A stretch of 64,000 bases of DNA, from assembly GCA_018396635.1 (NCBI GenBank), contig JAGTQE010000006.1, positions 25,596-89,595 on the forward strand, read 5' to 3'. Within the stretch, counting starts at the first letter, position 1. Each line of letters begins with the position of its first letter. Positions 1 to 64,000 of this stretch are shown piece after piece. The translations under genes and the position numbers were made by a program. The DNA comes from Candidatus Bathyarchaeota archaeon. Lineage in GTDB: Archaea > Thermoproteota > Bathyarchaeia > Bathyarchaeales > DTEX01. The notes below the pieces were generated by a model. That model ran no database searches, was not told the DNA's origin, and saw nothing but the letters and a program-made list of their open reading frames with translations.

Positions 1-57
1 CCGCTCCCGCATGATGGTTGCAGGCGCCCTGGAGGACGCAGGGGTAGGAGGGTGTAA
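1..57 (+). CDS. rps11: 30S ribosomal protein S11, C-terminal fragment cut by window edge
   Basis: Frame 1 reads PLPHDGCRRPGGRRGRRV*, the conserved S11 C-terminus; immediately precedes rpoD as in archaeal operons. Confidence 0.93.
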   Translation, partial: PLPHDGCRRPGGRRGRRV

Positions 58-147
58 TTATATTTTTATTGAGTTTTCGCTGAGGAAAGAAAGATTGAAA
101 TACTTCCCTTATCTCTTATGTGGGGAGCGTAGTGCCAGTCAACATTA

Positions 148-981
148 TTGGTAGAGGATTGGGCTATGCGTGTAACGCTGCTTGAAAAGACTGATTTAAC
201 GGCGCGTTTTATAGTTGAGGGTATAAACCCTCCATTAGCCAATACCCTAAGAAGGATAATTCTCTCAGAAGTCCCAACGATGGCTATAGATGACATCGTT
301 ATATATGAGAATTCATCGGTCCTGCATGATGAGATTCTGGCGCTTAGACTCGGTTTAATCCCCCTCAAAACAGATCTAGACACATATAATCTTCCGGAAA
401 AATGCAGTTGTAGGAGTGAGCTGGGGTGCCCCCTATGCAGGGTTGTCCTGACGCTTAATGTTGAGGCGAAAGGCGGTGTTCGCACAGTTTACTCAGGCGA
501 TCTCGTCTCAGAAAACCCGAATATTGTTCCCGTAAGTGAAAAGATACCAATAGTTAAGCTTGCATCCGGACAGAAAATAATGCTTGAGGCCTACGCTAGG
601 CTTGGGAGGGGTAAGGATCATGCTAAGTGGCAGCCAGTTTCAGCCTGTACCTATAGATATAAACCGATAATAAAGATAGATTATGCTAGATGTGATGGGT
701 GCGGAAGGTGTGCTGAAATATGTCCGAGAAGGGTTCTGGCTAAGGAGGGAAACAAGATAGTTATTGTTAGGGAGATGGAGTGCACCTTATGTATGGATTG
801 CGTTAGGGCTTGCGAAGTTAAGCCTCCGCCAATACAGATAAGCTGGGATAACACCACATTCATCTTTTATGTTGAGTCAACGGGATCCTTACCGGTTGAG
901 CGCATAATCCTTGAAGCCCTGAAAATCTATGAGGAAAAGTTTACCGAGTTTATGAGGCTACTTGAGGGATTGGGGGTATGA
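148..981 (+). CDS. rpoD: DNA-directed RNA polymerase subunit D (Rpo3) with two [4Fe-4S] ferredoxin motifs; start may be 166 (MRVTLLEK)
   Basis: NPPLANTLRRIILSEVPTMAID RNAP alpha/Rpb3 motif; CDGCGRCAEICP and CTLCMDCVRACE. Confidence 0.96.
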   Translation: MVEDWAMRVTLLEKTDLTARFIVEGINPPLANTLRRIILSEVPTMAIDDIVIYENSSVLHDEILALRLGLIPLKTDLDTYNLPEKCSCRSELGCPLCRVVLTLNVEAKGGVRTVYSGDLVSENPNIVPVSEKIPIVKLASGQKIMLEAYARLGRGKDHAKWQPVSACTYRYKPIIKIDYARCDGCGRCAEICPRRVLAKEGNKIVIVREMECTLCMDCVRACEVKPPPIQISWDNTTFIFYVESTGSLPVERIILEALKIYEEKFTEFMRLLEGLGV

Positions 982-1340
982 GGAGAGTAAAGTCAACAAA
1001 CCCTAATCTAATAAGACTATTATATATTCTGAGGAAGGCTGCCATAAAGAATAAGGCTGCAGTATGGAGGGCTATAGCCGAATACCTCTCTAAGCCACGG
1101 AGGAAGCGTATAGCGGTTAACCTTAGCCGCATAAACCGCTACACTCAAGAGGGGGATGTGGTAGTTGTCCCCGGGAAAGTTTTAGGCTCCGGGGTTCTCA
1201 CGCATCCAGTCACGATTGCAGCCTTCGCCTTCTCCAGGCAAGCCCGCCAAAAAATAATCAGCGTTAAGGGGAAATGTTTATCCATACCTGAGCTCATAGA
1301 ATTGAACCCTAAAGGCTCAAATGTTAAAATAATTGGGTGA
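978..1340 (+). CDS. rpl18e: 50S ribosomal protein L18e
   Basis: VVVPGKVLGSGVLTHPVTIAAFAFS; operon position. Confidence 0.95.
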   Translation: MRRVKSTNPNLIRLLYILRKAAIKNKAAVWRAIAEYLSKPRRKRIAVNLSRINRYTQEGDVVVVPGKVLGSGVLTHPVTIAAFAFSRQARQKIISVKGKCLSIPELIELNPKGSNVKIIG

Positions 1341-1783
1341 TGGTGCTGTTGGGAGCGCAAATCGGTGAAAGAGTAACCATAATTGACGCTAAGGGCTTAA
1401 TTCTTGGGAGGATGGCTAGCATCCTTGCTAAAAGGCTGCTCAATGGGGAGAGGATTATAGTTGTGAATGCTGGAGACGCTGTGATATCCGGTGATAAGCA
1501 TATGTTGATAAGGCAATACCATGAGTATCTCCAAATAGGTCATCCTGGTAAGGGACCGTTACATGCTAGGAGACCCGACCGAATAGTTAAGCGTGCCATA
1601 CGCGGCATGCTGCCATACAAGCAGCCTCGTGGGAGGGAAGCCCTGAAGAGGCTGAGGGTTTATGTCGGTGTTCCAGATGAGCTTAAGGGTAAGCCTATGG
1701 AGACTATTCCTGAAGCCGATGCTAGCAGGCTTAGGGGGCCACGTATAACAGTATCCGAGCTATCTAAACATATTATGGGTTAG
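1337..1783 (+). CDS. rpl13: 50S ribosomal protein L13
   Basis: IIDAKGLILGRMASILAKRLLNGERIIVVNA; operon position. Confidence 0.95.
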   Translation: MMVLLGAQIGERVTIIDAKGLILGRMASILAKRLLNGERIIVVNAGDAVISGDKHMLIRQYHEYLQIGHPGKGPLHARRPDRIVKRAIRGMLPYKQPRGREALKRLRVYVGVPDELKGKPMETIPEADASRLRGPRITVSELSKHIMG

Positions 1784-1795
1784 TGGGAGGCGTAT

Positions 1796-2218
1796 ATGAT
1801 GCCAGCTCCAGTAACTAAAAAGATTTTGGTCGTGAGCGGTAAGAGGAAGACGGCTATAGCCAGAGCTGTTGTTAAGCCTGGAATGGGTAGAATCCGCATC
1901 AATAATATACCATTAGAAATATATGAGCCTGAGATTGCGCGCCTAAAGATTCTTGAGCCGCTCATAGAGGCGGGGGAGGAGGTTTGGAAGGAGTTAGATA
2001 TAAATGTTGATGTTAGGGGAGGGGGTTTTATGGGCCAAGCTGAGGCTGCTAGGATGGCAATTGCGAGGGCGCTTGTAAAGTGGACTAAAAGTGCGGCGCT
2101 GAAATCTGCTTTCCTCAGGCTTGACAGGACATTGTTGGCTGGCGATCCGAGGAGGAAGGAGCCCAAAAAGTATGGTGGGCCGGGAGCTAGAGCTAGAGAC
2201 CAGAAGAGTTATAGGTGA
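1796..2218 (+). CDS. rps9: 30S ribosomal protein S9
   Basis: [16 protein letters not shown] ... [25 protein letters not shown]-terminus. Confidence 0.96.
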
Positions 2219-2256
2219 AATATCATCTTATTTATTTCTCAAGAAGGAATGATTAT

Positions 2257-2475
2257 ATGATAATACCGGTCAGATGCTTCACATGTGGCAAACTTATAGG
2301 GGATAAGTGGGAGGAGTTCGCTAGAAGAGTTAAGAGTGGAGAGCATCCTGGAAAAGTTTTAGATAGTTTAGGCCTAACACGCTACTGCTGTAGACGTATG
2401 CTCCTCTCACACGTCGAGATAATAGACGATATAATAAAGTTTTATGAGAAGATGGCTGAATTTAAGGAGGAGTAA
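2257..2475 (+). CDS. rpoN: DNA-directed RNA polymerase subunit N (Rpo10)
   Basis: [18 protein letters not shown] ... [15 protein letters not shown] track start at 2215 is likely too long, the in-frame ATG at 2257 matches the family N-terminus. Confidence 0.95.
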
Positions 2476-3731
2476 TGCGTATGTCGACAGTAATTGAGGA
2501 TGTTAAAGCCAGAAAAATATTTAATAGTAGAGGGGAGGCGACAATAGAGGTTGAGATAACGACGGCAGACGGCTTCGGCGTGGCTTCAGCACCTAGCGGC
2601 GCAAGTAAGGGTAAGGCTGAGGCCATAGCGTATCCGCCAGGCGGTGTTGACGAAGCCATAAGGAAAGTTGAGGAGCTCATAGCACCCGAGCTCATAGGGA
2701 TGAACGCCGATGACCAGGAGGAGATAGACAACCTCCTACGCGAGGTAGATGGTACTAAAAACTTCGCGAACATTGGCGGAAATACGGCTTATGCGGTCTC
2801 GCTGGCAGCTGCCGACGCCGCAGCCAACTCTTATAATATGCCGCTCTTTCAGTATCTAGGCGGCTACTTTGCATGTCAACTGCCATATCCGCTTGGAAAC
2901 GTCCTCGGGGGCGGGAGGCACGCTCTAGGGAAGGCCCCAGACATACAGGAGTTCCTCGTCTTGCCGGTTGGAGCCCCAAACTTCATGGCTGCGGCTGAGG
3001 CTAACGTTAGGGTTCATAGAAAGGTTAGGGATATACTTGCCAAGGTGGATCCATATTTCACTGGTGGGAAGGGAGATGAGGGCGCGTGGGCTCCAACATT
3101 AACTAATGAGAAGGCGCTTGAGGTTGTTGTGAGGGCTTGTGAGGAGGTTTCGAGCGAGGTTGGCTTTGAGTGTAGAGTTGGGCTTGACGTTGCATCATCA
3201 TCGCTATGGGATCCTGAAAAGCAGCGGTACATTTACGTTAATGAGGGTGTTGAGAGGGATTCTGGTGAGCAGCTTGAGTACATACTGAGCCTTATCAGCA
3301 AGTATAGGTTGATTTATGTTGAAGACCCGTTCCATGAGGAGGACTTTGAAAGCTTTAGGGAGCTCACATCTAAGGTTAGGGGCTGTCTTATATGTGGGGA
3401 TGACCTCTTCGTCACTAGCGAGGAGCGCCTTAAAGTCGGCATAGAAAAGGGTGCGGGAAACGCCATAATAATCAAGGTTAACCAGGTTGGAACGTTAACA
3501 GACACTTGGAGGACTATTAGGCTCGCTAAGGAGAATAACTATGTGCCAATAGTCTCACATAGATCTGGTGAGACAACATCCTTCCACATAGCGCATATAG
3601 CGGTAGGCCTAGGATGCCCAATTATAAAAACTGGTGTTGTGGGCGGGGAGCGCATAGCTAAGATCAACGAGCTAATCTATATTGAGGAGATCCTGGGAGA
3701 GAAGGCTAAGATGGCTAGGCTGAAGATTTAA
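2475..3731 (+). CDS. eno: Enolase
   Basis: IEDVKARKIFNSRGEATIEVE, VNQVGTLTDTWRTI, SHRSGETTSFHIAHIAVG. Confidence 0.97.
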   Translation: MRMSTVIEDVKARKIFNSRGEATIEVEITTADGFGVASAPSGASKGKAEAIAYPPGGVDEAIRKVEELIAPELIGMNADDQEEIDNLLREVDGTKNFANIGGNTAYAVSLAAADAAANSYNMPLFQYLGGYFACQLPYPLGNVLGGGRHALGKAPDIQEFLVLPVGAPNFMAAAEANVRVHRKVRDILAKVDPYFTGGKGDEGAWAPTLTNEKALEVVVRACEEVSSEVGFECRVGLDVASSSLWDPEKQRYIYVNEGVERDSGEQLEYILSLISKYRLIYVEDPFHEEDFESFRELTSKVRGCLICGDDLFVTSEERLKVGIEKGAGNAIIIKVNQVGTLTDTWRTIRLAKENNYVPIVSHRSGETTSFHIAHIAVGLGCPIIKTGVVGGERIAKINELIYIEEILGEKAKMARLKI

Positions 3732-3752
3732 AGTTTATGGGGATGATGTGTA

Positions 3753-4418
3753 TTGGCATCCGAGGATAAGGTTAAGGATGAGGTTGGAGCTGCTGTTGAA
3801 GGCCTCCTTATACCGCAAGAGGTTCTCCTCTCAGCTGGGGTACATATTGGAACAAAAATTAAGACGAGGGATATGGAGCAATTCATTTATAAGGTTAGGG
3901 GAGACGGCCTATTCGTCCTAGACATAAAGAAGATTGATGAGCGGATAAGAATAGCTGCAAAGTTTCTGAGCAGATTCGACCCACCGAAGATCGTGGCCAC
4001 GGCTGCTAGACTCTATGCCCGCGAACCAGTCGCCAAGTTCTGCGAGTTCACGAAGGCAACACCCGTACTTGGAAGGTTTGTTCCAGGCCTATTCCTGAAC
4101 CCACTTTATCCCGAGAGGATTGAGCCTGATGTAGTGCTGGTCTCAGACCCCCGCGCCGACGTCCAAGCCATTAGGGAAGCTGTTAAAATTGGTATACCAG
4201 TGGTGGCTTTATGTAGCACGGATAACGACTTTACAAACATCGATTTAGTTATACCAACAAATAATAAGGGTAGGAAAGCCCTAGCAGTCATATATTGGCT
4301 TCTGGCCAGGCAGATTCTGCGGGAGAGGGGTGAGCTCCCACCCAACGGCGACCTACCAGTGCCAATAGAGGAGTTTGAGGTTAAGCTCGTTGAGAAGCCC
4401 CAGCAGGCAACCAGCTAA
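3753..4418 (+). CDS. rps2: 30S ribosomal protein S2
   Basis: LLSAGVHIGTKIKTRDMEQFIYKVRGDGLFVLD; IPTNNKGRKALAVIYWLLAR. Confidence 0.96.
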   Translation: MASEDKVKDEVGAAVEGLLIPQEVLLSAGVHIGTKIKTRDMEQFIYKVRGDGLFVLDIKKIDERIRIAAKFLSRFDPPKIVATAARLYAREPVAKFCEFTKATPVLGRFVPGLFLNPLYPERIEPDVVLVSDPRADVQAIREAVKIGIPVVALCSTDNDFTNIDLVIPTNNKGRKALAVIYWLLARQILRERGELPPNGDLPVPIEEFEVKLVEKPQQATS

Positions 4419-4525
4419 CCAGAATCAATCTAATCAGTTGATTTTTCTTCACCATCCTGAAGCTAATATTATTATAATCCCTTTAGTAAAAGTCTATTTT
4501 AGGATTTAGCCTATGGTGAAGAGAT

Positions 4526-5389
4526 TTGTCGCCTAAAGTTAGGTACGCTAAATATGCTGGCAGCTTCTATGCTGGTTCTAGGGAGTCGCTTAAGAGGCAG
4601 ATAGAGGAGTGCTTTAAGCATAGTTTTGGCCCCGGAGTTATTCCAGCTTTATCTGAGAGGGGCCCCAGATCGATAATTGGCTTAATATGCCCACATGCCG
4701 GATACATGTACTCCGGCCCAATAGCAGCTAACGCATATCATCGCCTAGCCTTAGATGGCAGGGTTGATACATTCGTGATTCTAGGCCCAAATCATCAGGG
4801 TATTGGTAGTGGCGTTGCGATAATGGATCAGGGCGTGTGGCGCACACCTCTCGGAGACATTGAGGTGGATGGCGACTTGGCTAGGGAGATTCTTAAGCAC
4901 TCCGATATTATTGATATTGATGAATCGGCGCATGCATATGAGCATTCAATAGAGGTTCAGCTTCCATTCATACAATACATTTATAGTTTAGCCAACATGC
5001 CTTTCAAGTTCGTCCCCATCTGCTTTCTAATGCAGGATTTGGAGACTGCGCGTGAGGTTGGTAGGGCACTGGCCGAGGCCCTGAAGAATAGGAATTCTGT
5101 GATAATCGCTTCAACAGACTGGACGCACTATGAGCCTCATAGCAGGGCATATGAGAAGGATATGGAGGCGATAAACGCTGTCATACGGCTCGATGAGGAT
5201 CGATTTTACTCTATTTTAGAGTCACGTAATGTTACGGCGTGCGGCTACGGTCCAGTGGCAGCATTAATGACAGCGGCTAAGATTATTGGCGCTAGGAGTG
5301 TTGAGCTGCTAAGCTATAAGACCAGCGGGGATATAACTGGAGATAAAATGGCAGTTGTTGGATATGCTGCCATAGTTGTAAGCAGGTAA
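4526..5389 (+). CDS. MEMO1 family protein (AmmeMemoRadiSam system protein B-like)
   Basis: RYAKYAGSFYAGS, CPHAGYMYSGPIAANAY, ILGPNHQGIGS, STDWTHYEP. Confidence 0.93.
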   Translation: MSPKVRYAKYAGSFYAGSRESLKRQIEECFKHSFGPGVIPALSERGPRSIIGLICPHAGYMYSGPIAANAYHRLALDGRVDTFVILGPNHQGIGSGVAIMDQGVWRTPLGDIEVDGDLAREILKHSDIIDIDESAHAYEHSIEVQLPFIQYIYSLANMPFKFVPICFLMQDLETAREVGRALAEALKNRNSVIIASTDWTHYEPHSRAYEKDMEAINAVIRLDEDRFYSILESRNVTACGYGPVAALMTAAKIIGARSVELLSYKTSGDITGDKMAVVGYAAIVVSR

Positions 5390-5404
5390 AAAAGGGGCTA
5401 ACTG

Positions 5405-6409
5405 TTGAAGAGGCTCTCCGTTGCCTCGGCGCCAGCGAAAGTGATCCTATTCGGCGAGCACTTTGTTGTCTACAATAAGCCAGCTATAGTTATGGCGATA
5501 AATATGAGGGCTTATGCAAAGTCCAAGCCTGAGGAGAGTCAGAAGATAATTATTGAGTCTAAGTCAATGAATATTTCCGGAGCCTTTACTATTAGCGGCG
5601 ATTATCAGCCGATCATTGGCGGGTTTGAGGGAAAGGAGAAACTTCTACCAATATATGTTGCCATTAAGAGCATTTTGGAGCGTGCTGGTGAGGAGCGTGG
5701 GGTTAGGGTGGAGATTGACTCAACAATCCCTGTGGCTGCTGGTTTAGGCTCATCGGCAGCCGTCTCTGTTGCGTCTGCAGCAGCTGTAAGCAGCCTCCTC
5801 GAGCTGAATATTAGTAGGGAGGATATTTTTATGGCTGCGCTTGAGGCTGAGAGGATTGTTCACGAGAATCCCTCCGGGGTTGACCCAGCCATATCAACCT
5901 ATGGCGGGCTCATAGTTTACCGTAAAGGTGATGGAATAAGGCGCCTTAGCGTTGATGCGAGATTACCTCTCGTTGTCGGCGATACTGGCATTAAGCGGGT
6001 GACGGGTGAAATGGTTCTTCTAGTTGGGGAGATGAGGAGACGTTACCCGCTGGTTGTGGATAGAATCATGGATTCAGGCGAGGCTATAGTTGATGTGGGG
6101 GTTGAGGCGCTACGGAGAGGCGATCTAAAGACCATAGGGGACCTAATGAACATTAACCACGCCCTCCTATGCGCCCTAGGCCTCTCTAATGAAACTATTG
6201 AGAGGCTTATCCACGCGGCCAGGAGGGCTGGAGCATTTGGGGCGAAGCTTACGGGGGCTGGTGGTGGAGGATGTATGATTGCGTTGTCCCCACCAGATAG
6301 GATTAATTATGTTGTAAGAGCTATTGAGAATGCTGGTGGGAGAGCTTTCATAACTGATATTAGCTTGGAGGGCGTTAGGGTTGAGGTGCAGCAGCCCAAC
6401 AGTGCTTAA
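5405..6409 (+). CDS. mvk: Mevalonate kinase
   Basis: APAKVILFGEHFVVYNKPAI, AAGLGSSAAVSVA, AFGAKLTGAGGGGCMIAL (GHMP kinase motifs). Confidence 0.95.
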   Translation: MKRLSVASAPAKVILFGEHFVVYNKPAIVMAINMRAYAKSKPEESQKIIIESKSMNISGAFTISGDYQPIIGGFEGKEKLLPIYVAIKSILERAGEERGVRVEIDSTIPVAAGLGSSAAVSVASAAAVSSLLELNISREDIFMAALEAERIVHENPSGVDPAISTYGGLIVYRKGDGIRRLSVDARLPLVVGDTGIKRVTGEMVLLVGEMRRRYPLVVDRIMDSGEAIVDVGVEALRRGDLKTIGDLMNINHALLCALGLSNETIERLIHAARRAGAFGAKLTGAGGGGCMIALSPPDRINYVVRAIENAGGRAFITDISLEGVRVEVQQPNSA

Positions 6410-7181
6410 GATAGGCGGCTCAGTCATAACCTTTAAAGACAGGGCGCTGACGCCGAACTTACCTGCAATTGAGCGGCTTGCCAGAGAAATATCTGAGTCG
6501 CAGGTCTCGCCACTTATAATAGTTCATGGCGGAGGAAGCTTCGGCCATCCTATAGCCGCCGAGTACAAGATAGCTGACGGGTTTAGGGAGTCGGGCCAGA
6601 GGGTAGGTTTCTCTAAAACTCATAACGCCATGGTCTCACTAAACTCCCTTGTGATTGAAGCTTTGCTCAATAATGGTCTCCCGGCGTTTAGCATCGCTCC
6701 ATCTTCATTTATAGTTACGAGAAGTGGGAGGATCCATTACCTTTGTATGGATGTTTTGGGGCAGGCAATTAAGCTCGGCTTCATTCCAGTTCTATATGGA
6801 GACGCCGTCTTCGACTACAGTTATGGCTTCACAATACTGTCAGGCGACCAGATAGTTTCAAGGTTGGCTGTTGAGCTTAACGCTAGCAGAATTATTGTTG
6901 GCGTTGATGTCGACGGCCTATACACGTCGGATCCAAAGATGGATCCTCACGCCCAGCTTATAACTAAGGTAACTGTTAGCGAGTTGAAGGATCTTCTCAG
7001 CAGGATTGGCGGCTCAAGTTTCACCGACGTGACTGGCGGGATGGTGAAGAAGGTGATTGAGTTAATGGTTCCGGCATCGGCCGGCATCGAGGTCCTCATA
7101 ATAAATGCTTTAAAGCCCAATAATGTTTATAGAGCCTTAAAGGGTGAAGAGGTCGTTGGGACAAGGATTATTAAGGGGTGA
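6381..7181 (+). CDS. ipk: Isopentenyl phosphate kinase
   Basis: LKIGGSVITFKD, VHGGGSFGHPIAAEY, DVTGGMVKKV (amino acid kinase fold with IPK His); adjacent to mvk and fni. Confidence 0.94.
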   Translation: MRCSSPTVLKIGGSVITFKDRALTPNLPAIERLAREISESQVSPLIIVHGGGSFGHPIAAEYKIADGFRESGQRVGFSKTHNAMVSLNSLVIEALLNNGLPAFSIAPSSFIVTRSGRIHYLCMDVLGQAIKLGFIPVLYGDAVFDYSYGFTILSGDQIVSRLAVELNASRIIVGVDVDGLYTSDPKMDPHAQLITKVTVSELKDLLSRIGGSSFTDVTGGMVKKVIELMVPASAGIEVLIINALKPNNVYRALKGEEVVGTRIIKG

Positions 7182-8289
7182 GGGCACCGCTAAGAGGACT
7201 GCGAATAGGAAGGAGGATCATTTGAGAATATGCCTTGAGAAGGATGTTGAGGCAAAGAAGATAACTGCCGGGTTTGAGGACGTCTTCCTAATCCATAAGG
7301 CCCTGCCGGAAATAAATTTGGAGGACATAAGGACTGAGACGTTCTTCCTTAACCATAAGTTTTCAGCCCCAATAATAGTTGAGGGAATGACGGGCGGGAC
7401 TGAAAAGTCTGTCACCATAAACGCCGCCATAGCCCAAGCGGTTGAGGAGCTAGGCTTAGGGATGGGCGTTGGAAGCCAGAGGGCTGCTTTAGAAGACCCG
7501 AGCCTTGAGCGGACATATAAAATTGTTAGGGAGAAGGCTCCAAAAGCCTTCCTAGTCTCCAATATAGGTGGACCCCAGCTATTAATGGAAGACAGCATCT
7601 CTAAGATTAAGCGTGCGGTTGAAATGATTGAGGCTGACGCCCTAGCAATACATTTAAACCCACTTCAAGAGGTTGTTCAGCCTGAAGGTGAAAAATTCTA
7701 TGCTGGGATAATAGATAGGATAAGGAGGGTTACTGAGAGGTTGGATGTTCCTATAATAGTTAAGGAGACCGGTGGAGGAATATCAGCTGAGGTTGCTGGG
7801 ATGCTTGAGGATGCGGGCGTCGCCTGCATAGATGTTGCTGGGGCTGGTGGAACAAGCTGGGCGGCTGTCGAATATTATAGGGCTGTTGAGCAGGGGATAG
7901 CCTTCAGCAGGGATCTTGGGTTAATGCTCTGGGACTGGGGTATACCAACCGTTATAAGCTTAATTGAGGTCACACGCTCAACAAGCCTACCAGTTATAGC
8001 GTCCGGCGGCGTGAGGTCCAGCCTAGACATAGCCAAGAGTATAGCTCTTGGAGCCTCCTTAGCTGGGATTGCTAGGCCAGTCCTCCTATCAGCCTCTAGA
8101 GGATACGAAGATGTTAAGAGGATGCTGAGCTCACTCATAGCGCAGCTGAGGAGCGTAATGTTTTTGGTTGGGGCTGACTCAATAGAGAGGTTGAGGAAGG
8201 CGCCTCTAGTAATATTAGGTAGGACGGCTGAATGGCTCAGGGCAAGGGGTTTCAACCCAGATGAGTATGCTAGGAGGAGCTGGGCGTGA
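7144..8289 (+). CDS. fni: Type 2 isopentenyl-diphosphate delta-isomerase; start may lie downstream of the ORF start
   Basis: GMTGGTEKSVTINAAIAQAVEELGLGMGVGSQRAAL, HLNPLQEVVQPEG, ASGGVRSSLDIAKSIALGA. Confidence 0.95.
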   Translation: MKRSLGQGLLRGEGTAKRTANRKEDHLRICLEKDVEAKKITAGFEDVFLIHKALPEINLEDIRTETFFLNHKFSAPIIVEGMTGGTEKSVTINAAIAQAVEELGLGMGVGSQRAALEDPSLERTYKIVREKAPKAFLVSNIGGPQLLMEDSISKIKRAVEMIEADALAIHLNPLQEVVQPEGEKFYAGIIDRIRRVTERLDVPIIVKETGGGISAEVAGMLEDAGVACIDVAGAGGTSWAAVEYYRAVEQGIAFSRDLGLMLWDWGIPTVISLIEVTRSTSLPVIASGGVRSSLDIAKSIALGASLAGIARPVLLSASRGYEDVKRMLSSLIAQLRSVMFLVGADSIERLRKAPLVILGRTAEWLRARGFNPDEYARRSWA

Positions 8290-9359
8290 GCATTGAAGTC
8301 TATCTTGAGGAGAAGGCTAAAGTTATAGATGAGCGGATTGAAAAATATCTGCCGAGAATATTGTCAAGAGAATCATTAATCTTCAGGATTGTTCCGCCAA
8401 AATATAGTCTTGACTTTGAGGCGCTAAATAAGGCTGTAAGTATACCGCTATGGGACTTCCTAGATAGGGGCGGAAAGCGTTGGCGTCCAGCTCTATTCCT
8501 GCTGGTTTATGAAGCTTTAGGTGGAAAGGACTTTGAAGATGCCCTAGACTTCGCAATAATTCCTGAAGTGATCCATAACGGTACGCTGATAGCCGACGAC
8601 ATTGAGGATTCATCAGAGATGAGGAGGGGAAAACCATGCACATACAAGATCTTTGGGGTTGACGTAGCCATAAACCTCTCACAGTCAATGTACTTCCTTC
8701 CAATGATAGTCTTAAGCGAGAAGGGCGGTAAGATACCGGCTGAAAAGGCTAGAAGAATATATGAGATATATGTGCATGAGATGATTAACCTGAGCCTCGG
8801 ACAAGCAATCGACATAGCATGGCATAGAGGTTTAGTTCAAATAGATAGGCTCTCAGAGGAACATTATCTACAGATGTGCGCCTATAAGACTGGCACCTTG
8901 GCTAGAATGGCCGCTAAGATGGCTGCAGTTTTAGCTGGCGCCGAGGAGGAGGTTGTCGAGAAAATAGGGGCCTTCGCAGAGTCTATAGGCGTCTCCTTTC
9001 AGATTCAAGACGACATCCTGGATATTGTTGGTGAAGAGTTCGCTAGGGGGAAGGGCGGCTTAGGCATGGATATAACGGAGGGAAAGATAACTTTAATGGT
9101 TCTTTATACTCTGAAGAGAGCTGAGAAGAGCGATAGGGAGGAGCTCCTAAAGATACTTGGTATGCATACAAGCGATGAGGGTTTAAGAAGGAGGGCTATT
9201 GAGATAATCAAGAAGTATGGTGCCGTTGAGTATGCTAGGCATGTTGCCACGAGAATTGTTGACGAGAGCTGGAGGAATATTGAGGGGCTTCTGCCTGAAT
9301 CAGATGCGAAGAAAAAGATTAAGATGCTCGCTGAGTATCTTATCCAGAGAAGAATTTAG
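8286..9359 (+). CDS. Polyprenyl (GGPP-type) diphosphate synthase
   Basis: GGKRWRPALFLL, LIADDIEDSSEMRRGKP, QIQDDILDI Asp-rich motifs. Confidence 0.94.
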   Translation: MSIEVYLEEKAKVIDERIEKYLPRILSRESLIFRIVPPKYSLDFEALNKAVSIPLWDFLDRGGKRWRPALFLLVYEALGGKDFEDALDFAIIPEVIHNGTLIADDIEDSSEMRRGKPCTYKIFGVDVAINLSQSMYFLPMIVLSEKGGKIPAEKARRIYEIYVHEMINLSLGQAIDIAWHRGLVQIDRLSEEHYLQMCAYKTGTLARMAAKMAAVLAGAEEEVVEKIGAFAESIGVSFQIQDDILDIVGEEFARGKGGLGMDITEGKITLMVLYTLKRAEKSDREELLKILGMHTSDEGLRRRAIEIIKKYGAVEYARHVATRIVDESWRNIEGLLPESDAKKKIKMLAEYLIQRRI

Positions 9360-9388
9360 CAGCAACAGGATTTAAGAGGCTGCCCATA

Positions 9389-11152
9389 TTGAGTGCCCCC
9401 GCAAGGGATCTAAGCGAGGTAAGGGAGACGATAAGGAAGCTGGCGTTACTGAATGCCATTCAATACGATGGAAAGGCGCAGAGTAAGCCAGTTTTAGGTA
9501 AACTCTTCAGCGAGAGACCTGAGCTTAAGGGCATAGCCAAGGAGATAGTAGCATTAGTGGATTCCATAGTCCAAGAAGTTAATAGCATGTCTCTGGAAGA
9601 GCAGAGGAGACTGCTGGAGACTTTATGGCCTGAGGCCCTCGCCAAGGAGAGGATGCGTGAGAAGGGTTGGGAGAAAACGCTTCCACCGCTGCCAAATGTT
9701 GAGAAGTATGGCCGTGTTGTAACACGCTTTGCGCCTAACCCCGACTGTGTTCTTCATCTTGGCTCAGCTAGGGCGATAGTGCTATGCTATGAGTATGCGA
9801 GAATGTATAATGGGCGCTTTATACTGAGGTTTGAGGATACTGATCCTAGACTTAAGAGATCCTCGCTTCAGTTTATGGACATGATTAGGAAGGATTTAGA
9901 GTGGTTGGGTTGTATTCCAGATGAAGAGTATATTCAGAGCGATAGGATAGAGATATACTATGAGCATGCCGAGAAGCTTCTTAGAGACGGATATGCCTAT
10001 ATCTGTACATGTAAGCCTGAGAGCTTCCATAGAAGGGTTATGGCTTGTGAACCATGCGAATGCAGGAATTTAGCGCCAGAGGAGAATCTGCGCAGATGGG
10101 AGCGTATGCAGGATGGGACTTATGGCGAGGGCGAGGCCGTTATGCGCATAAAGACCGACTTAAGCCACCCGAACCCGGCTGTTAGGGATTGGCCAGCCTT
10201 CAGAATAATAGACACCAAGAAGCATCCTCACCCAAGGGTTGGGTCAAAGTATAGGGTCTGGCCGCTATATAATTTCGCATGCGGGGTGGACGATCACTTA
10301 ATGGGCATAACCCATATTATACGTGGAAAGGAGCATTTAACGAACCAGGAGAGGCAGAAGTACTTATATAAATATTTCGGCTGGGATTACCCTGAGGCTA
10401 TACATTATGGGAGACTTAAGATTGAAGGAGCCTCGCTAAGCAAGTCTAAGATTCTTAGGGGCGTTAGGGATGGGCTCTACACAGGCTGGGATGATCCTAG
10501 GCTGGCAACGTTCCTAGCGCTTAAGCGTAGGGGGATATTGCCTGAAGCCATAAAGAGGCTGATGATAGATATAGGGCCTGGGGCAGCAGACATAACTATA
10601 AGCTGGGATAATCTCTACGCATATAATAGGAAGATGGTTGATCCGATAGCTAACAGATACTTCTTTGTTTGGAGTCCAGTGAGGCTCCTTGTTAAGGGTG
10701 TTGAGAAGGAGTTTACCGCACGAATACCCTTTCACCCAGATTACCCTGAAAGGGGGAGTAGGGTCTTCCATATAAGGCCTGTTGAGGGCTCCTTCACCTT
10801 CCTCATATCTGGGAGAGATGCTGAGCAAATGAAGGCTGGTAGCATTGTCCGCCTAATAGAGCTGTTTAATGTGAGGGTTGAGCATACTGGTAGAGATAGC
10901 ATAGTTGCCTCATTCTACAGTGAACCATATTATGATGCGAAGAAGATGGGTGCGCCCCTCATACATTGGCTTCCTGAAGGGGATGGATTACCCTGCGAGG
11001 TCTTCATGCCTGATGGCTCCACTGTAAGTGGGCTCGTTGAGAGGTCTTTTGGCTCGGTCCCAATCGATAGAGTTGTGCAGTTTGAGCGCTTTGGCTTTGT
11101 TAGAGTTGACAGCGTCGGCGAGAAAATAATCGTTTTCTTCACCCATAGATGA
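9389..11152 (+). CDS. gltX: Glutamate--tRNA ligase (archaeal GluRS/GlnRS type)
   Basis: TRFAPNPDCVLHLGSARAIVL, RFEDTDPR, ASLSKSK class I signature. Confidence 0.96.
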   Translation: MSAPARDLSEVRETIRKLALLNAIQYDGKAQSKPVLGKLFSERPELKGIAKEIVALVDSIVQEVNSMSLEEQRRLLETLWPEALAKERMREKGWEKTLPPLPNVEKYGRVVTRFAPNPDCVLHLGSARAIVLCYEYARMYNGRFILRFEDTDPRLKRSSLQFMDMIRKDLEWLGCIPDEEYIQSDRIEIYYEHAEKLLRDGYAYICTCKPESFHRRVMACEPCECRNLAPEENLRRWERMQDGTYGEGEAVMRIKTDLSHPNPAVRDWPAFRIIDTKKHPHPRVGSKYRVWPLYNFACGVDDHLMGITHIIRGKEHLTNQERQKYLYKYFGWDYPEAIHYGRLKIEGASLSKSKILRGVRDGLYTGWDDPRLATFLALKRRGILPEAIKRLMIDIGPGAADITISWDNLYAYNRKMVDPIANRYFFVWSPVRLLVKGVEKEFTARIPFHPDYPERGSRVFHIRPVEGSFTFLISGRDAEQMKAGSIVRLIELFNVRVEHTGRDSIVASFYSEPYYDAKKMGAPLIHWLPEGDGLPCEVFMPDGSTVSGLVERSFGSVPIDRVVQFERFGFVRVDSVGEKIIVFFTHR

Positions 11153-11742
11153 CTTCGACAGGCGGGCTTAAATTAAAGCTTATTAGCCTCTTGACAAAAG
11201 ATTTTTCGTTAGAGGTGTTTGTGGTGAAGGTGGCTATATGCGGTTATCTAGGTTCGGGGTGCACTGAGGTTGCTGAGATACTTGCCGGAAAGTTTGGGCT
11301 AGAGATTTTTAATACCAGCAGAATACTTACGATGATAAAGGATTTTGAGCCGCTTAGTAGGTCTGGTGAAGTTGACGTTGATCTAATAATAAAGAATAAG
11401 CTTGAGGAGATATTGCAGCAAAGGGATAATATAATTATTGAGGGTAGATCAGCTTTCTTCCTGCTTGATAGGAAGGATGTTATAAAAGTTTTCCTGAACT
11501 CCTCACTTGAAGAGAGGATTAGACATGTGGCTAGTAGGAGAGGTATACCCTTGGATGAGGCACGTGAGGACGTTGAGAGGAGCGATAGGGATAGGAACGG
11601 GATCGTCAAGAGGTTCTTCAATAAAGATGAGGTGACCCCTGAAGACTTTGACTTCTCAATAAAGACCAATGCTAAGACCTTCGCTAAAGTGGCTGATATA
11701 ATAGCTGACGTCATTAAGGGCCTGTCAGCCATGCGTCCATGA
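11149..11742 (+). CDS. cmk: Cytidylate kinase; likely start near 11224-11227
   Basis: VAICGYLGSGCTEVAEILAGKFGLEIFNTSRI; SRRGIPLDEAREDVERSDRDR. Confidence 0.82.
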   Translation: MTSTGGLKLKLISLLTKDFSLEVFVVKVAICGYLGSGCTEVAEILAGKFGLEIFNTSRILTMIKDFEPLSRSGEVDVDLIIKNKLEEILQQRDNIIIEGRSAFFLLDRKDVIKVFLNSSLEERIRHVASRRGIPLDEAREDVERSDRDRNGIVKRFFNKDEVTPEDFDFSIKTNAKTFAKVADIIADVIKGLSAMRP

Positions 11743-13067
11743 TTATAGGCATATTAAGAATATTTGCAACGCTCCGGAGCTCAAATATGATCGTCAATAT
11801 ACCATATGGTAAAACCTCAGTCAGCTTAGATCTGCCGGATGATAGGGTTGTGGCTGTTTTACAGTCTATAGATTTTAATGTACGCCTAGATGAGAAGAGA
11901 ATTATACAGGATGCTCTGGATAACCCTATTGGGCATAGTCGATTAGCCGATCTATCGCTTGGTGGGCGGAGAGTCTGCGTGGTGGTTAGCGACTACACTA
12001 GGGCTACACCGAATGGCATCCTCCTCCCGCCAATAATTGAGTCGCTTAAGGAAGCTGGCGTAAAACCAGGCGAAATAAAAATTTTGGTGGCCTATGGCTT
12101 ACATAAGCCAGCTCCAAGAGAACTGCTTAAAGAGTTTCTTGGCGGAGAGGTTATGGAGGAGCTGGAGGTTATAGACCATGATGCTGAGAGCGAGAGAGAT
12201 CTCACCTATGTTGGCATGACATCTTTTGGAACAAGATTGTCCATTAACAGGCATATAATTGGCTCAGACCTCATTATATTAACTGGCCTTATAGAGCCTC
12301 ACTTCTTCGCCGGCTACAGCGGCGGGAGGAAATCAATATTGCCAGGGGTAGCTGGCAGGGAGGCTATCTTCAATAACCACAGCTATAAGATGATAATGCA
12401 TCCGCTGGCGCGTTATGGTATTCTTAAGGGTAACCCTATACATGAGGATATGGTTGAGGCTGTGAAGATGATAAAGAGAGAGATGTATGTGGTTAACGTC
12501 GCTATTGATAAGAGCCACAAGGTTGTGGGCGCCTTCGCGGGCGATGTATTCGAAGCCCATTTGGAGGGTGTTCGCTTCCTCGATAGATATATTAAAGTTA
12601 AGTCGCCTATGAGGGCGGATATAGTTGTGACGAGCAATGGCGGCTACCCGCTAGACAGGGATCTATATCAGGCTGTTAAGGGCATGGCTACTGGAGAACT
12701 CGTTGTCAGGGAAGGTGGGGTTATAGTGATTTTCGCCGAATGTATTGATGGTATCGGTAGAGGCCATGAAGAGTTCTATTGGCTTATGGCTGAGGCTAAA
12801 TCGCCCGAAGAGGTTTTAGAGCGTATAAGGCGGGAAGAGCCCATTAAGGATCAATGGGAGGCGCAGATACTTGCCAGAATACTGAGGACCGCGAAAGTTA
12901 TTCTAGTGACAAAAAATATTAAACACAGCGTGGTTGAGGAGATGCATATGATACCGGCATCAAGCCCGGAGGAGGCTGTTGAGGAGGCATATAGAATTGC
13001 TGGAAACAAACCGAATATAATCGCCATACCCGAGGGGCCATATGTTATACCATATGTTGAGGGCTAG
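11739..13067 (+). CDS. larA: LarA-family (DUF2088) nickel-dependent lactate racemase-like protein; probable start at the internal MIVNIPYG
   Basis: VVVSDYTRATPNGILLPPI, GLIEPHFFAGYSGGRKSILPGVAG, SNGGYPLDRDLYQAVKGM. Confidence 0.9.
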   Translation: MIIGILRIFATLRSSNMIVNIPYGKTSVSLDLPDDRVVAVLQSIDFNVRLDEKRIIQDALDNPIGHSRLADLSLGGRRVCVVVSDYTRATPNGILLPPIIESLKEAGVKPGEIKILVAYGLHKPAPRELLKEFLGGEVMEELEVIDHDAESERDLTYVGMTSFGTRLSINRHIIGSDLIILTGLIEPHFFAGYSGGRKSILPGVAGREAIFNNHSYKMIMHPLARYGILKGNPIHEDMVEAVKMIKREMYVVNVAIDKSHKVVGAFAGDVFEAHLEGVRFLDRYIKVKSPMRADIVVTSNGGYPLDRDLYQAVKGMATGELVVREGGVIVIFAECIDGIGRGHEEFYWLMAEAKSPEEVLERIRREEPIKDQWEAQILARILRTAKVILVTKNIKHSVVEEMHMIPASSPEEAVEEAYRIAGNKPNIIAIPEGPYVIPYVEG

Positions 13068-13205
13068 TCAACCTCGACAGTGAATAGCGCTGGCAAACTA
13101 CATCAACCCTATAAACTTTAACCGTAACATATATAGGGAGAAACTTATAGTTTTTAGGGTTAAAAGTATATGAGGCTGAATCTGAGTTGATGAGGTTGAT
13201 AGTGT

Positions 13206-13580
13206 ATGCCGAAACCATTTTACGTTAAGTTTGACGTTCCAAGCGAGCTGGTAAATGCTGTTTACGAAGCCGTCCAAATATCGAATAGAACTGGTAAGGT
13301 TAGAAGAGGGACTAATGAGACAACTAAGGCTGTTGAGAGGGGGCTGGCGAAGCTCGTTGTGATAGCTGAGGATGTTGACCCACCTGAAGTTGTGGCACAC
13401 CTCCCACTACTATGCGATGAGCGGAAGGTGCCATACGTCTATGTTCCAAGTAAGGCTAAGCTTGGGTCCGCTGCTGGGATAGAGGTTGCAGCAGCGTCGG
13501 TATGCATTGTTGATCCGGGCGAGGCAGGCGACCTAGTTAAAGAGATTATAAATCGAGTCCAGAAAATTAGAGGAGGCTAA
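13206..13580 (+). CDS. rpl7ae: 50S ribosomal protein L7Ae
   Basis: [38 protein letters not shown]. Confidence 0.97.
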
Positions 13581-13585
13581 GATGA

Positions 13586-13834
13586 GTGAGCCGCAGGGCT
13601 GCTAGAGAGCGGGAGGAAGCGGAGGAAGCTGGCGAAGAGATCCCAACCCCAGCTGAGGTAATACAGATAATTGGGCGTACAGGCGTAACAGGCGAGATAG
13701 AGCAGGTTAGGGTCCGCATACTTGAGGGGCCGGATAAGGGTCGAATAATTACGAGGAACGTTAAGGGTCCCGTTAGGTTAGGCGACATACTTATGCTTAG
13801 GGAGACTGAGAGGGAGGCGAGGAAGATAAAGTAG
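13586..13834 (+). CDS. rps28e: 30S ribosomal protein S28e
   Basis: [50 protein letters not shown]. Confidence 0.97.
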
Positions 13835-13874
13835 GCTTTAGCCCCATTTTCGCCCTCTAGGATGGTTTGAGACG

Positions 13875-14096
13875 ATGCCTAAACCCAGAAGATGCTCATT
13901 CTGCGGGCATGAGTTCAATCCTGGAACAGGAATAATGTACGTTAATAATGATGGCACCATATTCTGGTTCTGCTCAAGCAAATGTAGAAAGAATCATCTG
14001 TATCTGGGCAGGGATCCGCGTAAGCTTAAGTGGACAGCCTATTATGGGCAGGAGGAGAGGGCTGGCAGGGAAAAGGCTTCAACCGCAAAATCCTAA
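13875..14096 (+). CDS. rpl24e: 50S ribosomal protein L24e
   Basis: [48 protein letters not shown]. Confidence 0.97.
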
Positions 14097-14120
14097 CTTA
14101 CTTATCCCCTTTTCTATTGC

Positions 14121-14456
14121 CTAGAAGAGTGGCGGAACAAAGATAGTTAATAGTGTTATAGGCTCGATAATCTTAACTAGACTATGCTTCACGCCTCTAG
14201 GCACATAGATGAATGTGCCCTTACATATTTCTCTTTCACCCAGCCCCTCAACAAACATTATAGCCTTTCCTTCAATGCAATACTCTATTTGATCGTTCTC
14301 CTCATGAGTATGCATATCGAGCTTACTGCTCTGGCTAAGCATGCTTAGCCTAACGCTGGCAGCAGCCCCATCACATTTAGATAGAAGTATTTTTGTTGGG
14401 AATGGCATATTGGGGCTGATGGGTATTTCGCTCTCATGTTTAATTATTGGTTTCAC
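14121..14456 (-). CDS. Cupin domain protein
   Basis: LDMHTHEENDQIEYCIEGKAIMFVEG ... GTFIYVPRGVKHSLVKI. Confidence 0.87.
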   Translation of the reverse strand: MKPIIKHESEIPISPNMPFPTKILLSKCDGAAASVRLSMLSQSSKLDMHTHEENDQIEYCIEGKAIMFVEGLGEREICKGTFIYVPRGVKHSLVKIIEPITLLTIFVPPLF

Positions 14457-14516
14457 ATAAACCCCTCCATATCTCTAAATGTTTAGCTCAGCCCTTAAAA
14501 GGCTTCTCCCATAAAA

Positions 14517-15425
14517 CTATTCTCCCACGCTTAATTTAACCTCCTCAAACCTTTCAAGGGATATGTCGCCGGGCTTCTGTGGAATAACCTTTATTATCGG
14601 CTTTGATGGAAATAGGTAGAGCGACAGTCTGACAGGCTTGCCGTTAAGCCTAAATGTCACATTTGAGCTATCAGCTAGATGCATGCCATCCGAAATTGAC
14701 CTTATTGATCCTATGGTCTTGCCTAGAAGTTTCACCCTCTCTCCGAGCTTTGGCGTGAAGTCTGCGTGTACTCCGAAGAATCCATAATGTGGTATGCCCC
14801 CATCTATTAGCCCAACTCCATCGCCTAAGCTGACAGGTATACCGTGCTTAAAATCTCCATCCGGAGAGATTAGGGAGTATTCATGCTTAACTTCTATAAC
14901 AACTCCTCTAATCCAATCTAGGCTTAACATTTCCCTACACCCCTCACTTATTCTAATTACCCTCCTAATTCTATACCCGCCTCTTGCACGGATTGGGTCG
15001 CTTGGCTTCCTAACCTCAACATGGATATGTGGATCTGTCCAAAAGTCAAAGAAGCCTGACCTTATAAGCGTCCCTATGCGTTCGCCCACCATTACTCTGT
15101 CGCCAATATTAACTGAGGGTTTGACGTGAAGGATTTTTATGAGGCGATCCTTGTTCTCTATGCTTCTCAGTATAATTAAGTAGTCTACTTTGGAATGCTC
15201 AAAGCCCCTATTCTCAAAGTAATTAACCTCCTTTATGAACATGACTTTGCCGGAGACTGGTGATGGAGCATCCCCCTCAAATTTAGAGTTAGAGCCTGGA
15301 TAAATATCTATGCCGGTGAAGTTGCGGTGAGCAAAGTAGGGGCTGTTGAAGAATGAGAACCTTCCATCTATAGGACAGTAAATGTTTACACCTTCGGAGT
15401 ATGCTGCAGCAATCATGCTTGGCAT
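14517..15425 (-). CDS. M23-like peptidase/lysostaphin-fold protein
   Basis: GIDIYPGSN, APSPVSGKVMFIKEV, DRVMVGERIGTLIRSGFFDFWTDPHIHVEVRKP. Confidence 0.65.
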   Translation of the reverse strand: MPSMIAAAYSEGVNIYCPIDGRFSFFNSPYFAHRNFTGIDIYPGSNSKFEGDAPSPVSGKVMFIKEVNYFENRGFEHSKVDYLIILRSIENKDRLIKILHVKPSVNIGDRVMVGERIGTLIRSGFFDFWTDPHIHVEVRKPSDPIRARGGYRIRRVIRISEGCREMLSLDWIRGVVIEVKHEYSLISPDGDFKHGIPVSLGDGVGLIDGGIPHYGFFGVHADFTPKLGERVKLLGKTIGSIRSISDGMHLADSSNVTFRLNGKPVRLSLYLFPSKPIIKVIPQKPGDISLERFEEVKLSVGE

Positions 15426-15497
15426 AAAATCGAGATAGTAATTAATTATTAATAATTCTTCTCACCTCCCATTTATATTAGAAGGGGCTGAGTTGTT

Positions 15498-16178
15498 ATG
15501 AGTCTAGATTTAATCAGTAGGTTTAAGAGTGTTAGGGTTGCGGATGTTGTGGACGCTCTAGATAGATTCGGTTTCCACGAGAAGACATTAGTTTCGAGGG
15601 ATATACGCCCAGTTTATTCGGGAATAAGGGTCGCTGGTTTCGCCTTGACTGTTCAGGCTAGAAGGGTTCAGGAAGAGATTCCGTCAATGAGCCCTGAAGA
15701 GTACGATAAGTATGCTGAGGAGTGGTATAAAATTAGAGCTAACTATAACCACTTTATGAAAGATGCTGGTCCAGGAACAGTTATAGCCATTAACTGTGAC
15801 GGGTGCTTGGACGTTGGCTTCTGGGGTTCAATGATAGCCTTAGTCGCTAAGGCTAAGGGGGTTGAGGGTGTTGTTCTGGATGGCGGCTGCAGGGACACCT
15901 GGGAGATCCAGCGCATGAGGTTTCCAGTTTTCTGTAGGGCGATCGGTAGGACGGAGGTTGTGGGTAGGCTTGAAATAAAACAGGAGTTCATTAACATCCC
16001 TATTTCGATAGGTGGTGTGACAGTTAATCCTGGAGACGTAATTGTCGGCGATGATGATGGGGTTGTAGTTGTTCCGAGGAAATTGGCTTTACAAGTGGTT
16101 GAGAGGGCGGAGAGGCAGATGGCTATGGATAGAGCCTCACAGAAACCCTATCTAGATATGCTTGGCTTAACCCTTTAA
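15498..16178 (+). CDS. RraA family protein (dimethylmenaquinone methyltransferase-like / HMG aldolase-like)
   Basis: GSMIALVAKAKGVEGVVLDGGCRDTWEI ... GVTVNPGDVIVGDDDGVVVVPR. Confidence 0.9.
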   Translation: MSLDLISRFKSVRVADVVDALDRFGFHEKTLVSRDIRPVYSGIRVAGFALTVQARRVQEEIPSMSPEEYDKYAEEWYKIRANYNHFMKDAGPGTVIAINCDGCLDVGFWGSMIALVAKAKGVEGVVLDGGCRDTWEIQRMRFPVFCRAIGRTEVVGRLEIKQEFINIPISIGGVTVNPGDVIVGDDDGVVVVPRKLALQVVERAERQMAMDRASQKPYLDMLGLTL

Positions 16179-16183
16179 GCACA

Positions 16184-16639
16184 ATGGTGGTATATATGGG
16201 GTTTAGGAGAATTGTACAGATAGGCATAGTTGTAAGCAATATTGAGGAGACTAGCGAAAAGTGGGCTAAGCTGCTCGGATTAGAGCCGCAGCCCATTATT
16301 GAGACTGAGGACTGGAAGCATACGCAGATGACCTTTAGAGGCAACCCTTCCCCTGGAAAAGCTAAGCTAACCTTTTTCAGGCTTGAGAACATAGTTATAG
16401 AGCTGATTCAACCGATAGGTGGCCCAAGCACCTGGAGCAATTTCCTAGAAAAGCATGGCTGTGGAATTCATCACATAGCGTTCACAACTGATGATGTCAA
16501 TGAATCTACTAGGGTGCTCCTTGATCTTGGGGCTGTTGAGGAGCAGAAAGGGCTATTTAAGGGCGGCGGATACGTCTATTTAGACGCTAGAGAAAGTCTC
16601 GGAGCCATCTTAGAGCTCCTATATTATAGGAGAGATTAA
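16184..16639 (+). CDS. VOC/glyoxalase-like protein (methylmalonyl-CoA epimerase-like)
   Basis: QIGIVVSNIEETSEKWAKLLG ... FLEKHGCGIHHIAFTTDDVNES. Confidence 0.87.
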   Translation: MVVYMGFRRIVQIGIVVSNIEETSEKWAKLLGLEPQPIIETEDWKHTQMTFRGNPSPGKAKLTFFRLENIVIELIQPIGGPSTWSNFLEKHGCGIHHIAFTTDDVNESTRVLLDLGAVEEQKGLFKGGGYVYLDARESLGAILELLYYRRD

Positions 16640-16666
16640 GGGCAGAGTTCCTAGAGGGGTGTAACC

Positions 16667-17116
16667 ATGGAGTATTTTGTGGCTGAAAAAATAGGTAGAG
16701 TTTTTCTTTTAAGACTTGATCCAGGGGACTATGTTTTAGAGAGCATAAACGAGCTTATAAGGAGGGAGGGGGTAAAGGACGCAGTCGTCTTTTCGGCTAT
16801 TGGAACGCTGGACGAATGCGTATTACATATGGTTACGACAATAGGCTATCCGCCGAAAGAGTTCTTTAAGCGTTGGAAGGATGCGCCACTAGAGCTAGTG
16901 TCCATAATGGGTATAATAGCTGATGGAAAGCCACATCTGCACGCCGTAGTATCGGATAAAGACTACGCCTACGCCGGACACCTGGAGGAGGGGTGCAGAA
17001 CATTGTATTTGGCTGAAATAGCGATAATAGAGTTGATCGGAGCAAACCTGACGAGAAAACGGGATGAAAGGGGTATCTTAAAGCTAAAGAGCCAGCCCGA
17101 TGCCCATGAAACTTAA
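16667..17116 (+). CDS. PPC/DUF296 domain protein
   Basis: RVFLLRLDPGDYVLESINELI ... GKPHLHAVVSDKDYAYAGHLEEG. Confidence 0.82.
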   Translation: MEYFVAEKIGRVFLLRLDPGDYVLESINELIRREGVKDAVVFSAIGTLDECVLHMVTTIGYPPKEFFKRWKDAPLELVSIMGIIADGKPHLHAVVSDKDYAYAGHLEEGCRTLYLAEIAIIELIGANLTRKRDERGILKLKSQPDAHET

Positions 17117-17224
17117 AATCTTCTCATTCCTCCCTATGCTAAAAATTATGGAGGCTTTTTCTGAATTAGGCTTAAAGAGAAAGCTTTTATATTCGTCTCG
17201 TCCTCTAGAACTTGGGCGTCCTTT

Positions 17225-18229
17225 ATGGAGTACGCAGTGAAGACTGTTGGCCTGACGAAGATTTATGGGGGCAGGATTAAAGCCTTAGATGGTGTGGACT
17301 TAAATGTTGAGTCTGGCAAGGTTTTTGCTCTCCTGGGGCCTAATGGCGCTGGCAAAACGACCCTCATGAGGATTCTGACAACCCAGATTAAGCCGACATC
17401 TGGTGAGGCCTACGTGTTTGGGTTGAGTGTTGTCCGTGAAGGAGCTAAGGTTAGGGAGATGGTGAGCTATGTTCCACAGGAGATGAGCGTTTGGACTGAT
17501 ATAAGCGGATATGAGAACCTGCTAATCTACGCTAAAATCTATGGTATTCCACCGAGCAGGAGAAATAAGCTCATATGGGAGGCCTTAGAGAATATGGGCT
17601 TAAGCGAGTTCGCGAACAACCTTGTTAAAACTTATTCCGGCGGTATGATTAGGAGGCTTGAGTGCGCATGTGCCCTGCTAACCAGACCTAAAATATTATT
17701 TTTAGATGAGCCGACAATAGGTTTAGACCCATCAGCTAGGAAGGCTGTATGGGAAAGATTATCTATTTTTCGGAAGGAGAATGGTGCAACAATTTTCTTT
17801 AATACACATTATATGGATGAGGCTGATCTTTACGCGGACGAGATCGCTATAATTAATAGGGGTAGGATAGTGGCTTTGGGAACCCCGGAAAGCCTTAAGC
17901 ATTCGCTTGGAGGTGAGATAATATCTCTTGAGGTCGAAGACTCAGCTTTTGGCTCGAAGGTTCTGGAAGCGATTAAGGGGTTAGATGTGGTTAGCGACAT
18001 AATCATGGGTGGAAATGAGGTAAATATAGTGTCCCGGGATGCAGAGCATTCTCTGCCGGAGATCATGGATATTTTAAGGCTTAATGGTGTTTCCGTTAGG
18101 AGAGTTTCTATAACTAAGCCAACTCTGGATGATGTCTTCCTGAAGTATGCTGGTGTTAGGCTTGAGCCGGTGGCTGCTGGAAGGATCAGCGAAGTTAGAC
18201 ATGTTAGAAGCATGATTAGGAGGGGTTAG
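17225..18229 (+). CDS. ABC-2 type exporter ATP-binding protein
   Basis: LLGPNGAGKTTLMRIL, YSGGMIRRLECACALL, ILFLDEPTIGLDP. Confidence 0.96.
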   Translation: MEYAVKTVGLTKIYGGRIKALDGVDLNVESGKVFALLGPNGAGKTTLMRILTTQIKPTSGEAYVFGLSVVREGAKVREMVSYVPQEMSVWTDISGYENLLIYAKIYGIPPSRRNKLIWEALENMGLSEFANNLVKTYSGGMIRRLECACALLTRPKILFLDEPTIGLDPSARKAVWERLSIFRKENGATIFFNTHYMDEADLYADEIAIINRGRIVALGTPESLKHSLGGEIISLEVEDSAFGSKVLEAIKGLDVVSDIIMGGNEVNIVSRDAEHSLPEIMDILRLNGVSVRRVSITKPTLDDVFLKYAGVRLEPVAAGRISEVRHVRSMIRRG

Positions 18230-18231
18230 GC

Positions 18232-18996
18232 TTGAGGGGCTTCATGAGGAATGCATTCGCAATGATTGAGCTTGAGATGAGGAGGCTTAAGCATGACAGG
18301 ACTGAGCTTTATTCTAGGGCTGTTCAGCCGATTCTATGGATAGCCGTTTTCGGCCCAATAATGGGCAGCGTTAGAGCTATACCGACCGGGGGAATACCAT
18401 ACACAGACTACATAACTCCCGGCGCCCTCATTCAGTCTACGACTTTTGTTTCAATCTTTTATGGATTAACGATCGTTTGGGAGAGGGAATCCGGAATCTT
18501 AAAGAAGCTTCTAGTCGCCCCAGCCTCACGGTACTCAATAGTTATTGGAAGGGCTATGGCATCCGGCGTTAGAGCCATTTTCCAAGCACTTATAATTATT
18601 CCGGTGGCGCTTCTCATGGGTGTGAGGTTCACGCCAAGCGTGTTAAACTTTATTCTAGCGCTGCTCGTGATATTTGTTTCATCTGGCGGCTTCGCTGCAA
18701 CATCGATACTTGTGGCTTCATTTATGAAGACTAGAGAGCGTTTTATGGGTATAGGGCAGGCGCTAACAATGCCGCTATTCTTCGCTAGCAATGCCCTATA
18801 TCCGGTTGCAATGATGCCTGAAATAATGCAGTGGATAGCGCACTTCAATCCGATGAGCTATGTTGTGGATGCCGTGAGGTCGCTGATGATAACTGGAAAC
18901 TTAGCTAACCTGCCAATTGACTTGGCGGCAATATTTATATTTGATGCAGTAATGTTTGTGGTTGCTTCAATAAACTTTAGGAGGATAATAGAGTAG
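18232..18996 (+). CDS. ABC-2 type exporter permease
   Basis: Multiple hydrophobic helices; ABC-2 context RESGILKKLLVAPASRYSIVIGRAM; follows the ATPase. Confidence 0.93.
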   Translation: MRGFMRNAFAMIELEMRRLKHDRTELYSRAVQPILWIAVFGPIMGSVRAIPTGGIPYTDYITPGALIQSTTFVSIFYGLTIVWERESGILKKLLVAPASRYSIVIGRAMASGVRAIFQALIIIPVALLMGVRFTPSVLNFILALLVIFVSSGGFAATSILVASFMKTRERFMGIGQALTMPLFFASNALYPVAMMPEIMQWIAHFNPMSYVVDAVRSLMITGNLANLPIDLAAIFIFDAVMFVVASINFRRIIE

Positions 18997-19031
18997 GAGA
19001 ACTAAAAAATAGTGGGGATTTAATGGAGTAT

Positions 19032-20270
19032 TCAGTATCTTCCGTACTCCTCGACAGCATCTATCAGAGCCCTTAAATTCTCTGGTGGAACGGGCATCGG
19101 AATATCCGCCACGCCGGGTGATAATATGAAGCCTCCGCCCGGCTTCACCTCGCTGAGAATATCCTTTATGTATCCCTTAATTTTATCCGGCGTGGCTTCA
19201 AGTAATAGTGATGGTGGAACCCCACCCATTATGCAAGTGTGTCCGCCTAAAATCTTCTTTGCTTTCCTAACATCGGTCTTCTCAAAGTAAGCTATGCCCC
19301 AGCCTCTTGGCAGCTCCAGTATAGTTTCTAGATGCGGGTCATGCCACCCCTCAAAGAATACTAGTGACTTTATCCCCTGCTCGTAGAGTGCTACTATAAT
19401 CTTCTTGAGTGTTGGCCAGTAGAACTCATTGTATAATTTGGGCGATAGGTACTCGTTGAGGTGTAGTGGTATAAATGCATATTTTGCTCCAGCCGGCTTA
19501 AGGGATAATGCAACCTTAAGTATGGGCTCAACCAGTGCCTCGCATGCCCGCTTAACGTCATCCGGGTGCCTGCGTACATCTAATAGTGCCCCGGTTGGGT
19601 ATCTGAGGAAGTCGCCTATGAAGTCTAGCGGAGCGTAGGCGAACGTTAGGGGGAGCGATGGCACGCCAACTTTAGCCAGATCTGCGGCCGAATCGCCTAG
19701 AAACTTGAGGTATCTGGAGACTTCGACTCCAAGCCTTATTAGGGCGACATTAGCCTTTTCTGAATTAGGCTTCTCTAGGTTTAAGCATGATCTTGGGAGT
19801 ATCACTTCATTCAAGAATGTTATTGGGTCATCGGAGAGCTTGCAATATTCCTTGGCTTCCATGAACTGTCCGCCAATAAACTGGAATATGCTGTCTTCTG
19901 GGAGTTCTCTACCGGGCCACCTAGTATACTTGTCCCCCAGCGCGTCGTGCATCGGCCCGGTCCAGAATCTAACTGATGGTGCTATATCCGGGTAGTCTGA
20001 GAAGGCTAGGGCGAATATAAATCCCTCAGCGGCTAGGGCTGCGAGGAATACGTCTACTGGATATTCGGTTGCGAACCTTACGGATACTTCACGAGCCCTA
20101 TCATAATTGAAGTATAATTCGTAGCCCTTCGCATATTTGCGTAGAATATCCCCGCAGGTAAATATTATTAATGGCACTCTATCGGGTTCGCCTAGCTCTA
20201 TAGCCTTCTCAACCCTTCCAAACCTCTCTTTTAGGAGATCTTCCGGAGATTTTAATTCGGCTCCAGTCAT
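19032..20270 (-). CDS. Uroporphyrinogen decarboxylase (URO-D) family methyltransferase-like protein
   Basis: RVEKAIELGEPDRVPLI ... GGFILSPGVADIPMPVPPENLRALIDAV; adjacent to corrinoid protein gene. Confidence 0.85.
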   Translation of the reverse strand: MTGAELKSPEDLLKERFGRVEKAIELGEPDRVPLIIFTCGDILRKYAKGYELYFNYDRAREVSVRFATEYPVDVFLAALAAEGFIFALAFSDYPDIAPSVRFWTGPMHDALGDKYTRWPGRELPEDSIFQFIGGQFMEAKEYCKLSDDPITFLNEVILPRSCLNLEKPNSEKANVALIRLGVEVSRYLKFLGDSAADLAKVGVPSLPLTFAYAPLDFIGDFLRYPTGALLDVRRHPDDVKRACEALVEPILKVALSLKPAGAKYAFIPLHLNEYLSPKLYNEFYWPTLKKIIVALYEQGIKSLVFFEGWHDPHLETILELPRGWGIAYFEKTDVRKAKKILGGHTCIMGGVPPSLLLEATPDKIKGYIKDILSEVKPGGGFILSPGVADIPMPVPPENLRALIDAVEEYGRY

Positions 20271-20274
20271 AATT

Positions 20275-20916
20275 TCACCCTCCTAACCCCAGCATCTCCT
20301 TACATTTTCTTATGCCCAGCATTGCGTTATCCGCCCATTCATCTGCGCCGACATACCGCTTTACATGCTCATCCATCCTTCCACCACCAACTATAACTCT
20401 AACCCTATCCCTTAAGCCGGCTTCCTTGAGGGCGTTAACAGTCTTCTTCATCGACTCGTAGCTTATAGTTAAGAGCCCGCTCATGCCAACGATGTCTGGA
20501 TTATGGGTCCTAACAGCATCAACGAATCTCTCTGGCGGGACATCAACGCCCAAATCTATAACCTTGAAGCCGGCAGCTTCGGCGAATGCTTTAAAAATGT
20601 TTTTACCTATATCATGAATATCTCCCTGAACTGTGCCTAAAACTATTGTTCCGAGGGGTTTAGTCTCCCTCTTAAGCTCTGGGAGAACAACCCTCATAAC
20701 GCTATTAAATATTTCGCTGGCGAAAACAAGTTCTGAGAGGAAGTATTCGCCCCTTTCAAACCTTTCGCCAATAATTGTTGTCGCTTTCCTGCAAGCCTCA
20801 AGAATCTCGGATGGATCCGTACCCTCCCTGAGAAGTTTCTCAACAATTCCGAGAACCCTATTCTCATCGAGATTAACAAATGCGTCAATAAGATCCGCTA
20901 GAGACAAGTACTCCAC
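20275..20916 (-). CDS. Corrinoid (B12-binding) protein, MtbC/MttC-like
   Basis: TVQGDIHDIGKNIFKAFAEAAGFKVIDLGVDVPPERFVDAV (DxHxxG B12 motif). Confidence 0.95.
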   Translation of the reverse strand: MEYLSLADLIDAFVNLDENRVLGIVEKLLREGTDPSEILEACRKATTIIGERFERGEYFLSELVFASEIFNSVMRVVLPELKRETKPLGTIVLGTVQGDIHDIGKNIFKAFAEAAGFKVIDLGVDVPPERFVDAVRTHNPDIVGMSGLLTISYESMKKTVNALKEAGLRDRVRVIVGGGRMDEHVKRYVGADEWADNAMLGIRKCKEMLGLGG

Positions 20917-21027
20917 CCATCAGAAAATAGGGTTAGCGGTGTATTAAAACCTTCCTGTCTCCATAAAATAAAGATTTCTTGGGATTTATTCTTTTAAGTC
21001 GGCTAGTTTTTGCTTCTAGGAAGGCTT

Positions 21028-21447
21028 TTATGGGTTCTCTATCCACTGTGAGCCTTTATCGGTTACCTCCTTCTTCCATATTGGGGTTTCATGCTTAAGC
21101 CTCTCGATCAACTCAACTATGGATTTGAAGCCCTCCTCCCTGTGCTTTGAGGCAACCAGTGCGTATACTGTGTCTTCGCCTACGCTGGCGGATCCAACCT
21201 TATGCTCAACTATGGCGTCGATTATGCCGTACTTTGCCTTTAGATCCTCAATTATCTTCTCCAGAGAATCCTTGGCAGCCTCCTCGTAGGCTTCGTATTC
21301 AAGCCTCAAAACCCTTCCCCCATCTCTGCCAGTACCCCTAACAGCCCCAACAAAGATTACCACAGCGCCTATCTCGCTTGACGCCCCCTTAATTTCACTC
21401 AATAAACTATTTAGATCGTCAAGCTTCTCGGATATTTTAACCTTCAT
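21028..21447 (-). CDS. moaE: Molybdopterin synthase catalytic subunit MoaE
   Basis: GAVVIFVGAVRGTGRDG, LEYEAYEEAA, EHKVGSASVGEDTVYALVASKHREEGF, PIWKKEV. Confidence 0.95.
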   Translation of the reverse strand: MKVKISEKLDDLNSLLSEIKGASSEIGAVVIFVGAVRGTGRDGGRVLRLEYEAYEEAAKDSLEKIIEDLKAKYGIIDAIVEHKVGSASVGEDTVYALVASKHREEGFKSIVELIERLKHETPIWKKEVTDKGSQWIENP

Positions 21448-21450
21448 TTT

Positions 21451-21777
21451 TCATCCACCGCCAACTGGTGGTAGAATCGCAACTTCATCGCCGTCCTTGA
21501 GCCTGTAAGTTATCTCTGGGCTCTTACCGCCAACTAGCACATAGTAGTTTCTAAGTATTGGGGTTCCATCCCTATTTACGGCAACCTCGCCCCTAATCGT
21601 CATGAATACTGATTGTTTCCACTCCTCGGCTACCTCACCATGTCTTTCAGGTATATGTTTTAGGAGGAGGTCTGCAAGCGTCGTCTCTCCAACCTCGTAC
21701 TCCTCCTCCTTAACGCCAAGCAGCTCACGCAGCCTGCCGAAGTACTTAACTTTAACCTTGGCCATGTCTTTCCACAA
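21451..21777 (-). CDS. moaD: MoaD/ThiS family sulfur carrier
   Basis: KVKYFGRLRELLGVKEEEYEV ... LKDGDEVAILPPVGGG, C-terminal GG. Confidence 0.95.
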   Translation of the reverse strand: MWKDMAKVKVKYFGRLRELLGVKEEEYEVGETTLADLLLKHIPERHGEVAEEWKQSVFMTIRGEVAVNRDGTPILRNYYVLVGGKSPEITYRLKDGDEVAILPPVGGG

Positions 21778-21875
21778 TCTCCTTTAAGGTAACCTAACTA
21801 TAATAATTGAGCTCAAAAATTAATTTTTCCTATGTCTAGAAAAACCATTTTTTATAGTATTTCGGAGTAGATTTC

Positions 21876-22517
21876 CTACCTAGCCCTCCTCCTCTCTCCA
21901 GATTGTCTTGCACGCTCAATATTCTTTAAGCGTGCCTGGAGGATCGCTATCTTTGTTTTAGAGATCTTTCTCGGCTTTCTGATGCTGGCTCTAGCCTTAA
22001 AGGCTAGCGTCTTAAACTGCTTTGACTTTCCAGGTGAGCGTTTAACTTCATCGCTATTAGCGTTGTCGTCTTCGCTCCCTGCGCTTCTCTCCCTGATGAA
22101 CGTGACTCTTCCCTCCTCTAGGTCAACCTCCTTAACCATCCAGCCCACGGTTAACCAAGCCTCTGATGGCATGCGCCCCCTGATGTTGCTCCACCACCCC
22201 TTCTGCTTACGGGCTGATTCTGGAAGCCTATCGCCTATGATCTCCTCAATCTCCTGGAAGGAAAGCGTGGTCTCGCTTAGGAATCTAGCCTTCTTGGCTA
22301 GGAATATGCTGAGGTTCATGTATTTGCTCCTTGAGGATCTTGGGGACACTTCCTTAACAGCGCATTTTAGGCATATTATTCCGTCTCCTCTCGGCAGGAT
22401 GCAGTTTCCACAGTAAATCATCCCGCAGCGGCTGCATGTGTAAAGTGCGCTCCTTGGATAGGTTTCCTCACAGAGTGCGCAGACATTACCGACCTGAATT
22501 ATCTTTCTAGCCTTCAA
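21876..22517 (-). CDS. Zinc-finger protein with a DUF7662-like C-terminal domain
   Basis: CALCEETYPRSALYTCSRCGMIYCGNCILPRGDGIICLKC; then LSFQEIEEIIGDRLPESARKQKGWWSN...AWLTVGWMVKEVDLEEGRVTFIRE. Confidence 0.65.
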   Translation of the reverse strand: MKARKIIQVGNVCALCEETYPRSALYTCSRCGMIYCGNCILPRGDGIICLKCAVKEVSPRSSRSKYMNLSIFLAKKARFLSETTLSFQEIEEIIGDRLPESARKQKGWWSNIRGRMPSEAWLTVGWMVKEVDLEEGRVTFIRERSAGSEDDNANSDEVKRSPGKSKQFKTLAFKARASIRKPRKISKTKIAILQARLKNIERARQSGERRRAR

Positions 22518-22571
22518 GCTTCTCCATCCTGAAACATAGATTATCTCTGGATGGATTATTTATCTTTTCAG

Positions 22572-22603
22572 TTCACACCCAGCTTTAGGCTGCTGGGTGT
22601 GAA
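22572..22603. repeat. Perfect 12-bp inverted repeat with 8-nt loop
   Basis: TTCACACCCAGC-TTTAGGCT-GCTGGGTGTGAA, intergenic. Confidence 0.9.
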
Positions 22604-22670
22604 GATGTGGCGATGTCAAAGGATCAAAGTTTTAAGGCGTTAATAGCATCGATATTGGGTGGCTGTGTGG

Positions 22671-23528
22671 TTATGGGGAGATGCCAAGTATTTCGAGAGC
22701 ATCTCTATTTATGATCTCCTCGATTTTTCTCTCAGGTATTCTCGGCAGATTCGTGCCCTCAACAATTAGATTTATCCTCCTCAAATTATTGATTGTCTCC
22801 TCAGGAGTGGTGACAGGCCAGTCTGAGCCAAGGAGGAGCTTGTGCATCTGGTCATACTCATTTGCGAGGACTAACGCATTATAGAATTGCCATGGTCTAT
22901 AGAACAGGGCTGATATATCGGCGTAGACGTTAGGGTGCTTCCGGATCAAGATTATTGTATCCGGTATCCATGGGTGTCCCATATGTGCCACAACCATTTT
23001 CAGGTCTGGGAAGGCTATGGCAACCTTCTCTAATATTAGCGGGTAAGAGTACTCCATTGGGTCATATTTGCCGGGTGTCGCCCCCATATGGAAGATTATG
23101 GGTAGCCCGAGATCAACAGCCTTTGAGTAGATTGCGCATGCCCTCTCACTATAAGGATGAAAGTTCTGGTAGGCTGGCCCAAGCTTAATGCCTTTAAGCT
23201 TCAGCTCATTAACGCAGCGCTCAACCTCCTCAAGAGCATCCTCCCCATTGGGATCCACAGTTAAGAAGCCTATGAATTTTCCGCCATACATCCTCACGTA
23301 CTCCGCAACATTATCATTCTCATGCTTATCCCTCCCAAAAGATAGCCCAAAAACTATCGCCCTATCGACATTTCTCATGGCTTTGTAGTGATCATCCCAG
23401 CAGAGAGCATCCATATCTATTGGGTGACCTGGCCGTGCAGTATAATACTTTGGCTTCTCAGATTTAGCTGGCTGCCTATTTCTTGGAAGGTGAGTGTGTA
23501 CGTCAACTATCATTCTCACCACAAGCAC
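22671..23528 (-). CDS. Amidohydrolase-2 family TIM-barrel metal-dependent hydrolase
   Basis: MIVDVHTHLPRNRQ, LPIIFHMGATPG, DLKMVVAHMGHPWIPD, LLGSDWPVTTPEE. Confidence 0.92.
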   Translation of the reverse strand: MLVVRMIVDVHTHLPRNRQPAKSEKPKYYTARPGHPIDMDALCWDDHYKAMRNVDRAIVFGLSFGRDKHENDNVAEYVRMYGGKFIGFLTVDPNGEDALEEVERCVNELKLKGIKLGPAYQNFHPYSERACAIYSKAVDLGLPIIFHMGATPGKYDPMEYSYPLILEKVAIAFPDLKMVVAHMGHPWIPDTIILIRKHPNVYADISALFYRPWQFYNALVLANEYDQMHKLLLGSDWPVTTPEETINNLRRINLIVEGTNLPRIPERKIEEIINRDALEILGISP

Positions 23529-23624
23529 TATTTTATTCCAGTAACCCTAATAACTTTGGTTGGAGCGTTTTGGAGTTTCGCTAGGGTAACTATATATTTT
23601 TAGTCGCTTAATCATATTCTGGGG

Positions 23625-25124
23625 GTGCTTATGAAGACAACTCCAATAGGAATAGCCTTAATTAATGATGAGAGGGAGCATGTTTGGAGGGCTAATAGGG
23701 ATGAGTGCATGGAGGTCGTTCATAGGTGGGCTGAGATTATTAGGAGGGGGGTTAAGAACGTTGATGGGTCTTCGCCTGAGGTTGTTGTCGGCTCGGATAC
23801 GATAACCTCTGTTAGGGTTGCTCAGAGGGTTGGCGAGGAGCTTGCTAAGGCGAACTGTAAACAAATAATATTATGCTTCTACGTCTGGAACTTCCCATAT
23901 CTAGTCTGGCCATTCATCAACAGCGTCGGCAGAGATAAGCCTATCCTCTGCTTATCAAATAACAGCGGAAAATATCCTGGAAACGTCGGCCTATTGGCGA
24001 CGGACGGCGCCCTAAGACAGGCTGGGTTGAGGACCCATAGGATAATTGGAGACATGAATGATCCTGAGGTTCAGGCCGAGGTTATAGATTGGGTTAGGGC
24101 TGCTCAGGCATATACGGCTATCCAAAATGAGGTTTATGGCATGTATGGCGGCCACTCCATGGGCATGGAGACAGGCTACTTCCACCTAATCCCAATAATA
24201 AAGACTTTCGGAGTAACCGTCTGCCAGATAGATCAATTTCTTCTAGTTGAGAGGATGAAGGATGTTGATGAGAGGGAAGTTGAAAAGGCCATGAAGTGGT
24301 TCACCGAGATGCTTGGGGACAGAATAAGATATGATGGTAAGATGCTCACGCCTGAAACTCTGAAGAGGCAGATACGGCTATACTTGGCGATGAAGATGAT
24401 TAATGAGGAGATGGGCTTCGACTTCTGCGGCATAAAGGGGCAGAGGGAGCTCTCTGAGCACGTATGCATAACAGACGTCGCCGAGATGCTCATGAACGAC
24501 CCATACGACTGGAATGGGCCTAAAGAGCCTACGGTCTGCGCCACTGAGGCCGACTCGCTGGCGGCGGTAACAATGCAGCTCCTAAAATATGTTAGCGGGG
24601 GCCTCCCAGTCCTATTTATGGATGTCCGCCTATACCACCCGGACAAGGACATATGGGACTTCTGCAACTCAGGAAACCATGCAAGCTGGTACGCTTCAAG
24701 GAGTATGGATCCAAAGGAAAACTTAAAGAAGGTGACCTTCCACCCAGCCCTAGAATTCTACTTTAAGGCTGGCGGCGCATCCGTTGAGTTTGATGCCGCA
24801 CCAGGGCCGATAACATTCGCCAGGCTCGGGCTCCTTGAGGATAGGCTCTACATGGTTATAGTACAGGGCGAGGCTGTCGAGCTGCCGCCTGAGGAGCGCA
24901 GAAGGATAAATGAGCAGACGAACCCAACATGGCCGCATGTTCACGCTAAGCTAAACTGCGGCTTCGAGGAGTTCATTGAAGTTTTTCCAAGCAATCATAT
25001 ACTTGGGGTTGCCGGGAACCATGTGAGGGCGCTAAAGTATCTCTGCGAAATAGCTGGCATAGAGCCTATAATCCTAGGCCCAGAAGGCCAAAAGTACACT
25101 AAGCCCATCTGGAAGCGAGTATAA
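23625..25124 (+). CDS. L-fucose/L-arabinose isomerase family protein
   Basis: IGIALINDEREHVWRANRDECMEVVHRW, GGHSMGMETGYFHLIPIIKTFG, CATEADSLAAVTMQLLKYVSGGLPVLFMD. Confidence 0.85.
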   Translation: MLMKTTPIGIALINDEREHVWRANRDECMEVVHRWAEIIRRGVKNVDGSSPEVVVGSDTITSVRVAQRVGEELAKANCKQIILCFYVWNFPYLVWPFINSVGRDKPILCLSNNSGKYPGNVGLLATDGALRQAGLRTHRIIGDMNDPEVQAEVIDWVRAAQAYTAIQNEVYGMYGGHSMGMETGYFHLIPIIKTFGVTVCQIDQFLLVERMKDVDEREVEKAMKWFTEMLGDRIRYDGKMLTPETLKRQIRLYLAMKMINEEMGFDFCGIKGQRELSEHVCITDVAEMLMNDPYDWNGPKEPTVCATEADSLAAVTMQLLKYVSGGLPVLFMDVRLYHPDKDIWDFCNSGNHASWYASRSMDPKENLKKVTFHPALEFYFKAGGASVEFDAAPGPITFARLGLLEDRLYMVIVQGEAVELPPEERRRINEQTNPTWPHVHAKLNCGFEEFIEVFPSNHILGVAGNHVRALKYLCEIAGIEPIILGPEGQKYTKPIWKRV

Positions 25125-25175
25125 GTTGGTGTAGCCGAGCTTTCTCAGCCCTCCAGCCCCTATTTTTTAACCTAT

Positions 25176-25928
25176 TTAATTACCGAGGGTTGGGGCATTA
25201 AAAGACCAAATCTTCCGGAGTACATGTTCAACATCCCTAGCAAAGCTTGTTTCGAGAAGTTTCTCTACACTCCCAAGCGCATCCTCTAGGCTAGTGTCGA
25301 AGCGTATGCTTCCAAGGAAGCATATGCCTAGGGCTTCAACCTCGAGTTTAATGTTCTCTGAGTTATCCATCTTCATGTTCTCTATAACGCCAACTATGGG
25401 GGCCTTAAGGCCCTTAAGCAGGCTGAGCAGTCTCCTAACAGTCTCGAAAGCCATCTTAGATGGCGTTGTAATGAGGAGGAAGTTTGCGCCCCTAACATAC
25501 TTAAGTATGTCCAGCGTTAGGTCGCTTATGCCGGGAGGCATATCGATCAGTAGAATATCTAGGCTACCCCAGCGGGTGATCGCCAGCATCTCGAGAAGGG
25601 CGTTGGATAATTCTTCTCCTCTGAGCGGTGTGGTTTCATCCCCAATATAGAAGATTAAGGACATATATTTTACGCCGTGCACTTCGGGTGGGATAATTCC
25701 CCTATCTTCAGTAGGCTTTAAGCCTATTGCGTTCAGAACAACATGCGTTGTTGGACTTGTGAAGTCTAGGTCTAGTAGACCCGTTTTAAAGCCTCTTCTT
25801 GCTAGGAGTAAGGCTAATGTTGATGCTATTACGCTCTTCCCAACACCACCCTTACCGCTTAGGACAACAATTATTCTCTTTATGCCGCTTAACCTCTCAT
25901 CTATAATGCTTCTCCTTGGATCTATCAT
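25176..25928 (-). CDS. hypB: Mrp/MinD-type P-loop ATPase, candidate ATPase-type HypB; start corrected to ATG at 25928
   Basis: VVLSGKGGVGKSVIASTLALLLARRG, DILLIDMPPGISDLTLDI; starts 1 nt after the hypA stop codon. Confidence 0.8.
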   Translation of the reverse strand: MIDPRRSIIDERLSGIKRIIVVLSGKGGVGKSVIASTLALLLARRGFKTGLLDLDFTSPTTHVVLNAIGLKPTEDRGIIPPEVHGVKYMSLIFYIGDETTPLRGEELSNALLEMLAITRWGSLDILLIDMPPGISDLTLDILKYVRGANFLLITTPSKMAFETVRRLLSLLKGLKAPIVGVIENMKMDNSENIKLEVEALGICFLGSIRFDTSLEDALGSVEKLLETSFARDVEHVLRKIWSFNAPTLGN

Positions 25929-25929
25929 C

Positions 25930-26328
25930 CTACTTAACACCCCTAATGCTAGATATCCAGACACCCCTCCCACCTGAGAGATCGAAGTCTGGGCTTCCAC
26001 ATTTTGGGCACCTTATGTATGCGTGGGCTACCTCCGGAATAAAATGGATAGCTTCCATAATGTCGCTTGAAGCTCTAATGTCTCTGAAAAGCCATCTATG
26101 GCCGCAAACCCTACATTTAAAGGCTGCCTTAGACACCCTTATAACAAATTTTGTATTTGCGAGCTTGCCGGATCTAAGCTCCCTGAGGGCGAAGTCTAAA
26201 ATTTCTCTGTCAACCTGCTGTAGCTCGCCGACCTTTAAGTGAACCTCGCTGACCTCCCTCAAACCCTCCCTCTCGGCAGCTTGGGAGACAGCCAATATTA
26301 TAGCCTCGGCCAGAGCCCACTCATGCAT
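25930..26328 (-). CDS. hypA: Hydrogenase nickel incorporation protein HypA
   Basis: MHEWALAEAIILAVSQAA; CRVCGHRW...CPKCGSPDF zinc ribbon. Confidence 0.96.
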   Translation of the reverse strand: MHEWALAEAIILAVSQAAEREGLREVSEVHLKVGELQQVDREILDFALRELRSGKLANTKFVIRVSKAAFKCRVCGHRWLFRDIRASSDIMEAIHFIPEVAHAYIRCPKCGSPDFDLSGGRGVWISSIRGVK

Positions 26329-26366
26329 AGGAAAAGTTTAGATGGCCCATGATTTAAGAATATCTA

Positions 26367-27458
26367 ATGCAGCCGGTGTTAGAGATGGATGTTGGCGGCG
26401 AATATATAACTATGCTACACGGTGCAGGCGGCTCAGTCATGCATGAGCTCGTAAGAAAATACATTCTTAAGTTTTTCGGAGACCTTGAAAGCGGCAGCCT
26501 AGAGGTTCCACTTAAAGCCCTCGATGACGCCGCAGTCATTAACGGCATAGTTTTTAAGAGCGACTCACACGCGGTTAAACCAATATTTTTCCCAGGAGGA
26601 GATATTGGTAGGCTGGCGGTTTCAGGAACCATCAATGATATTGCGGTTATGGGGGCTGAGCCAGCAGCCCTAGCATGCGGCCTCATACTTGAGGAGGGCT
26701 TGGCTTTAAGAGATTTGGAGCGCATACTGAGGAGTATGCGTGAGACCTGCATTGAGGCCGGAGTTGCCATCGTCACAGGCGATACCAAGGTTGTTGAGAA
26801 GGGTTCACTTGGCGGATGCGTAATAAACACATCCGGCATAGGGTTTGAGACCGAAGCCCTGAAAAAGAATATCAGCATCGTCAGGAGATATCGCGCCGAC
26901 TTTAGGGCTAAGTGGCTTCTCGACTCAAACCTGAGGGCTGGAGATAAAATAATAGTCTCCGGAACTATAGGCGATCATGGCATAGCAGTCCTATCAGCTC
27001 AGGAGGGCTTGAGCTTTTATGGTGAGATAAGGTCTGATGTTAGGCCGTTGAACAGAATGATCCAGCGCATGCTCGGCGAGGTTGGCGGGGTTGTCGCCAT
27101 GAAGGATCCTACGCGGGGTGGGCTTGCAGACGCTTTAAATGAGTTTAGCGAGAAATCCAATTTAGGCATACTCATATATGAGGACAGGATACCGATAAGG
27201 GGGCCTGTTAAGGCCGCCTGCGATATGCTTGGTCTGGATCCGCTTGAGATAGGTAATGAGGGTAAGGTCGTGATCGGCGTAGTTAGGGAGAAGGCTGAGG
27301 AGGTTCTAGAGTTTCTCAGGGCAACCGATGAGGGCAGGGATGCTGCAATAATAGGTGAGGTCACAGATAAGTTTAATGGGGTGGCAATGGAGACAATTAT
27401 AGGCGGAAAAAGGATTATTCCGAGACCCCTAGGAGACCCGATTCCAAGAATATGTTAG
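26367..27458 (+). CDS. hypE: Hydrogenase maturation protein HypE
   Basis: LHGAGGSVMHELVRKYIL, DDAAVINGIVFKSDSHAVKPIFFPGGDIGRLAV, C-terminal PIPRIC. Confidence 0.97.
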   Translation: MQPVLEMDVGGEYITMLHGAGGSVMHELVRKYILKFFGDLESGSLEVPLKALDDAAVINGIVFKSDSHAVKPIFFPGGDIGRLAVSGTINDIAVMGAEPAALACGLILEEGLALRDLERILRSMRETCIEAGVAIVTGDTKVVEKGSLGGCVINTSGIGFETEALKKNISIVRRYRADFRAKWLLDSNLRAGDKIIVSGTIGDHGIAVLSAQEGLSFYGEIRSDVRPLNRMIQRMLGEVGGVVAMKDPTRGGLADALNEFSEKSNLGILIYEDRIPIRGPVKAACDMLGLDPLEIGNEGKVVIGVVREKAEEVLEFLRATDEGRDAAIIGEVTDKFNGVAMETIIGGKRIIPRPLGDPIPRIC

Positions 27459-27460
27459 CA

Positions 27461-28618
27461 CTATTCCTCATACCAAGCCTTCCTAATGGTTTTAGGCCTT
27501 AAAGCAGTTATGCCTTCCAGAGCCTCTAGGAGTATCCTGGTTTTCTCAAGCTTCGGCTCCGGGAGCCTGTTCCCATAATTATCGTAGCCCACGTAGACTA
27601 TCTCCGGCGAAATATTATAAATCCAATCTATGAACTCCTCATCGAAGTCTAAGATCGGCTCGATGACAACAGCCTTCCACCTCCAGTTGAGCCTAACCAT
27701 GGCTTCGTACCGCTCCCTTGGCGGCGGAGCCCTAGTAAGCTTATAGTCCCGGTTAGTCTCCAACGTTACGCCGAGCACAACATTACCGCTGAACTTGTCC
27801 TCAAACTCCAAGTACCTCTTCGGATTCTTTGTTAGGAAGAAGAATTTTGATCTGGGCTTCAACCTAACAACCCTCAGAACCTTATCAATCCATTCTACTG
27901 GAATCCAGTCGCCCCACATGTCACTCATATCGCAGTTATGAGACACAATTCCATTTGATATATAATTATGGGTTGTTGTTGTTAAATCATAGAGCACTTC
28001 TCCAGAACCCTCAACCTCGACTTCTCTAACCCTCTCCCAGCCAAGTTTAATGTCTCGGCATCTTAGGCGGCTTTCACAGTCTCCTTTATCGTTTTTCCTC
28101 TGCTTATTGAGGCGGACACAAACGCCGTCCCCCACTTTTAAGTCTTTTGCCGCCACATATCCTCTGAGCGTTAACATCCTATGTGTTGGCGAGCAGATTA
28201 TCTCTGTAGAGTCCGTAACTATCCTGTAAGCGACCTCCGTCTCAACCACTGTTTTAGCAATAACAGTGCTTGGCGTAATAAAGCCTCCATGTAATCCCAG
28301 AATTACATCGCCAACGCCAACATCTTTAACTTCAGAAGGACCGTTAATAGTATCAATTAGCGTTTCTCCTGCTACACACACAAAGATAAATCTGCCGTTT
28401 GGAATCCTCTGCCTAAGCCTCCACTCAGCGAGAGCAGGGCTGAAGCCGTGTGTTTTATAGGGTTCAACACCCATGGAAGCAAGCCTCTTAGCGAACTTCC
28501 TAGCCCAACAGTAGGAGCACATGTGTAGACAGCCCGTGATAGGGTTCCACGAATAATTTATCTCCTCAAACTTCACGTTAACTTCCCGCATCCGATCACA
28601 TCTATAAAGTAATCTCAC
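27461..28618 (-). CDS. Phage Gp37/Gp68 (DUF5131) three-Cys-motif protein interrupted by a mini-intein; start may be the internal ATG at 28591 (MREVNVKFEEI)
   Basis: SWNPITGCLHMCSYCWARKFAKRL (Cx3Cx2C); exteins join as ...GRFIFV|CDMSDMWGDWIPVEWIDKVL. Confidence 0.9.
   Translation of the reverse strand: MRLLYRCDRMREVNVKFEEINYSWNPITGCLHMCSYCWARKFAKRLASMGVEPYKTHGFSPALAEWRLRQRIPNGRFIFVCVAGETLIDTINGPSEVKDVGVGDVILGLHGGFITPSTVIAKTVVETEVAYRIVTDSTEIICSPTHRMLTLRGYVAAKDLKVGDGVCVRLNKQRKNDKGDCESRLRCRDIKLGWERVREVEVEGSGEVLYDLTTTTHNYISNGIVSHNCDMSDMWGDWIPVEWIDKVLRVVRLKPRSKFFFLTKNPKRYLEFEDKFSGNVVLGVTLETNRDYKLTRAPPPRERYEAMVRLNWRWKAVVIEPILDFDEEFIDWIYNISPEIVYVGYDNYGNRLPEPKLEKTRILLEALEGITALRPKTIRKAWYEE
27935..28378 (-). 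other. Mini-intein, 148 aa, no homing-endonuclease domain (residues C81-N228 of the ORF)
   Basis: N-terminal block CVAGETLIDT, block B SPTHRMLT, block F GEVLYDLTTTTHNYISNG, C-terminal IVSHN followed by extein Cys+1. Confidence 0.95.
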
Positions 28619-28799
28619 TAACCCGCATATATTTATGAGCCAATAGTCTTAATCCTCAAAAAATAAGCCTGGAAAATTACCATTAGTAAACTTCTTTAGG
28701 ATATGCACCTGCTCTTATCCTGAAATATTCATGTATATTTTTCTGATGGTGACATTTTTATTGGCTGAACGCAATTTACTTTTTGGGCGTAGGGTTATT

Positions 28800-30200
28800 A
28801 TGGGGGATCCATTAGCTAAGAAGCACTATTCAAGTGAGGTTGTTAGGCGTGAGATAGCGGATTATTGCAGGGGTAGGTGGGTTGCCCTTGAAGGCGGCGC
28901 CTTGAGCAGCAGGGTTTTCCTCAGATATTGGAGGGATGGCAGACCCTTAACGGTTAACGATGCCAACGATGTCAAGATTTTGCTAGAGCAGTTTGGAGGC
29001 TTGAACCCGAGAACAATATATGGCTCAGTCAACATTTACAGGAGCATCTCGGCGAAAGAGAGTTTAGAGGACCCTAGAAACATAGCTTACGCCTCCCCAA
29101 TATGGGATATTGACGGCGAGCTTAGTGAATGGAGGGGTGTGATCGAGGCCGCCAGAATAATAGTTGACGATCTTGAGAAGCTTGGCATCTCAGAGTCCGT
29201 CTTCATCAAGTGGAGTGGCGAGGGAGCACATGTCCACGTCCATGAGCGCTGCTTCTCAAACGACGTTCTCTCAAAACATAATCCCCTAGACATAGCCTAC
29301 TCGCTTGTGGGCTTCGTCCTTGAGAGATGTAGGGAGAAGATAATGGATGTTGTAGCGAGGTATAACAGCGTTAAAGTTGAGAATGAAATAGACATGAAAA
29401 GGGTCTTCACAGCACCATTATCACTACATAGGAGGCGCCCCCTCTGCTGCATATGCATTAAGCCAGGTGAAATAGACAGGTTCGAGGTGGAATGGGCTAA
29501 CCCCGAAAGCTTTAGGCATAATGTTGAGTGGAGGCGATATAGTGAAGGCGAGGGCGATGAGGCGGCATTTAAGGCGATTGAGAGTATTGGCGGTTATGGG
29601 GGCTGGCTCAACGCCGCAAACACAGCAATTAGAGCAGTGATATCAGCTGAAGGATTTGCGGAGGCCAAACAAAAACATGAAGTTAAGGGCGGCGGCAGGT
29701 TAGGACGCTTCCAAGTTATGGGGCTGCTCCAGGCGGCCAGATTTTACCTGCTGACCGGTGATCTGGAGAGGGCTAAATCCTTCGGGTTAAATAGGGCTAT
29801 ATTCTATGCGTGGGCGAAGAGGTATAAAGGTGAGGTCTCTTCAAGGAGGATGATGGGCGCTAGGGGTGGGCCCTCTAAGATATTATATGGGGAGAGGGCT
29901 TTTCAGCTCGGGGATGAGGTGGCTTTCACCTCTGATAATGGTTGGTTCATGATAGGCGGTCAGGTACAGAGGCCTGAAGACTACGATAACCAGATAGCTA
30001 GGAGGATAGATAGCGTGGTCAGCTATGAGAGGGCGTGGCAGTCTGCAATAGAATATCTGCAGAAGTTTAGTAGAGACGTACTCCTCAACCAGCAGAAATT
30101 CTTTAAGCAGGTTTACGAGCCAGTTAGGGATAAGTTTCTTGAAATTGTTCTGGCTAGGGGTGAGCGGGATGAACGCAGAGATTTGGCCAGATGGCTCTAA
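28800..30200 (+). CDS. AEP-superfamily primase-polymerase-like protein (PriS-like paralog); ORF track opens at 28731, likely start 28800
   Basis: SPIWDIDGE (DxD), KWSGEGAHVHVHE (sGxGxH), NEIDMKRVFTAPLSLHRR (third motif). Confidence 0.85.
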   Translation: MGDPLAKKHYSSEVVRREIADYCRGRWVALEGGALSSRVFLRYWRDGRPLTVNDANDVKILLEQFGGLNPRTIYGSVNIYRSISAKESLEDPRNIAYASPIWDIDGELSEWRGVIEAARIIVDDLEKLGISESVFIKWSGEGAHVHVHERCFSNDVLSKHNPLDIAYSLVGFVLERCREKIMDVVARYNSVKVENEIDMKRVFTAPLSLHRRRPLCCICIKPGEIDRFEVEWANPESFRHNVEWRRYSEGEGDEAAFKAIESIGGYGGWLNAANTAIRAVISAEGFAEAKQKHEVKGGGRLGRFQVMGLLQAARFYLLTGDLERAKSFGLNRAIFYAWAKRYKGEVSSRRMMGARGGPSKILYGERAFQLGDEVAFTSDNGWFMIGGQVQRPEDYDNQIARRIDSVVSYERAWQSAIEYLQKFSRDVLLNQQKFFKQVYEPVRDKFLEIVLARGERDERRDLARWL

Positions 30201-30403
30201 GAATGTGGGCCGCCGTGGTTAAGATAACCCCTGTCATATTGAATTAGGATAAGCGCCAGAGCCTAGCTTTCGATTTAGACTAGGTATGATTTTATCGCTA
30301 AAAGATGCGAGAATGAAAAGGGTTTAAACATTGTGTCAGGTAACCCTTAAATTCTCAACAGCTATTCTTATTCACTTTAGTTTGAAGGGAAGGGGTTGTA
30401 AAT

Positions 30404-31318
30404 TTGAGAATAATTCGCTTTTCATCCCCCTCTGGAGAACGCATCGGCGTTTGGATGAATGAGAAGGTAATTGATATAACTGAAGCATTCGAAAGCCCCC
30501 TCCGCTCCATATTAGATTTAGCGTCTAAAGCAAACGAGGCCGGCAAATCTATTGACGATCTTCTCACAGATATTCTCGAACAAAAATCTGGGCATCTTCC
30601 AGTATACTTGTACAAGAAGATTGAGAGGGGTGAAGATAATCTTCGGCTTCTAATACCCATTGTTCCACCAGAGGTTTGGGGTTGCGGTGTAACATATAGG
30701 CGGAGTAGGGAGGCAAGAGAACGGGAAACTAACGTGAAGAGCGTTTATGACTTAGTTTATAATGCCGCAAGACCGGAAATCTTCTTTAAGGCTACGGCTC
30801 ATCGTTGCGTAGGGCCTGGAGAGGAAATATATTTAAGAGGAGATTCAAAACGAAATATTCCAGAAGCGGAGCTCGCATTTATCTTAGGATTTAACCAAGA
30901 GATCCTCGGCTTCACAGCTGGCAACGACGTCTCTTCAAGGGATATAGAGAGCGAGAACCCGCTTTATCTCCCCCAGGCAAAAATATTTGATAGATGTTGC
31001 GCTCTAGGCCCATCGATTCTAACGATTAATGAAGCTGGAAAGGAGCCTAAGCTGCGGGTGGAATGTAGGGTTTTCAGGTCTGGAAAAATAGTTTTTGAGG
31101 GTACGACAAGTACGGCGGAAATGAAGCGGAGCATAGAAGAGCTTAAATCATATCTCTGCAGATATAACACTATCCCACCGGGTTCCGTATGCTTAACTGG
31201 AACTGGAATAATTCCTCCAGATGAATTCTCTTTAATTGATGGAGACATCGTTGAAATCACTATTGAAAAAATTGGGTCTTTAAGAAACCCGGTTAAACAG
31301 CTCAAACCCATAATATAA
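30404..31318 (+). CDS. Fumarylacetoacetate hydrolase (FAH) family protein
   Basis: PEAELAFILGFNQEILGFTAGNDVSSRDIE, PGSVCLTGTGIIPPDEFSLIDGDIVEITIEKIG. Confidence 0.92.
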   Translation: MRIIRFSSPSGERIGVWMNEKVIDITEAFESPLRSILDLASKANEAGKSIDDLLTDILEQKSGHLPVYLYKKIERGEDNLRLLIPIVPPEVWGCGVTYRRSREARERETNVKSVYDLVYNAARPEIFFKATAHRCVGPGEEIYLRGDSKRNIPEAELAFILGFNQEILGFTAGNDVSSRDIESENPLYLPQAKIFDRCCALGPSILTINEAGKEPKLRVECRVFRSGKIVFEGTTSTAEMKRSIEELKSYLCRYNTIPPGSVCLTGTGIIPPDEFSLIDGDIVEITIEKIGSLRNPVKQLKPII

Positions 31319-31560
31319 TCCTGGGCTGAAGAGTGTGGAAAATTGAAAAATTTGGGCTCTTGCCAACACATATGAAGACATAATTAAGGTGTAGATGATG
31401 TTTATGTGAAAGAATAGGCATAGATTACGTGGGTCCATTTAAGATTCCATTGAAAGTTCTCTATTGCGATATATTCGCCAGAGATATCTAAGATTTCAGC
31501 ATGCCTGTGAGGGAAAGAATTAGGCATATATATTAGGAGCTTTAAGAAGTTGCAGGCGAG

Positions 31561-32778
31561 CTAGGGTGATGCCTGCTTCGCTTTAGTCTCCCGCAGAGCA
31601 TAGGTTATGGCTTCGGATGGGCATAGCGAGGAGCATAGGCCACAATTGTCGCATCTCCTCATATTAATCTCAGCTTTTCCGAGGGGGCTCAAATCTATTG
31701 CGTGGTAAGGGCAGACTTTTACGCATATTCCGCACCCGGTACATTTATCGGTCACTAAAAACCTGTAAATCCTTCTTCTGTTTAGATCTTCGAGCTTAAT
31801 GATCTTGCTGAGGATCATCCCCCTAAAGTCGCTTATCTTTGAGAAGCCATGCTTATTCATCCAATCCTTAAGTTCAGAGATCATCTTTGAAATGGCCTCG
31901 TGCCCCCTAAGCATTATTGCTGTACAGCATTGCGTCGCATCGGCCCCAACAAGTATAAATCTCGCTATGTCCTCGCCTGACGATATGCCGCCTGAACCTA
32001 TCACTGGAACCCCGAGGTTCTCACTAACTATTTTAGCGGTCCATGAGAGGCTTATGGGTAGCTGCCATGGGCCGCCGTACCCCCCATACCCACCCCAGGA
32101 GACTACGCAGAGTTTTTCAGCATCTATCACCAGCCCCTGAAATCTTGCCGTCGAGACTAAAGAGTCTACGCCAGCGGAAACCATGATTTTAGCAAGCTCG
32201 AGTGGATTTGCGCCGTGAGGCGTTAGTTTTCCAATAACTGGGAGGCTTGAATTCTCCTTCACGGCTTTTATTACGTTTCTTATAGCCTCCGGTCTGCTTG
32301 CCACGGCCCTTCCCATAAGCTCCTCGCCCTCTATGTGGGGGCACGAGAGGTTTATTTCTATTGCGTCTGCGCCAGCATCCTCCATCATGCCGGCGAGTTT
32401 CCCCCACTCCTCATAGCTTCTCCCAGCTATGCTTGCAATCAATCCTCCTCTAATCCCACGCCTACTCATCTCCCTCTTCACATCCCTTATAAACTTCACC
32501 CACCTCTCGGGCTCATACTCCGACATCAGATCCACGGAGTAAAAAGAGTATAGCTTGCCAGCGAAGAGTTCCCTCTTCCCAATAAGGTACATGCGGGGCT
32601 TGGGTTGGAGCTGCTGCATGGGATCGTACGTTATCGTCTTTGTTACAACCCCCCCAGCATTATTCTCAAAACACTTCATTATTGCTTTAGGGTTTAGTGT
32701 TGATGGGCCTGATGCGACTATCAGGGGATTTGGGTATGAAATGCCGTTTATTGTTACAGTTAAATCAACATCCACCAT
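31561..32778 (-). CDS. Dihydroorotate/dihydropyrimidine dehydrogenase-like (PreA-like) with C-terminal 2x[4Fe-4S]
   Basis: NPLIVASGPSTLNPKAI, INLSCPHIEGEELMGRA, CTGCGICVKVCPYHAI, CDNCGLCSSLCPSEAI. Confidence 0.92.
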   Translation of the reverse strand: MVDVDLTVTINGISYPNPLIVASGPSTLNPKAIMKCFENNAGGVVTKTITYDPMQQLQPKPRMYLIGKRELFAGKLYSFYSVDLMSEYEPERWVKFIRDVKREMSRRGIRGGLIASIAGRSYEEWGKLAGMMEDAGADAIEINLSCPHIEGEELMGRAVASRPEAIRNVIKAVKENSSLPVIGKLTPHGANPLELAKIMVSAGVDSLVSTARFQGLVIDAEKLCVVSWGGYGGYGGPWQLPISLSWTAKIVSENLGVPVIGSGGISSGEDIARFILVGADATQCCTAIMLRGHEAISKMISELKDWMNKHGFSKISDFRGMILSKIIKLEDLNRRRIYRFLVTDKCTGCGICVKVCPYHAIDLSPLGKAEINMRRCDNCGLCSSLCPSEAITYALRETKAKQASP

Positions 32779-32790
32779 TTTAATAGTCCC

Positions 32791-33714
32791 TCAAATCATC
32801 TTAAGGTTTTTTAGTATTCTACGGATCCTTTCACGCTCCTCCTCGGATATAGGCATCAGCGGAGGCCTAACATATGCTGTCTTGAGTACGCCCATCATGA
32901 CTAAAGCCTCCTTTAAACGCGCCCTATAATTCCTGACTGGAGGGGCGAATATGGCTTCCTCCAGAGGTAAAATTCTATCCCATATTTGGCGGGCTTCCTC
33001 ATACCTCCCCCTACCTACTAGATCAAACATCTCCACCTGCTCCTTAACGGCTATAGTGCCGAAGCCTAGCAGACCGCCTTCAGCCCCAAGTATCAGCGAC
33101 TCATATATGAAGTTATCATTTCCAGTCAGCAGAGTTATCTTTCTAGGGAGAACCCTCAGCGTCCTAACAATCTCAACAAACTTTCTTGCATCAAACGACG
33201 CCTCCTTTATGGCAACAACCTTCCCTATTTCGGATAGCCTTCGCAGAGCCTCCTTCGTATATTCGACGCCGCCCAAGGCTGGCTGCAGATTAAAAAGTAT
33301 CAATTGAATGTCTACATTTACTGCTATCGCATTATGATACTCATATATGACGTCTTCTGAGGGGTACCCTATGAAGGCTGGGTGCGGAAAGACCAGTAGG
33401 CCGTTGGCTCCAGCCTCTTTATATCTTCCCGCTGAATCTATCGCCTCCCTAGTATTTCTGGAGTGTAGGCCGGCGACTATCGGAACCCTGCCCTTAACAA
33501 TCTCAGAAACAAGCCTTATTACTTTAACCTTCTCATCCTCATAGAGCTGTGGGCCTTCGCCTGTATCAACGTTCACCGCCAAGCCGCCTATATCGAACGA
33601 GAGAAGCCACCTGATATAATCCTCAAGCTGCTCATAGTCAACGTTGAAGTTCTTATCCATGGGTGTTAAAGTTGCTGGAATTAGGCCGAAAGGGCGGCAA
33701 GGTATCATGGCCAA
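32791..33714 (-). CDS. Dihydrodipicolinate synthase (DapA) family lyase
   Basis: GLIPATLTPMDKNFNVDYEQLEDYIRWLL, GKVVAIKEASFDARKFVEIV. Confidence 0.92.
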   Translation of the reverse strand: MAMIPCRPFGLIPATLTPMDKNFNVDYEQLEDYIRWLLSFDIGGLAVNVDTGEGPQLYEDEKVKVIRLVSEIVKGRVPIVAGLHSRNTREAIDSAGRYKEAGANGLLVFPHPAFIGYPSEDVIYEYHNAIAVNVDIQLILFNLQPALGGVEYTKEALRRLSEIGKVVAIKEASFDARKFVEIVRTLRVLPRKITLLTGNDNFIYESLILGAEGGLLGFGTIAVKEQVEMFDLVGRGRYEEARQIWDRILPLEEAIFAPPVRNYRARLKEALVMMGVLKTAYVRPPLMPISEEERERIRRILKNLKMI

Positions 33715-33925
33715 TACACCATCACCTCAACTAAAAGATATGTGAAACATTAAAAATTCTTTTTGTGGAAAAGGGGGCTAGGTATTAACTAAAATCTTCA
33801 GGTAAAATATTTTAGAATCTATGAGCGTAATGATTAATTGGCGATGAAGAAGGTATTACTCCCGGCGCTGACTAAAATGGATGAAGAGACCGGAACCAAT
33901 GAGCCAAGCAACCTGAAATTTTCCC

Positions 33926-35038
33926 TTACCCCTCCTCAAAGCGATTGCCCCTGCTTAATTGTTGCCTCGTCACGGCCCATATCCTACAGGTTCCCTCTAT
34001 GCCTACCATGCATGGCCCTACGGGCTTCTGTGGTGTACACGCCCTCATGAATAGCGGGCACTCTGTGGGCTTAATCTTACCAACTATGACCAAGTGACAT
34101 TGGCATCCGGGCCTAACATCCCTTCCAGATAGAATTTTAATCCCATACTTTTCACGGGCGTCATATTTCGCATACTCCTCCCTAAGAGTTAATGTTGAGT
34201 CCGGCACCCTTCCGATCCCACGCCAGCTTCCGCCCACAACATTGAATACCCTTCTCATGAGATCCTTAGCCCTAACATTTCCCTCCCGCCTAACAGCCCT
34301 ATTATACTCGTTCTCCAGCGCTGCTCTACCATCCCTAATCTGCTTTAAGGCCATATATATTGCCAAGAGTACGTCAACCGGCTCAAACCCCGCGATAATG
34401 GTGGGCATCCTATAGGCTTTGGGAAATATCTCATAGGGCTCTAAACCTATAATTGTGCTGACATGTCCTGGAGCTATGAAGGCATCTATCTGGAGATCGC
34501 CAATGCCGAGCATAAGCTCCATCACCGGCGGAATAAGCCTATGAGACACAAGGAAGCTAAGGTTTCTCGGAGACCCTTTAAGTATCTCGGCTGCGGTTGA
34601 GGGCGCCGTCGTCTCGAAGCCTATCGCAAAGAAAACAAAATCTTTATTAGGCTCCCTCTCAGCCATCTTAACGGCATCAGTAACACTATAGACGACGCGT
34701 ACCTCAGCTCCCTTAACTTTAGCCTCCATGGGAGACATGTTTGAGCCGGGGACTCGGATAACATCTCCAAAGCACGCTAGTACGGCGCCTCTCAGAGCCG
34801 CCTCAATAGCCTCATCTACCTCTGCGGCTGGGGTGACGCAGACAGGGCACCCCGGTCCAGCCACGACGTCAACAGTTTCTGGTAGTAGGCTTCTTATGCC
34901 ATAATGCGATATAACCCATTCGTGTGTTCCGCAGACATGACATATCTTCACAACATCCCTTTTAGGCGCAGCCTCACGAATCTTCTCAATGATCCTCTTT
35001 ACGAGATGTGGATCTCTAAAGCCTCTCTCCCAGAACAT
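33926..35038 (-). CDS. hypD: Hydrogenase maturation protein HypD
   Basis: ICHVCGTHEWVISHYGIRSLLPETVDVVAGPGCPVCVTP; FAIGFETTAPSTA. Confidence 0.97.
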   Translation of the reverse strand: MFWERGFRDPHLVKRIIEKIREAAPKRDVVKICHVCGTHEWVISHYGIRSLLPETVDVVAGPGCPVCVTPAAEVDEAIEAALRGAVLACFGDVIRVPGSNMSPMEAKVKGAEVRVVYSVTDAVKMAEREPNKDFVFFAIGFETTAPSTAAEILKGSPRNLSFLVSHRLIPPVMELMLGIGDLQIDAFIAPGHVSTIIGLEPYEIFPKAYRMPTIIAGFEPVDVLLAIYMALKQIRDGRAALENEYNRAVRREGNVRAKDLMRRVFNVVGGSWRGIGRVPDSTLTLREEYAKYDAREKYGIKILSGRDVRPGCQCHLVIVGKIKPTECPLFMRACTPQKPVGPCMVGIEGTCRIWAVTRQQLSRGNRFEEG

Positions 35039-35044
35039 GGTTCA

Positions 35045-35287
35045 TCATCCTTCGCTCTCTCCCTCCTCAAGCTCCAGAATCTTCCTCCAAAGTTCTAAGG
35101 TTTCTTCAGCCTCAGCCTCATCTATAACCTGTATGGCATAGCCTGCGTGAACGAGGACATAGTCGCCAACCTTAACGTCAACAAGGGAGACATTAACCTC
35201 CCTAACAATTCCGCCAAAATCAACTCTAGCCAAATCGCCACTAATCTCAATAACCTTCGCTGGTATCGCTAGACACATGCTGCTCAT
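35045..35287 (-). CDS. hypC: Hydrogenase assembly chaperone HypC
   Basis: MCLAIPAKVIEISGDLARVDFGGIVREVNVSLVDVKVGDYVLVHAGYAIQVIDEAEAEET. Confidence 0.97.
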   Translation of the reverse strand: MSSMCLAIPAKVIEISGDLARVDFGGIVREVNVSLVDVKVGDYVLVHAGYAIQVIDEAEAEETLELWRKILELEEGESEG

Positions 35288-35429
35288 CTCTCAAGATTAG
35301 AGAAGCCAAATAAATACTTTTCAAGAAAATTTCAGGGTTCTTAAGTTAAGCGGTATGCGCATTACCAGCAAATAGAGAAGCGCTAAATCTTAAATTTAAT
35401 TGCTGCTCAATTATTTATGGTGATCTGCG

Positions 35430-35729
35430 TTGAGTAAAGATCAGGTTGTAGGAGTATTGCTTCTGGTGGTTGGGGTTCTCGGCATAATTGTTTATGGTTG
35501 GCTTGTCTTTCTAACAGAGTGGTCTATGCTAATCCTCCAGATAACGGGCTTCGTAGCCGTCTCCGCCATCCTAGCCATAATCGCCTGGATAGGCTACACT
35601 CTCGCAACAACACCCCCACCCAAACCAATAGAAGAAATAGAGAAAGAGATTGAAGAGGAGCTCAAAAAGATTGAGGAACCATCTAAGTCTGAGAGTGAAA
35701 AGGCTGGCGGTGAAGAGCGAAAAGAATAA
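35430..35729 (+). CDS. Small predicted membrane protein with acidic tail
   Basis: Two hydrophobic segments then EIEKEIEEELKKIEEPSK tail. Confidence 0.7.
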   Translation: MSKDQVVGVLLLVVGVLGIIVYGWLVFLTEWSMLILQITGFVAVSAILAIIAWIGYTLATTPPPKPIEEIEKEIEEELKKIEEPSKSESEKAGGEERKE

Positions 35730-35738
35730 GATCTGAAG

Positions 35739-36120
35739 TTGAAATTGACCCGGCTGGACAGCAACAGCATGGGTTGCCTTAATGGCTACTGTGGTAAAAA
35801 GCCGTATGGAGGGACTCTGAGCGTGGAGGTTGGCGGCGGCTGGAAAGGCAAGGTAAGGTTTTTCACGAGCTGGATTTTTAATCCAGAAAACGAGCCGTTT
35901 TCTGAGCTTGGTCTCCTCGGCCAGCTGGGAAGATAGGTGGCTATCCAAAAGATATTACTGCGGGCTCACCAATCATACTGAACATTTATGTTAGGAATCA
36001 TGGGGATGGGGCGATGTATTGCAAGATCCTCATAAAGTTGGGAATAAACCATCAATTATAAACGCCTTAACGCCTCCCTCAGTAGAGCTAATAATGGATA
36101 TCAGAGCCGATATGCGGTAG
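35739..36120 (+). pseudogene. Frameshifted remnant of a secreted CARDB/Ig-like protein
   Basis: Fragments in different frames: IGGYPKDITAGSPIILNIYVRNHGDGAMYCKILIK then TPPSVELIMDIRADMR. Confidence 0.5.
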
Positions 36121-36233
36121 CTGGATTGCTAGGCTTGGAGGATGCTCCACACCGGCCTTAAAAGGAGATATGCTGATCCTTTCATCAACCATAATCCAAA
36201 CGCTCTCATTTAAGCATCTCGGCCTTTTGTGAT

Positions 36234-36350
36234 ATGAAGCCAATAATGGTTGTTGGAACCAAGCCTGAGATTATAAAGCCGGCTCCGGTTATTAAATGGC
36301 TTCAGAGGCTTAGTCTCGACTATGTTTTTAGCGATATATGTGAGTTTTAG
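36234..36350 (+). pseudogene. N-terminal remnant of UDP-N-acetylglucosamine 2-epimerase (WecB-like)
   Basis: MKPIMVVGTKPEIIKPAPVIKWLQRLSLDYVFSDICEF* matches the WecB N-terminus then stops. Confidence 0.75.
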
Positions 36351-36409
36351 TGGAGTTCAAAGAAGGTCCTCTTAGCTTGGATGAGAATGACTTTATTGTA
36401 TAGGTGTGG

Positions 36410-37180
36410 TCACTTAATTATTGCCCTCAAATTATTTATGCATCTTCTAACGCACTCTAACGGTGGATAGGCGTATGATTCCTGTTCGATTATAAACCAT
36501 TCTGTTCCACCAACCTCTCTACATAAATCTATGAACTCCTTCCACTTCATTTCTCCCTCACCCAACAGCGCCTTCTCGTTTTTCGACGAATACTCCTTCA
36601 GATGAACTGTCTTAGCTCTGCCTGGATAACGCCTAATAATATTCAGTACGTCGTCTGGGCTTACACCGCCACGCATAGCGTTTCCAGTATCAAGCTGCAT
36701 CACAACATCAGGCTTGGTTGCATCGAAGAATATATACCACGGGATCTCCCCATTCATTGGCTGGAATTCAATCATGTGGTTATGGTATCCTACAAACATC
36801 CCCTCAGACCTAACTCTATCAGAGATCTCATTCATTATTTCGGCAGTTTTAAGCCACGCTGCCTTCGATCTCCTCATCTCCTCCGGCAATGAGGGCACTA
36901 TGAGATATTTATTGCCAAGGACACGATTAAACTCTATAGTTTCCTTCAGCTTTTCTCCCAATAAAGTATTTATACTTATATGTGTCCCGGCAACCTTAAG
37001 CCCAAGATCATCTAGAATCTTTCTGAGATTCTCCGCGGTTCTACCATAATATCCGGCGAACTCAACACCCTCGTAGCCCATTTCAGCAATAGCTTTAAGG
37101 GTGCCTTCCAGGTCACGGGCGCAGTCTTCACGGACTGACCATAATTGTAAGGCAATCTTTATTTCAACCAAATACACCAC
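36410..37180 (-). CDS. Sugar phosphate isomerase/epimerase (xylose isomerase-like TIM barrel)
   Basis: IALQLWSVREDCARDLEGTLKAIAEMGYEGVEFAGYYG ... MQLDTGNAMRGGVSPDDVLNIIRRYPGRAKTVHLKEY. Confidence 0.93.
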   Translation of the reverse strand: MVYLVEIKIALQLWSVREDCARDLEGTLKAIAEMGYEGVEFAGYYGRTAENLRKILDDLGLKVAGTHISINTLLGEKLKETIEFNRVLGNKYLIVPSLPEEMRRSKAAWLKTAEIMNEISDRVRSEGMFVGYHNHMIEFQPMNGEIPWYIFFDATKPDVVMQLDTGNAMRGGVSPDDVLNIIRRYPGRAKTVHLKEYSSKNEKALLGEGEMKWKEFIDLCREVGGTEWFIIEQESYAYPPLECVRRCINNLRAIIK

Positions 37181-37250
37181 CCCTAATTGCCTATATAATC
37201 GGAAAGATTAAATATTTATGGTTTTATGAAGGATTTTTTCAGAGTAGAGT

Positions 37251-38303
37251 GTGAGGTTTATGGGCGCTGTTTTAAATATTGGCGTTATTGGCGTGGGCGT
37301 TATAGGTAAGTCGCATGTCCAGGCTATTATGAGCCAGAAGAATGCGAGAGTTTCAGCGATAGCCGATATAAATGAGAAGACACTTAAATCCGTGGCGGAA
37401 ACATTCAAGATCGAGAAATGCTTCACTAACTACCATGATCTCTTAGCCCTAAAAGATATAGATGCTGTTATAATCGCAACGCCGCCATTTAACCACGCCG
37501 AAATAACATGCGATGCTGCAGCAGCCGGAAAGCATGTTCTATGCGAGAAACCCATGGCCATGAACTCTAAAGAGGCTGCTAGAATGGTTGAGTCATGCAG
37601 GAAAGCTGGCGTAAAGCTTGGCATTTGCAGTGCAAGGAGCAGATTAACAGCGCAATCCGAGCTAGCTAAAAAGTATATTTCTGAGGGGAAGCTGGGCGAC
37701 ATATATTATGCCAGGTTTACGACGATACGCAGGAGAGGTAGGCCGGGCATAGATATATTGAAAGAGTCTAAATGGTTTCTAGACTCATTAAAGGCTGGCG
37801 GAGGGGCGTTAATTGATATAGGCTGCTACGACATAGACCTAGCCCTCTACCTATTGGGAGGTTTACAGCCTCTATCCGTAAGCGCTATGACATTTAGAGG
37901 TATCGCTGACGGCATTGAGATAGAGACAAAATACGATGTTGAGGAGCACTCTACAGCATTCGTTAGATTTAAGGGTGGGCCGAACGTACTGTTTGAAACA
38001 GCCTGGGCTGCAAATCTAAACCCCTACCAGGAGGCGATACTGCTCGGCTCAAAAGGAGGGCTGAGGCTCAATCCATTCACATATTTCAGCGAGGAAAATG
38101 GGAGAGGTGTAGCTATCTCCTATGATTTCGGCGGCGAGAGACCTCCAATACAAAGCCTTTTAATAGAGGATTTTGTGAGGGCATGTCTAGAAGACAGGCC
38201 GCCTAAAACTCCGGGCGAAGATGGATTAAAGGTCATGCAAATAATTGACATGGCATATAAGTCGGCCAAGCTGGGTAGAGAAGTGAAGATAGACGAGATT
38301 TAG
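37251..38303 (+). CDS. Gfo/Idh/MocA family oxidoreductase
   Basis: IGVIGVGVIGKSHVQAI, IATPPFNHAEITCDAAAAGKHVLCEKPMAMNSKEAARMV. Confidence 0.96.
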   Translation: MRFMGAVLNIGVIGVGVIGKSHVQAIMSQKNARVSAIADINEKTLKSVAETFKIEKCFTNYHDLLALKDIDAVIIATPPFNHAEITCDAAAAGKHVLCEKPMAMNSKEAARMVESCRKAGVKLGICSARSRLTAQSELAKKYISEGKLGDIYYARFTTIRRRGRPGIDILKESKWFLDSLKAGGGALIDIGCYDIDLALYLLGGLQPLSVSAMTFRGIADGIEIETKYDVEEHSTAFVRFKGGPNVLFETAWAANLNPYQEAILLGSKGGLRLNPFTYFSEENGRGVAISYDFGGERPPIQSLLIEDFVRACLEDRPPKTPGEDGLKVMQIIDMAYKSAKLGREVKIDEI

Positions 38304-38325
38304 CCGATCTTTTCAGAAAAATACG

Positions 38326-38595
38326 TTAAATTATGCCGGCACGATAACCCTCGGAAATGCTCCTTTTCATCTTTCTCTTCAGCCACGCAATTATAAAGTC
38401 TTCTATTCTGCCCTTATTGTATGGGTCTTCCCAAGCTCGTTCGAGGGCTTCACAAATATTAAGTCCTCCAGCCAGCCCGAAGTAATTTAAGGCCTCCCTA
38501 TAAATCTGGTCTTTCTCAGCCTCACTCAGCCTAATTTTAATCCTGTTTTTATTGAGAACCTCGTTCAGTATTAGCATGAAAATTGTCCTGCTCAT
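38326..38595 (-). CDS. Hypothetical protein
   Basis: Intact 89-aa ORF, no recognised motif. Confidence 0.45.
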   Translation of the reverse strand: MSRTIFMLILNEVLNKNRIKIRLSEAEKDQIYREALNYFGLAGGLNICEALERAWEDPYNKGRIEDFIIAWLKRKMKRSISEGYRAGII

Positions 38596-38670
38596 TTTTA
38601 CCTCAACTCAATTAAAAATTATGTGAGAGGAAGGTTAAAAGTTTAGTTGAAAGTTTAAATAACATTAGTT

Positions 38671-40674
38671 TTACTCTTCTTCAAATTTGTCTGGCGGGAT
38701 ATAATCGCCAAATCGATCCCGTGCCTTAATTAATCGCTCAGCCTGCTCGTCCAAGATTCGGAATATCTCCTCTGGAGCACTAGAAACCTTGTTCCTCCAG
38801 AAGCTTTTCACGCGCTCAATTTTACGGAGGTTTTCCGGCACACGTATAGTAAATTGTCTCTTATAATCCTCAAAATTATAGTCCTTACATAAGACTTGAT
38901 TGAAGAGTTTAGCTAGATCCTCGTATCTTGGAATCAAACCCGTAGGAGTCTTGATTGCTTTCACATCACCATGCACACGCAGCTCTATCCACTTTATCCA
39001 CACATGCTTATCACGTCTGCTATTTAGAAAAGCTCCGGTCTTCAGGTCGCGTAAGAAATAGTTGACCCCAAAGACTAGTGGAGGTTTTCTAAGCCTCCTA
39101 CCGAACTCAAGATAATTTTTAATGTACTGGCCGAGCGGTATGGATATAAAGTCTTGGTTGCTCATCACGTTTATTTCATATTTTCCCTGTTCCTCAGTTA
39201 TAGCGAATGTGGTTTCAGTTTCAAGCGATGCCCCATAGGCTATGATTCCGTGCTCCCAGCTATATCCCTGCTGCACTGGCACATAGGCCCTATAGTCACG
39301 TCCACCATAAAGTATTGCGCCTATCTCCACGCCTAAGGGGTCATCTATGTTTGGATCGCAGTTCGGTAATGCCCTGATGGATATTGTGTAGCGGGCATTT
39401 TCGCTCGCCGGCGGTATCTCCTTCCCGTCAACACCAATTTTCCCCTTCCACCACTTTCCTGAAAAGTTTATGCCTTCGTTTGGGAGATCGCAGCCCATCC
39501 CAAGCCACCAAGGCTTTGCATCCTTAACCAGAACATTGGAGAATATTATCTCATTTGGACTGGTTAACACCTGGTAGATTAGCGGATCATCTTGCGGATT
39601 AACATCCTTCAGAATACCAAATATCCCTATCTCCGGATTTACTGCACGGCAGATGCCATTAATGTTACGCAAGTACACTATATCGTCAGCTAATATAGTT
39701 TCTCCTGGAAGCATGGCGGTCGATGTCTTACCGCAGGCGCTTGGAAAGGCGCCAGCTATATACGTTTTTCGCCCACCTGGACCCTTTACTCCCATCACCA
39801 TGAAGTGTTCAGCTAACCATCCCTCCCTATGAGCCTTACGTATCGCTAGGCGGAGCGCCAGCTTCTTAAACCCTAAGGAGTTTCCAGCATACTGCGTATT
39901 AACGCTATAAATCGTATTAGTAATATAGTCGATGTAGATGCGCTTCTTCTCCGGCTCAGCGCTAATCATCCTTTCATCCAATTTCCCGCTGGAGTGCAGG
40001 GTCTTAAAGATCTCGGCCTCTGGGCTCATTTCAAGGAACGTTTCATAGCCGCTTCTATATAGGAGGCTTGCTGAATGGGCTACATACCATGAGTCAGTAC
40101 ACTCTATGCATGGAATTGTGAAGACTGATCTTGGCGGCCCTAATATTAAAAAGCGGACTATCATAGTTCTACCAGTCATCGCCTCCTTAAGCAGCTCAAA
40201 GATCTCCCTTAGACCTTCGTCCCTATCTATCTGATTTAAAGACGGGTCTAAGTAGTCTCCCTTTGGAACTAGAAACTTTGTCGCCTGTCGATCCCTTCCC
40301 TGATCATAGATTCCATCGAAGTGAAACGTGTGCCCGGGAGTCGCCAGGGCTGCGCATTCCTCTCCACTAGCAATTGCCATATGCTTGATGTAGGCGATTT
40401 CATCTGGTGTGTCGCTACAAATGAAGATTTCTCTTGGATTGCAGAGTTCGGCTGCCTCAGCTATGAACCTGTGAACCTCTACACTAGGTATTGCGCACAG
40501 CTTCATGTAATTCTCGTAGCTCATCCTCCGCTTCAACATAACGAGATACTTGTTATCTTCAACTGCTTCACTTACGCTTACCTTCTTTTTCAGCGTGTAC
40601 ATGCTGATGTATCCACCACAATAGCGGCATATAAATATATTTTCCTTATAAACTTTACTCAAATCGGCAAACAA
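38671..40674 (-). CDS. pckG: Phosphoenolpyruvate carboxykinase (GTP)
   Basis: GAFPSACGKTSTAML, FGVNYFLRDLKTGAFLNSRRDKHVWIKWIELRVHGD. Confidence 0.95.
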   Translation of the reverse strand: MFADLSKVYKENIFICRYCGGYISMYTLKKKVSVSEAVEDNKYLVMLKRRMSYENYMKLCAIPSVEVHRFIAEAAELCNPREIFICSDTPDEIAYIKHMAIASGEECAALATPGHTFHFDGIYDQGRDRQATKFLVPKGDYLDPSLNQIDRDEGLREIFELLKEAMTGRTMIVRFLILGPPRSVFTIPCIECTDSWYVAHSASLLYRSGYETFLEMSPEAEIFKTLHSSGKLDERMISAEPEKKRIYIDYITNTIYSVNTQYAGNSLGFKKLALRLAIRKAHREGWLAEHFMVMGVKGPGGRKTYIAGAFPSACGKTSTAMLPGETILADDIVYLRNINGICRAVNPEIGIFGILKDVNPQDDPLIYQVLTSPNEIIFSNVLVKDAKPWWLGMGCDLPNEGINFSGKWWKGKIGVDGKEIPPASENARYTISIRALPNCDPNIDDPLGVEIGAILYGGRDYRAYVPVQQGYSWEHGIIAYGASLETETTFAITEEQGKYEINVMSNQDFISIPLGQYIKNYLEFGRRLRKPPLVFGVNYFLRDLKTGAFLNSRRDKHVWIKWIELRVHGDVKAIKTPTGLIPRYEDLAKLFNQVLCKDYNFEDYKRQFTIRVPENLRKIERVKSFWRNKVSSAPEEIFRILDEQAERLIKARDRFGDYIPPDKFEEE

Positions 40675-40797
40675 TTACGAAAAACGTAAATAAATCAGTA
40701 ACCTAGAATATAAGGTGTTCGGGTCCATTTAATGCAATCCACGCTATCTTTTCTTTAATAGGCGTTTCAGCTATCTTAGTGCTGCTTATCCTTATTC

Positions 40798-41223
40798 TTA
40801 AGGGGCTATTATAGCAACCTTGACCTCTTTAACGCCCTTCTTGGCCATCAGCTCTTCTGCAAGCCTTCTTATTTTACTAGCCTCGCCGTTGACCGCTATT
40901 ATCTCTAAGCACTTATCTTCTTCAATATGTATATGCGTTGTTGAGGATATTATGTCCCTAAATTTATGCTGGGCCTCGGTTATCTTTTCTAGAAGCCTAG
41001 GCTTATCTAAATAATATAGGACTAGAACAGCCCCCGCAACATAATCTTCCCCCTGAGTCCACTTAAAATCGCTTATGAAGGCCCTTATAGCATCGTGGAC
41101 AGCTTTAGAGCGGTTCTCGTAACCCATTCTCTTCCAGACATCATCAAACTCCTCGACAAGCGATGGTGGAAGTGATACGCTAAAACGAATCACTCCTGTT
41201 TTACATTGCATCATGAACACCAA
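40798..41223 (-). CDS. nikR: NikR-like ribbon-helix-helix nickel-responsive regulator
   Basis: VIRFSVSLPPSLVEEFDDVWKRMGYENRSKAVHDAIRAFI; ACT-like HKFRDIISSTTHIHIEEDKCLEIIAVNG with His/Cys ligands. Confidence 0.93.
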   Translation of the reverse strand: MVFMMQCKTGVIRFSVSLPPSLVEEFDDVWKRMGYENRSKAVHDAIRAFISDFKWTQGEDYVAGAVLVLYYLDKPRLLEKITEAQHKFRDIISSTTHIHIEEDKCLEIIAVNGEASKIRRLAEELMAKKGVKEVKVAIIAP

Positions 41224-41292
41224 CAGTCTAATCTCTTAAAGGGGATATTAAAGCGTAAGTTCTTGCTGGAGCGATAAGTAAATCTTAAATAG

Positions 41293-41318
41293 TGTTACGA
41301 TATATTTTTCTAGTAACA
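41293..41318. promoter_or_regulatory. Candidate NikR operator TGTTAC-N14-GTAACA
   Basis: Perfect 6-bp inverted repeat in the nikR/ABC intergenic region, 15 nt upstream of the likely ATG at 41334. Confidence 0.55.
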
Positions 41319-41333
41319 TTACGGGTTTGCGAT

Positions 41334-42077
41334 ATGGTGCTGGCAATAAAACTCGATAACGTATCCACAGTATATGAGGGCGAAAAGAGGCCGGCGATCA
41401 GGGACATAACCCTCTCCATAAGGGAGGGAGAAATAGTTTATGTTGTGGGTCCAAACGCTGCTGGAAAGACAACGCTTCTTGAAACAATAAATGGGCTGCT
41501 GCCAGTCTTTAGGGGTAGCGTTCGTGTCCTCGGGCTGGATGTGCGTAAGCATGGTAGAAAGGTTAGATGCCAGATAGGGTATGTGCCGCAGGACTTTATG
41601 GTTAACTCTAATGAACCATATCGCACCATAGATGTTGTTTTGATGGGTAGGTGTGGGAAGGTTGGTGTTCTGCGTAGGCTCAGCAAGGTGGATAAAGAGA
41701 AGGCCATTGAAGCCATGAAGCTCTTAGGGATCGAAGACCTCGCTAACAGACCGATTGGGAAGCTCTCAGGCGGCCAACAGCAAAAGGCTATGATTGCTAG
41801 AGCATTAGCCAAAGATCCAAAAATACTGCTGCTAGACGAGCCATTCAGCAACTTAGATCCCGAGTCCAGAGAACGCCTATCTGAGCTGATAAGTCGCCTA
41901 AATAAGGAGCGCAACGTGACCGTTGTAGTTGTTACGCATGATGTGCAGCAGATTAATAACTCATGTAGCAGGATCGTGGTTATGAATAATGGGAGAATAA
42001 TTGCAGATGGAAAATTAGAGGATATTGTGGAGGCTGCTGAAAAGATACTTCCTATCAATTTTTGGAGGAGCTTGTAG
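41334..42077 (+). CDS. Metal ABC transporter ATP-binding protein (Zn/Mn-type family); ORF track opens at 41292 but ATG 41334 more likely
   Basis: VGPNAAGKTTLLETINGL, LSGGQQQKAMIARALAKDPKILLLDEPFSNLDP. Confidence 0.93.
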   Translation: MVLAIKLDNVSTVYEGEKRPAIRDITLSIREGEIVYVVGPNAAGKTTLLETINGLLPVFRGSVRVLGLDVRKHGRKVRCQIGYVPQDFMVNSNEPYRTIDVVLMGRCGKVGVLRRLSKVDKEKAIEAMKLLGIEDLANRPIGKLSGGQQQKAMIARALAKDPKILLLDEPFSNLDPESRERLSELISRLNKERNVTVVVVTHDVQQINNSCSRIVVMNNGRIIADGKLEDIVEAAEKILPINFWRSL

Positions 42078-42898
42078 TGATCTGGCTAAACTACACCATA
42101 TTCCAGAGGGTTATTATAGGCTGCATATTTACTGGGCTGCTTACAGGTTTGCTGGGCGTATTCGTTGTAAAAATGAGGCTTACTGCAATAGGCTACTCAA
42201 TAGCGCACAGCGCCTTCGCCGGAGCGGCTCTAGGTTTGGCTCTTTTAGCAGACCCGCTGATGACAGCGCTGCTATTTTCCATAGCTACGGCACTTCTCAT
42301 AGGTCCGGCTGCCGATAAAGCTAAGCTGCCAATCGACACAATAACCAGCATAGCGTTCTCGCTTAACATGGCCTTAGCATTCATATTTTTGACGCTCGCC
42401 CCTACGGTCGGCTTATCTAGTGAGGTTGCCAGCGTTTTGTGGGGAAGTATAGTGGCCATAACCAACAGGGATTTATTCTTTCTGGTGGTGTTAACTTCGA
42501 TTGTCATAGCTCTGGTTTACCTCTTCTGGAAGGAGATTTTCACAATAATGTTTGACAGAAGGATGGCTGAAGCTGATGGAATAAATACGAAGCCGTTCAT
42601 CTACTTCACAATCCTTATGGTTGGGGTGGTCATAGCGTTCTCGCTGAGGCTTGTTGGCGGGATTCTCGTATATGCGCTTCTCTTCAACCCAGCATCCTCA
42701 GCACTCCAATTTTCACATGATATGAGGAAAATAATTGTTCTGTCCCCCATTCTAGGAGTGATCTCATGCATATCCGGGTTCTTCTTATCTCTTGTATTTA
42801 ATGTGCCAATTGGCTCATCTATAGTTCTAATCTCGACAATAATGTTTGCCATCTCAGTCATAATCTCACCCAAAAAGAGGAGGGAGGTGAGAACCTGA
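42062..42898 (+). CDS. Metal ABC transporter permease (ABC-3 family)
   Basis: RVIIGCIFTGLLTGLLGVFVVKMRLTAIGYSIAHSAFAGAALG. Confidence 0.92.
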   Translation: MEELVVIWLNYTIFQRVIIGCIFTGLLTGLLGVFVVKMRLTAIGYSIAHSAFAGAALGLALLADPLMTALLFSIATALLIGPAADKAKLPIDTITSIAFSLNMALAFIFLTLAPTVGLSSEVASVLWGSIVAITNRDLFFLVVLTSIVIALVYLFWKEIFTIMFDRRMAEADGINTKPFIYFTILMVGVVIAFSLRLVGGILVYALLFNPASSALQFSHDMRKIIVLSPILGVISCISGFFLSLVFNVPIGSSIVLISTIMFAISVIISPKKRREVRT

Positions 42899-42933
42899 TA
42901 GAAAAAAGATACGAGCTGCGCCTAGCGTCAATA

Positions 42934-43935
42934 TTGATGCTCTTAGCGCTACTTGGACTTCAAATTGGAGCTGTAATGGGACAGGGAGATCAGGAGAAGC
43001 CAATAGTTGTGTGCACAACAAATGTTCTTGGATCAATAGTTAGGGATCTTATGGGAGACTCCGTAGACATAACGGTCCTAGTTAACCCAAGCTTATGCCC
43101 AGCCGACTACGACATTAAACCAGGAGACATATATGCTCTCAGCAAGGCGAAGGTGCTCTTCTATCACGGCATACCTGGAGAAAATCCTTGGCTAAACAAC
43201 CTATTAGAGGCTGCTGGAAACAAACAGCTAATACTAGTTAAAGTTGCGGGAACATATAATACGCCGGAGGGAGCTAAAAACTGCATAAAGATAATCGCTG
43301 GAAACCTAAGCCAAATATTTGGCGTAGATCTGAGCAGCAGAATGAGTGAGCTGCTGAATGAAATAGATTCTGTGGCGGGCCAAATACAGTATAGGGCTCA
43401 TTCTCTCAGGGTGGGTAACTTCAGCATTATATGTATGCATTGGCAGAAGGCGTTTGTCGAATGGGTTGGATTCAAGGTTGCTGCCACATATCGGCCGCCA
43501 GAACAGCTGTCGGCCAGTGAAATAGCGAGCCTAATTGACGTCGCTCGAAAGAATAATGTTGCCTTAATAATCGACAACCTTCAGGTTAGTGCGGAGTTCG
43601 GGGCCTCGATAGCCTCAGAGGTTGGAGCAATCCATGTCGTCCTAACAAACTTCCCTGGAGCAATACCCGGAACGGAGAATCTGGCAAAGATGTTCCGCTA
43701 TAACGCTGACCTCCTCTTCAGCGCCTTAGAGAGATGGAGCCTTATGAAGAAAACTGAGACCGAGTTAGAGGCCTTAAGATCGCAGGTGGAGAATTTAAGG
43801 TCTATGCTGGAATCTTTAATTGCGGAAAATGAGAGTTTAAAGAACCAAGCGTTTGTCTATCAATCGGTGCTCGCTGTGATCGCTGTGGCTGCTATCGTAG
43901 AGCTAATAATGCTGCTGGTGAAGAAGTCGTCTTAG
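42934..43935 (+). CDS. ZnuA-like metal-binding lipoprotein/periplasmic-type protein with C-terminal coiled coil and TM anchor; start probably upstream of 42934
   Basis: VVCTTNVLGSIVRDLMGDSVDITVLVNPSLCPADYDIKPGDIYALSKAKVLFYHG; adjacency. Confidence 0.85.
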   Translation: MMLLALLGLQIGAVMGQGDQEKPIVVCTTNVLGSIVRDLMGDSVDITVLVNPSLCPADYDIKPGDIYALSKAKVLFYHGIPGENPWLNNLLEAAGNKQLILVKVAGTYNTPEGAKNCIKIIAGNLSQIFGVDLSSRMSELLNEIDSVAGQIQYRAHSLRVGNFSIICMHWQKAFVEWVGFKVAATYRPPEQLSASEIASLIDVARKNNVALIIDNLQVSAEFGASIASEVGAIHVVLTNFPGAIPGTENLAKMFRYNADLLFSALERWSLMKKTETELEALRSQVENLRSMLESLIAENESLKNQAFVYQSVLAVIAVAAIVELIMLLVKKSS

Positions 43936-43976
43936 CAGGTTCTCAAATATTTATCTCCTCACATAACCTTTTTATT

Positions 43977-44870
43977 TCACAGGTCAGTCAAGCACCTCTT
44001 CCACTCAAGCTGTTTCTTAAAGTCTCTGTGAGGCTTGAAGGTTGTTGCAACCGCGCTTATATTCTCCCCTATAATGTTTATTTTGCTTGGGTCTATCTCG
44101 CCATAACCCCATTTGGATAAAAGATAAAGGTATCCGATATCGCTTGGATTGAAGCCCATGGCAAACGCCACAACAGAATCTAAGGATACTGGGTTAGTCG
44201 ATGCAAAATATGCGCCCCATCTCTTAGGGCTGCCGTAAACCGGCCCATTACCTTCCATAGAATTATAACCATCCACAACAGCTAGGTGCGGCATAACTTT
44301 CGTAGCAATCTTGGCAATGCAATAATTCATTTGCCAATACCCACGATGAATGGCCCGCCTATACTCCCTCCTAATCGAGCCCACAACAATGTTCTTTATG
44401 GTTAACGTCACAACCACAAAGTCATGTGTTTTCGGCCTGACAGGCGAAACCCTAAAGTCAGATTCAAGCACGAGCTTAGATACCGGTATTGAAAGAGGCA
44501 GGTCACCAAAACCTGAAATCTCAACAACCTCATGGCCGTAGTCATCAAGATCGCATAGTTCGACACCATATTCACTCTTTAATCTCATGAAACCATACGA
44601 TCTTATTGCTTCGCTAAAGCTCCCTATAGCCGGGGATTCAGCAACTATTACCTCCCTTGGATTCGAAATATCTAATAAAAACTTCAGGATCTCCTCGACA
44701 CATTCTACTGGAGTCGCCGATAAGGGCTCATATGCGCTCACAAAGTTTGGCTTAATGAGCACTCTAGCTTTGCTTGGAATAATCCTGCAAATATCCTCTC
44801 TAATGAGATTAACCGCCCTCCTGACGCCGCTGCGCTCATCCTCCGAATCTTTCACCACAGACACACTCAT
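43977..44870 (-). CDS. DUF362 domain protein; likely start at ATG 44870
   Basis: RVLIKPNFVSAYEPLSATPVECVEEILKFL, PKTHDFVVVTLTIKNIVVGSI. Confidence 0.88.
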   Translation of the reverse strand: MSVSVVKDSEDERSGVRRAVNLIREDICRIIPSKARVLIKPNFVSAYEPLSATPVECVEEILKFLLDISNPREVIVAESPAIGSFSEAIRSYGFMRLKSEYGVELCDLDDYGHEVVEISGFGDLPLSIPVSKLVLESDFRVSPVRPKTHDFVVVTLTIKNIVVGSIRREYRRAIHRGYWQMNYCIAKIATKVMPHLAVVDGYNSMEGNGPVYGSPKRWGAYFASTNPVSLDSVVAFAMGFNPSDIGYLYLLSKWGYGEIDPSKINIIGENISAVATTFKPHRDFKKQLEWKRCLTDL

Positions 44871-44982
44871 AATCCTTCCACCACATAAACTATAGAGATC
44901 ACAAATCTTAAAACTCTTAAAAGGACAGCAGACGAAAAGAGCAGAATGTCTAATTGAGAAGGGATACATAAACAATAAATTG

Positions 44983-45222
44983 TCAGCCTGTGGATATATG
45001 AAGCGCCCTCCCTCTTTTAATGTATTCACTCTTTTCTTTTGTGGGTAAGGCTCTCCATTGGAGCAACCCTAGCTCTTTACGTACGAGATCAAAGAATCTA
45101 GGGTTGGAGGCAAGCCATACCTGCTCGAAACCTGAAAGTCTTTTTGTATATATCTCAACACCATAGAAGTCTCCCTGAGGCAAAGGACAGAACCTTATTT
45201 CAACCAACTGTATAACGCCCAT
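44983..45222 (-). CDS. Hypothetical protein, possibly a fragment
   Basis: 79-aa ORF without recognised motif. Confidence 0.3.
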   Translation of the reverse strand: MGVIQLVEIRFCPLPQGDFYGVEIYTKRLSGFEQVWLASNPRFFDLVRKELGLLQWRALPTKEKSEYIKRGRALHISTG

Positions 45223-45445
45223 ATCAAAGAGCGCCAGCTGAACTTCTGACCAGCTGCTTCTTGGCTATTCTAGCACGTCTATTCCAAGTAAGCTCTTCTA
45301 AGATAAACAGTCGCAGTCAGCAGAGACTTGGCAGCCAAAATTATCAAACCAGCGTCTCACATCCTCGTCCTAAAGCAAATAACCGTACTTAGCCCTAAAC
45401 ATCAAGAAAAACTAAGTAATATAAGAATTCGATTAAAAAATTTGG

Positions 45446-45537
45446 TGGACCGGGCGGGATTCGAACCCGCGACCTCCGCCGTTCTCGGAATACTGTTTCA
45501 TGCGAGGGCGGCATTCATGCCACTAAACTACCGGCCC
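45446..45537 (-). tRNA. tRNA-Ala(CGC) with ~19-nt intron (45482-45500) at 37/38
   Basis: Acceptor GGGCCGG/CCGGTCC with G3:U70, D-stem GTTT/GAAT, anticodon stem CCGCC/GGCGG, loop CT-CGC-A, T-arm GCGGG-TTCGAAT-CCCGC. Confidence 0.92.
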
Positions 45538-45661
45538 ATTTTTCAATATCAATAATCCTTACTGAGGTTATAGATTTATTTTTTGCGAATTATCGTTCAA
45601 TAAAGCTTAAAATTATGTGTTTGCTTCTTCCTAGTTGAGAGGGATGGGTTAGGAGAAGGGT

Positions 45662-46144
45662 ATGGGGCTCCTTGAGGTTATATCTAAGGTTTTCGAGGAT
45701 GGCGTATATTTTGGTGTTCTTCCGGAGGGCGTTATGGGTATTGAGCTGGTTACACCTGAGATAGTTAGGATCACGTTTGTTGATAGGGTTGATCAGAACC
45801 TTTTTTGTAAGATAGCTATTGAGGAGGGCTATTCTATCGATGCTCGGGGCTATGCTCCAAGGGCTGTTGATAAGGGTAATATTGTTGCTAGGGTGGGCAG
45901 CAAATCTGATCCTGGCGCCGACCGCAGCATTTTCCTCTACCTTTTCCCGAAGTCCGCTGAGGCGATGAGCACGTATATGAGAGCTATAGCCACAAGGCTA
46001 GGCATCCTTAATCCCGACAGTGGAAGGATAAATGCTGAGAAGCTCCTAAAATATAACTTGAGGATTATAAGGCTGGTTGAAAGATATAGAAAGAGCCGCT
46101 ACAAAAACCTGATTAAAGGTAGCGAAAACGTGAAGATCGCCTAA
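45662..46144 (+). CDS. Hypothetical conserved-looking archaeal protein
   Basis: 160-aa ORF between two tRNA genes, good coding character, no recognised motif. Confidence 0.6.
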   Translation: MGLLEVISKVFEDGVYFGVLPEGVMGIELVTPEIVRITFVDRVDQNLFCKIAIEEGYSIDARGYAPRAVDKGNIVARVGSKSDPGADRSIFLYLFPKSAEAMSTYMRAIATRLGILNPDSGRINAEKLLKYNLRIIRLVERYRKSRYKNLIKGSENVKIA

Positions 46145-46225
46145 AAGAGACAAAAGGACTAGGTTTTTCTCCGAATTGAAAGACGAAAAGCATATATTTC
46201 ATTTCTGTCTATTTTTGATTTTGGT

Positions 46226-46385
46226 CGGGCGGTAGCTCAGCCTGGTAGAGCTTCCGAGCCAGCCAGCACACGGCTGGCGGAGAGGCTGTAGGCGCCTACT
46301 GTTAGTGTGGTGGGCGCTTCGCAGCCTACCAGGCGCACATGCAGATACCGGAGTGTCGCAGGTTCAAATCCTGCCCGCCCGACCA
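46226..46385 (+). tRNA. tRNA-Tyr(GTA) with two introns (approx. 46257-46284 and 46292-46346) and encoded CCA
   Basis: Acceptor CGGGCGG/CCGCCCG with C1:G72, D-arm GCTC/GAGC, CT-GTA-G anticodon loop at 46286-46291, T-arm GCAGG-TTCAAAT-CCTGC, A73 CCA. Confidence 0.9.
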
Positions 46386-46595
46386 AACCTTTTATTCTTT
46401 CATCGCTATTTTGGCATGTTTTATGGCTTAAACATTTTTTGTAAAAACTTTATTTGTGTAGGATCCGAAGTTTATACAAAAACATATGTTTAAGTAGGCA
46501 AATAGTCTATTGCCCTGAGCTTGGTTTTAGCATTGATATGCTTTTTATTCAGCACACGCCTTACTAGGAGTTGTGCACACGAAAAGTCGTTTACA

Positions 46596-46619
46596 CAAGT
46601 CTAGTCATGACTAGACTTG
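46596..46619. repeat. 24-bp perfect palindrome CAAGTCTAGTCATGACTAGACTTG
   Basis: Directly read; intergenic, downstream of the S8 peptidase stop. Confidence 0.9.
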
Positions 46620-46665
46620 GTCAAGAGGGCATAAAAAGAAGAGGATATCGTTTTAAGGGCTGCCC

Positions 46666-48411
46666 TCATGATTTTTTGTTAGATACGTAGACTTCTATGG
46701 TTACGCTGATGCTGTTTTCATGCGTATCGTAGGCTTTAATCGTTATTGTATGCCATCCATCCTTAACAGACCTGCTATTCCAGCGGTAGGAGTATGGCTC
46801 AGATGTACTTGTTGCAACTAGCTTCTCATTAATGTAGAACTCAACACGGCTCACGCCTGAATTATCATAGGCTGAGACAACGATGTTAACGAAGCCGGAT
46901 ACAGTAGATCCGTTAGATGGGCTAATTATGCTAAGTGTAGGCGGGTTGGCCACCTTAACCGTAACCGGTTTTGACTCTCCAACGTTACCGGCAGAATCAT
47001 AAGCCTTAGCAACAAACGTGTACTCGCCATCAGGGTCAGCTGTTGTATCCCAGTAGAACTCGTAGGGCTCATCGTAATCTGTAGCGAATAATATGCCATT
47101 CCTATATAACTCAACTTTAGCGACGCCGACATTATCGCTGGCGCCGACAGAAACGATGACTGCGCCGGAGACTATGTCGCCGCCCCTCGGATAAATTATC
47201 TCAACGCTTGGCGGGGTGATATCGCGTGGAGGCTGAGCTATCCCGACAGCAACCTTCAGCGCCTCGTAGGCATTAACTCTACCCCAACCATAATAGACAT
47301 CGTAGCCAGCGCTGCCTAAATCAATGGAGGTAGACTCAAGTATCTGCTCGACCTGAGGCGGCGTAAGATATGGATTGGCGGAGAAGATTAGGGCGATAAG
47401 CCCGGCAACGATGGGAGCGGAGAAGGATGTTCCAGAAGCTGAGCCATAGCTGCCACCCATAATGGTCGTATAGATGCTTACGCCTGGAGCCGACAGGTCT
47501 ATGTAAGGCCCATAAGAAGAGAAGCTGGCAATCATGTCGCCGCTATCTGTGGCGCTCACGGAAATAATGTATGGATTTTCGCTGTAATTCTCGTAGGTTC
47601 CGGTATTGCCGCCGGCGGCGACGGCTAAACCACCCTTCTCCATAAGATATTTTGCGGCGCTCGTAAGCGTGGCTGAACCATTAAATATCCGGAAGCTCAT
47701 AATAGCGGCCTTGGCGCCGCAATCGGCTGCGTATATTAGACCCTTACTTAGAAGCGAGTAGGTGGTGTAGCCATTGGGATCAGTAACCCTAACTGGCAGA
47801 ATCAGGCAGTCCCATGCAACGCCCGCCACGCCGATTCCATTATTTGTTATAGCGGCTGCAGTTCCAGCAACCTTGGTGCCATGTCCATAAACATCGCTGG
47901 TGTCAGGGTTATCGTCATAGAAGTTCCATCCTGAGAGCAGTCTGCCAGCTAGATCTGGGTGAGATTGGTCGACGCCGCTGTCGAGAACAGCGATGATAAT
48001 GCTTGGGCTACCTTTTGAAAGATCCCATGCGTTTGGGGCGTCTATTTTTGGCAGATGCCACTGCTTATAATAGTATGGGTCGTCGGGTATCTCAGAGGGC
48101 TTGAGTAAGCGGTTCTCCTCAACAAAATCAATGATGGGGTTCCTAGCCAAAGCAGACTTAATATTCTCTGCATCTTGTATGGGAATGGATATTACCAGAA
48201 CCCTTATCTGAGGTATCTCATCAATAATGCGAGCGCCAAATGAGCGCAGTAGGCTTTCTCCAGCAAGCCTATCTACGCCGGGCTTAAACCTCAGCAATAG
48301 ATCAATGTTAACTGGCTCGGTGAAGGCGGCGTATGATAGGGGCATAGCGGAGCATACTAGCGACAAAAACAGAATTATAAGCATAATTTTACCGCTTAAA
48401 GAAAGCCCCAT
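46666..48411 (-). CDS. Secreted subtilisin-like S8 protease with two C-terminal Ig-like domains
   Basis: AVLDSGVDQSHPDLAG, YGHGTKVAGTAAA, GTSFSAPIVAGLIAL; signal peptide; two repeats VEIIYPRGGDIVSG... and LSIISPSNGSTVSG... Confidence 0.96.
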   Translation of the reverse strand: MGLSLSGKIMLIILFLSLVCSAMPLSYAAFTEPVNIDLLLRFKPGVDRLAGESLLRSFGARIIDEIPQIRVLVISIPIQDAENIKSALARNPIIDFVEENRLLKPSEIPDDPYYYKQWHLPKIDAPNAWDLSKGSPSIIIAVLDSGVDQSHPDLAGRLLSGWNFYDDNPDTSDVYGHGTKVAGTAAAITNNGIGVAGVAWDCLILPVRVTDPNGYTTYSLLSKGLIYAADCGAKAAIMSFRIFNGSATLTSAAKYLMEKGGLAVAAGGNTGTYENYSENPYIISVSATDSGDMIASFSSYGPYIDLSAPGVSIYTTIMGGSYGSASGTSFSAPIVAGLIALIFSANPYLTPPQVEQILESTSIDLGSAGYDVYYGWGRVNAYEALKVAVGIAQPPRDITPPSVEIIYPRGGDIVSGAVIVSVGASDNVGVAKVELYRNGILFATDYDEPYEFYWDTTADPDGEYTFVAKAYDSAGNVGESKPVTVKVANPPTLSIISPSNGSTVSGFVNIVVSAYDNSGVSRVEFYINEKLVATSTSEPYSYRWNSRSVKDGWHTITIKAYDTHENSISVTIEVYVSNKKS

Positions 48412-48577
48412 GGGACTAAAGCCTCCAAAGTCTGCTTAAATTAAAAAAAGTTAAAGTTTATGATCCAAAAAACTGTGTTAATAATAAAGATTTTATCTCC
48501 ATAAAAAGAAAGGATTGTTAGAAAAAGATGGTTGGTTTTGTTAACCTTCTCCTATTTGGTTTCCTTTATGTCGGTCC

Positions 48578-49036
48578 CTAGAACTGTTCATATCTCCACA
48601 TTATGATGTCGCCTTCGCTCAAGACGTATTTATCGGATGCTACCGGCCCCCAATCCCAATCTTTCTTATCTTTGCTCCATATATACCATATCCAGTATCT
48701 ATTGCCCTCGTTCTTAACGCCATTTATGCTGGTTACAAAGGTGCCCTCAACTCCCGGAAATGTTGTGCCCTCAACCCTCGCAACGATCTTGGTTGCCATT
48801 AAAACGTTTGTTTCTCTGGGAACAGCAGTGTTATTGTACCAGACTTTAGTCCCATTTCCATAGTCGATTAGAATGTTCACTGGCATTGTAAATCTTTTCA
48901 GGTCGGCGGCAGCTCTCTCATAGAGACTCTTATAATTTAAGCTCTCGTTATAGTAGTATATTGCGAGATACGCAACCACTATTAATAGACAGACAAGCCC
49001 TAACGATATCCACATCCACGCACTCTTTCCATCCAT
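48578..49036 (-). CDS. Membrane-anchored DUF4430-like domain protein
   Basis: N-terminal TM; VNILIDYGNGTKVWYNN...FVTSINGVKNEGNRYWIWYIW...DWGPVASDKYVLSEGDIIMWRYEQF. Confidence 0.72.
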   Translation of the reverse strand: MDGKSAWMWISLGLVCLLIVVAYLAIYYYNESLNYKSLYERAAADLKRFTMPVNILIDYGNGTKVWYNNTAVPRETNVLMATKIVARVEGTTFPGVEGTFVTSINGVKNEGNRYWIWYIWSKDKKDWDWGPVASDKYVLSEGDIIMWRYEQF

Positions 49037-49043
49037 ATTTTTC

Positions 49044-49628
49044 TCACCTCCCTATGAGCGCAAATCTTTTAACCGCCCTAATAAGTGGGCTGCACCCAAA
49101 GAAAAAGAAGGAGAAATTGGATACTTCATGGGCTATGGAGAAGGGCGCACCCGATATTATAGCCATAATAGGCGATAGCCCAACTATAACAGTAGAAACT
49201 ATATTTGTAAGTAGGTCATAGAAGAAGGTTGCAAAAAAGCCTATAACACCAAACTTTAAGTTAATTAGCCAAGCTTCTTTTTCCAATGGCTCTTCCAGAA
49301 AATTGATATCCGAGTATAAATTCAGCTTTGATGATAACCAGCCAGCTATGGCGTAAAAGGTTTCGCAAGTACATGTGGCAGCGAGTATAATGACATTGAA
49401 ACCATATGGATTCAAAGTCCCATATACAAGCCAGATTAAAACCCCGACAATCATGCCCGGAATAAGCCCCATCATATACCCGCTAATAAAAACAAAGAGA
49501 TCCATTAGCTTAACATTAAGTATCCAGAACATAGCATAATTAGATGCCAAACTGATAGAGGTCATAAAGACAATTAAACTTAGGTTCCTTGTCGAAAATA
49601 TCTGTCTGTTTTTATTCAAGATTTTCAT
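49044..49628 (-). CDS. ECF transporter S component-like membrane protein; ORF track opens at 49679, likely ATG at 49628
   Basis: Multi-TM; LASNYAMFWILNVKLMDLFVFISGYMMGLIPGMIVGVLIWLVYGTLNPYG; pairs with DUF4430 gene. Confidence 0.65.
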   Translation of the reverse strand: MKILNKNRQIFSTRNLSLIVFMTSISLASNYAMFWILNVKLMDLFVFISGYMMGLIPGMIVGVLIWLVYGTLNPYGFNVIILAATCTCETFYAIAGWLSSKLNLYSDINFLEEPLEKEAWLINLKFGVIGFFATFFYDLLTNIVSTVIVGLSPIMAIISGAPFSIAHEVSNFSFFFFGCSPLIRAVKRFALIGR

Positions 49629-49657
49629 ATATTGGATGGATAATCCATCCAATATAT
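49627..49657. repeat. 14-bp perfect inverted repeat with 3-nt loop overlapping the likely start codon of the ECF-S-like gene
   Basis: ATATATTGGATGGA-TAA-TCCATCCAATATAT. Confidence 0.92.
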
Positions 49658-49714
49658 TAAGTTTTTGTTCAACTAACAATACTTTTAAATTTAGGTTGAG
49701 GGGGCGTTAGAGTC

Positions 49715-50584
49715 TTGGGCGAGAATTTAAGGCGTAGGCTCGCCGATTTAGAGCAGGAGGCATCATCTCTAATTGCTGAAATAGAGAGGAATGATGCTGA
49801 GGCGCGTAAGCTTGCTGGTGAGAGGAGGGTTCTCCTTGATAAATTAAGGAGTCTTAGGGCTGAGGCATTGGAGTATAAAAGTAGACGTGATGGCTTGAAC
49901 GATGAGGTTAGAAACCTTAAGATCATCTTAGCCGAGCTTAAGCGGGAATATGCTGAGAAGCTGGACTCTTTGAGAAAATTGAGGCGTGGCATTAAGGAGC
50001 ATTTGAGGTTTAAGCCAGCTAAGAGTGAGGAGGCTTTGGCGAGAGAAATTAATAATTTAGATTGGAAGATTCAAACCACCCCAATGCCGGTTATAGAGGA
50101 GCAGAAGATAATTGAGCAGATTAAAATGTTGGAGAGGCAGATGGAATTTTACCGTAAATTGGGGTCTATGAAGGATGAGATTAAGGAGATTGAGGTCCGC
50201 CTAAATGAAATTAAGGATAAGATTACGTTTTATAGGAAAATGATCGCTGAAAAAGTTTCTGAAAGCAAGATTTTTCATGAAAAAATGATTAAAGCTTTCG
50301 GTGAGGTTAATGAGCTTAAAAGTAAGCTGAATGAAGTTACTAACAAGTATTTGGAGATTCGGAATGAGGCTGCAAAGCTCCGTCTTAAGCGTAAAGATCT
50401 ACTTGATCAAATTCACGCTATAAGAAATCTTATTAGAAAGGAGGAAGAGAGGAAGAGGCGTGAGGTCATCTCCACACTTAAGGAGAAGATAAAAAGAGAG
50501 ACGTTAGAGAAAATTAGGCGCGGTGAGAAGGTTTCCTTCGAAGAATTTAGGATTTTGGTTGAAGAAGATGAGGGGAAATTTTAG
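49715..50584 (+). CDS. Coiled-coil protein (archaeal, function unknown)
   Basis: Heptad-rich Glu/Lys/Leu sequence throughout. Confidence 0.8.
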   Translation: MGENLRRRLADLEQEASSLIAEIERNDAEARKLAGERRVLLDKLRSLRAEALEYKSRRDGLNDEVRNLKIILAELKREYAEKLDSLRKLRRGIKEHLRFKPAKSEEALAREINNLDWKIQTTPMPVIEEQKIIEQIKMLERQMEFYRKLGSMKDEIKEIEVRLNEIKDKITFYRKMIAEKVSESKIFHEKMIKAFGEVNELKSKLNEVTNKYLEIRNEAAKLRLKRKDLLDQIHAIRNLIRKEEERKRREVISTLKEKIKRETLEKIRRGEKVSFEEFRILVEEDEGKF

Positions 50585-50675
50585 GATAACACATATTTAA
50601 TCAAAATATATTGAAATCTATATTTTGCGCTAAACTTTATTTCTAAGGATAACTATAATTACTTAAGGCTATATT

Positions 50676-51926
50676 ATGGGAAGAGCGATGCCAGCTCAAG
50701 GGGAGCAAGGCTTAAAGGAGGGGGATAAGGAGCGCATACTAATCGTCTGCGTCGATAGGGATAACGATGTTGGAAGAAAGGCTGGTGTTAAGACCCCCAT
50801 TATTGGAAAGGAGGAGAACATTGATGCTGCGCTTAAGCTACTGCTTGCGGATCCTGAAGAGGCTGATGCGAACGCCATGTTTGAGGCTGTGAGGATATGC
50901 AATAACTTGGAGCGAGATATTTCAGATGGAATTATATGCCAAGTTGCCACAATTGCCGGCTCCGAGCTCGGCGGAATCGCCTCTGATAGGAAACTTATCT
51001 CGGAGCTTAATGAAGTTTTAAAGAAATTTAATCCAAGCAGTTTAATCCTTGTTACAGATGGTTTCTCAGATGAAGATATCATACCGCTGATACAGTCCAG
51101 AATACCGATATCGTCAGTGAGACGTATTGTAGTTAAACACAGCGAGACGATAGAGGAGACCGCTGCCCTTTTCTCAAGATACTTAAAAAAGATACTTGAG
51201 GAACCGAGGTATTCACGCGTCTTTCTGGGCCTGCCCGGTATTCTGCTTGTGATGCTTGGGATTCTCTCATTTCTAGCAATCTTTATAAGGTATGATATTG
51301 GGACGTGGGCTTGGATTATAGGGCTGGTGATAGTCGGCAGCTATCTTATAGGTAAAGGTTACGGTTTGGATAAGAAGCTATCGGCTACCCTCTCAAAACT
51401 CTCGTCGCCGCCTGGGTTGGTTATTGCTTCATCGTTAATATTTGGGCTTCTGCTGATATTTGTTGGAGTCTATCAGGCAACGTCTCAAGTGCTGTCAAGC
51501 CCGGAGATTCTGCCAAGGCCTCCTCCCACAGACCCAAATGCTTGGCTTAACATTATGCCAAAGCTGCTTGGCGCAATTATTTCGACGTCAATCACAATAA
51601 TTATTATAGGCGCATCCATAATATTCTTTGGCAGAGGACTTGGGCTTCTCCTTGAACATGACCCGAGGTTTTGGAGGACAATAGTCTTCACCGCTGTATG
51701 CGCTTGGTCATGGAAAATCTTTAATGAGATAGCGAGAATACTAATTGATCCGACAATACCCCTAGATAGCCTTATAGCATCAATAGTAGTTGGCATAATT
51801 ATAGCGGCTGTATCAACGCCGATAGCTCACATACTGAGTAAAAAGTATGGGGGCTTCTTTAAGGAGGAGGGTGGAGCGAAGAGTGATGGAAAGGGGGAGG
51901 AATCTAAAGAGATTTCCAAGCGATGA
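50676..51926 (+). CDS. DUF373 family archaeal membrane protein
   Basis: ILIVCVDRDNDVGRKAGVKTPIIGKEENIDAALKLLLADPEEADANAMFEAVRI; TM-rich C-terminus. Confidence 0.9.
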   Translation: MGRAMPAQGEQGLKEGDKERILIVCVDRDNDVGRKAGVKTPIIGKEENIDAALKLLLADPEEADANAMFEAVRICNNLERDISDGIICQVATIAGSELGGIASDRKLISELNEVLKKFNPSSLILVTDGFSDEDIIPLIQSRIPISSVRRIVVKHSETIEETAALFSRYLKKILEEPRYSRVFLGLPGILLVMLGILSFLAIFIRYDIGTWAWIIGLVIVGSYLIGKGYGLDKKLSATLSKLSSPPGLVIASSLIFGLLLIFVGVYQATSQVLSSPEILPRPPPTDPNAWLNIMPKLLGAIISTSITIIIIGASIIFFGRGLGLLLEHDPRFWRTIVFTAVCAWSWKIFNEIARILIDPTIPLDSLIASIVVGIIIAAVSTPIAHILSKKYGGFFKEEGGAKSDGKGEESKEISKR

Positions 51927-52707
51927 TGTGGTTCGCATAGCAATTATAGGTGGATCTGGCTTAGAGGAATTGTTCAGCAGTTCAGAAAAGATTTATGTTG
52001 GGACACCATACGGCATATCGCATGAAATATCGGTCTGCGAGCTTCAGGGTAAGACTGTTGCCTTCCTACCGAGACATGGACGTGGGCACACTGTTCCACC
52101 ACATAAAATTAATTACAGGGCCAATATATACGCGCTATACAAGCTTGGAGTTGAGAGGATTATAGCGACGAATGCTGTGGGCGCAATAAATTTAGACTTT
52201 AAGCCCGGCGACCTCGTCGTCCCGCATGATTTAATAGACTTTACAAGGCAGCGTCATCTAACATTTTTCGACCAGCCCCCGGTCACGCACATTGACTTCA
52301 CTGAACCATATTGTCCGGAGATTCGCAGGATTCTTTTAGAGAAGGCTAAAAAGGTAGGCGTTGTGCACGAGAGGGCGATCTACGTTTGCACCGAGGGCCC
52401 ACGGTTCGAGACTCCGGCCGAGATAAGAATGTTTAGGATGTTGGGCTGTGATGTTGTCGGCATGACCGGTATGCCTGAAGCTGCCCTTGCAAGGGAGCTT
52501 GGCATCTGCTATGCAACTCTATGCTTTGTCTCCAATATGGCTGCCGGGATATCTGGTAGGCTTACATATGAAGAGGTTTCTGAGGTTTCTAGGGTTGTCA
52601 TGCCAAAGGTTCGGAATGTTATAATGGAGGCTGTTTCCTCCATGCCTGAGACTAGGAGCTGCCAGTGCGCTCTATCACCGGAATTGGGGAGGAAGAAGGG
52701 CGTTTAG
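51847..52707 (+). CDS. mtnP: S-methyl-5'-thioadenosine/inosine phosphorylase (MTAP family); true start probably near 51886-51928
   Basis: IAIIGGSGLEELF, LPRHGRGHTVPPHKINYRANIYAL, YVCTEGPRFETPAEIRMFRMLGCDVVGMTGMPEA. Confidence 0.94.
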   Translation: MGASLRRRVERRVMERGRNLKRFPSDDVVRIAIIGGSGLEELFSSSEKIYVGTPYGISHEISVCELQGKTVAFLPRHGRGHTVPPHKINYRANIYALYKLGVERIIATNAVGAINLDFKPGDLVVPHDLIDFTRQRHLTFFDQPPVTHIDFTEPYCPEIRRILLEKAKKVGVVHERAIYVCTEGPRFETPAEIRMFRMLGCDVVGMTGMPEAALARELGICYATLCFVSNMAAGISGRLTYEEVSEVSRVVMPKVRNVIMEAVSSMPETRSCQCALSPELGRKKGV

Positions 52708-52719
52708 GGGAGAATCCAT

Positions 52720-53502
52720 ATGCTTAGGACGCTTCTGTCCCTCCTAGGAGCATATAAAATCTATGAGAAGTGGCTTTTGCATCAGATAAAGGGTAAGAGC
52801 ATCCCTGAACATATAGCCATAATATTAGATGGCAATCGCAGATGGGCTCTGGAGAACAATCTTGAGCCTTGGGCTGGCCACCGACATGGCGCGAATAAAA
52901 CCAAAGATGTCTTAAAATGGTGTCTTGACCTTGGGGTTAAGAGCGTTACTCTTTATGCATTCTCAATGGAGAACTTTCGGCGACCTAAAGAGGAAGTTGA
53001 GAATTTAATGCAGATATTTAGGGAGAAGCTTCAAGAGACCCTGAAGAGCGACGTGATTCATCAATATAAGGTTAGGGTTAAAGTTATTGGGCGAACCCAC
53101 CTCCTCCCAGAAGACCTTCAGGAGATGATTCGCAGAGTTGAAGATGAAACCAAAAATTATAATGAGCGTTACCTGAATTTGGCAATAGCTTACGGTGGCA
53201 GGGCGGAAATAGTTGATGCCGCTAAAAAGATTGCTATGGAGGTTGCTTCAGGCAGGGTTAAGCCTGAGGAGATAGACGAAAAGACTTTTGAGCGATATCT
53301 ATATACTGCTTTCCTGCCAAAGCAAGATCCAGACTTAATTATTAGGACTTCGGGCGAGGAGCGGCTGAGCGGCTTCCTGCTTTACCAGTCAGCCTATAGT
53401 GAACTATGCTTTTTAGATGTGTATTGGCCTGAGTTTAGGCGTATAGATCTCTTGAGGGCTATTAGAACTTATCAGAGGCGTAGGAGAAGGTTTGGCGCGT
53501 AA
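52720..53502 (+). CDS. uppS: cis-prenyltransferase (UppS-like)
   Basis: HIAIILDGNRRWALENNLEPWAGHRHGANKTKDVLKWC, LYAFSMENFRRPKEEV, DLIIRTSGEERLSGFLLYQSAYSELCF. Confidence 0.96.
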   Translation: MLRTLLSLLGAYKIYEKWLLHQIKGKSIPEHIAIILDGNRRWALENNLEPWAGHRHGANKTKDVLKWCLDLGVKSVTLYAFSMENFRRPKEEVENLMQIFREKLQETLKSDVIHQYKVRVKVIGRTHLLPEDLQEMIRRVEDETKNYNERYLNLAIAYGGRAEIVDAAKKIAMEVASGRVKPEEIDEKTFERYLYTAFLPKQDPDLIIRTSGEERLSGFLLYQSAYSELCFLDVYWPEFRRIDLLRAIRTYQRRRRRFGA

Positions 53503-53527
53503 AAGCTGAAGTATGCTTAAGGCATGT

Positions 53528-54742
53528 TTAGGCTCTCTTCTTGGCGCTGACAATAGATATAATATCCTTGTCCTTAAGCACGTAACCCTCGCCAAGCCTT
53601 CTCTTCGTCCTAGCGTCCACAGCATATATAAAGCTCTCCCCCAGCTCAGTGTGGATCATGTAGGCCAAGTCTCTTGCAGTTGTGCCGCTTGGAACTAACC
53701 TGGCCTCAGGTAGAACCCTTCCATAATGGTCTGTTAGCTTATCTGGGTCCTCAACGGGGTAAACTGTTATCATCTTCAGAAGCTCGCTGAAGGCTGCGTT
53801 TATAGCGTCTTGGACACCTGTCGACCCATACTTGTCAAGTATCTTGGTTTTAATTGCTTTAAGGGCTTCAGCCTGCTTACCAGTAATCTTTGTTGAATCC
53901 TTTATCTCAAACTCTGGGTCTCCGGGAATATATTTGATTAAATTCTTTTCAGCAGCCCTTCTTAGGGCTAGTTCTGCTTCAGCACAGCATGGCACAACTA
54001 TATAGCCCGTATCCTTAAGCCTCTTTAAATTGTCCTCAGCGAAGGGCAGATCCATTTTATTTGCGGCTATAAGCATGGGCTTAGAGACCTTCCTTAAAGC
54101 GTCAACAAAGCTGAGGAATTCGTCCTCACTCCACCTCGTCGGCTTCTCACCGCTCAAATCCGCCATTTTAAGGGCTTCAATTATATGTCTCCTCTTTATC
54201 GCTAGGCCGCTCAGCCTCTCCTCCAGAAGTGACGGTAGGTCTGCTGCCCCAGCCTCAACAGTTCTAGCGATTCTAGGCCAATCTCTCCTAATAATTTGAG
54301 CAAACCACATTGTAAGCTCTCGCTCAAGAAACTTTACGTCCTCCAGCGGATCGTGCATTCCAGGCTTCACAAGCCTGCCCTCGATGTCTGTTGAACCTGA
54401 TGCGTCAACGACATGTATAAGTGCATCAGCTTTCCTTATCTCGTCGAGGAACTGGTTTCCTAACCCTCTACCACGCCAAGCATCTGGAACTAGCCCGGCG
54501 CAGTCAATTAGCTCGATGGGGATTAGTCTGATGCCATCTATGCAGACAGAGTTCACCGGGCTGTCTTTGACATTAAATTCTTTACAAACACACTGTGCCC
54601 TAAAGTATCCTATCCCTTTATTCGGTTTTATTGTCGTAAAGGGGTAGCTTGCTATTTCAACTGTCGCTAAGGTTGCGGCGCTGAAGAACGTAGACTTGCC
54701 GACATTCGGCTTACCAACAATGCCAACCATCATTATTCTCAA
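53528..54742 (-). CDS. YchF/OBG-family GTP-binding protein with TGS domain
   Basis: VGIVGKPNVGKSTFFSAATLATVEIASYPFTTIKPNKGI; C-terminal TGS. Confidence 0.95.
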   Translation of the reverse strand: MRIMMVGIVGKPNVGKSTFFSAATLATVEIASYPFTTIKPNKGIGYFRAQCVCKEFNVKDSPVNSVCIDGIRLIPIELIDCAGLVPDAWRGRGLGNQFLDEIRKADALIHVVDASGSTDIEGRLVKPGMHDPLEDVKFLERELTMWFAQIIRRDWPRIARTVEAGAADLPSLLEERLSGLAIKRRHIIEALKMADLSGEKPTRWSEDEFLSFVDALRKVSKPMLIAANKMDLPFAEDNLKRLKDTGYIVVPCCAEAELALRRAAEKNLIKYIPGDPEFEIKDSTKITGKQAEALKAIKTKILDKYGSTGVQDAINAAFSELLKMITVYPVEDPDKLTDHYGRVLPEARLVPSGTTARDLAYMIHTELGESFIYAVDARTKRRLGEGYVLKDKDIISIVSAKKRA

Positions 54743-54913
54743 CTTCCTTTAAAAGAATAAGCGTTTACAGTAAAATGAGCCTTATGGTAACTGGCCGCCA
54801 TTCACAGCAATATAAAGACTTGAGGAAGAACTTTCTCTTCAATATAATGTTATTTTTCGTGGAGTAGTGTATCTAGTAGAGTAAGATTATTAAGGTGAGA
54901 GTTTTCTGAAGTA

Positions 54914-56962
54914 GTGTATATGTCTAGTAGGCTGCTTTTCATAGGCGACAGCCGAGATATAGATAACCTTGAAGGCAACATTAACGCTAAAGAAATGGCT
55001 GAGTACATGGCCAGTGTGGGCGTAACATGGCAGCACTTCACCGGAATTTCAGGATTTATACATGGTGGGCAAAGAAAGCTGCACGCTTACTTTTCAATCG
55101 ATGATGAAAATATCATTGTAAAGCGTGATGCGCTGGTTGAATATCTCCGTGAAGCTCATAAGAGGGGAATAAAGATTTTCCTCTACTTGAATGTTCACTG
55201 GTATCCTGAAGGCTTCCTTGAGAGCCACCCTAATTGGCTTCAGGTTAAGGTTAACGGTGAGCCAAAAACCGGCCTATATAATCTTCCTGGCAGCGTCACG
55301 CCATGCCCAAATAGTTCATGGAGAGATTGGATATTCAGCATATCCACCAAGATTGCAGGTAAATATGATATTGACGGCTTCTTCCTCGATGGGCCGGTCT
55401 TCTTTCAAGACACCTGTTACTGTAAATCATGCAGAGAGAAGTTTCGCTCAATGTTCGGTGAGGATTTAATATACGAGAAGATTGAAAACCCTAAATATAA
55501 GCATAAGTTCATAGAGTTTAAATATAGAAGCCTAGGGGACTTCCTTAAAGACTTTAAAAGTGAGATCTCTAGGGTTAAGCCAAACATCTTAGTATACATG
55601 AATGGCGGGCATCCACAAGCTAATTGGCACAATGGTAGAGATAATGCTTTACACGTAGACTACCAGGATCTTATTGGGGCTGAGGGCGGCTTCATTGGCG
55701 GTAGGCTGATAGATCCAGATAATAATTTTAGGAGAACCAGTATAACCTCGAAGTTTCTTGAAGCTGCCGCTAGGGGTAAGCCTTCAGTAGTCTTTAGTGA
55801 TGTGGCGTTTAAGCCGTGGAGCGCTTATCCGCTGACCAAAGCTGAAGTCGACCTTATGGTTGCCTCCATAGTGGCGAATGGCTCAAGCCCGCACTTCGTG
55901 TATCATTATCCAAATCTGAAGGAGAAATACTATGAATATGTCAAGGAGAATTACATGTTTTTTAGGGGAATAAGCGGCATTGATGATAGCGAATCAATGG
56001 CTAAAGCAGCGATCCTATTCTCCCAGACAACTGCAGATATGCTCACCGGGGAGCAGATACCAACCGACTTGACGCTTTTCAAGAGTACTGGCGAGATGCG
56101 TAGGCTCTTTTCGTACTCCCTCTATGGAGCCTCAGAAGTATTGTACCGCCTCCACATCCCATTCGACATAATTCATGAGAGAACTGCCGCAGATAACCTT
56201 TTAAGCAAATATAGCGTAATAATACTGCCAGCTGTAATCTTTATGAGCGATAGGATCGCTGAGAATATAAGAAACTTCTCTTTAGAGGAGGGATCTATAA
56301 TCGCTGACTCAGAGACATCGCTTTTCACCGAGGATGGAGAATTTAGGGGAAATTTTGGGCTGGCAGATGTATTTCGATCAACCTTCCTAGTTACGGAAGA
56401 ACTACCATTCTACGACTACCTCTATGTGCCCGACTCCTCATTTAATAAGTACATTCCAACAATGCCTAGAAAGGTGAGGGTAAAGTCTGATGGGAAAGCT
56501 TTGGCCTACTTCACGAGAAGAAGACAAGGTGTTTACGATAAGCTGACGGAGCCCAATGATCCAGCCATCCTAATGAATAGGGGTAACGTTTACATTGCGG
56601 GAAACTTCTTCGAGACCTACTGGGCTTACCGCTTCCCGGAATACCTCAGCTTATTTAGGAAACTGATGCCTGAAGAGGCTTTCATACTCTCTGAGTCAAA
56701 TCTTCCCGGAAGTGTTGAGGTTAGCTTCCGGAGAAGCCGAGAAAAAGTATTCATGTTCCTAATAAATTATACTGGTGGAATGGAGAGGCCGATAAGGGAG
56801 ATTGTAAGGCTTACGGACATTAAGTGTATAGTGAAGCTCAAGGATGTTTCCAAAGCGTTCTCACATGTTCTAAATGAGACTTTAGATCTTAGGGAAATGG
56901 ATAATGCAGTGGAGGTAAGAATACCAACCCTAAAAAGCTATGACGTTATAGAATTTACTTAG
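54914..56962 (+). CDS. Glycoside hydrolase-like protein (TIM barrel plus GATase-like trimerisation-type domain)
   Basis: HKRGIKIFLYLNVHWYPEGFLESHPNWLQ, GKYDIDGFFLDGPVFFQDTCYCKSCREKF. Confidence 0.75.
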   Translation: MYMSSRLLFIGDSRDIDNLEGNINAKEMAEYMASVGVTWQHFTGISGFIHGGQRKLHAYFSIDDENIIVKRDALVEYLREAHKRGIKIFLYLNVHWYPEGFLESHPNWLQVKVNGEPKTGLYNLPGSVTPCPNSSWRDWIFSISTKIAGKYDIDGFFLDGPVFFQDTCYCKSCREKFRSMFGEDLIYEKIENPKYKHKFIEFKYRSLGDFLKDFKSEISRVKPNILVYMNGGHPQANWHNGRDNALHVDYQDLIGAEGGFIGGRLIDPDNNFRRTSITSKFLEAAARGKPSVVFSDVAFKPWSAYPLTKAEVDLMVASIVANGSSPHFVYHYPNLKEKYYEYVKENYMFFRGISGIDDSESMAKAAILFSQTTADMLTGEQIPTDLTLFKSTGEMRRLFSYSLYGASEVLYRLHIPFDIIHERTAADNLLSKYSVIILPAVIFMSDRIAENIRNFSLEEGSIIADSETSLFTEDGEFRGNFGLADVFRSTFLVTEELPFYDYLYVPDSSFNKYIPTMPRKVRVKSDGKALAYFTRRRQGVYDKLTEPNDPAILMNRGNVYIAGNFFETYWAYRFPEYLSLFRKLMPEEAFILSESNLPGSVEVSFRRSREKVFMFLINYTGGMERPIREIVRLTDIKCIVKLKDVSKAFSHVLNETLDLREMDNAVEVRIPTLKSYDVIEFT

Positions 56963-57031
56963 AGCTTAACCATCCCCATACTCTCACTAAATCTTTTTAT
57001 AGATCTAGCCTTTAAAGATTGTTAGCTGCAC

Positions 57032-58309
57032 TTATGGTGAAAAATCTTCTGTGGGCTCCCTATAAATTGTTGGCTTCATGGAACCCCTGATATTTTCAAT
57101 ACGATCAATAGCTTCTTTAACAGAGGATTTGCCTAGGTGAACTGATATATTTAGCTTTACGTGGTATTTTTCTCTGGGTCCAAGCCTGATAACTCTGCCC
57201 CTATTCCTCTCAAACATCTTTGTGTTTGGGAAGCCGGTTCCGGGTTCAAGCCCAACCACGTAGCCGTCTTCCTCTGCAGCAGTATTCTTCCATAGGGTAA
57301 AGTATGGAAGCTCCTTAACTGAGAAGGTGTGGAGCACAGCCTTATCTAGACTCTTGTTTACGAGCATAGCTCCAGTATATCCATCTTTATCGCTGAGGAG
57401 CTCCATAAAGTAGACTTGCTCAACAAAACCCTTCTCCGGTGGGCCGAAGATGTCAAATGACTCTATGCCCTTCATGGCCATCTCATCCCTAGGGGCGACA
57501 CGCTTTATTGGCGCTATAAAGCGTGATCCTTCTTCGAGGAAGGGTCTGCCATAGTTGCAGTGATATAAAATTTGAACTTCGTCCGGCATGCTTCTAAGAT
57601 TCTCTATAATATCTAAGATCTCTATGCTGTTGCTCCCCGGAGTGGTCATTATTGTGCTCGTTAACTTGAGATTTGAGCCGAACATCGAACTCTCATAGAC
57701 TATGCCCTCAACGCCCATTCTGAATGGAGGCCATAGCTCAACCTTAACCTTGAGGTGGCTAGCTGGGATATTCGCTATTTTTCCGTGGAGCGTTAAGAAT
57801 ACTTCTATCTCACGACCCATATTGTCCCTAACTATGTCCGGCCCAGGTGCGCCAAAGTTTCCTAATCCGCATCTGACGATCCACTCATTAAAGCCTTTCA
57901 GCCAGCCAAGTCCCCTCCGCTCTTCAAGGTTTATGTAGCATGGATTGACGGGATGCTTTACTGGAGAATTCCAGCCTAAAGATGCGCCCTTAAATTCACC
58001 TCTCCATATGCCCATTCCCCTAGTCGGCACAACTGTGAAAGATAGTGCGCCATTATTGACGGTTACTATGTCTACGCCGTCTGATGGGCCCCCATAGAGC
58101 CTGCGCTTCTCTATACGCCAGTCCCCACCAATTCCGAGCTCATCGCCACTTATACTCCATCTCTCCACATAAATCTCCCTGTCGACATCCATCAAAACTC
58201 TAGAATACGTGCGCATTTCTCTCTCAGAAGAGCCCATCTCGGACACCACGAGCCATACTGGAAATGAAGATTCTAATAAGTTTATGGGTGTACCGCTCAG
58301 CCCACCCAA
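57032..58309 (-). CDS. DUF4432/aldose-epimerase-like protein
   Basis: NNGALSFTVVPTRGMGIWRGEFKGASLGWNSPVKHPVNP; LHGKIANIPASHLKVKVE. Confidence 0.82.
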   Translation of the reverse strand: MGGLSGTPINLLESSFPVWLVVSEMGSSEREMRTYSRVLMDVDREIYVERWSISGDELGIGGDWRIEKRRLYGGPSDGVDIVTVNNGALSFTVVPTRGMGIWRGEFKGASLGWNSPVKHPVNPCYINLEERRGLGWLKGFNEWIVRCGLGNFGAPGPDIVRDNMGREIEVFLTLHGKIANIPASHLKVKVELWPPFRMGVEGIVYESSMFGSNLKLTSTIMTTPGSNSIEILDIIENLRSMPDEVQILYHCNYGRPFLEEGSRFIAPIKRVAPRDEMAMKGIESFDIFGPPEKGFVEQVYFMELLSDKDGYTGAMLVNKSLDKAVLHTFSVKELPYFTLWKNTAAEEDGYVVGLEPGTGFPNTKMFERNRGRVIRLGPREKYHVKLNISVHLGKSSVKEAIDRIENIRGSMKPTIYREPTEDFSP

Positions 58310-59361
58310 CTATATTTCCCATATTTCATGAATGCTCTATACATGGCTTCCACATTCTCTAGTGGGACATCTATATTCACTTCCCCGCGACCTATTAACC
58401 CCCCATTATTCCCATACCCGAAGAGGTCTATAACTCTCTTGACATAGTCTTCCACGTCCTTTGGTGAACCCCTCGGCAGAATATATTGCCTGTCTATATC
58501 GCTGGATATGCAGAGTTTACCCCTGACGCTATCAGCCAACGCCTCGAGATTATGGCATGAGAACTGCGGATTTAAAATATTCACACCTATCTCTGTCAGG
58601 TCGGGTATTATGTCAATTATGTACCCGTCACTATGAAAGTAAACGTAGGCGCCGTGATCACGGACGAGTTTAAACATAGATTTGTACCGAGGTTTAAAGA
58701 AGCTTCTCCATAGACTCGTTTTTATCATGAGCCTACTCTGGGTTCCCCAATCGTCTGAGAAGGATACGGCATCCGGCTTAGCTTCAAGCACAATTTGCAG
58801 TGAGGAGATGCAGTATTCTAGAAGCCTATCTGCAAAGTTTTCAAGTTCCCTACGCCCCTTAATCAGGTCAACCATAAGATTCCTAAAGCCCCTAAGCCAC
58901 TGTAGCCTTTCAAAGAAGTTTCCGGGCTCGAAACCCAATATTACGAAGAAGCCTTTAGCCCTAAGATCTTCCACATGCTTCTTAAGCCTATCCTTATACT
59001 TTTCAGGTTCCTGCAGCTGTGGGAACTCATATGTTAAATAATCTTCAATGGTTTTAATTGGGTAGTCTACAACTTGGCCGTGAATGCCGTTAATAGTGGA
59101 AGCCCATGTAGTCCCCCATTTATCCCTATGGACTCCAGCCCTATAGTCGGGCGGCAGATCCTCAGGCTTAGGTATGGTGAATTCCGATGGACCGAAGTCT
59201 TGGGGATATTCTCTAAAAATTCTTATTAATTGTTCGCCGTACTTTATGAGGGCTCCCGGAAGGGGTGAGTGTAGCAACGGCACTCTATCTGGCTTAGAGA
59301 GGTTTACCGCCGCTAAAACTCTCTCCCTACTATTCATGCTTATCCCAACTAAGTAGCCCAT
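58297..59361 (-). CDS. URO-D family protein
   Basis: SRERVLAAVNLSKPDRVPLLHSP ... VYFHSDGYIIDIIPDLTEIGVNILNPQ. Confidence 0.85.
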   Translation of the reverse strand: MGYLVGISMNSRERVLAAVNLSKPDRVPLLHSPLPGALIKYGEQLIRIFREYPQDFGPSEFTIPKPEDLPPDYRAGVHRDKWGTTWASTINGIHGQVVDYPIKTIEDYLTYEFPQLQEPEKYKDRLKKHVEDLRAKGFFVILGFEPGNFFERLQWLRGFRNLMVDLIKGRRELENFADRLLEYCISSLQIVLEAKPDAVSFSDDWGTQSRLMIKTSLWRSFFKPRYKSMFKLVRDHGAYVYFHSDGYIIDIIPDLTEIGVNILNPQFSCHNLEALADSVRGKLCISSDIDRQYILPRGSPKDVEDYVKRVIDLFGYGNNGGLIGRGEVNIDVPLENVEAMYRAFMKYGKYSWVG

Positions 59362-59410
59362 TAAATATTACAACAATACTTTTGATTCTCCTTCGCCAAA
59401 TTTTAGATTT

Positions 59411-60523
59411 ATGGGCCCTTTAAGCAATTTGATGACTGTTTTTCGCGGGGAGAAGCCGTCTTCAATACCGTGGTTTGTGGACTTAATCTATTGGTATGAG
59501 GCTGAGAAGGGTAGAGGGACCCTGCCCGAGAAATATGTGGGGCTTGAGGGCTATCGGAGGCTCTGTGAGGATCTTGGCTGCGGAACATATGGTGGGCTCA
59601 TATCCTTTCCTGGTGAGGTTAAATATGGCGGAAATGTTGTTATCCGTCGCTTTGAGGAGGAGACTGCTGAGGGAAGATTTAGGCGCACGATTTACGAGAC
59701 TTCTCTTGGCAATTTGACGACCATAGAGAAGTTTTCTAGGGTGAGCTACAGTTGGAGGACAATTAAATATCCTGTTGAGGGCGGAGAGGACTTTAAGGTT
59801 TACCGCCATATTCTCAGAAATATTGAGGTTAAGCCGGACTACAGCCTCCAAGAAAAGCAGATTAAAGTTATGGGTGAGTGGGGTGCCGTGAGCTCTCTAC
59901 CCCCAAGAGTGCCCTTCGCCCGCCTCCTAATAGAGGTTTGCGGGGTATCCAAACTCTACTCCATGATGCTTAGAATGAGGGAGGAGATTGAAGAAACCAT
60001 TCAACTAATGGAGGAGGCGGATGATCAGTTCTATGAGGCGATATTGGGTTCGCCGACTCCACTAGTCTGCTTCGGCGACAACATATCTAGTGAGCTCATC
60101 AGCCCGACAATATTTAGGAGATATTATGCTCCATATTATAGGAGGCGTTTTTCACAGCTACACTCCAAGAAAATGTATGGCTACATACATATTGACGGAG
60201 CTTTAAGAGGAGTTCTACCATTGGTAGACGAGACTGGAGCGGACTGCGTTGAGTCTGTGACGCCAGCGCCAGTAGGAGACGTCCCTCTCGAGATGCTTCG
60301 GATGCTCGCGGGAGAGCGTATAGTTTTGTGGGGAGGTATACCTGGGGCATACCTGAGCACAGCCTATGCGGATGATAGTCTAAGGCACCTATTCTATAAG
60401 ATAATTGCTTTGCTTCCGGAGCTTGGGAGATTCATACTTGGATCTGCAGATCAGCTTCCACCAAACGGGGATCTGGCGAGGGTGAAATGGATATCTGAGG
60501 AATTAAGGAAAATTGAGGGGTAG
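59411..60523 (+). CDS. URO-D family protein (second paralog, divergent)
   Basis: MYGYIHIDGALRGVLPLVDETGADCVESVTPAPVGDVPLEMLRMLAGERIVLWGGIPG; FILGSADQLPPNGDL. Confidence 0.82.
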   Translation: MGPLSNLMTVFRGEKPSSIPWFVDLIYWYEAEKGRGTLPEKYVGLEGYRRLCEDLGCGTYGGLISFPGEVKYGGNVVIRRFEEETAEGRFRRTIYETSLGNLTTIEKFSRVSYSWRTIKYPVEGGEDFKVYRHILRNIEVKPDYSLQEKQIKVMGEWGAVSSLPPRVPFARLLIEVCGVSKLYSMMLRMREEIEETIQLMEEADDQFYEAILGSPTPLVCFGDNISSELISPTIFRRYYAPYYRRRFSQLHSKKMYGYIHIDGALRGVLPLVDETGADCVESVTPAPVGDVPLEMLRMLAGERIVLWGGIPGAYLSTAYADDSLRHLFYKIIALLPELGRFILGSADQLPPNGDLARVKWISEELRKIEG

Positions 60524-60538
60524 GCTGTGGAGGGAGCC

Positions 60539-62671
60539 TTATATCTCTATTAGGGAGCCTTTCTCCACTTTGGCTTCGTTGAAAGCTCCTTTAGCATAGT
60601 ATAGGAGTGTACCTGAGGATAATGTTTCAACCAAGATTTTCCCGCTAGGCAACTTGAAAGCTCTTATTGGGAAACGCGGAAGAATATACTCTTTTAGACC
60701 TATGACTGCTCTATCATCCTCAACTGGTACCAGGTTGATCACTTCCACTTCAAGTTCGCCTAGCGATATCTTGAGATCTTCATTCTCTTTCAAGAGGCCG
60801 GATTCGCCGCTAAACGCCTTATGGTAGGCGTAGTCTCCACGCTTAACAGGGAACGGTAGACCGCTGAGCGATATACAATCCTCTATTACTCCCCCCAATC
60901 TATTGACGTTGAATGCGGCGATAGATATGCTACCATTTGTCTCGGAGGCGATTTTCAATAGAACTCGATTATTATAGGGGTCGCTGAATAGGGAGTCTAT
61001 GGTGGGCGAAGCCGGCCTATCAACTTTAACAAGTCTTCCGTCTGGCAGAACAAAACGCTTCAGGAGATTAATATCGGTTTTATCCGCATGCCTATCTGTT
61101 ATATATATTGGCCCCCCACTAAATATTCTAGCTACGGCATGGATCTTCGCATACGGGTCATAGGACATGAACATATCGTAGTCTGGATGCGCAATGTGAC
61201 TGAACAATATCGCGTTGTATACGCTGAAGAGCGTGTGGAGCTTGGCGTCACCCTTCCAGAAAGGCACATAATCCATGGACACCCTCATAACATTGCTGAA
61301 TAGGAAGTTGCTATAGTTTTCGGGAGCCATGCTCATACAATTCAATATATCTAAACCATTAGCATACGCAGCCGCCTGCATAGCCACCTCAACATTCTTG
61401 GCGGCTTCACCAACCATGACGGCGTCGCTATACAGCGCATGTAAAACCCATTGATTGTCTATTTTAACGAAATCTATGCGGTTATCTTTCACCCATGAGA
61501 AGAACTTATCATACAAGTTGAATGCGTCCTCCATGCTTGGCGGAGGAACATAGTTTCCAACGAACCTTGAGAAGAAGCCGCTACCGCCAAGTTCCCTTAG
61601 AACTTCATCTTCGAAGCCGCCCCAATGAATATTTATCGTATGCCAGAGCCCAACCAATTCAACGCCCATATCTTTCAGGGCTCTAGACACGCCGCCTATA
61701 CCTTCGGGGAAGCGTTTATTTGCGGCTAGCCTCTTTAAGGCTCTCCGCGGCCAGCCCTCCCGGCTCACCTCCTCCTGCCATCCATCATCTATTATAACCC
61801 ATCCTAGGCGGAGTCCCCTATTAATCAGTCCGCCGACAATTTTAACGATGTTCTCATGGGATAAATCCTCGGTTAGTAGTGCGTTCCAAGAGCACCATCC
61901 AATCTTATCCATGATAATAGGCTTCCTCTTCAAGATTCTGGGCTTAAATCTAACGAATGATGCTGCAGCATTAACGCATTCCTTAATGGCTTCGTAAGGA
62001 TCATTACTTACGGCCAGCGAGGCAACATAGCTCTCATAAATATTTCTAGAGGCCTTGCCTGAAAAGATGCTCAGCTTTGGGCCTGGCCATAAATATGCCG
62101 TCGTTTTATCTGAGAGTGTAAGTAGGGCTAGGTACTTATTGCCGTAATCGGCTAGGAGAAAGATGCTGTAGCAAGGTATTTCTTCGAAGCCCTTTAAAAA
62201 TACTGGATAGGTCCAGCATGGGTAGCCGCGCACATAATCCTCATGCTCAATAAAGCCTAGCGCCGGCGGATACTCTGGGTCGTCCGGCGGCTTCGGGCCT
62301 TTAGGCTCCTTGTCGACTGCAATCTGATTGTAGTATCCGAATGCGCTTGAATAGTACTTGGCAGCTTCCCTATGTGTTGTTAAAGCCAAGACCCTGTTTG
62401 GCTTATCGGTGCATATATTTATTTCAAGCGGAAACTTGTAGCTTAGATCTCTCAGTGATGATGCTGAAAAGCTGATAACTCTGCAAAGTCCCCTTCCAGA
62501 TATCCCTATGTTCACGAAAGCATCCTCACAACTGAACTTATAAACCTCCCGTCCATCTGCCTTGGAGGTCTTTGCCTGTTCACATGTTGCCTTAGACCCG
62601 TCGGCGAAGATTACGGTAAGTGGACTCAGCTCTATTGCTAAATCTCCCACAATAAAACATGGCTTACCCAT
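60539..62671 (-). CDS. GH36-like alpha-galactosidase/raffinose synthase-type glycosidase
   Basis: IGWCSWNALLTEDLSHENIVKIVGGLINRGLRLGWVIIDDGWQ, IDFVKIDNQWVLH. Confidence 0.88.
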   Translation of the reverse strand: MGKPCFIVGDLAIELSPLTVIFADGSKATCEQAKTSKADGREVYKFSCEDAFVNIGISGRGLCRVISFSASSLRDLSYKFPLEINICTDKPNRVLALTTHREAAKYYSSAFGYYNQIAVDKEPKGPKPPDDPEYPPALGFIEHEDYVRGYPCWTYPVFLKGFEEIPCYSIFLLADYGNKYLALLTLSDKTTAYLWPGPKLSIFSGKASRNIYESYVASLAVSNDPYEAIKECVNAAASFVRFKPRILKRKPIIMDKIGWCSWNALLTEDLSHENIVKIVGGLINRGLRLGWVIIDDGWQEEVSREGWPRRALKRLAANKRFPEGIGGVSRALKDMGVELVGLWHTINIHWGGFEDEVLRELGGSGFFSRFVGNYVPPPSMEDAFNLYDKFFSWVKDNRIDFVKIDNQWVLHALYSDAVMVGEAAKNVEVAMQAAAYANGLDILNCMSMAPENYSNFLFSNVMRVSMDYVPFWKGDAKLHTLFSVYNAILFSHIAHPDYDMFMSYDPYAKIHAVARIFSGGPIYITDRHADKTDINLLKRFVLPDGRLVKVDRPASPTIDSLFSDPYNNRVLLKIASETNGSISIAAFNVNRLGGVIEDCISLSGLPFPVKRGDYAYHKAFSGESGLLKENEDLKISLGELEVEVINLVPVEDDRAVIGLKEYILPRFPIRAFKLPSGKILVETLSSGTLLYYAKGAFNEAKVEKGSLIEI

Positions 62672-62773
62672 AATCCATACGCGCCGTTAAGTGATCCATG
62701 CTCATAGATTAACTGGAGGCTTTAGGCTAATAAGATTACTGGTTCATTATGGACTCTGAATTAGCCACATTAC

Positions 62774-62992
62774 ATGATAGTCGTCTTGGAGAAATTTAAG
62801 GAGCGGGGCTTCATCGAGAACATAGAATTACTTAGCAGGCTCTGGAACGGCTCATTCACAATAGAGGTGTTCCCATGCACGCCAGAACGAATAAAGAAAT
62901 ACAATGGCAGAAAGGTTGTCATAATGGAAGCGCTTGAAAAGGGCATAAAGATAGACCTAGAAAGATATATAAAAAGGCGTAGCTTGGACTGA
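62774..62992 (+). pseudogene. N-terminally truncated nucleotidyltransferase-domain protein
   Basis: MIVVLEKFKERGFIENIELLSRL...IEVFPCTPERIKK...VIMEALEKGIKI resembles the second half of MNT-type NTases; the catalytic GSxxxG/DxD half is absent upstream. Confidence 0.5.
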
Positions 62993-63053
62993 TAAGAACA
63001 CTTCTATAGAGGTTTATTAAGCAACAGCTCCTATGTTTTAATTGAGTCTTTCT

Positions 63054-63206
63054 CTAATAATGGTAAATTCTTTTTCTTGTGTCTATTACTATGATTTTCT
63101 CTTGCTCATAAACTTTGAATAGCGCCCTATATTTTCCAACGCGTAGTCTGGATGTGTTTGCTTCGCCAGCGATCTTAACTATATCGAGTTGAATGTTTGG
63201 GAAGTC
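63054..63206 (-). pseudogene. RelE/ParE-type toxin C-terminal remnant
   Basis: Manual translation: DFPNIQLDIVKIAGEANTSRLRVGKYRALFKVYEQEKIIVIDTRKRIYHY*. Confidence 0.6.
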
Positions 63207-63249
63207 CTAAATTTCGTCAATGGGCTTCAGCTCGCTGAAGCGCTTATCC

Positions 63250-63384
63250 TTAACTCTTAACTATTTCGTCAATCTCTTTTAGTAGGTATTCTTCGGTTGT
63301 TAGGAATATGTCTTCGAGAAAGCCCTTAAGCTCATCAATCTTCTTACTAATCTCCTCGATCTTCTCAAGAACAGTCTCGCCCAA
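63250..63384 (-). pseudogene. Antitoxin-like short ORF (TTG start) preceding the RelE remnant
   Basis: Manual translation: (L)GETVLEKIEEISKKIDELKGFLEDIFLTTEEYLLKEIDEIVKS*. Confidence 0.45.
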
Positions 63385-63645
63385 AAAGTTTTACCTTAAA
63401 CAATGAAAATAAACATTACCCTAATAACATTTACCTCTCATTACCACTTCAACTTTCTTACAGGGATAACGCCACTTTTCCGAGTTGAGAGAACTGTTTT
63501 CCCATGGTTTATGTGGGGATTAAGCGCAAGAGGATCTCTCCCATATCAATAATGCTTGAATCCCCTTTGCTCAACCATGATTTCCTCTAAGCACTGGGAG
63601 TGATTTTCTAAATAATTTTCGCTTGAATTTAAAGTCTATGCTAAT

Positions 63646-63987
63646 CTATTTTATTGTTTCTACTATAGCTGGCTTTTGCATCTTAGCTTTTTCTTTTTCC
63701 GCTATTTGTAGGGAGAGTTGCCTCTCATACTCAATGAGCATTTTTATGATTGGGTTCTCAAGGTTGACCTTATATAAGGTGGCGCGTCCAATTTTTCTTG
63801 ATGCTACGACTAGGCCGAGCTCCTCTAAATCTTTAAAGTACTTATAAAATGTGAGCTTGCTCATTCCTAGGGCTTCCACTATTTCCTTCTTGGTGAAGTC
63901 GTTTAGCTTAAAGTCTAATAGGTAGTCTAGGATCCTAAGCTTTGGTGAGTTGCCTAAGGCTTTGATTAAGAGCGATTCACACTCCAT
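63646..63987 (-). CDS. Winged-helix transcriptional regulator (ArsR-like)
   Basis: LGNSPKLRILDYLLDFKLNDFTKKEIVEALGMSKLTFYKYFKDLEELGLVVASRKIGRATLYKVN. Confidence 0.87.
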   Translation of the reverse strand: MECESLLIKALGNSPKLRILDYLLDFKLNDFTKKEIVEALGMSKLTFYKYFKDLEELGLVVASRKIGRATLYKVNLENPIIKMLIEYERQLSLQIAEKEKAKMQKPAIVETIK

Positions 63988-64000
63988 TCTCTATCAAGTT

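Follow-up and report, generated by a model that had tools for sequence, protein, structure and literature searches.

A predicted NikR operator before a ZnuABC-like operon of a Bathyarchaeota archaeon and its probable link to nickel import

The window, by which we mean the whole stretch of 64,000 nucleotides analyzed here, comes from a Candidatus Bathyarchaeota archaeon. It contains a nikR gene on the minus strand and, divergent from it on the plus strand, an operon encoding an ABC transporter ATPase, an ABC-3 permease and a ZnuA-type substrate-binding protein, the neighborhood that the preliminary description of this DNA had recognized. An inverted repeat occupies the spacer between them (Table 1).

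Table 1. Features of the nikR-ABC region (positions in the window).
Feature	Position	Strand	Basis and remarks
nikR, 138 aa	40798..41214	-	ATG at 41214; longest ORF from TTG 41223
Possible TATA box of nikR (CTTTAATATCCCC, minus-strand reading)	41244..41256	-	About 35 bp from the operator; sequence only
Likely BRE/TATA of the ABC operon (aagtaaat + CTTAAATA)	41276..41291, TATA 41284-41291	+	Sequence and alignment
Predicted NikR operator, GTGTTAC-N14-GTAACAt	41292..41319	.	28 bp; sequence, consensus match, conserved arms, genome-wide uniqueness
ATPase of the ABC transporter; opens the operon	41334..42077	+	ABC_tran 112 bits; start backed by relatives
ABC-3 (ZnuB/MntB-type) permease	42062..42898	+	PF00950 178.9 bits
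ZnuA-fold substrate-binding protein, divergent subfamily	42934..43935	+	PF01297 91 bits; family alignment

The nikR product matches NikR_C with 88.9 bits, RHH_1 with 20.4 bits (level with the cut-off, 20.5) and the NCBIfam model of the nickel responsive regulator with 136.8 bits (cut-off 111). The nickel ligands His83, His94, His96 and Cys102 align with His76, His87, His89 and Cys95 of the E. coli protein and are kept in all NikRs examined. With both an RHH domain and the nickel-binding NikR_C domain the divergent gene is, as judged from its sequence, a true NikR. It encodes the only NikR_C protein of the genome. The strand that contacts DNA reads RFSVS. The closest relative with a solved structure is NikR of Pyrococcus horikoshii (PDB 2bj1 and others), in which the ligands and the strand, RFS[VI]S, are the same; a literature search returned no report of an operator for that protein.

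The preliminary description placed the dyad just upstream of an ATG at 41334, a start that agrees with the aligned relatives. An A/T-rich, TATA-like block abuts the left arm of the dyad in the aligned loci. The usual archaeal distance between TATA box and start places initiation in the right arm, which is a classic position for a repressor; from this spacing, transcription of the ABC operon is expected to begin at about 41313-41316. Because the operator lies directly against the TATA-like box and spans the predicted initiation site, nickel-loaded NikR should block initiation. A search of the spacer found no terminator and no sigma-70 promoter, the latter as expected for an archaeon.

The core dyad TGTTAC-N14-GTAACA is exact and perfect at the position first given (41293-41318), although its arms had been drawn one base short: they are 7 bp long and bring the whole site to 28 bp. 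In this extended form it agrees at 13 of 14 positions with the NikR signal GTGTTAC-[N13/14]-GTAACAC that Rodionov et al. 2004 predicted for delta-proteobacteria, where it precedes nikMNQO (PMC545781). In the form GTGTTA-N16-TAACAt it shares the 28-bp geometry of the E. coli operator GTATGA-N16-TCATAC, and the NikR-like architecture first proposed is supported.

The inverted repeat as such, viewed blind, is unremarkable in an AT-rich spacer and provides weak evidence: shuffling of the 119-bp spacer produces a perfect 6-bp inverted repeat with P = 0.04 for N14 and P = 0.26 for N10-18. Agreement with the NikR consensus at 13/14 or better was not seen in any of 2000 shuffles (0/2000). Since the repeat alone is non-significant and the consensus match is absent from the shuffles, the case rests on identity with a known motif and on conservation. 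At up to two mismatches TGTTAC-N14-GTAACA has a single match in the window, with 1.14 expected at that looseness, so that a perfect dyad is far rarer. The 1.45-Mb genome holds one perfect match to this 6-bp-arm pattern, and with 7-bp arms (GTGTTAC-N14-GTAACAC) the site at 41292-41319 is the only one with at most one mismatch; exact N13 or N14 sites of the 7-bp-arm pattern are absent from the whole genome. The check for a better NikR site elsewhere in the genome yielded none. Additional NikR targets in the same genome were considered and rejected, as no other N14 site has at most one mismatch and the N13 version gives one site with two mismatches, which is unrelated. The 29 other genome sites with two mismatches to the 6-bp arms are treated as noise, because a reversed control pattern gives 51.

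Conservation was examined in related genomes, the check that had been suggested for the dyad. When eight loci of seven genomes are aligned, no base of either arm varies (the right arm as far as GTAACA), and the spacers are otherwise divergent. Within this order the spacing is always N14. The box lies between nikR and the ABC operon in close relatives (L066, L067, L068, L071, L072, L073, L106-L108 and L145, a list that includes some loci fetched twice). It is also retained in relatives without ABC genes beside nikR, including other families of the order (L069, L070, L075-L079 and L082). In L069, L070, L075-L078 and L082 a gene for a small membrane protein lies on the far side of the box from nikR; the product in L076 is an ECF S component (PF07155, 44.8 bits). 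The box further co-varies with the regulator: NikRs with the contact strand RFS[VI]S are paired with GTGTTAC/GTAACAC boxes, and those with R[VI]SVT with boxes of the GTAATAC type (family f8: L024, L026, L028-L030, L035). This co-variation, read from sequences with few lineages behind it, links the box to NikR. Taken together, these data make it very probable that the adjacent NikR uses the dyad as its operator. The type of operator is known, and its setting is new.

In the f8 loci L024, L026, L028, L029, L030 and L035, and also in L118, L120 and L178, the half-sites are in direct orientation, with the forms GTAATAC-N14-GTAATAC and GTAACAC-N13/14-GTAACAC. GTAATAC differs from its reverse complement GTATTAC in the central base only, and orientation may matter little there.

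Several other genes are found next to such boxes. A membrane gene of 163-186 aa is divergent from nikR in L069, L070, L075-L082 and L102-L104, most of them with a box of 12-14/14 alongside, which is of the GTAATAC type in L102-L104. The products in L075, L076, L081 and L082 match ECF S components, and those of L077, L080, L104 and others have no significant Pfam match. These small membrane genes are candidate nickel transport components unrelated to CbiM. In two relatives, G117 and G076, boxes with 13/14 matches directly precede [FeFe]-hydrogenase genes (L096:6382 and L100:11872; Fe_hyd_lg_C at about 300 bits), which suggests that in these archaea a hydrogenase without nickel is repressed when the metal is present. 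NikR-type boxes also occur between ABC ATPase and Peripla_BP_2 genes (L085, L086, L088, L089, L092, L095); in L085, the locus whose neighbors were tested, genes for a methyltransferase and for a FecCD permease come next. That the other genes behind the box encode transporters and [FeFe]-hydrogenase fits nickel control.

The operon itself combines an ABC-3 permease, an ABC ATPase and a ZnuA-fold binding protein, the composition of an ABC-3 importer. The binding protein carries a C-terminal coiled coil and a membrane anchor. Its AlphaFold2 model has a mean pLDDT of 95.5, and the best Foldseek matches are ZnuA, AztC, YfeA, PsaA and MntC, with ZnuA 1pq4 on top (TM-score by target 0.78). A search of the sequence collection for this divergent subfamily gave 78 loci, distributed over Bathyarchaeota, Hecatellales, Theionarchaea, Thermoplasmata, Methanothrix, Bipolaricaulota/Acetothermia, Atribacteria, WOR-3, Syntrophales and others. 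Among 77 sequences Cys55, Pro56, Asp60, Gly179 and Asn215 are invariant; the invariance of HVVLTNFP (HVxLTNFP), a stretch contained in the search pattern, is set aside as evidence. The metal ligands of PsaA are His67, His139, Glu205 and Asp280. In a profile alignment His67 corresponds to Ala57 and Asp280 to Asn239, where the aligned entry itself carries Asn at the Asp280 position, and the two middle ligands (His139, Glu205) are unconserved. The Zn/Mn ligand set of ZnuA and PsaA is therefore not present in this binding protein. A protein that lacks the usual metal ligands may not bind a bare ion.

The association between box and subfamily was examined in 62 C-type ABC-3 loci with an upstream region, using dinucleotide shuffles for the expectation; not all of these loci are phylogenetically independent. 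The best box reaches at least 12/14 in 12 of the 62 loci (0.03 expected) and at least 11/14 in 22 (0.88 expected). The remaining 40 have no box at 11/14 or better, many of them with no nikR in view. Upstream regions of canonical znuA genes from relatives never reach 11/14 (0 of 17). Box-bearing operons of the subfamily extend from Bathyarchaeota to WOR-3, Atribacteria and Syntrophales, with perfect N13 boxes at one Atribacteria locus and two WOR-3 loci, and outside the 62 counted loci a perfect box is found 44 bp before the binding-protein gene of a Euryarchaeota locus. In several bacteria the subfamily operon comes after the gene of a TonB-dependent receptor, ahead of which stands a box or nikR; nikR is often present. 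Such a combination of a TonB-dependent receptor with the subfamily operon fits metal import in diderms.

The genome has a potential use for nickel. At least four loci match the [NiFe]-hydrogenase large subunit, some of which may encode related complex-I-type proteins, and there are two strong matches to LarA, in agreement with the nickel demand that the preliminary description had derived in part from LarA. Neither CbiM/NikM nor NicO (NiCoT) was found in the 99%-complete genome, nor is either part of the ABC operon. Three SBP_bac_5 proteins (NikA/oligopeptide class) are encoded elsewhere in the genome, a point that counts against the nickel reading. The operon behind the predicted operator has a PF01297 binding protein instead and is not of the NikABCDE type.

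We put the probability at roughly 0.8 that the dyad serves the adjacent NikR as its operator and that the operon encodes an importer of nickel or a nickel complex. The motif, its position and conservation, the statistical linkage and the replaced ligands are observed; that NikR binds, that it represses and that nickel is the substrate are inferred from the sequence data. When nickel is sufficient in the cytoplasm, a nickel-loaded NikR tetramer would bind both half-sites and cover the edge of the TATA box together with the transcription start. Bound NikR would block recruitment of TBP, TFB and RNA polymerase, by which the ATPase-permease-binding-protein operon would be switched off. When nickel drops, the operon would be expressed, and the resulting transporter, a member of the ZnuABC/MntABC (ABC-3) family, would import nickel or a nickel complex by means of its divergent binding protein. 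Nickel or a nickel complex is the likely cargo, a view based jointly on the box, the orthology of NikR and the changed ligands. The earlier preference for nickel over zinc import is likewise supported, as a reading of NikR control, the missing Zn/Mn ligands, the [NiFe]-hydrogenase-like and LarA genes and the absence of CbiM and NiCoT.

The cargo could differ if NikR acted as a general metal brake. The operator would then still belong to NikR, but the main substrate would be zinc, manganese or cobalt, as membership of the ZnuA/ABC-3 family suggests. The genome encodes no PF01297 protein other than this binding protein, and a zinc or manganese role would leave no spare importer of the type. NikR paralogues with all nickel ligands intact but another contact strand (IISLSIP and similar) are found in other genomes of the order, divergent from canonical znuABC and without a box (L190-L194, L199 and L094), and nearness to a nikR-like gene alone therefore leaves the metal unsettled. 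However, the canonical Zn/Mn ligands are replaced in the subfamily, and the primary NikR with its box accompanies the subfamily and not the 17 canonical znuA loci tested. The bearers also include methanogens, syntrophs and other anaerobes, for which a nickel-rich metabolism is expected. On balance, zinc, manganese or cobalt as the main cargo appears unlikely.

It is much less plausible that a different regulator binds the dyad, with the nearby nikR having its targets elsewhere. In favor of this, the operator and nikR are about 80 bp apart and the operator lies right against the promoter of the transporter, yet the motif equals an independently derived NikR consensus, the box follows nikR where the neighbor is an ECF S component, it co-varies with the DNA-contact strand of NikR, and the genome has no second site of such quality. 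A functionless chance repeat, for which the 26% of spacer shuffles with a 6-bp inverted repeat at N10-18 could be quoted, is ruled out by the arms kept in relatives despite divergent spacers and by the family-wide enrichment of the box, and has a negligible probability.

With NikR control of a nickel importer as the preferred reading, the locus can be compared with known systems. The delta-proteobacterial NikR operator has the same sequence, spacing and place upstream of a predicted nickel transporter, and one further target predicted by Rodionov et al. 2004, the Fe-only hydrogenase of D. desulfuricans, is paralleled in the two relatives mentioned above (PMC545781). In contrast to the delta-proteobacterial case, the operator described here is found in an archaeon, has N14, is combined with a TATA/BRE promoter and precedes an ABC-3 transporter instead of NikMNQO. 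The E. coli nikABCDE operator resembles it as a 28-bp dyad with two spaced half-sites, a single target operon and a divergent or adjacent nikR, whereas the half-site sequence and the transporter class differ, the NikABCDE binding protein being of the SBP_bac_5 type. With ZnuABC, MntABC, PsaABC and AztABC, ABC-3 importers of Zn, Mn and Fe, the operon shares the fold of the binding protein, the permease and ATPase families and the gene layout, but here the ligands are replaced, Cys55, Pro56, Asp60 and Asn215 are invariant, and the box is that of NikR and not of a zinc or manganese regulator. Nik/CbiMNQO, NikABCDE and NiCoT are the only types given in a survey of nickel transporters in archaea from 2009 (PMC2667541). 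Our literature search, which did not extend to the nickel/cobalt transporter comparison of Rodionov et al. 2006, found no description of NikR control of an ABC-3 transporter.

The subfamily is probably a variant of the ZnuABC kind that represents an apparently undescribed type of nickel importer. We lean, with less confidence than for the locus itself, towards a cross-domain family of nickel importers on a ZnuABC scaffold, in which the Zn/Mn ligands would have been exchanged for a Cys-containing site (Cys55, Asp60, Asn215 and neighbors) that possibly takes a nickel complex, under NikR control through the same box in archaea and bacteria. The routine annotation of an ABC-3 transporter is that of a zinc or manganese importer. 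If the subfamily imports nickel, annotations would have to be corrected across many lineages, and a gap would be filled in uncultured anaerobes that, like the archaeon studied here, combine nickel enzymes with a lack of CbiM and NiCoT.

Additional genes accompany some operons of the subfamily. In several phyla an FmdE-domain gene is present between the binding-protein and ATPase genes (L143:1028, L152:3135, L128:6756, L147:6824), and it is a possible metal-handling accessory of these C-type operons. In a Syntrophorhabdus operon the permease gene is followed by one for a class I methyltransferase (L174:8434), and another methyltransferase gene is the one noted above in the FecCD-type operon of L085; both are possibly related to a chelator.
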